Source: an uncultured Bacilli bacterium (GTDB taxonomy: Bacteria; Bacillota_I; Bacilli_A; RF39; UBA660). Taken from it: a DNA stretch of 10,826 nt. A model generated the notes under the pieces. That model did not search any database. It was not told the origin of the DNA and saw only the letters and a list, made by a program, of their open reading frames with translations. Location: contig CAQRXS010000037.1 in NCBI GenBank assembly GCA_948874605.1, positions 1-10,826 on the forward strand, read 5' to 3'. A program made the translations under genes and the position numbers. Shown here one piece after another: positions 1 through 10,826 of the stretch; positions within the stretch are counted from its first letter, which is position 1; each line of letters opens with the position of its first letter.

Positions 1-234
1 CTCTAGAGCTTTTTTTACATATTCTATTAGTAAACTATCAAAGGTATTTTTATCAGTGATTTTTAAAGTTGGAATTAATACTCCGTTTGGTAAGTTTTCA
101 CATCGACTTATTTCTGTATTATTTATTATAACATTAAAAGCTATATTCATTATATAATAGCAATCTATTCTACCTTTTTGTGCTTCGGGAATTATTTTAT
201 TGTAAAAAATTTCTAGTATATCTGTGTTATTCAT
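1..234 (-). CDS. Unrecognised protein, N-terminal part only (runs off the window)
   Basis: An open frame of 78 codons begins with ATG at 234-232 and leaves the window at position 1 without a stop. It is preceded by a good ribosome binding site (AAAGGAAGG, 251-243, 8 bases from the ATG) and by its own promoter, so the start is well supported. The N-terminus reads MNNTDILEIFYNKIIPEAQK. There is no signal peptide and no obvious membrane segment in the visible part, which looks like a mixed alpha/beta soluble protein rich in Asn and Ile. I do not recognise a family from this fragment. It lies downstream of the ppdK terminator and is probably transcribed separately. Confidence 0.75.
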   Translation of the reverse strand, partial: MNNTDILEIFYNKIIPEAQKGRIDCYYIMNIAFNVIINNTEISRCENLPNGVLIPTLKITDKNTFDSLLIEYVKKALE

Positions 235-269
235 ATTTTCTGCCTTCCTTTAGAATGTCTTATATTTTT

Positions 270-278
270 ATTATAACA
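270..278 (-). promoter_or_regulatory. Promoter with extended -10 for the gene leaving the window
   Basis: On the minus strand the sequence reads TGTTATAAT, a perfect -10 hexamer preceded by the extended TGn motif. A weak -35 candidate (TTTAAA, 298-293) sits 17 bases upstream, inside the loop of the ppdK terminator. The start codon at 234 follows about 35 bases later, leaving room for a short leader with the AAAGGAAGG site. Confidence 0.6.
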
Positions 279-279
279 G

Positions 280-310
280 AAAAAGACTAAGATTTAAATT
301 ATCTTAGTCT
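280..310 (-). terminator. Rho-independent terminator of ppdK
   Basis: A perfect 10-bp stem (284-293 with 301-310) encloses a 7-base loop and is followed on the minus strand by five U residues (284-280). It begins 17 bases after the ppdK stop codon, and directly precedes the promoter of the next gene. Confidence 0.88.
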
Positions 311-327
311 GATTATTGTGAATTAAA

Positions 328-2964
328 TTATTTTGCTTGTTTTTCTTTTATTGCAGCTTGAGCAGCAGCTAAACGAGCTATTGGTACTCTAAATGGTGAG
401 CAAGATACATAAGTTAATCCTACGTTATGGCAGAACTCTACACTTGATGGATCTCCACCGTGTTCACCACAGATACCAAGTTTGATATTAGGTCTTGTGC
501 TTTGACCTTTTTCTACTGCTAATTTAACAAGAGCACCAACACCAGTTTGATCAATTCTTGCAAATGGATCTTGTTCATAAATCTTAGTTTCATAATATGA
601 TTTTAAGAATTTACCAGCATCATCTCTTGAGAAACCAAATGTCATTTGTGTTAAATCATTTGTACCAAATGAGAAGAATTCAGCTTCTTTAGCTATTTCG
701 TCAGCTGTTAATGCTGCTCTTGGAATTTCAATCATTGTACCAATATGATATTCCATATCAGAATTTTTTTCTTTTTTAACTTGTTCTGCTGTTTCAACAA
801 CTACATCTTTAACAAATTTTAGTTCTTTAACTTCCCCTACTAATGGAATCATAATTTCAGGAATAATTTCAAAGCCTTCTTCTTCTTTAACTTCAATAGC
901 AGCTTCCATTAAAGCTCTAGTTTGCATTCTAGCAATTTCTGGATAAGTTACAGCTAGACGACATCCTCTATGTCCCATCATTGGGTTGAATTCATGTAAT
1001 TCATCACATTTGATTTTTACTTGTTCAACTGTAACATTCATAGCATCTGCTAATTGTTTCATCTCAGTGTCTGTTTTTGGAATGAATTCATGTAAAGGTG
1101 GGTCTAAGTAACGAACTGTCATTGGAAGTCCTTTTAGTTCTTTATACATAGCTTTAAAATCACCTTTTTGATAAGGAATTAATAAATCTAAGTATTTTAC
1201 ACGATCTTCTACAGTTTCAGATAGAATCATTTTTCTTAAATTGAAAATTCTTTCTTCATCAAAGAACATATGCTCAGTACGACAAAGTCCAATACCTTCT
1301 GCACCTAATTCGATAGCTTTTTTAGTATCAGTTGGTGTATCTGCATTGGTTCTAACACCTAATTTACGGTATTTGTCAGCCCATGCCATAACACGACCAA
1401 ATTCACCAGCGATTGTTGCATCTACTGTTGGGATAGCACCATCGTAAATGTTACCAGTTGTTCCGTCAATAGAAATTATGTCACCTTCGTGATAAACTTT
1501 ACCAGCTAATGTAAATTCTTTTTTAGCTTCGTTCATTTGAATCTCGCCACATCCAGATACACAGCAAGTACCCATACCACGTGCTACAACAGCAGCATGA
1601 GATGTCATACCACCACGAACTGTTAAGATACCTTGAGCAGCTTTCATACCACTAATATCTTCTGGAGATGTTTCAAGTCTAACTAAAATAACTTTTTCTC
1701 CTGCTCCACCAAGACCTTGTTTTTCAGCTTCTTCTGCAGTGAATACAACTTTACCACAAGCAGCCCCTGGAGATGCTCCTAAAGCTTTTCCGATTGGAGT
1801 AGCACTATTTAAGGCTTTAGCATCGAATTGAGGGTGTAATAATGTGTCTAAGTTTCTTGGATCAATCATTAATACTGCTTCTTCTTCTGTACGCATTCCT
1901 TCATCTACTAAGTCACAAGCAATTTTTAATGCAGCTTGAGCAGTTCTTTTTCCATTCCTTGTTTGTAACATATATAGTTTACCATGTTCTACTGTGAATT
2001 CCATATCTTGCATATCTCTATAATGTTCTTCTAATGTTTTACAAACTTTGTTAAATTCTTCGAATGCTTCTGGGAATTTTTGTTCCATTTCAGAAATATG
2101 CATTGGTGTACGAACACCAGCAACTACGTCTTCTCCTTGAGCGTTTGTTAGGAATTCCCCGAATAAACCTTTTGCTCCAGTAGCTGGGTCACGAGTAAAT
2201 GCAACACCAGTACCACAGTCATCGCCCATATTACCAAATGCCATAGATTGAACATTAACTGCAGTTCCCCATGAATAAGGAATGTCGTTATCTCTTCTAT
2301 AAACATTAGCACGAGGATTATCCCAAGAACGGAATACAGCTTTTATTGCTCCCATTAATTGTTCTTTTGGGTCAACTGGGAATTCTTCACCAATCTTTTC
2401 TTTGTATTCAGCTTTGAATTGGTTAGCTAATTCTTTTAGGTCTTCTGCACTAAGATCAACATCTTGTGTTACTCCCTTTTCTTCTTTCATTTTGTCAATT
2501 AACTCTTCGAAGTATTTTTTACCTACTTCCATTACTACGTCAGAATACATTTGTATGAATCTTCTATAGCAATCCCAAGCCCATCTAGCATTTCCTGATT
2601 TTTCAGCTAGAACATTTACTACTTCTTCATTTAGACCTAAATTAAGAATAGTATCCATCATACCTGGCATTGAAGCTCTTGCTCCTGATCTAACAGAAAC
2701 TAGTAATGGATTTTCTTTATCTCCAAACTTTTTACCAGTTATTTCTTCCATTTTACCAATGTACTCGTTAATTTGAGATTGAATTTCTTCATTAATTTCT
2801 CTTCCATCTTCATAATATTGAGTACATGCTTCAGTAGTGATAGTGAAACCTTGAGGTACTGGTAGACCAATGTTAGTCATTTCGGCTAAGTTAGCACCTT
2901 TACCACCAAGAAGGTTTCTCATATCAGCGTTACCTTCTGTAAATAAATAAACATATTTGTGCAC
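328..2964 (-). CDS. ppdK: Pyruvate, phosphate dikinase
   Basis: PPDK interconverts pyruvate + ATP + Pi and phosphoenolpyruvate + AMP + PPi in the cytoplasm. Many anaerobes use it in PPi-linked glycolysis or in PEP synthesis. The protein has 878 residues, close to the 874 of the Clostridium symbiosum enzyme. The N-terminal nucleotide-binding domain (about 1-340) includes the loop SGARASMPGMMD near 93-104. The swivelling phosphohistidine domain carries GGMTSHAAVVARGMG with catalytic His456, and Thr454 is the residue regulated in plant enzymes. The C-terminal TIM-barrel PEP/pyruvate domain (about 530-875) carries LGICGEHGGDP with catalytic Cys832. The start is GTG at 2964-2962, with GGGAGG placed 8 bases upstream. 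The gene appears monocistronic, with its own promoter and terminator. No PPDK regulatory kinase/phosphatase (DUF299 type) is adjacent. It is clearly GC-richer than the operon upstream, as expected for a highly expressed core gene. Confidence 0.98.
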   Translation of the reverse strand: MHKYVYLFTEGNADMRNLLGGKGANLAEMTNIGLPVPQGFTITTEACTQYYEDGREINEEIQSQINEYIGKMEEITGKKFGDKENPLLVSVRSGARASMPGMMDTILNLGLNEEVVNVLAEKSGNARWAWDCYRRFIQMYSDVVMEVGKKYFEELIDKMKEEKGVTQDVDLSAEDLKELANQFKAEYKEKIGEEFPVDPKEQLMGAIKAVFRSWDNPRANVYRRDNDIPYSWGTAVNVQSMAFGNMGDDCGTGVAFTRDPATGAKGLFGEFLTNAQGEDVVAGVRTPMHISEMEQKFPEAFEEFNKVCKTLEEHYRDMQDMEFTVEHGKLYMLQTRNGKRTAQAALKIACDLVDEGMRTEEEAVLMIDPRNLDTLLHPQFDAKALNSATPIGKALGASPGAACGKVVFTAEEAEKQGLGGAGEKVILVRLETSPEDISGMKAAQGILTVRGGMTSHAAVVARGMGTCCVSGCGEIQMNEAKKEFTLAGKVYHEGDIISIDGTTGNIYDGAIPTVDATIAGEFGRVMAWADKYRKLGVRTNADTPTDTKKAIELGAEGIGLCRTEHMFFDEERIFNLRKMILSETVEDRVKYLDLLIPYQKGDFKAMYKELKGLPMTVRYLDPPLHEFIPKTDTEMKQLADAMNVTVEQVKIKCDELHEFNPMMGHRGCRLAVTYPEIARMQTRALMEAAIEVKEEEGFEIIPEIMIPLVGEVKELKFVKDVVVETAEQVKKEKNSDMEYHIGTMIEIPRAALTADEIAKEAEFFSFGTNDLTQMTFGFSRDDAGKFLKSYYETKIYEQDPFARIDQTGVGALVKLAVEKGQSTRPNIKLGICGEHGGDPSSVEFCHNVGLTYVSCSPFRVPIARLAAAQAAIKEKQAK

Positions 2965-3001
2965 AATGATTTCCTCCCTTGCATATTATGTCACATTCAA
3001 T

Positions 3002-3010
3002 ATTATATCA
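3002..3010 (-). promoter_or_regulatory. Probable ppdK promoter (extended -10)
   Basis: The minus strand reads TGATATAAT, a consensus -10 with the extended TGn element, starting 10 bases after the U-tract of the preceding terminator. I see no good -35 hexamer, which is usual for extended -10 promoters. The predicted start near 2995 gives a leader of about 30 bases ending in the GGGAGG site of ppdK. Confidence 0.6.
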
Positions 3011-3019
3011 GCTAGAAAT

Positions 3020-3042
3020 AAAAAACAGGAGATTATTCTCCT
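3020..3042 (-). terminator. Rho-independent terminator closing the ABC/acetyltransferase operon
   Basis: A perfect 6-bp stem AGGAGA/TCTCCT (3027-3032 with 3037-3042) has a 4-base loop and is followed on the minus strand by a U run (3025-3020). A-rich sequence on the other flank can extend the stem. It lies about 75 bases after the stop of the last permease. The stretch between (3043-3115) is T-rich on the plus strand, and I see no gene in it. Confidence 0.85.
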
Positions 3043-3115
3043 ATTTTTACAATTTTTTTACGATAATGTTTTTTTCGTTTTAGTTTACTTTACGTTTAGT
3101 TTATATATTTTATTT

Positions 3116-3910
3116 TTAACTTCTTCCTTGCATTAAATTACTTGATGAATAGTTTTTTAATCCTTTGTTGAATGTAATAAAGGCTAATATTACAATAGAT
3201 ATTGTAAATAGTATTAGTATAATTAAGTTGATTAGTTTAAAATCCATAATTAAATGAACAGGAATCCATGAAGCTAAAGCACTAGGAATAAGGGTGAAAA
3301 ATATAATTTTTATTCCTCGATTAAATATTACATCTGGATATAGACTTCCGTTTAAGAAAGCATCTCTTAAGGCGTCTGTTATGAAACTTGATCTGTAATA
3401 GTAAAATGATAATGAATTGTATATACTTACAAAACTTATATATATTAAAGCTCCAAATATAATTAAAATAGTATATAGTAGTATATTTTTGATACTGAAG
3501 TTAAATATTATTAATGCTATGTAACCATATATTAAATCTCCAAATGCACTGGGTTCTAAACTTGATGTTGCTAGGTAACATAATGGATTTTTTGGTACTG
3601 TTAGGTATGCATCTAATTTACCAGTTTCTATATATTCAGGCATTTTTATAATACCATTAAACAAAATATGAGCTAAACCGAATCCGCCACTTGATATGGC
3701 CCAGAATAACATTACATCATTAAGTGAATATCCGCCAAGACTTTCTTTAAATGCAAATATTGTAAGCCATTGAATTATAAATGATGCATTATTAACTATC
3801 ATCATAATTACAGAAGTAGCAAATGCAACATTATTTTCCATAGCTTTAATTAAATTGTATTTTATTGAAATAAACATTATTTTTATATTGTTTTTAACCT
3901 CCGTTAACAT
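3116..3910 (-). CDS. ABC-2 type exporter permease, second subunit
   Basis: This is a 264-residue integral membrane protein and the partner of the permease and ATPase encoded just upstream. Hydrophobic segments lie near residues 29-54, 63-87, 123-140, 142-164, 200-216 and 225-247, giving about six membrane spans. The stretch IETGKLDAYLTVPKNPL (95-111) after the second span, and the gene order, resemble the COG3694 permeases that pair with COG4587 permeases and COG4586 ATPases (from memory). The start ATG at 3910 overlaps the end of the upstream permease gene by 17 bases, which implies translational coupling. GGGGTGA, about 9 bases upstream, supports this start. A GGAGG just inside the frame has no suitable later start codon. 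The substrate is unknown; the context suggests a toxic small molecule. Confidence 0.85.
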   Translation of the reverse strand: MLTEVKNNIKIMFISIKYNLIKAMENNVAFATSVIMMIVNNASFIIQWLTIFAFKESLGGYSLNDVMLFWAISSGGFGLAHILFNGIIKMPEYIETGKLDAYLTVPKNPLCYLATSSLEPSAFGDLIYGYIALIIFNFSIKNILLYTILIIFGALIYISFVSIYNSLSFYYYRSSFITDALRDAFLNGSLYPDVIFNRGIKIIFFTLIPSALASWIPVHLIMDFKLINLIILILFTISIVILAFITFNKGLKNYSSSNLMQGRS

Positions 3911-4685
3911 TTAATTTTTTCACCCCTCTTTCATATATAATAAATATTAATATTGATACTATTAGTATAATAATTATTTGTGATAGTAAGATTTCTTTTA
4001 ATATATGATAACTGAAATTTATTACTAGTTTAGCTGGTCCATAACTTACACCATATATTGGAGAAAATCTTATTATTTTTTGAACGATATTTGGAAACAT
4101 TTCTAAAGGAAAAAAGACACCAAACATTAAAATTATTTTATTGTATACCATTTGAAATGGTTTTGAATCTTCTACCCAAAATGAAGTTAAACTAATTAAT
4201 ATTTTTATTAAACCAGTTATTAAAACTGCTAGTAAGTATACTGGTATAGCACATATTAAAGATTCTATATTGAAACATTCAATAGGGCCAGCATATATTA
4301 ATCCTAAAGAAATGGCTATTAATAAAAACATAATAAATCTTATAAAAGTATCAGCTATGTATTTAAATACTGTATAAATTACATAATGATATGGCTTATT
4401 TACTTGATATGCAATATTGCCGCTTTTAATGCAATCCCTAATTTCATCAGTTGCTACTTTGCTACCACTACCAAAAGTTATTATCTCAGCAAGTAGTAAG
4501 TACCAGATCATTTGATTAAATGTATAGCCATTTATTATATCGTTTCCATCTTTGTATAAAAAAGACCATAAGCTTACTAAAATTGACATTGTGATTATAA
4601 AACCTATAAATCTAAATATTAGACTTGATGTATATTGTAGTGAATCATTAAAAGTTGTTTTCATTACTTCTAAATATTTTTTCAT
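3894..4685 (-). CDS. ABC-2 type exporter permease, first subunit
   Basis: This is a 263-residue integral membrane protein with hydrophobic segments near residues 21-43, 57-73, 101-133, 142-168, 182-201 and 230-251. The segment NGYTFNQMIWYLLLAEIIT (52-70), followed by the IKSGNIAYQVNKPY-type loop (86-99), is characteristic of the COG4587-like half of two-permease ABC-2 exporters, recognised from memory. Its ATG overlaps the ATPase stop in an ATGA arrangement (4685-4682), and AAAGGAAG lies a few bases upstream. It most likely forms a heterodimeric channel with the product of 3116-3910, energised by the ATPase of 4682-5662. The substrate cannot be read from the sequence. Confidence 0.87.
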   Translation of the reverse strand: MKKYLEVMKTTFNDSLQYTSSLIFRFIGFIITMSILVSLWSFLYKDGNDIINGYTFNQMIWYLLLAEIITFGSGSKVATDEIRDCIKSGNIAYQVNKPYHYVIYTVFKYIADTFIRFIMFLLIAISLGLIYAGPIECFNIESLICAIPVYLLAVLITGLIKILISLTSFWVEDSKPFQMVYNKIILMFGVFFPLEMFPNIVQKIIRFSPIYGVSYGPAKLVINFSYHILKEILLSQIIIILIVSILIFIIYERGVKKLNVNGG

Positions 4686-5662
4686 TTTTGACTTCCTTTA
4701 TATATAGAACTAATAATAGTTTCTAATGGTGTGTTTGAAATATTTATGTCTATTATTTTATCTGGGTCTAACATTTTTATTGCGTCACTAATGGTTTTTT
4801 TAGTTAAATCTACTTCTAATTTTAGATTATAGTCTTTATCTTTTAGAATAGTTATACCTTCTTCTGCGTCTAAATTTAGTTTTGTATTCATTTTGGCTTC
4901 AATAACTTTTTTGTTTAAATAATGATATTTTAAATTTTCCATAGAATCATCTAAAACGATATGACCTTCATTAACAATAATTACTCTTTTACATAGTTTT
5001 TCGATGTCTCCAACATCATGACTTGTTAGAAAAATAGTTGTTTTCTTTTCTTTATTTAATCTTTTTATAAAAACTCTTATTTTTTCTTTAACTACTGGAT
5101 CTAGACCGATAGTTGGCTCATCTAAAAATAAGATTTCTGGTTCGTGGATTAAAGATGCTACTATTTCACAAATCATTCTTTGTCCTAGAGATAAACTTCT
5201 AACTGGAGTATTTATGAAACTTTCTAGTTCAAAAATACTAGAGTATTCTTTAATTCTTTTTTCAACTATGCTATTTGGTATATCATATATTGCTCCAAAG
5301 AATTTAAAGTTGTCATATGGAGTTAGATGAATCCAAAGTTGTTCTTTTTGCCCGAATACAGTTCCTATTTTATAGGATAATTTTTTTCTTTCTTTTACTG
5401 GGTTTATTCCCATGATTGAAATCTTTCCGTTTGTTGGGAAAAGAATGCCAGTTAACATTTTTATGGTTGTTGATTTTCCTGCTCCATTTGGACCAATAAA
5501 TGCTAATATTTCCCCTTTTTCGATACTGAAATTTATATCGTCTACAGCTTTTTTCTCATTATAATTGGGCTTAAACATAGCTTTTATACTACCTTTAAGA
5601 CCTTTTTCTTTTTGTTTTGATTTAAATGTTTTTGATAAGTTTTTTACTTCTATTGCTAACAA
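4682..5662 (-). CDS. ABC transporter ATP-binding subunit of an ABC-2 exporter
   Basis: This 326-residue ATPase has the complete set of nucleotide-binding motifs: Walker A GPNGAGKST (57-65), Q-loop Gln105 in VFGQKEQLW, signature LSLGQR (157-162), Walker B ILFLDEP (177-183) and H-loop His215. The Lys/Gly-rich insert between the first strands (GLKGSIKAMFKPNYN, 21-35) and the VFGQxxQLW stretch are typical of COG4586-type ATPases, which work with two different permeases. About 80 C-terminal residues follow the ATPase core. The start is TTG at 5662-5660, with GAGG 7 bases upstream. The TTG follows the stop of the upstream acetyltransferase by one base. Drug or antimicrobial export is possible but unproven. 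Confidence 0.93.
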   Translation of the reverse strand: MLAIEVKNLSKTFKSKQKEKGLKGSIKAMFKPNYNEKKAVDDINFSIEKGEILAFIGPNGAGKSTTIKMLTGILFPTNGKISIMGINPVKERKKLSYKIGTVFGQKEQLWIHLTPYDNFKFFGAIYDIPNSIVEKRIKEYSSIFELESFINTPVRSLSLGQRMICEIVASLIHEPEILFLDEPTIGLDPVVKEKIRVFIKRLNKEKKTTIFLTSHDVGDIEKLCKRVIIVNEGHIVLDDSMENLKYHYLNKKVIEAKMNTKLNLDAEEGITILKDKDYNLKLEVDLTKKTISDAIKMLDPDKIIDINISNTPLETIISSIYKGSQK

Positions 5663-5663
5663 A

Positions 5664-6251
5664 TTACTTCCTCACTTTCTTTAAGTTCTTACTTTGACTA
5701 TACAAATTATAATATTCTTTTAATGATTTTGAAACATTTATGTTGTATCTTTGACATAATAAATTATTTTCGTCAATGTATTCTGATATTAATTTTCCAC
5801 CAAGAGCTTGCATTGTTTTGCTTGAACCGAGATTCTTTTTTTCACAATCTAGTATTACTTCTTCTAATCCGTATTGGTGACATATTTCTAGTGCCAAATA
5901 CAAATTAATTTTGTTATAGCCTTTTCTTCTTTCTGTAGGTCTTATGCTGTATCCAATATGTCCTCCGCTTCTTCTTAATTGGTCATTTAATTCTAGTCTA
6001 ATATTAATCATTCCAATTATTTTGCTATCACTTTCTCTTATTAAAAAGTAAATTAAAGCTCTGACTCGACCTGGCCCTGGATTTGATATGTCATTTTTTA
6101 GTTTTATTATCCATTCTTGATAGTTGTTTAGATATCTGTCTAATCCGCCACTTCCATGGATATTTGAATTATATCTATAGTGTTCTTCTATATATTCAAT
6201 ACCAGATTGTTTGTGTTTTAAAGTAGGTTTTACTAATCTTAAATATTCCAT
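5664..6251 (-). CDS. GNAT family N-acetyltransferase (COG3981-like)
   Basis: This 195-residue cytoplasmic enzyme is predicted to transfer an acetyl group from acetyl-CoA to a small molecule. The central beta-strand pair with IIGMINIRLELN (78-89) leads to the acetyl-CoA pyrophosphate loop GGHIGYSIRPTERRKGY (96-112), a textbook GNAT motif A (R/QxxGxG/Y type). DCEKKNLGSSKTMQALGG (135-152) is the motif B helix region. The overall shape recalls COG3981 predicted acetyltransferases. The ATG at 6251 has AAGAAAGGAGAG upstream with good spacing. The gene sits 18 bases after the previous acetyltransferase and one base before the ABC ATPase start. A Lys/Tyr-rich tail of about 35 residues follows the core. 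The substrate is unknown; antibiotic modification is one possibility given the neighbours. Confidence 0.9.
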   Translation of the reverse strand: MEYLRLVKPTLKHKQSGIEYIEEHYRYNSNIHGSGGLDRYLNNYQEWIIKLKNDISNPGPGRVRALIYFLIRESDSKIIGMINIRLELNDQLRRSGGHIGYSIRPTERRKGYNKINLYLALEICHQYGLEEVILDCEKKNLGSSKTMQALGGKLISEYIDENNLLCQRYNINVSKSLKEYYNLYSQSKNLKKVRK

Positions 6252-6269
6252 AGGTATCTCTCCTTTCTT

Positions 6270-6728
6270 TTAGATTTTTAATTCCATTTTTATGCTTTTT
6301 TCTTCAAAACCTAAATGTTTGTAGAAATTAAATGCATTTTCGTTAAATGACCATACACTTAATATTAATCCATCACATTTTTCTTTATTGGCAAAAGATT
6401 TAGCAGTAGAAATTAAATTTTTTCCTATATTTTTCTTTTGACTCTTTTTTAATACTGCCAGTGTTTCGATTGCAAATAATTTTCTTGGCAATGTGAGATT
6501 AGACTCTGTTTCGATAACTTTTCCTATTAAAAAACCATCTATTTCTTTATTATTTTCGGACACAAAGATTTTTATTTCTTTATTTTTTAACATCTCTTTA
6601 AAAGATGTACTATTTATTGGATCTGTAAATTTAAATATTTCTGGTTCATTTTCAGCATGTAGATTTTGAACTTCTTTAAAAATTATTAGTATTTTTTTAA
6701 AATCTTTTAATTTTCCTAGTCTTATCAT
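6270..6728 (-). CDS. GNAT family N-acetyltransferase
   Basis: This is a compact 152-residue single-domain acetyltransferase. The beta-4 strand and acetyl-CoA loop are seen in AIETLAVLKKSQKKNIGKNL (86-105). The loop reads QKKNIGK, with Asn where most families have the first Gly of Q/RxxGxG. Motif B is seen in SFNENAFNFYKHLGFEEK (127-144), typical of GNATs that acetylate small-molecule amines or protein N-termini. The ATG at 6728 is preceded by GAAAGGAGAAC with about 9 bases of spacing, and the gene follows the nucleotidyltransferase stop by 15 bases. It is very AT-rich, like its operon partners. It is not closely related at motif level to the acetyltransferase that follows, so the pair are probably not a recent duplication. 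Confidence 0.9.
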   Translation of the reverse strand: MIRLGKLKDFKKILIIFKEVQNLHAENEPEIFKFTDPINSTSFKEMLKNKEIKIFVSENNKEIDGFLIGKVIETESNLTLPRKLFAIETLAVLKKSQKKNIGKNLISTAKSFANKEKCDGLILSVWSFNENAFNFYKHLGFEEKSIKMELKI

Positions 6729-6743
6729 TTTTTGTTCTCCTTT

Positions 6744-7460
6744 CTATTCTATTTCTTGTCTTAAAATAAAATTATTTATATCAAAATTACCATCTTTAAT
6801 AACATATTCGTATAGTTTCTTTAAGTTTTCTTCATTTTCATTATTAAAGCAATTAATAACTAATTTATTAAATTTATTTCGAGGAAATTTATTTAATTTA
6901 TATTTTTCTCGGTATTTTTTATCTTTAAAAAATCGTTCTATTTTTTGCTCTGGCAAGAGATTGTAGTTATTGTTGTACATATATGCTTCAATTATATGTT
7001 TTAAACATATGTAGTATTGCATATGGTTGAAATATTTTGCTGCTTTATAGTCATCATATGCACACCATGCAGCGTAGTATTTCATAATATCTTTTTTGTT
7101 TTTGATTTTTTCATATTTTATTGCTTCTTTTTTTAGTGCAGGTATAATGTCATTTTTATCATATAAAATTTTACAGTTTTTTAGCATATTGGCTAAAGGG
7201 CCACCATGCCCTCTTTTATCTAATCTCATATATTCTATTAATTTTTTTTGAGGATTTATAAAATATTCGATTAGATAATTGTCTATTAAAACATTCCCTC
7301 GTTCACGATATTTTTCTTGGTCATTAATGATAATATATACATCTATATCACTATATTTGTCGTTATTTCCAACAGCATAACTACCAACTAATAATATCGC
7401 TTCGACATTTTCATTTTTTTTGTAATTTTTAACGAATTTATCTAAAGCTAACTTCCACAT
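6744..7460 (-). CDS. Pol-beta superfamily nucleotidyltransferase (aminoglycoside-adenylyltransferase-like)
   Basis: This 238-residue protein has the catalytic core of the NTP_transf_2 fold near its N-terminus. LLVGSYAVGNNDKYSDIDVY (23-42) gives the GS motif (Gly26-Ser27) and metal-binding Asp38 and Asp40. Glu65 in LIEYF is the likely third carboxylate. The rest (about 120-235) is helical and rich in Tyr, Lys and Asn, resembling the substrate-binding helical domain of antibiotic nucleotidyltransferases, but I cannot assign it to ANT(6), Lnu or another named class. Its likely reaction is NMP transfer to a hydroxyl on a small molecule. It is preceded by AGAAAGGAGTG at good spacing and lies 20 bases after the 45-residue peptide gene. 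It could instead act on a host protein or a nucleic acid, or belong to a toxin-antitoxin pair of the MNT/HEPN kind; no HEPN partner is seen. Confidence 0.85.
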   Translation of the reverse strand: MWKLALDKFVKNYKKNENVEAILLVGSYAVGNNDKYSDIDVYIIINDQEKYRERGNVLIDNYLIEYFINPQKKLIEYMRLDKRGHGGPLANMLKNCKILYDKNDIIPALKKEAIKYEKIKNKKDIMKYYAAWCAYDDYKAAKYFNHMQYYICLKHIIEAYMYNNNYNLLPEQKIERFFKDKKYREKYKLNKFPRNKFNKLVINCFNNENEENLKKLYEYVIKDGNFDINNFILRQEIE

Positions 7461-7480
7461 TTTTTCACTCCTTTCTATTT

Positions 7481-7618
7481 TTATTTTTTTAATGAGAGTT
7501 TTAAATTTTTTTCATAATATTTTCTTAAATATTCAAGATATGATTCATAATAATTTTTTAAATATTTATATAGATTCTTTTTGTAATATTCAAGTTCTTC
7601 TCTTGTATAAGTTTTCAT
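7481..7618 (-). CDS. 45-residue Tyr/Lys-rich repeat peptide
   Basis: This short ORF starts with ATG at 7618 behind a strong site (AAAGGAGAA, 7 bases upstream) and ends with TAA at 7483-7481. It is 20 bases before the nucleotidyltransferase start and just downstream of the terminator of the second RNA element. The sequence begins MKTYTREELEYYKKNL and continues as a predicted single long amphipathic helix with three units spaced 11-12 residues apart. Each unit has a YY pair (11-12, 23-24, 34-35) followed four residues later by Leu (16, 28, 39). It is highly charged, with no signal peptide. I know no family for it. Its strong ribosome binding site and conserved operon spacing argue that it is a real gene, not a leader by-product. 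Confidence 0.65.
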   Translation of the reverse strand: MKTYTREELEYYKKNLYKYLKNYYESYLEYLRKYYEKNLKLSLKK

Positions 7619-7640
7619 TTTAATTCTCCTTTCTTTTTAA

Positions 7641-7735
7641 ACAAAAAGAGCCACATATAATAATGTGACTCCGATTTCTCGTGTAGGTTTATCACCCTAT
7701 GTAGCTCGATAAAAATTAATCTTATACATACTCAC
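7641..7735 (-). ncRNA. Structured attenuator RNA, copy 1 (before the 45-residue peptide)
   Basis: Read on the minus strand, the element runs GUGAG, stem arm UAUGUA (7730-7725), UAAGA, a U-rich loop, UCGAGC, stem arm UACAUA (7703-7698), GGGU-5 nt-ACCU hairpin (7697-7685), ACACG (7684-7680), and CGGAGUCAC, leading into the terminator (7671-7648). The same architecture and conserved blocks occur at 7901-7991. UAUGUA/UACAUA is a perfect 6-bp pair whose sequence differs completely from that of copy 2, so it covaries. An alternative 10-bp pair, GAGCUACAUA (7707-7698) with UAUGUGGCUC (7657-7648), would compete with both that stem and the terminator. GC is about 40 percent, well above the flanking genes. 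I cannot name an RNA class; it is probably a transcription attenuator. Confidence 0.75.
7643..7671 (-). terminator. Terminator hairpin of RNA element copy 1
   Basis: The minus strand shows GAGUCACAU (7671-7663), a 6-base loop and AUGUGGCUC (7656-7648), a 9-bp stem with one G-U pair, followed by UUUUU (7647-7643). It lies inside the operon, directly before the ribosome binding site of the 45-residue peptide, so it must be bypassed for downstream expression. Confidence 0.85.
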
Positions 7736-7862
7736 CAAGAGTACGAAAACATAAGAAGGCGATACTTTTAATAGTCAAAGTGTAGATTTGCCCTGTTGTT
7801 TTCTGTACTATAAATTTTATTTTTAATACTTTTTGTGTGACATTATACCCGAATGACATCAT
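7722..7862 (-). CDS. 46-residue ORF between the two RNA elements
   Basis: The frame opens with tandem ATG codons (7862 and 7859) behind a near-perfect Shine-Dalgarno sequence, AAAAGGAGGTGA, 8 bases upstream, and ends with TAA at 7724-7722. The product (MMSFGYNVTQKVLKIKFIVQ, then a Thr/Ile-rich stretch, ending RTLGEYV) has alternating hydrophobic segments and no clear membrane span. I do not recognise it. A longer in-frame version from GTG at 7991 would translate through the RNA element and has no ribosome binding site, so I reject that start. Its last two sense codons and stop coincide with the first stem arm of the second RNA element. It may therefore be a regulatory leader peptide rather than a functional protein. 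GC is about 31 percent, higher than the nucleotidyltransferase downstream. Confidence 0.55.
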   Translation of the reverse strand: MMSFGYNVTQKVLKIKFIVQKTTGQIYTLTIKSIAFLCFRTLGEYV

Positions 7863-7882
7863 AAATATCACCTCCTTTTCTA

Positions 7883-7916
7883 GTTCGTGTTTTTTTGAAT
7901 ACAAAAAGCCACGAAC
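7883..7916 (-). promoter_or_regulatory. Alternative hairpin competing with the terminator of RNA copy 2
   Basis: The 3' arm of the copy 2 terminator can pair with downstream sequence instead. GUUCGUG (7916-7910) is perfectly complementary to CACGAAC (7889-7883). After a 2x2 internal loop, the inner UUUUUG/CAAAAA (7907-7902 with 7897-7892) adds six pairs around a UAUU loop (7901-7898). This pairing cannot coexist with the terminator stem and ends six bases before the strong AGGAGG of the 46-residue ORF. It could favour read-through RNA or alter access to that site. Confidence 0.55.
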
Positions 7917-7991
7917 AAAATATTCGTGACTCCGTTTAATACGTGTAGGTATTGTACCCAGCACAGCTCGAAAGTTCTTATGTGCTCTCAC
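7901..7991 (-). ncRNA. Structured attenuator RNA, copy 2 (5' leader of the operon)
   Basis: On the minus strand the order is GUGAG (7991-7987), stem arm AGCACA (7986-7981), UAAGAACUUUCGAGC (7980-7966), stem arm UGUGCU (7965-7960), GGGU-ACAAU-ACCU hairpin (7959-7947), ACACG (7946-7942), a short A/U linker, CGGAGUCAC and the terminator (7931-7907). The blocks GUGAG, UAAGA, UCGAGC, GGGU-N5-ACCUACACG and CGGAGUCAC are shared with copy 1, while the stem arms and hairpin loops differ. The predicted transcription start (about 7994) falls at the 5' edge of the element, so it would be the very beginning of the mRNA. GC is about 43 percent against a much lower background. It resembles a riboswitch or attenuator leader. 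GGGU...ACC is faintly reminiscent of a T-box antiterminator, but the UGGN tRNA-binding bulge is absent. Confidence 0.78.
7903..7931 (-). terminator. Terminator hairpin of RNA element copy 2
   Basis: AGUCACGAA (7931-7923) pairs with UUCGUGGCU (7915-7907), a 9-bp stem with one G-U pair, followed by UUUUU (7907-7903, the first U shared with the stem). It lies between the operon promoter and the 46-residue ORF. It would stop most transcripts unless an alternative fold forms. Confidence 0.83.
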
Positions 7992-8000
7992 TTGTTTATG

Positions 8001-8029
8001 AAAATAACACTTTTTTTTATATATGTCAA
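8001..8029 (-). promoter_or_regulatory. Promoter of the attenuated operon
   Basis: A perfect -35 TTGACA (8029-8024), a 17-base spacer and a -10 of TATTTT (8006-8001, four of six matches) lie just after the recombinase stop codon. The predicted start near 7994 agrees with the 5' boundary of the conserved RNA element. This independent agreement supports both calls. No terminator is visible between the recombinase stop and this promoter, so some read-through from the recombinase gene is possible. Confidence 0.75.
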
Positions 8030-8042
8030 ATTTTTTGATGAA

Positions 8043-8936
8043 TTATTGTCTTGGAAAAGATTTTAAGTAAACTCTTCTTAATCTTTCGTTTGTTATATGT
8101 GTATATATTTGTGTTGTAGATAATGATGAGTGCCCTAGTAATTCTTGCACACTTTTTAAGTCTGCTCCGTTATTTAACATATCTGTTGCAAAAGTGTGCC
8201 TTAGAACATGTGGCGATATCTTGTGTTTTAATGCAGCTTCTTCAACAACTTTGTTTACTATATTCTCTACGCTTCTACTAGATAGAGAACCGCCATTTTT
8301 ATTTAAAAAAAGAATATTAGGAGATTTTTTTGTTGCTAAGATTGGTCTTGATTCTTCTAGATATAGCTTTAAGTATTTCAGCGCATATTCACCAAAGAAA
8401 ACTATTCGATCTTTATTTCCTTTTCCTGTAATTTTTATTTCTTTGTCATTTATATCTATATCGTTTAAATTTATACTAGTTAATTCCGAAACACGTAGAC
8501 CTGTTGCATATAGTAATTCAATTATTAAACGATTTCTTATTTCTAAAGGAGTTTCGACTGAAAGTGATTCGAAAATTGTTTGTATTTCGTTAGGTTGGAG
8601 AAAATTTGGAAGCTTTTTTTCTTTCTTAGGATTTTTTATTAATTTGAAGTTATTTATTTTTATTTTATTTTGTGTTATTAAATAGGAATAAAAATGTCTT
8701 AAAGTACTTAAAGTTCTTGATATGGAATTTTTTGATAATTTTAGTTCGTCTAAATATTTTAAATATTCTCGAATTTGATCTTTATTAATAGTTATATAAT
8801 TGATTTTTTTGAGGATTATATAGCTATAATAATTATCTAAATCTCTTTGGCAACTTATTATGGTGTTTGTTGAATATCTTTTTTCGTTTTCTAAATATTT
8901 TATAAATTCTTTTATATCTTTTGATAAATAATTCAT
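8043..8936 (-). CDS. Tyrosine recombinase, XerC/XerD family
   Basis: This 297-residue site-specific recombinase cuts and rejoins DNA through a phosphotyrosine intermediate. Xer proteins resolve chromosome dimers at dif; relatives move integrative elements. The N-terminal SAM-like core-binding domain spans about 1-100 (KRYSTNTIISCQRDLDNYY at 19-37). The catalytic domain spans about 105-297, with Arg148 (ATGLRVSEL), Lys172 (GKGNKDR), His243 and Arg246 (HVLRHTFA), His269 (LGHSSLSTTQIYTH) and nucleophile Tyr278: the full RKHRHY set. Length and motifs match chromosomal XerC/XerD closely; I cannot decide which. The ATG at 8936 has AGGTGA four bases upstream and an extended -10 promoter. No att-like repeats are evident nearby, so housekeeping dimer resolution is more likely than element mobility. 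Its position beside the attenuated operon may still mark a variable locus. Confidence 0.93.
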   Translation of the reverse strand: MNYLSKDIKEFIKYLENEKRYSTNTIISCQRDLDNYYSYIILKKINYITINKDQIREYLKYLDELKLSKNSISRTLSTLRHFYSYLITQNKIKINNFKLIKNPKKEKKLPNFLQPNEIQTIFESLSVETPLEIRNRLIIELLYATGLRVSELTSINLNDIDINDKEIKITGKGNKDRIVFFGEYALKYLKLYLEESRPILATKKSPNILFLNKNGGSLSSRSVENIVNKVVEEAALKHKISPHVLRHTFATDMLNNGADLKSVQELLGHSSLSTTQIYTHITNERLRRVYLKSFPRQ

Positions 8937-8957
8937 TTAATCACCTACTATATTTTG

Positions 8958-8966
8958 ATTATAACA
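8958..8966 (-). promoter_or_regulatory. Extended -10 promoter of the recombinase gene
   Basis: The minus strand reads TGTTATAAT, between the upstream terminator and the recombinase start. No convincing -35 is seen. The predicted start near 8951 leaves a very short leader that contains only the AGGTGA site. Confidence 0.65.
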
Positions 8967-8978
8967 TTTTTTAATAAT

Positions 8979-9009
8979 AAAAGAAGCTTTATTTCTTTAA
9001 GCTTCTTTT
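8979..9009 (-). terminator. Terminator overlapping the end of the upstream gene
   Basis: A perfect 11-bp inverted repeat (8979-8989 with 8999-9009, core AAGAAGCTT) surrounds a 9-base loop. On the minus strand the stem ends in UUCUUUU and is followed by a U-rich AUUAUU tract. The stop codon of the preceding gene (8991-8989) lies at the loop/stem border, so the 5' arm of the hairpin is coding sequence. Confidence 0.75.
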
Positions 9010-9684
9010 GTGTCTGTTATTAAATAATTGAATAACGTTTTGAAGATTTTTTAGTTCATCTTCTCCAAGACTACATAAAAAATCGAATGTTACTTCTTTG
9101 CCTCCAATTGATATTTTACTCTCTAGAATAGTATCAATCATAATAAATCTTTCTTCTTCGCGGTCGTCTTTTATAGGTTCTTGATATTTTATAGTGTCAG
9201 AAACTATGCCACGTTTAGCTAAATCTTCAGGGGTAAGTTCTTCATCACTGTACATTTCTTTTATTTCATCATCTGATAAAATTTGTAAATCTTTTTCTTC
9301 ATCGTTTTGAATAATTGAAACACATAGTTGACTTGTTTTTTGACTTTCAACAAAATCAATAGATAATTGGGATGCAATTCCAGCTGGCTCTGATTTAATG
9401 ACTTTTTTTCGTGAACTTTTAATTCCTAATTTTTTTCTTAAATTTACAAGTTCATTGTAAGTCATAGTATATATATCGCTATCTTCAAGAGACAATGATA
9501 CTTCAGGATGAAGATTAAGATATTCGATTATTTCTTGAGGGTATTTTTTCATTGCTGCTTTTATATTTTTACACATACTAGCTATTTGATATATAGATTT
9601 TGTTGAAAAAAGTAAGTTAACGTCATATGTTGTGTTTAAACTTAAAAATTCTTTAAATTCTTCTATCTCTTTTTTTGTATACAT
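8989..9684 (-). CDS. Unrecognised soluble acidic protein
   Basis: This 231-residue cytoplasmic protein starts at ATG 9684-9682. A longer frame from GTG 9693 exists, but that GTG is part of the AGGTGA ribosome binding site, which sits 5 bases before the ATG, as it does for the recombinase gene. There is no signal peptide or membrane span. The N-terminal third is helical and mixed in charge (KKEIEEFKEFLSLN). A basic patch near residues 84-97 (LRKKLGIKSSRKKV) is followed by a variable Ser/Gln-rich linker and an acidic stretch with SDDEIKEMYSDEELTPEDLA. A basic tail ends the protein. I know no family. It follows the 207-residue gene by 38 bases and is probably co-transcribed with it. Confidence 0.8.
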   Translation of the reverse strand: MYTKKEIEEFKEFLSLNTTYDVNLLFSTKSIYQIASMCKNIKAAMKKYPQEIIEYLNLHPEVSLSLEDSDIYTMTYNELVNLRKKLGIKSSRKKVIKSEPAGIASQLSIDFVESQKTSQLCVSIIQNDEEKDLQILSDDEIKEMYSDEELTPEDLAKRGIVSDTIKYQEPIKDDREEERFIMIDTILESKISIGGKEVTFDFLCSLGEDELKNLQNVIQLFNNRHKRSLKK

Positions 9685-9722
9685 AACATTCACCTAGTCT
9701 AAATATAAATTAAAGTTTAATT

Positions 9723-10346
9723 TTATGCAACTTTATCTTCACTTTTTGAATAATCTCTTTTTATTAAAATGGGATTTTCATTATTATTAAGACACTTTTC
9801 TATTATTTTTCGAGACAACTTGATTATAATACTTCTTTTTATAGCATAGCTTAAATCGTTTAAAACACTTAGAGCAGCATATGTTACTTTCTCTCCTTGA
9901 ATTTTAAAATAATCGATATTTCTTATTATATATTTTATTTCTTCTAATTTTTTATCTTCAATATTTAGATTACATATATTATATATTTCACTTAGATTTT
10001 GTTTGTTATCTATATTCGTTATTATGTATCCGATTATTGCGTTTATTGATAATATATTGGTGTCTTCTTTAAAAATTGGACCATCTTTTAATTCACGATA
10101 TTTGCCTTTTTCATGATATATAATTGCAAAGCCTTGATATTGTTCTTCTTTATCTACTATATTTGCTCTTAATATTGCGTTAATAAGATCTAATCTTGTT
10201 ATTTTTTTAGTAAAAGAATCTATGCCTTCAAGAGTAAGAAGGTTTTCACCACTATATATATCTAATAAATGCCATTCTAGTGGAAGATAATCGTTATTAT
10301 TTCTTTTTATGGCTAATAAATATGCTCTATTAGATAATTCTTTCAT
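9723..10346 (-). CDS. Unrecognised soluble protein
   Basis: This 207-residue protein begins at ATG 10346 behind AAGGAGG and a run of seven T residues. The N-terminal half has a beta-rich look (LPLEWHLLDIYSGENLLTLE near 21-40, then a strand/turn pattern with YQGFAIIYHEKGKYRELKDG near 69-88). The C-terminal half is helical, with NLSEIYNICNLNIEDKKLEE and a basic helix ending near Lys185. No catalytic motif, signal peptide or membrane segment is evident, and I recognise no family. It has its own strong promoter. The next gene downstream (8989-9684) has no clear promoter, so the two probably form a unit of unknown function. Confidence 0.82.
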   Translation of the reverse strand: MKELSNRAYLLAIKRNNNDYLPLEWHLLDIYSGENLLTLEGIDSFTKKITRLDLINAILRANIVDKEEQYQGFAIIYHEKGKYRELKDGPIFKEDTNILSINAIIGYIITNIDNKQNLSEIYNICNLNIEDKKLEEIKYIIRNIDYFKIQGEKVTYAALSVLNDLSYAIKRSIIIKLSRKIIEKCLNNNENPILIKRDYSKSEDKVA

Positions 10347-10369
10347 AAAAAAACCTCCTTAAGAGGAGA

Positions 10370-10399
10370 ATTATATCATAATTTGAAAACTATAGTCAA
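10370..10399 (-). promoter_or_regulatory. Strong promoter of the 207-residue protein gene
   Basis: The -35 is TTGACT (10399-10394), the spacer is 18 bases, and the -10 is TATAAT (10375-10370) preceded by the extended TGA motif. This is the best promoter in the window. The predicted start near 10363 leaves about 17 leader bases, just the AAGGAGG site and a T run before the ATG. The -35 abuts the stop codon of the upstream membrane protein gene. Confidence 0.82.
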
Positions 10400-10732
10400 T
10401 TATTTAAAGAAGCTACCTATATAGTCAAAAAATTTTGTTACTTTATTATTTATAAAATCGTTAACCCCTTCACCGATATTATATCCGAGATTTGTAATAG
10501 GAGTTGATGTGTCAATGTAGGTTTCCTCAGTGTAATCTTTTATATCCACGAATTTTCCATCTCGAACATCACTTTCAAATTCTTTTATTTTTTCTTCTGT
10601 TAAAATTGTTTTGTTATTTATTTCATTTTTGTAATTTCCACTTTCTACTTGAAAATAGTTTATTAAAAAAATGATAAATAAAAGTAATACGATTCTTCTA
10701 AAAATAATCCAGGCTTTTTTGCTATTTTTCAT
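10400..10732 (-). CDS. Small single-pass membrane protein, unrecognised
   Basis: This 110-residue protein has a basic N-terminus (MKNSKKAWIIFRR) and one hydrophobic helix (about 8-27), followed by a hydrophilic, acidic domain of about 80 residues. The charge pattern predicts the N-terminus inside and the C-terminal domain outside. I see no lipobox or signal peptidase site, so it is probably membrane-anchored. The C-terminal half has SDVRDGKFVDIKDYTEE and ends in an aromatic amphipathic segment (VTKFFDYIGSFFK). I do not recognise a family. Its ATG shares a base with the stop of the upstream gene (TAATG), and AGGTGA lies inside that gene's end, so the two are translationally coupled. No terminator separates it from the promoter that follows. 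Confidence 0.8.
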   Translation of the reverse strand: MKNSKKAWIIFRRIVLLLFIIFLINYFQVESGNYKNEINNKTILTEEKIKEFESDVRDGKFVDIKDYTEETYIDTSTPITNLGYNIGEGVNDFINNKVTKFFDYIGSFFK

Positions 10733-10826
10733 TATTCACCTTCTAAGTATTTTAAAATTACTTTAGATAAGATTTTAAGAGAATTATTTAACTCTTCTAT
10801 TTCATTATATTGTCCTCCTAGCTCAA
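10732..10826 (-). CDS. C-terminal fragment of an unidentified protein
   Basis: An open frame enters from the right edge and ends at TAA (10734-10732), giving the last 30 residues (ELGGQYNEIEELNNSLKILS and a Lys/Leu tail ending KYLEGE). The fragment looks like one amphipathic helix. It is too short to assign a family. Its stop overlaps the start of the small membrane protein gene, which implies a shared operon. Confidence 0.6.
   Translation of the reverse strand, partial: ELGGQYNEIEELNNSLKILSKVILKYLEGE

Follow-up and report, generated by a model that had tools for sequence, protein, structure and literature searches.

What is encoded by the two similar elements that stand in series on the minus strand of a contig from an uncultured Bacilli bacterium, and what might they do for the genes behind them? 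An earlier note on this DNA (10,826 nt, the whole of the stretch analysed, hereafter the window) had read them as two copies of a conserved regulatory RNA of no familiar class. That reading is supported by searches against Rfam, by numerous homologues and by covariation in the first stem. The label "regulatory RNA" is well supported by the anatomy of the motif, and "riboswitch" is our best inference for a narrower name.

Architecture of the Two Copies

Both copies carry the order of elements that had been claimed for them, namely GUGAG, a 6-nt arm, UAAGA..UCGAGC and the complementary 6-nt arm, followed by GGGU-N5-ACCUACACG, CGGAGUCAC and a terminator. The arms of the first stem, AGCACA/UGUGCU in one copy and UAUGUA/UACAUA in the other, have changed on both sides with pairing kept, and the terminator arms differ in a compensatory way around AGUCAC..GUGGCU. 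The first stem and the terminator that made up the original description are both present, but the RNA has five helices rather than one stem and a terminator: GGGU-N5-ACCU is the hairpin P3, P4 is flanked by ACA and GAG, P2b sits inside the loop of the first stem (P2), and GUGA is able to pair with UCAC, a strand that the terminator uses too. The GC content of 40-43% attributed to the pair applies to copy A (41.8%) and not to copy B (33.7%), the window as a whole having 27.7%.

Copy A occupies 7991-7903 of the minus strand and is preceded by a promoter with the -35 box TTGACA (8024..8029) and, after a 17-nt spacer, the -10 box TATTTT (8001..8006), which stands 9 nt ahead of GUGAG; transcription would start near position 7994. 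Further upstream, the stop codon of a gene for a XerC/D-type recombinase (8043-8936, minus strand) precedes this promoter. The junction domain of copy A (7926..7991) scores 80.5 bits with the covariance model (E 1.3e-20) and comprises P1 (GUGA at 7991-7988 with UCAC at 7929-7926), P2 (7986-7981 with 7965-7960), an internal loop of UAA (7980-7978) facing GAGC (7969-7966), P3 (7959-7947) and P4 (7943-7933). Its intrinsic terminator (7903..7931, AGUCACGAA..UUCGUGGCU and then a U-run) takes in all 4 nt of the P1 3' strand and has a dG of -14.8 kcal/mol when the stretch is folded. Copy B (7735-7643, minus strand) repeats this layout, with a junction domain (7665..7735) of 74.4 bits (E 8.1e-19), P1 at 7735-7732 with 7668-7665, P2 at 7730-7725 with 7703-7698, P3 at 7697-7685, P4 at 7681-7672 and a terminator at 7643..7671 (GAGUCACAU..AUGUGGCUC, then a U-run), which again includes all 4 nt of the P1 3' strand (dG -14.5 kcal/mol, stretch folded). 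Between the copies lies a minus-strand ORF of 46 aa (7722..7862) with a Shine-Dalgarno sequence that looks strong by eye and no relative among 214 clustered proteins; the conserved UAA of copy B serves as its stop codon, and translation of the ORF could disturb that copy. Another ORF, of 45 aa (7481..7618, minus strand), follows downstream of copy B.

Relatives and Their Distribution

Of 68 stretches picked out of genome contigs by a pattern scan, two, L051 and L053 from Bacilli assemblies, hold the whole motif. Most pattern matches are chance, as GGAGTCAC occurs within 40 nt after the match only in L051 and L053 among 170 loci. A covariance model built from the two window copies recovered the same two loci at E 1.8e-7 and 6.9e-12, respectively; both genomes belong to the same Bacilli order, and that of L053 carries its own tandem of the RNA. 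At E<=0.1 the model from the window copies found matches in 17 of 193 genomes sampled from one Bacilli order, and a model trained on 32 sequences did so in 59 of 385 genomes of the same order, at E values down to 6e-21. Such E values, like those of L051 and L053, mark the motif as more than chance. The 32 training copies were gathered with a motif-like pattern, so that the conservation of GUGAG and GGAGUCAC is somewhat overstated.

Searches at the class level (8 of 395 genomes matched, of which seven had been found in the order before and one was weak) and at the phylum level (4 of 344, two known from the order and two weak) gave no confident match outside the one Bacilli order in these genome samples. 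The outside matches G582, G755 and G811 are weak, with best E values of 0.004-0.054, and in G755 and G811 the aligned stretches lose the fold. A viral scan with a wider pattern returned 10 stretches, the best of which (17.2 bits, E 0.019, 60% GC) was treated as chance. Since the whole-genome searches scored only the best few candidates per genome (11-32), distant relatives elsewhere could have been missed.

The set used below comprises 88 copies at 69 sites, the window included, after 7 of 95 rows had been dropped, either as weak (L243, L258, L273, L275, L310 and L278:161-233) or as a duplicate of L268 (L267:6815-6907). One of the weak rows, L243:2001-2085 in genome G009 (32.7 bits), has the conserved GGAGUCAC broken to GGAGGAAUAU and is probably a decayed true copy.

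Comparison with Known RNA Families

The RNA family is absent from Rfam 15. The whole window gave no match at E<=1, and scanning 7630-8010 alone at E<=10 yielded five rows at chance level, of which the trpB motif (RF04312) scored highest, its 21 bits (E 1.3) falling short of membership at a gathering score of 59; this motif was absent from the Rfam results of the other copies scanned. Twelve relative loci at E<=1, in which two tRNAs were found elsewhere, and two short stretches of L253 and L242 at E<=10 showed nothing credible over the motif, and no guanidine family appeared in the Rfam scans. A literature search outside the supplementary lists of PMC8040213 found no published description of the motif.

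The nearest systems in logic and cargo are the guanidine-IV riboswitch and its variant Gd4v. These consist of two hairpins joined by a pseudoknot, their motifs are associated with genes for MATE, sugE and transaminase, and Gd4v, the ligand of which is not known, is found mostly in gut metagenomes (PMC9788692). The resemblance lies in transcriptional ON control based on competition between aptamer and intrinsic terminator, shown or proposed there and suggested here, and in downstream genes for GNAT acetyltransferases and transporters; unlike those two-hairpin RNAs, the present one is a five-helix, four-way junction closed by P1 (PMC9788692). The trpB motif, too, belongs to 5' UTRs of Firmicutes and combines a first stem with a terminator, its commonest gene being one for an ABC transporter, but it has at least two hairpins and a different sequence (PMC11109978). 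Two sensor units in series within one leader recall tandem riboswitches such as those with PRPP aptamers; in contrast to these, each unit of the new RNA has its own terminator and at least one gene lies between the units in five of 19 tandems (PMC5912903, PMC9481103).

Fold and Covariation

The RNA can fold as a four-way junction closed by P1 (GUGA/UCAC), with P2, P2b, P3 and P4, all five helices being drawn by RNAalifold from 32 copies and P2b being placed beyond the UAA/GAGC internal loop. In 86 distinct rows 97.1% of cells pair (1644/1693) and double changes occur in 15 of 20 pairs, the count on which we rely; with the weak rows kept (92 distinct), 96.6% of cells pair, against at most 44.5% in slid controls, and 19 of 20 pairs have double changes. 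Changes on both sides were found at all six pairs of P2 (86 distinct rows). The null against which covariation was assessed (200 alignments) preserved the tree and, column by column, the count of changes. Four P2 pairs and one P2b pair reached values that none of the nulls matched and a fifth P2 pair had E 0.03, which gives five significant pairs in P2 and one in P2b, the covariation-backed, aptamer-like fold expected of a riboswitch; two combinations of columns inside P2 that do not correspond to base pairs likewise stood at E 0.03. The homologues thus bear out the covarying first stem that the earlier note had claimed, and at many loci instead of one. The sixth P2 pair (E 0.34) and the other two P2b pairs (E 0.35 and 4.7) were not significant under this null, under which covariation was marginal in P3 (best pair E 0.115, two others 10.7 and 33.6) and in P4 (best pair E 0.07, another 2.1), one pair in each of these helices being near invariant.

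P1 is near invariant as well, with double changes in one of its four pairs (5 rows of 86): five copies have GCGA/UCGC instead of GUGA/UCAC, and four more show the U-G intermediate. Its covariation was not significant (E 13), and parsimony counts 3 and 2 changes at the two columns. A pairing of GUGAG with CUACAC, considered as the main P1, was 100% compatible in the first 32 copies yet carries no information, and it was rejected because the five GCGAG copies keep CUACAC, so that the pairing breaks. The near-invariant unpaired positions cluster at the junction and the internal loop (the G after P1, UAA, the AGC of GAGC, ACA and GAG), and elsewhere the arms vary on both sides and loop lengths differ among copies. 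In a subgroup including L269 and L244, the apical loop of P2 holds repeats of about GTATGAAAA in differing number, a small tandem repeat within the RNA.

Promoter, Terminator and Position Relative to Genes

Promoters with at least five of six matches in both boxes precede 52 of 69 first copies, compared with 33 of 1760 control positions, and one of 19 downstream tandem copies. In 64 of 69 first copies the end of the -10 box lies 7-16 nt ahead of GUGAG, the other five having a weaker promoter match; this spacing would place the start of the RNA at or beside GUGAG and leaves a leader peptide no room. Because the downstream tandem copies mostly have no promoter of their own, tandem copies probably share one transcript.

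After 87 of 88 copies a terminator-like hairpin stands before a T-run, and each of the 87 hairpins draws two or more nucleotides of its 5' arm from the 3' strand of P1 or P4. Since the test for terminators was loose, taking the best fold ahead of any TTTT within 110 nt, a control at random positions was added: hairpins with dG <= -12 kcal/mol follow 80 of 88 copies, compared with 140 of 690 random positions. As the 5' arm of the terminator takes up the P1 3' strand and in many copies that of P4, junction and terminator are mutually exclusive, and an expression platform that excludes the aptamer, as a riboswitch should have, is thus seen in silico at 87 of 88 copies. The free fold, terminator included, exceeds the constrained junction in stability in 87 of 87 cases, by a median of 14.5 kcal/mol, a rough figure as the RNA lengths compared differ; OFF would accordingly be the default state, and readthrough would need something that holds the junction.

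At 67 of 69 sites the next ORF of at least 100 aa runs in the direction of the RNA (at one it is opposite, and one site has no such ORF), which together with the promoters before first copies is the position of a 5' leader co-directional with its gene. The previous ORF shares the strand at 53 of 69 sites (14 opposite, two without), and at none of the 69 sites does the RNA lie inside a longer ORF. For 65 of 88 copies, no more than 122 nt separate the core from the start of the first predicted gene.

Genes Downstream

In the window, the minus-strand genes presumed to form the operon start with a protein of 238 aa with a nucleotidyltransferase fold (6744..7460; PF18765, PF01909), all NCBIfam matches of which are far under cut-off and which has no relative in 73 fetched loci at E 1e-10. 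Two GNAT acetyltransferases follow, of 152 aa (6270..6728) and 195 aa (5664..6251), the latter belonging to a family of nine members at eight sites, itself included. Further down the presumed operon, behind these three genes, come an ABC transporter ATPase (4682..5662) and two permeases. Relatives of the ATPase occur in 23 of the 73 fetched loci, and those that stand at RNA sites of the Bacilli order are up to 76% identical, which suggests that the window comes from that order or a close neighbour of it; probable permease 1 (3894..4685), itself with no match in Pfam or NCBIfam, also has relatives in 23 of 73, and permease 2 (3116..3910) is of the ABC2_membrane_6 family (PF06182). The best NCBIfam match of the ABC system is DrrA, under cut-off, and the system is presumably an exporter.

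The homologues likewise stand upstream of varied genes, as the earlier note had proposed for a new class. An ABC ATPase/permease operon was found at 21 of 69 sites, a GNAT gene at 24 and either at 38; these counts are approximate, operons having been drawn by a simple ORF picker that missed the start of the window's ABC ATPase, so that the window is excluded from the 21. Checked in Pfam with one representative per named cluster, the cargo includes four GNAT clusters, a methyltransferase, peptidase S51, Nudix, the ABC ATPase, HMGL-like/homocitrate-synthase-like proteins, PNP_UDP_1 and a type I phosphodiesterase, and other sites start with Spo0A-like proteins or with families that have no Pfam match. 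At L300 and L304 the RNA stands ahead of the HMGL-like/homocitrate-synthase-like genes, a cargo that does not resemble detoxification.

The permease family PF06182 is represented in 31 of 56 RNA-positive genomes of the order, as against 3 of 56 RNA-negative ones, an enrichment that may come in part from kinship among the RNA-positive genomes. Of the 43 PF06182 clusters in RNA-positive genomes, 22 lie within 6 kb downstream of a copy and 21 do not, permeases that are not behind the RNA being found in these same genomes at G002:C14, G377:C6, G280:C134 and others. The predicted fold of one stand-alone protein comes nearest to the DNA-binding (effector) domain of Spo0A. This protein is present in 12 of the 56 RNA-positive genomes, where it is encoded directly downstream of a copy in 13 of 13 occurrences (L241, L256, L261, L262, L279-L282, L289, L291, L293, L298 and L306); in two cases (G234, G282) the matched stretch contains an in-frame TAG.

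Tandem Copies

Two copies are present at 19 of 69 sites, with gaps of 33-1214 nt that in 12 cases measure 33-84 nt. ABC genes are in the operon at 15 of 19 tandem sites and 6 of 50 single sites (p 2.4e-7). P2 of the second copy begins with U in 19 of 19 tandems and varies in first copies; first and second copies may descend from long-separate lineages or be functionally different. The five tandems with gaps of at least 643 nt have at least one gene between the copies, which is Spo0A-like in L282, L291, L293 and L298 (L298 has a further gene there) and belongs to another family in L248.

Proposed Mechanism and Alternative Explanations

From the anatomy, covariation and location, established in silico, we infer the direction of control, the kind of ligand, the export and the logic of the series as follows. 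We consider it fairly probable that each copy is a cis-acting, riboswitch-like transcription attenuator, used as an ON switch by some small molecule, and the RNA probably turns on genes that export or modify a small molecule by blocking the terminator. An RNA with its 5' end set by the promoter at or beside GUGAG would fold its first ~70 nt into a compact four-way junction of P2, P3 and P4 closed by P1. In the absence of ligand the more stable terminator would form and transcription would stop, and binding of the small molecule to the conserved junction would keep P1 closed and let the polymerase read into the genes. The cargo (ABC transporter, GNAT families, methyltransferases and enzymes acting on nucleosides or nucleotides) suggests that the ligand is, or signals, a harmful or surplus compound that the products would export or modify; the cargo being diverse (HMGL-type synthases, proteins with no assigned role), this guess is offered without confidence. 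Two copies in series would demand two antitermination events and might make the response steeper or AND-like.

An RNA-binding protein that recognises the junction and blocks the terminator could make use of this anatomy as well, in the way that BglG/LicT-type proteins act as antiterminators with their hairpins. The finding of the RNA in one order only, narrow for a riboswitch of a common metabolite, speaks against the ON riboswitch and fits a dedicated protein, and the constant position of the Spo0A effector-like gene directly behind a copy offers a candidate. With this protein in so few of the RNA-positive genomes, however, it is not a general partner, no protein cluster is common to all sites where operons were clustered, and a densely conserved junction is typical of small-molecule aptamers; a protein-dependent antiterminator is therefore unlikely in our view. 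In ribosome-mediated attenuation, known for many resistance genes, which the cargo resembles, a ribosome translating a leader peptide, and perhaps held up there by an antibiotic, opens the terminator; the 46-aa ORF of the window with its good-looking Shine-Dalgarno sequence, ending at the conserved UAA, provides a candidate translated leader for copy B. In 64 of 69 first copies, however, the short distance from the -10 box to GUGAG leaves no space for a ribosome-binding site and an ORF ahead of the RNA; most tandem gaps are also short, and changes on both sides of the arms together with variable loop lengths are unlike a reading frame, so that we regard this explanation as very improbable. We find a free-standing, trans-acting small RNA of ~90 nt ending at the terminator hardly credible: the promoter and strong terminator that flank most first copies would suit it, but the next ORF is almost always co-directional, the first gene commonly follows closely, the 3' strand of P1 lies inside the terminator and all but one of the downstream tandem copies have no promoter of their own.

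Returning to the small-molecule ON switch, a fuller version remains tentative and, in our judgement, somewhat short of probable. It would make the RNA a new riboswitch class, confined to one Bacilli order represented by uncultured assemblies. Its signal would be a toxic natural product or a compound derived from host or diet, and it would drive a regulon of export plus modification, two complete switches in series forming an AND-like or steepened gate ahead of the ABC transporter.

Significance

A well-supported RNA family with clear switch anatomy is hereby added beyond those of Rfam 15. The frequent pair in series, tied to the ABC operon, offers a natural test case for two full switches in a row. 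The cargo points to genes for coping with some chemical, and the ligand could reveal a so far unrecognised compound that these bacteria expel or modify.
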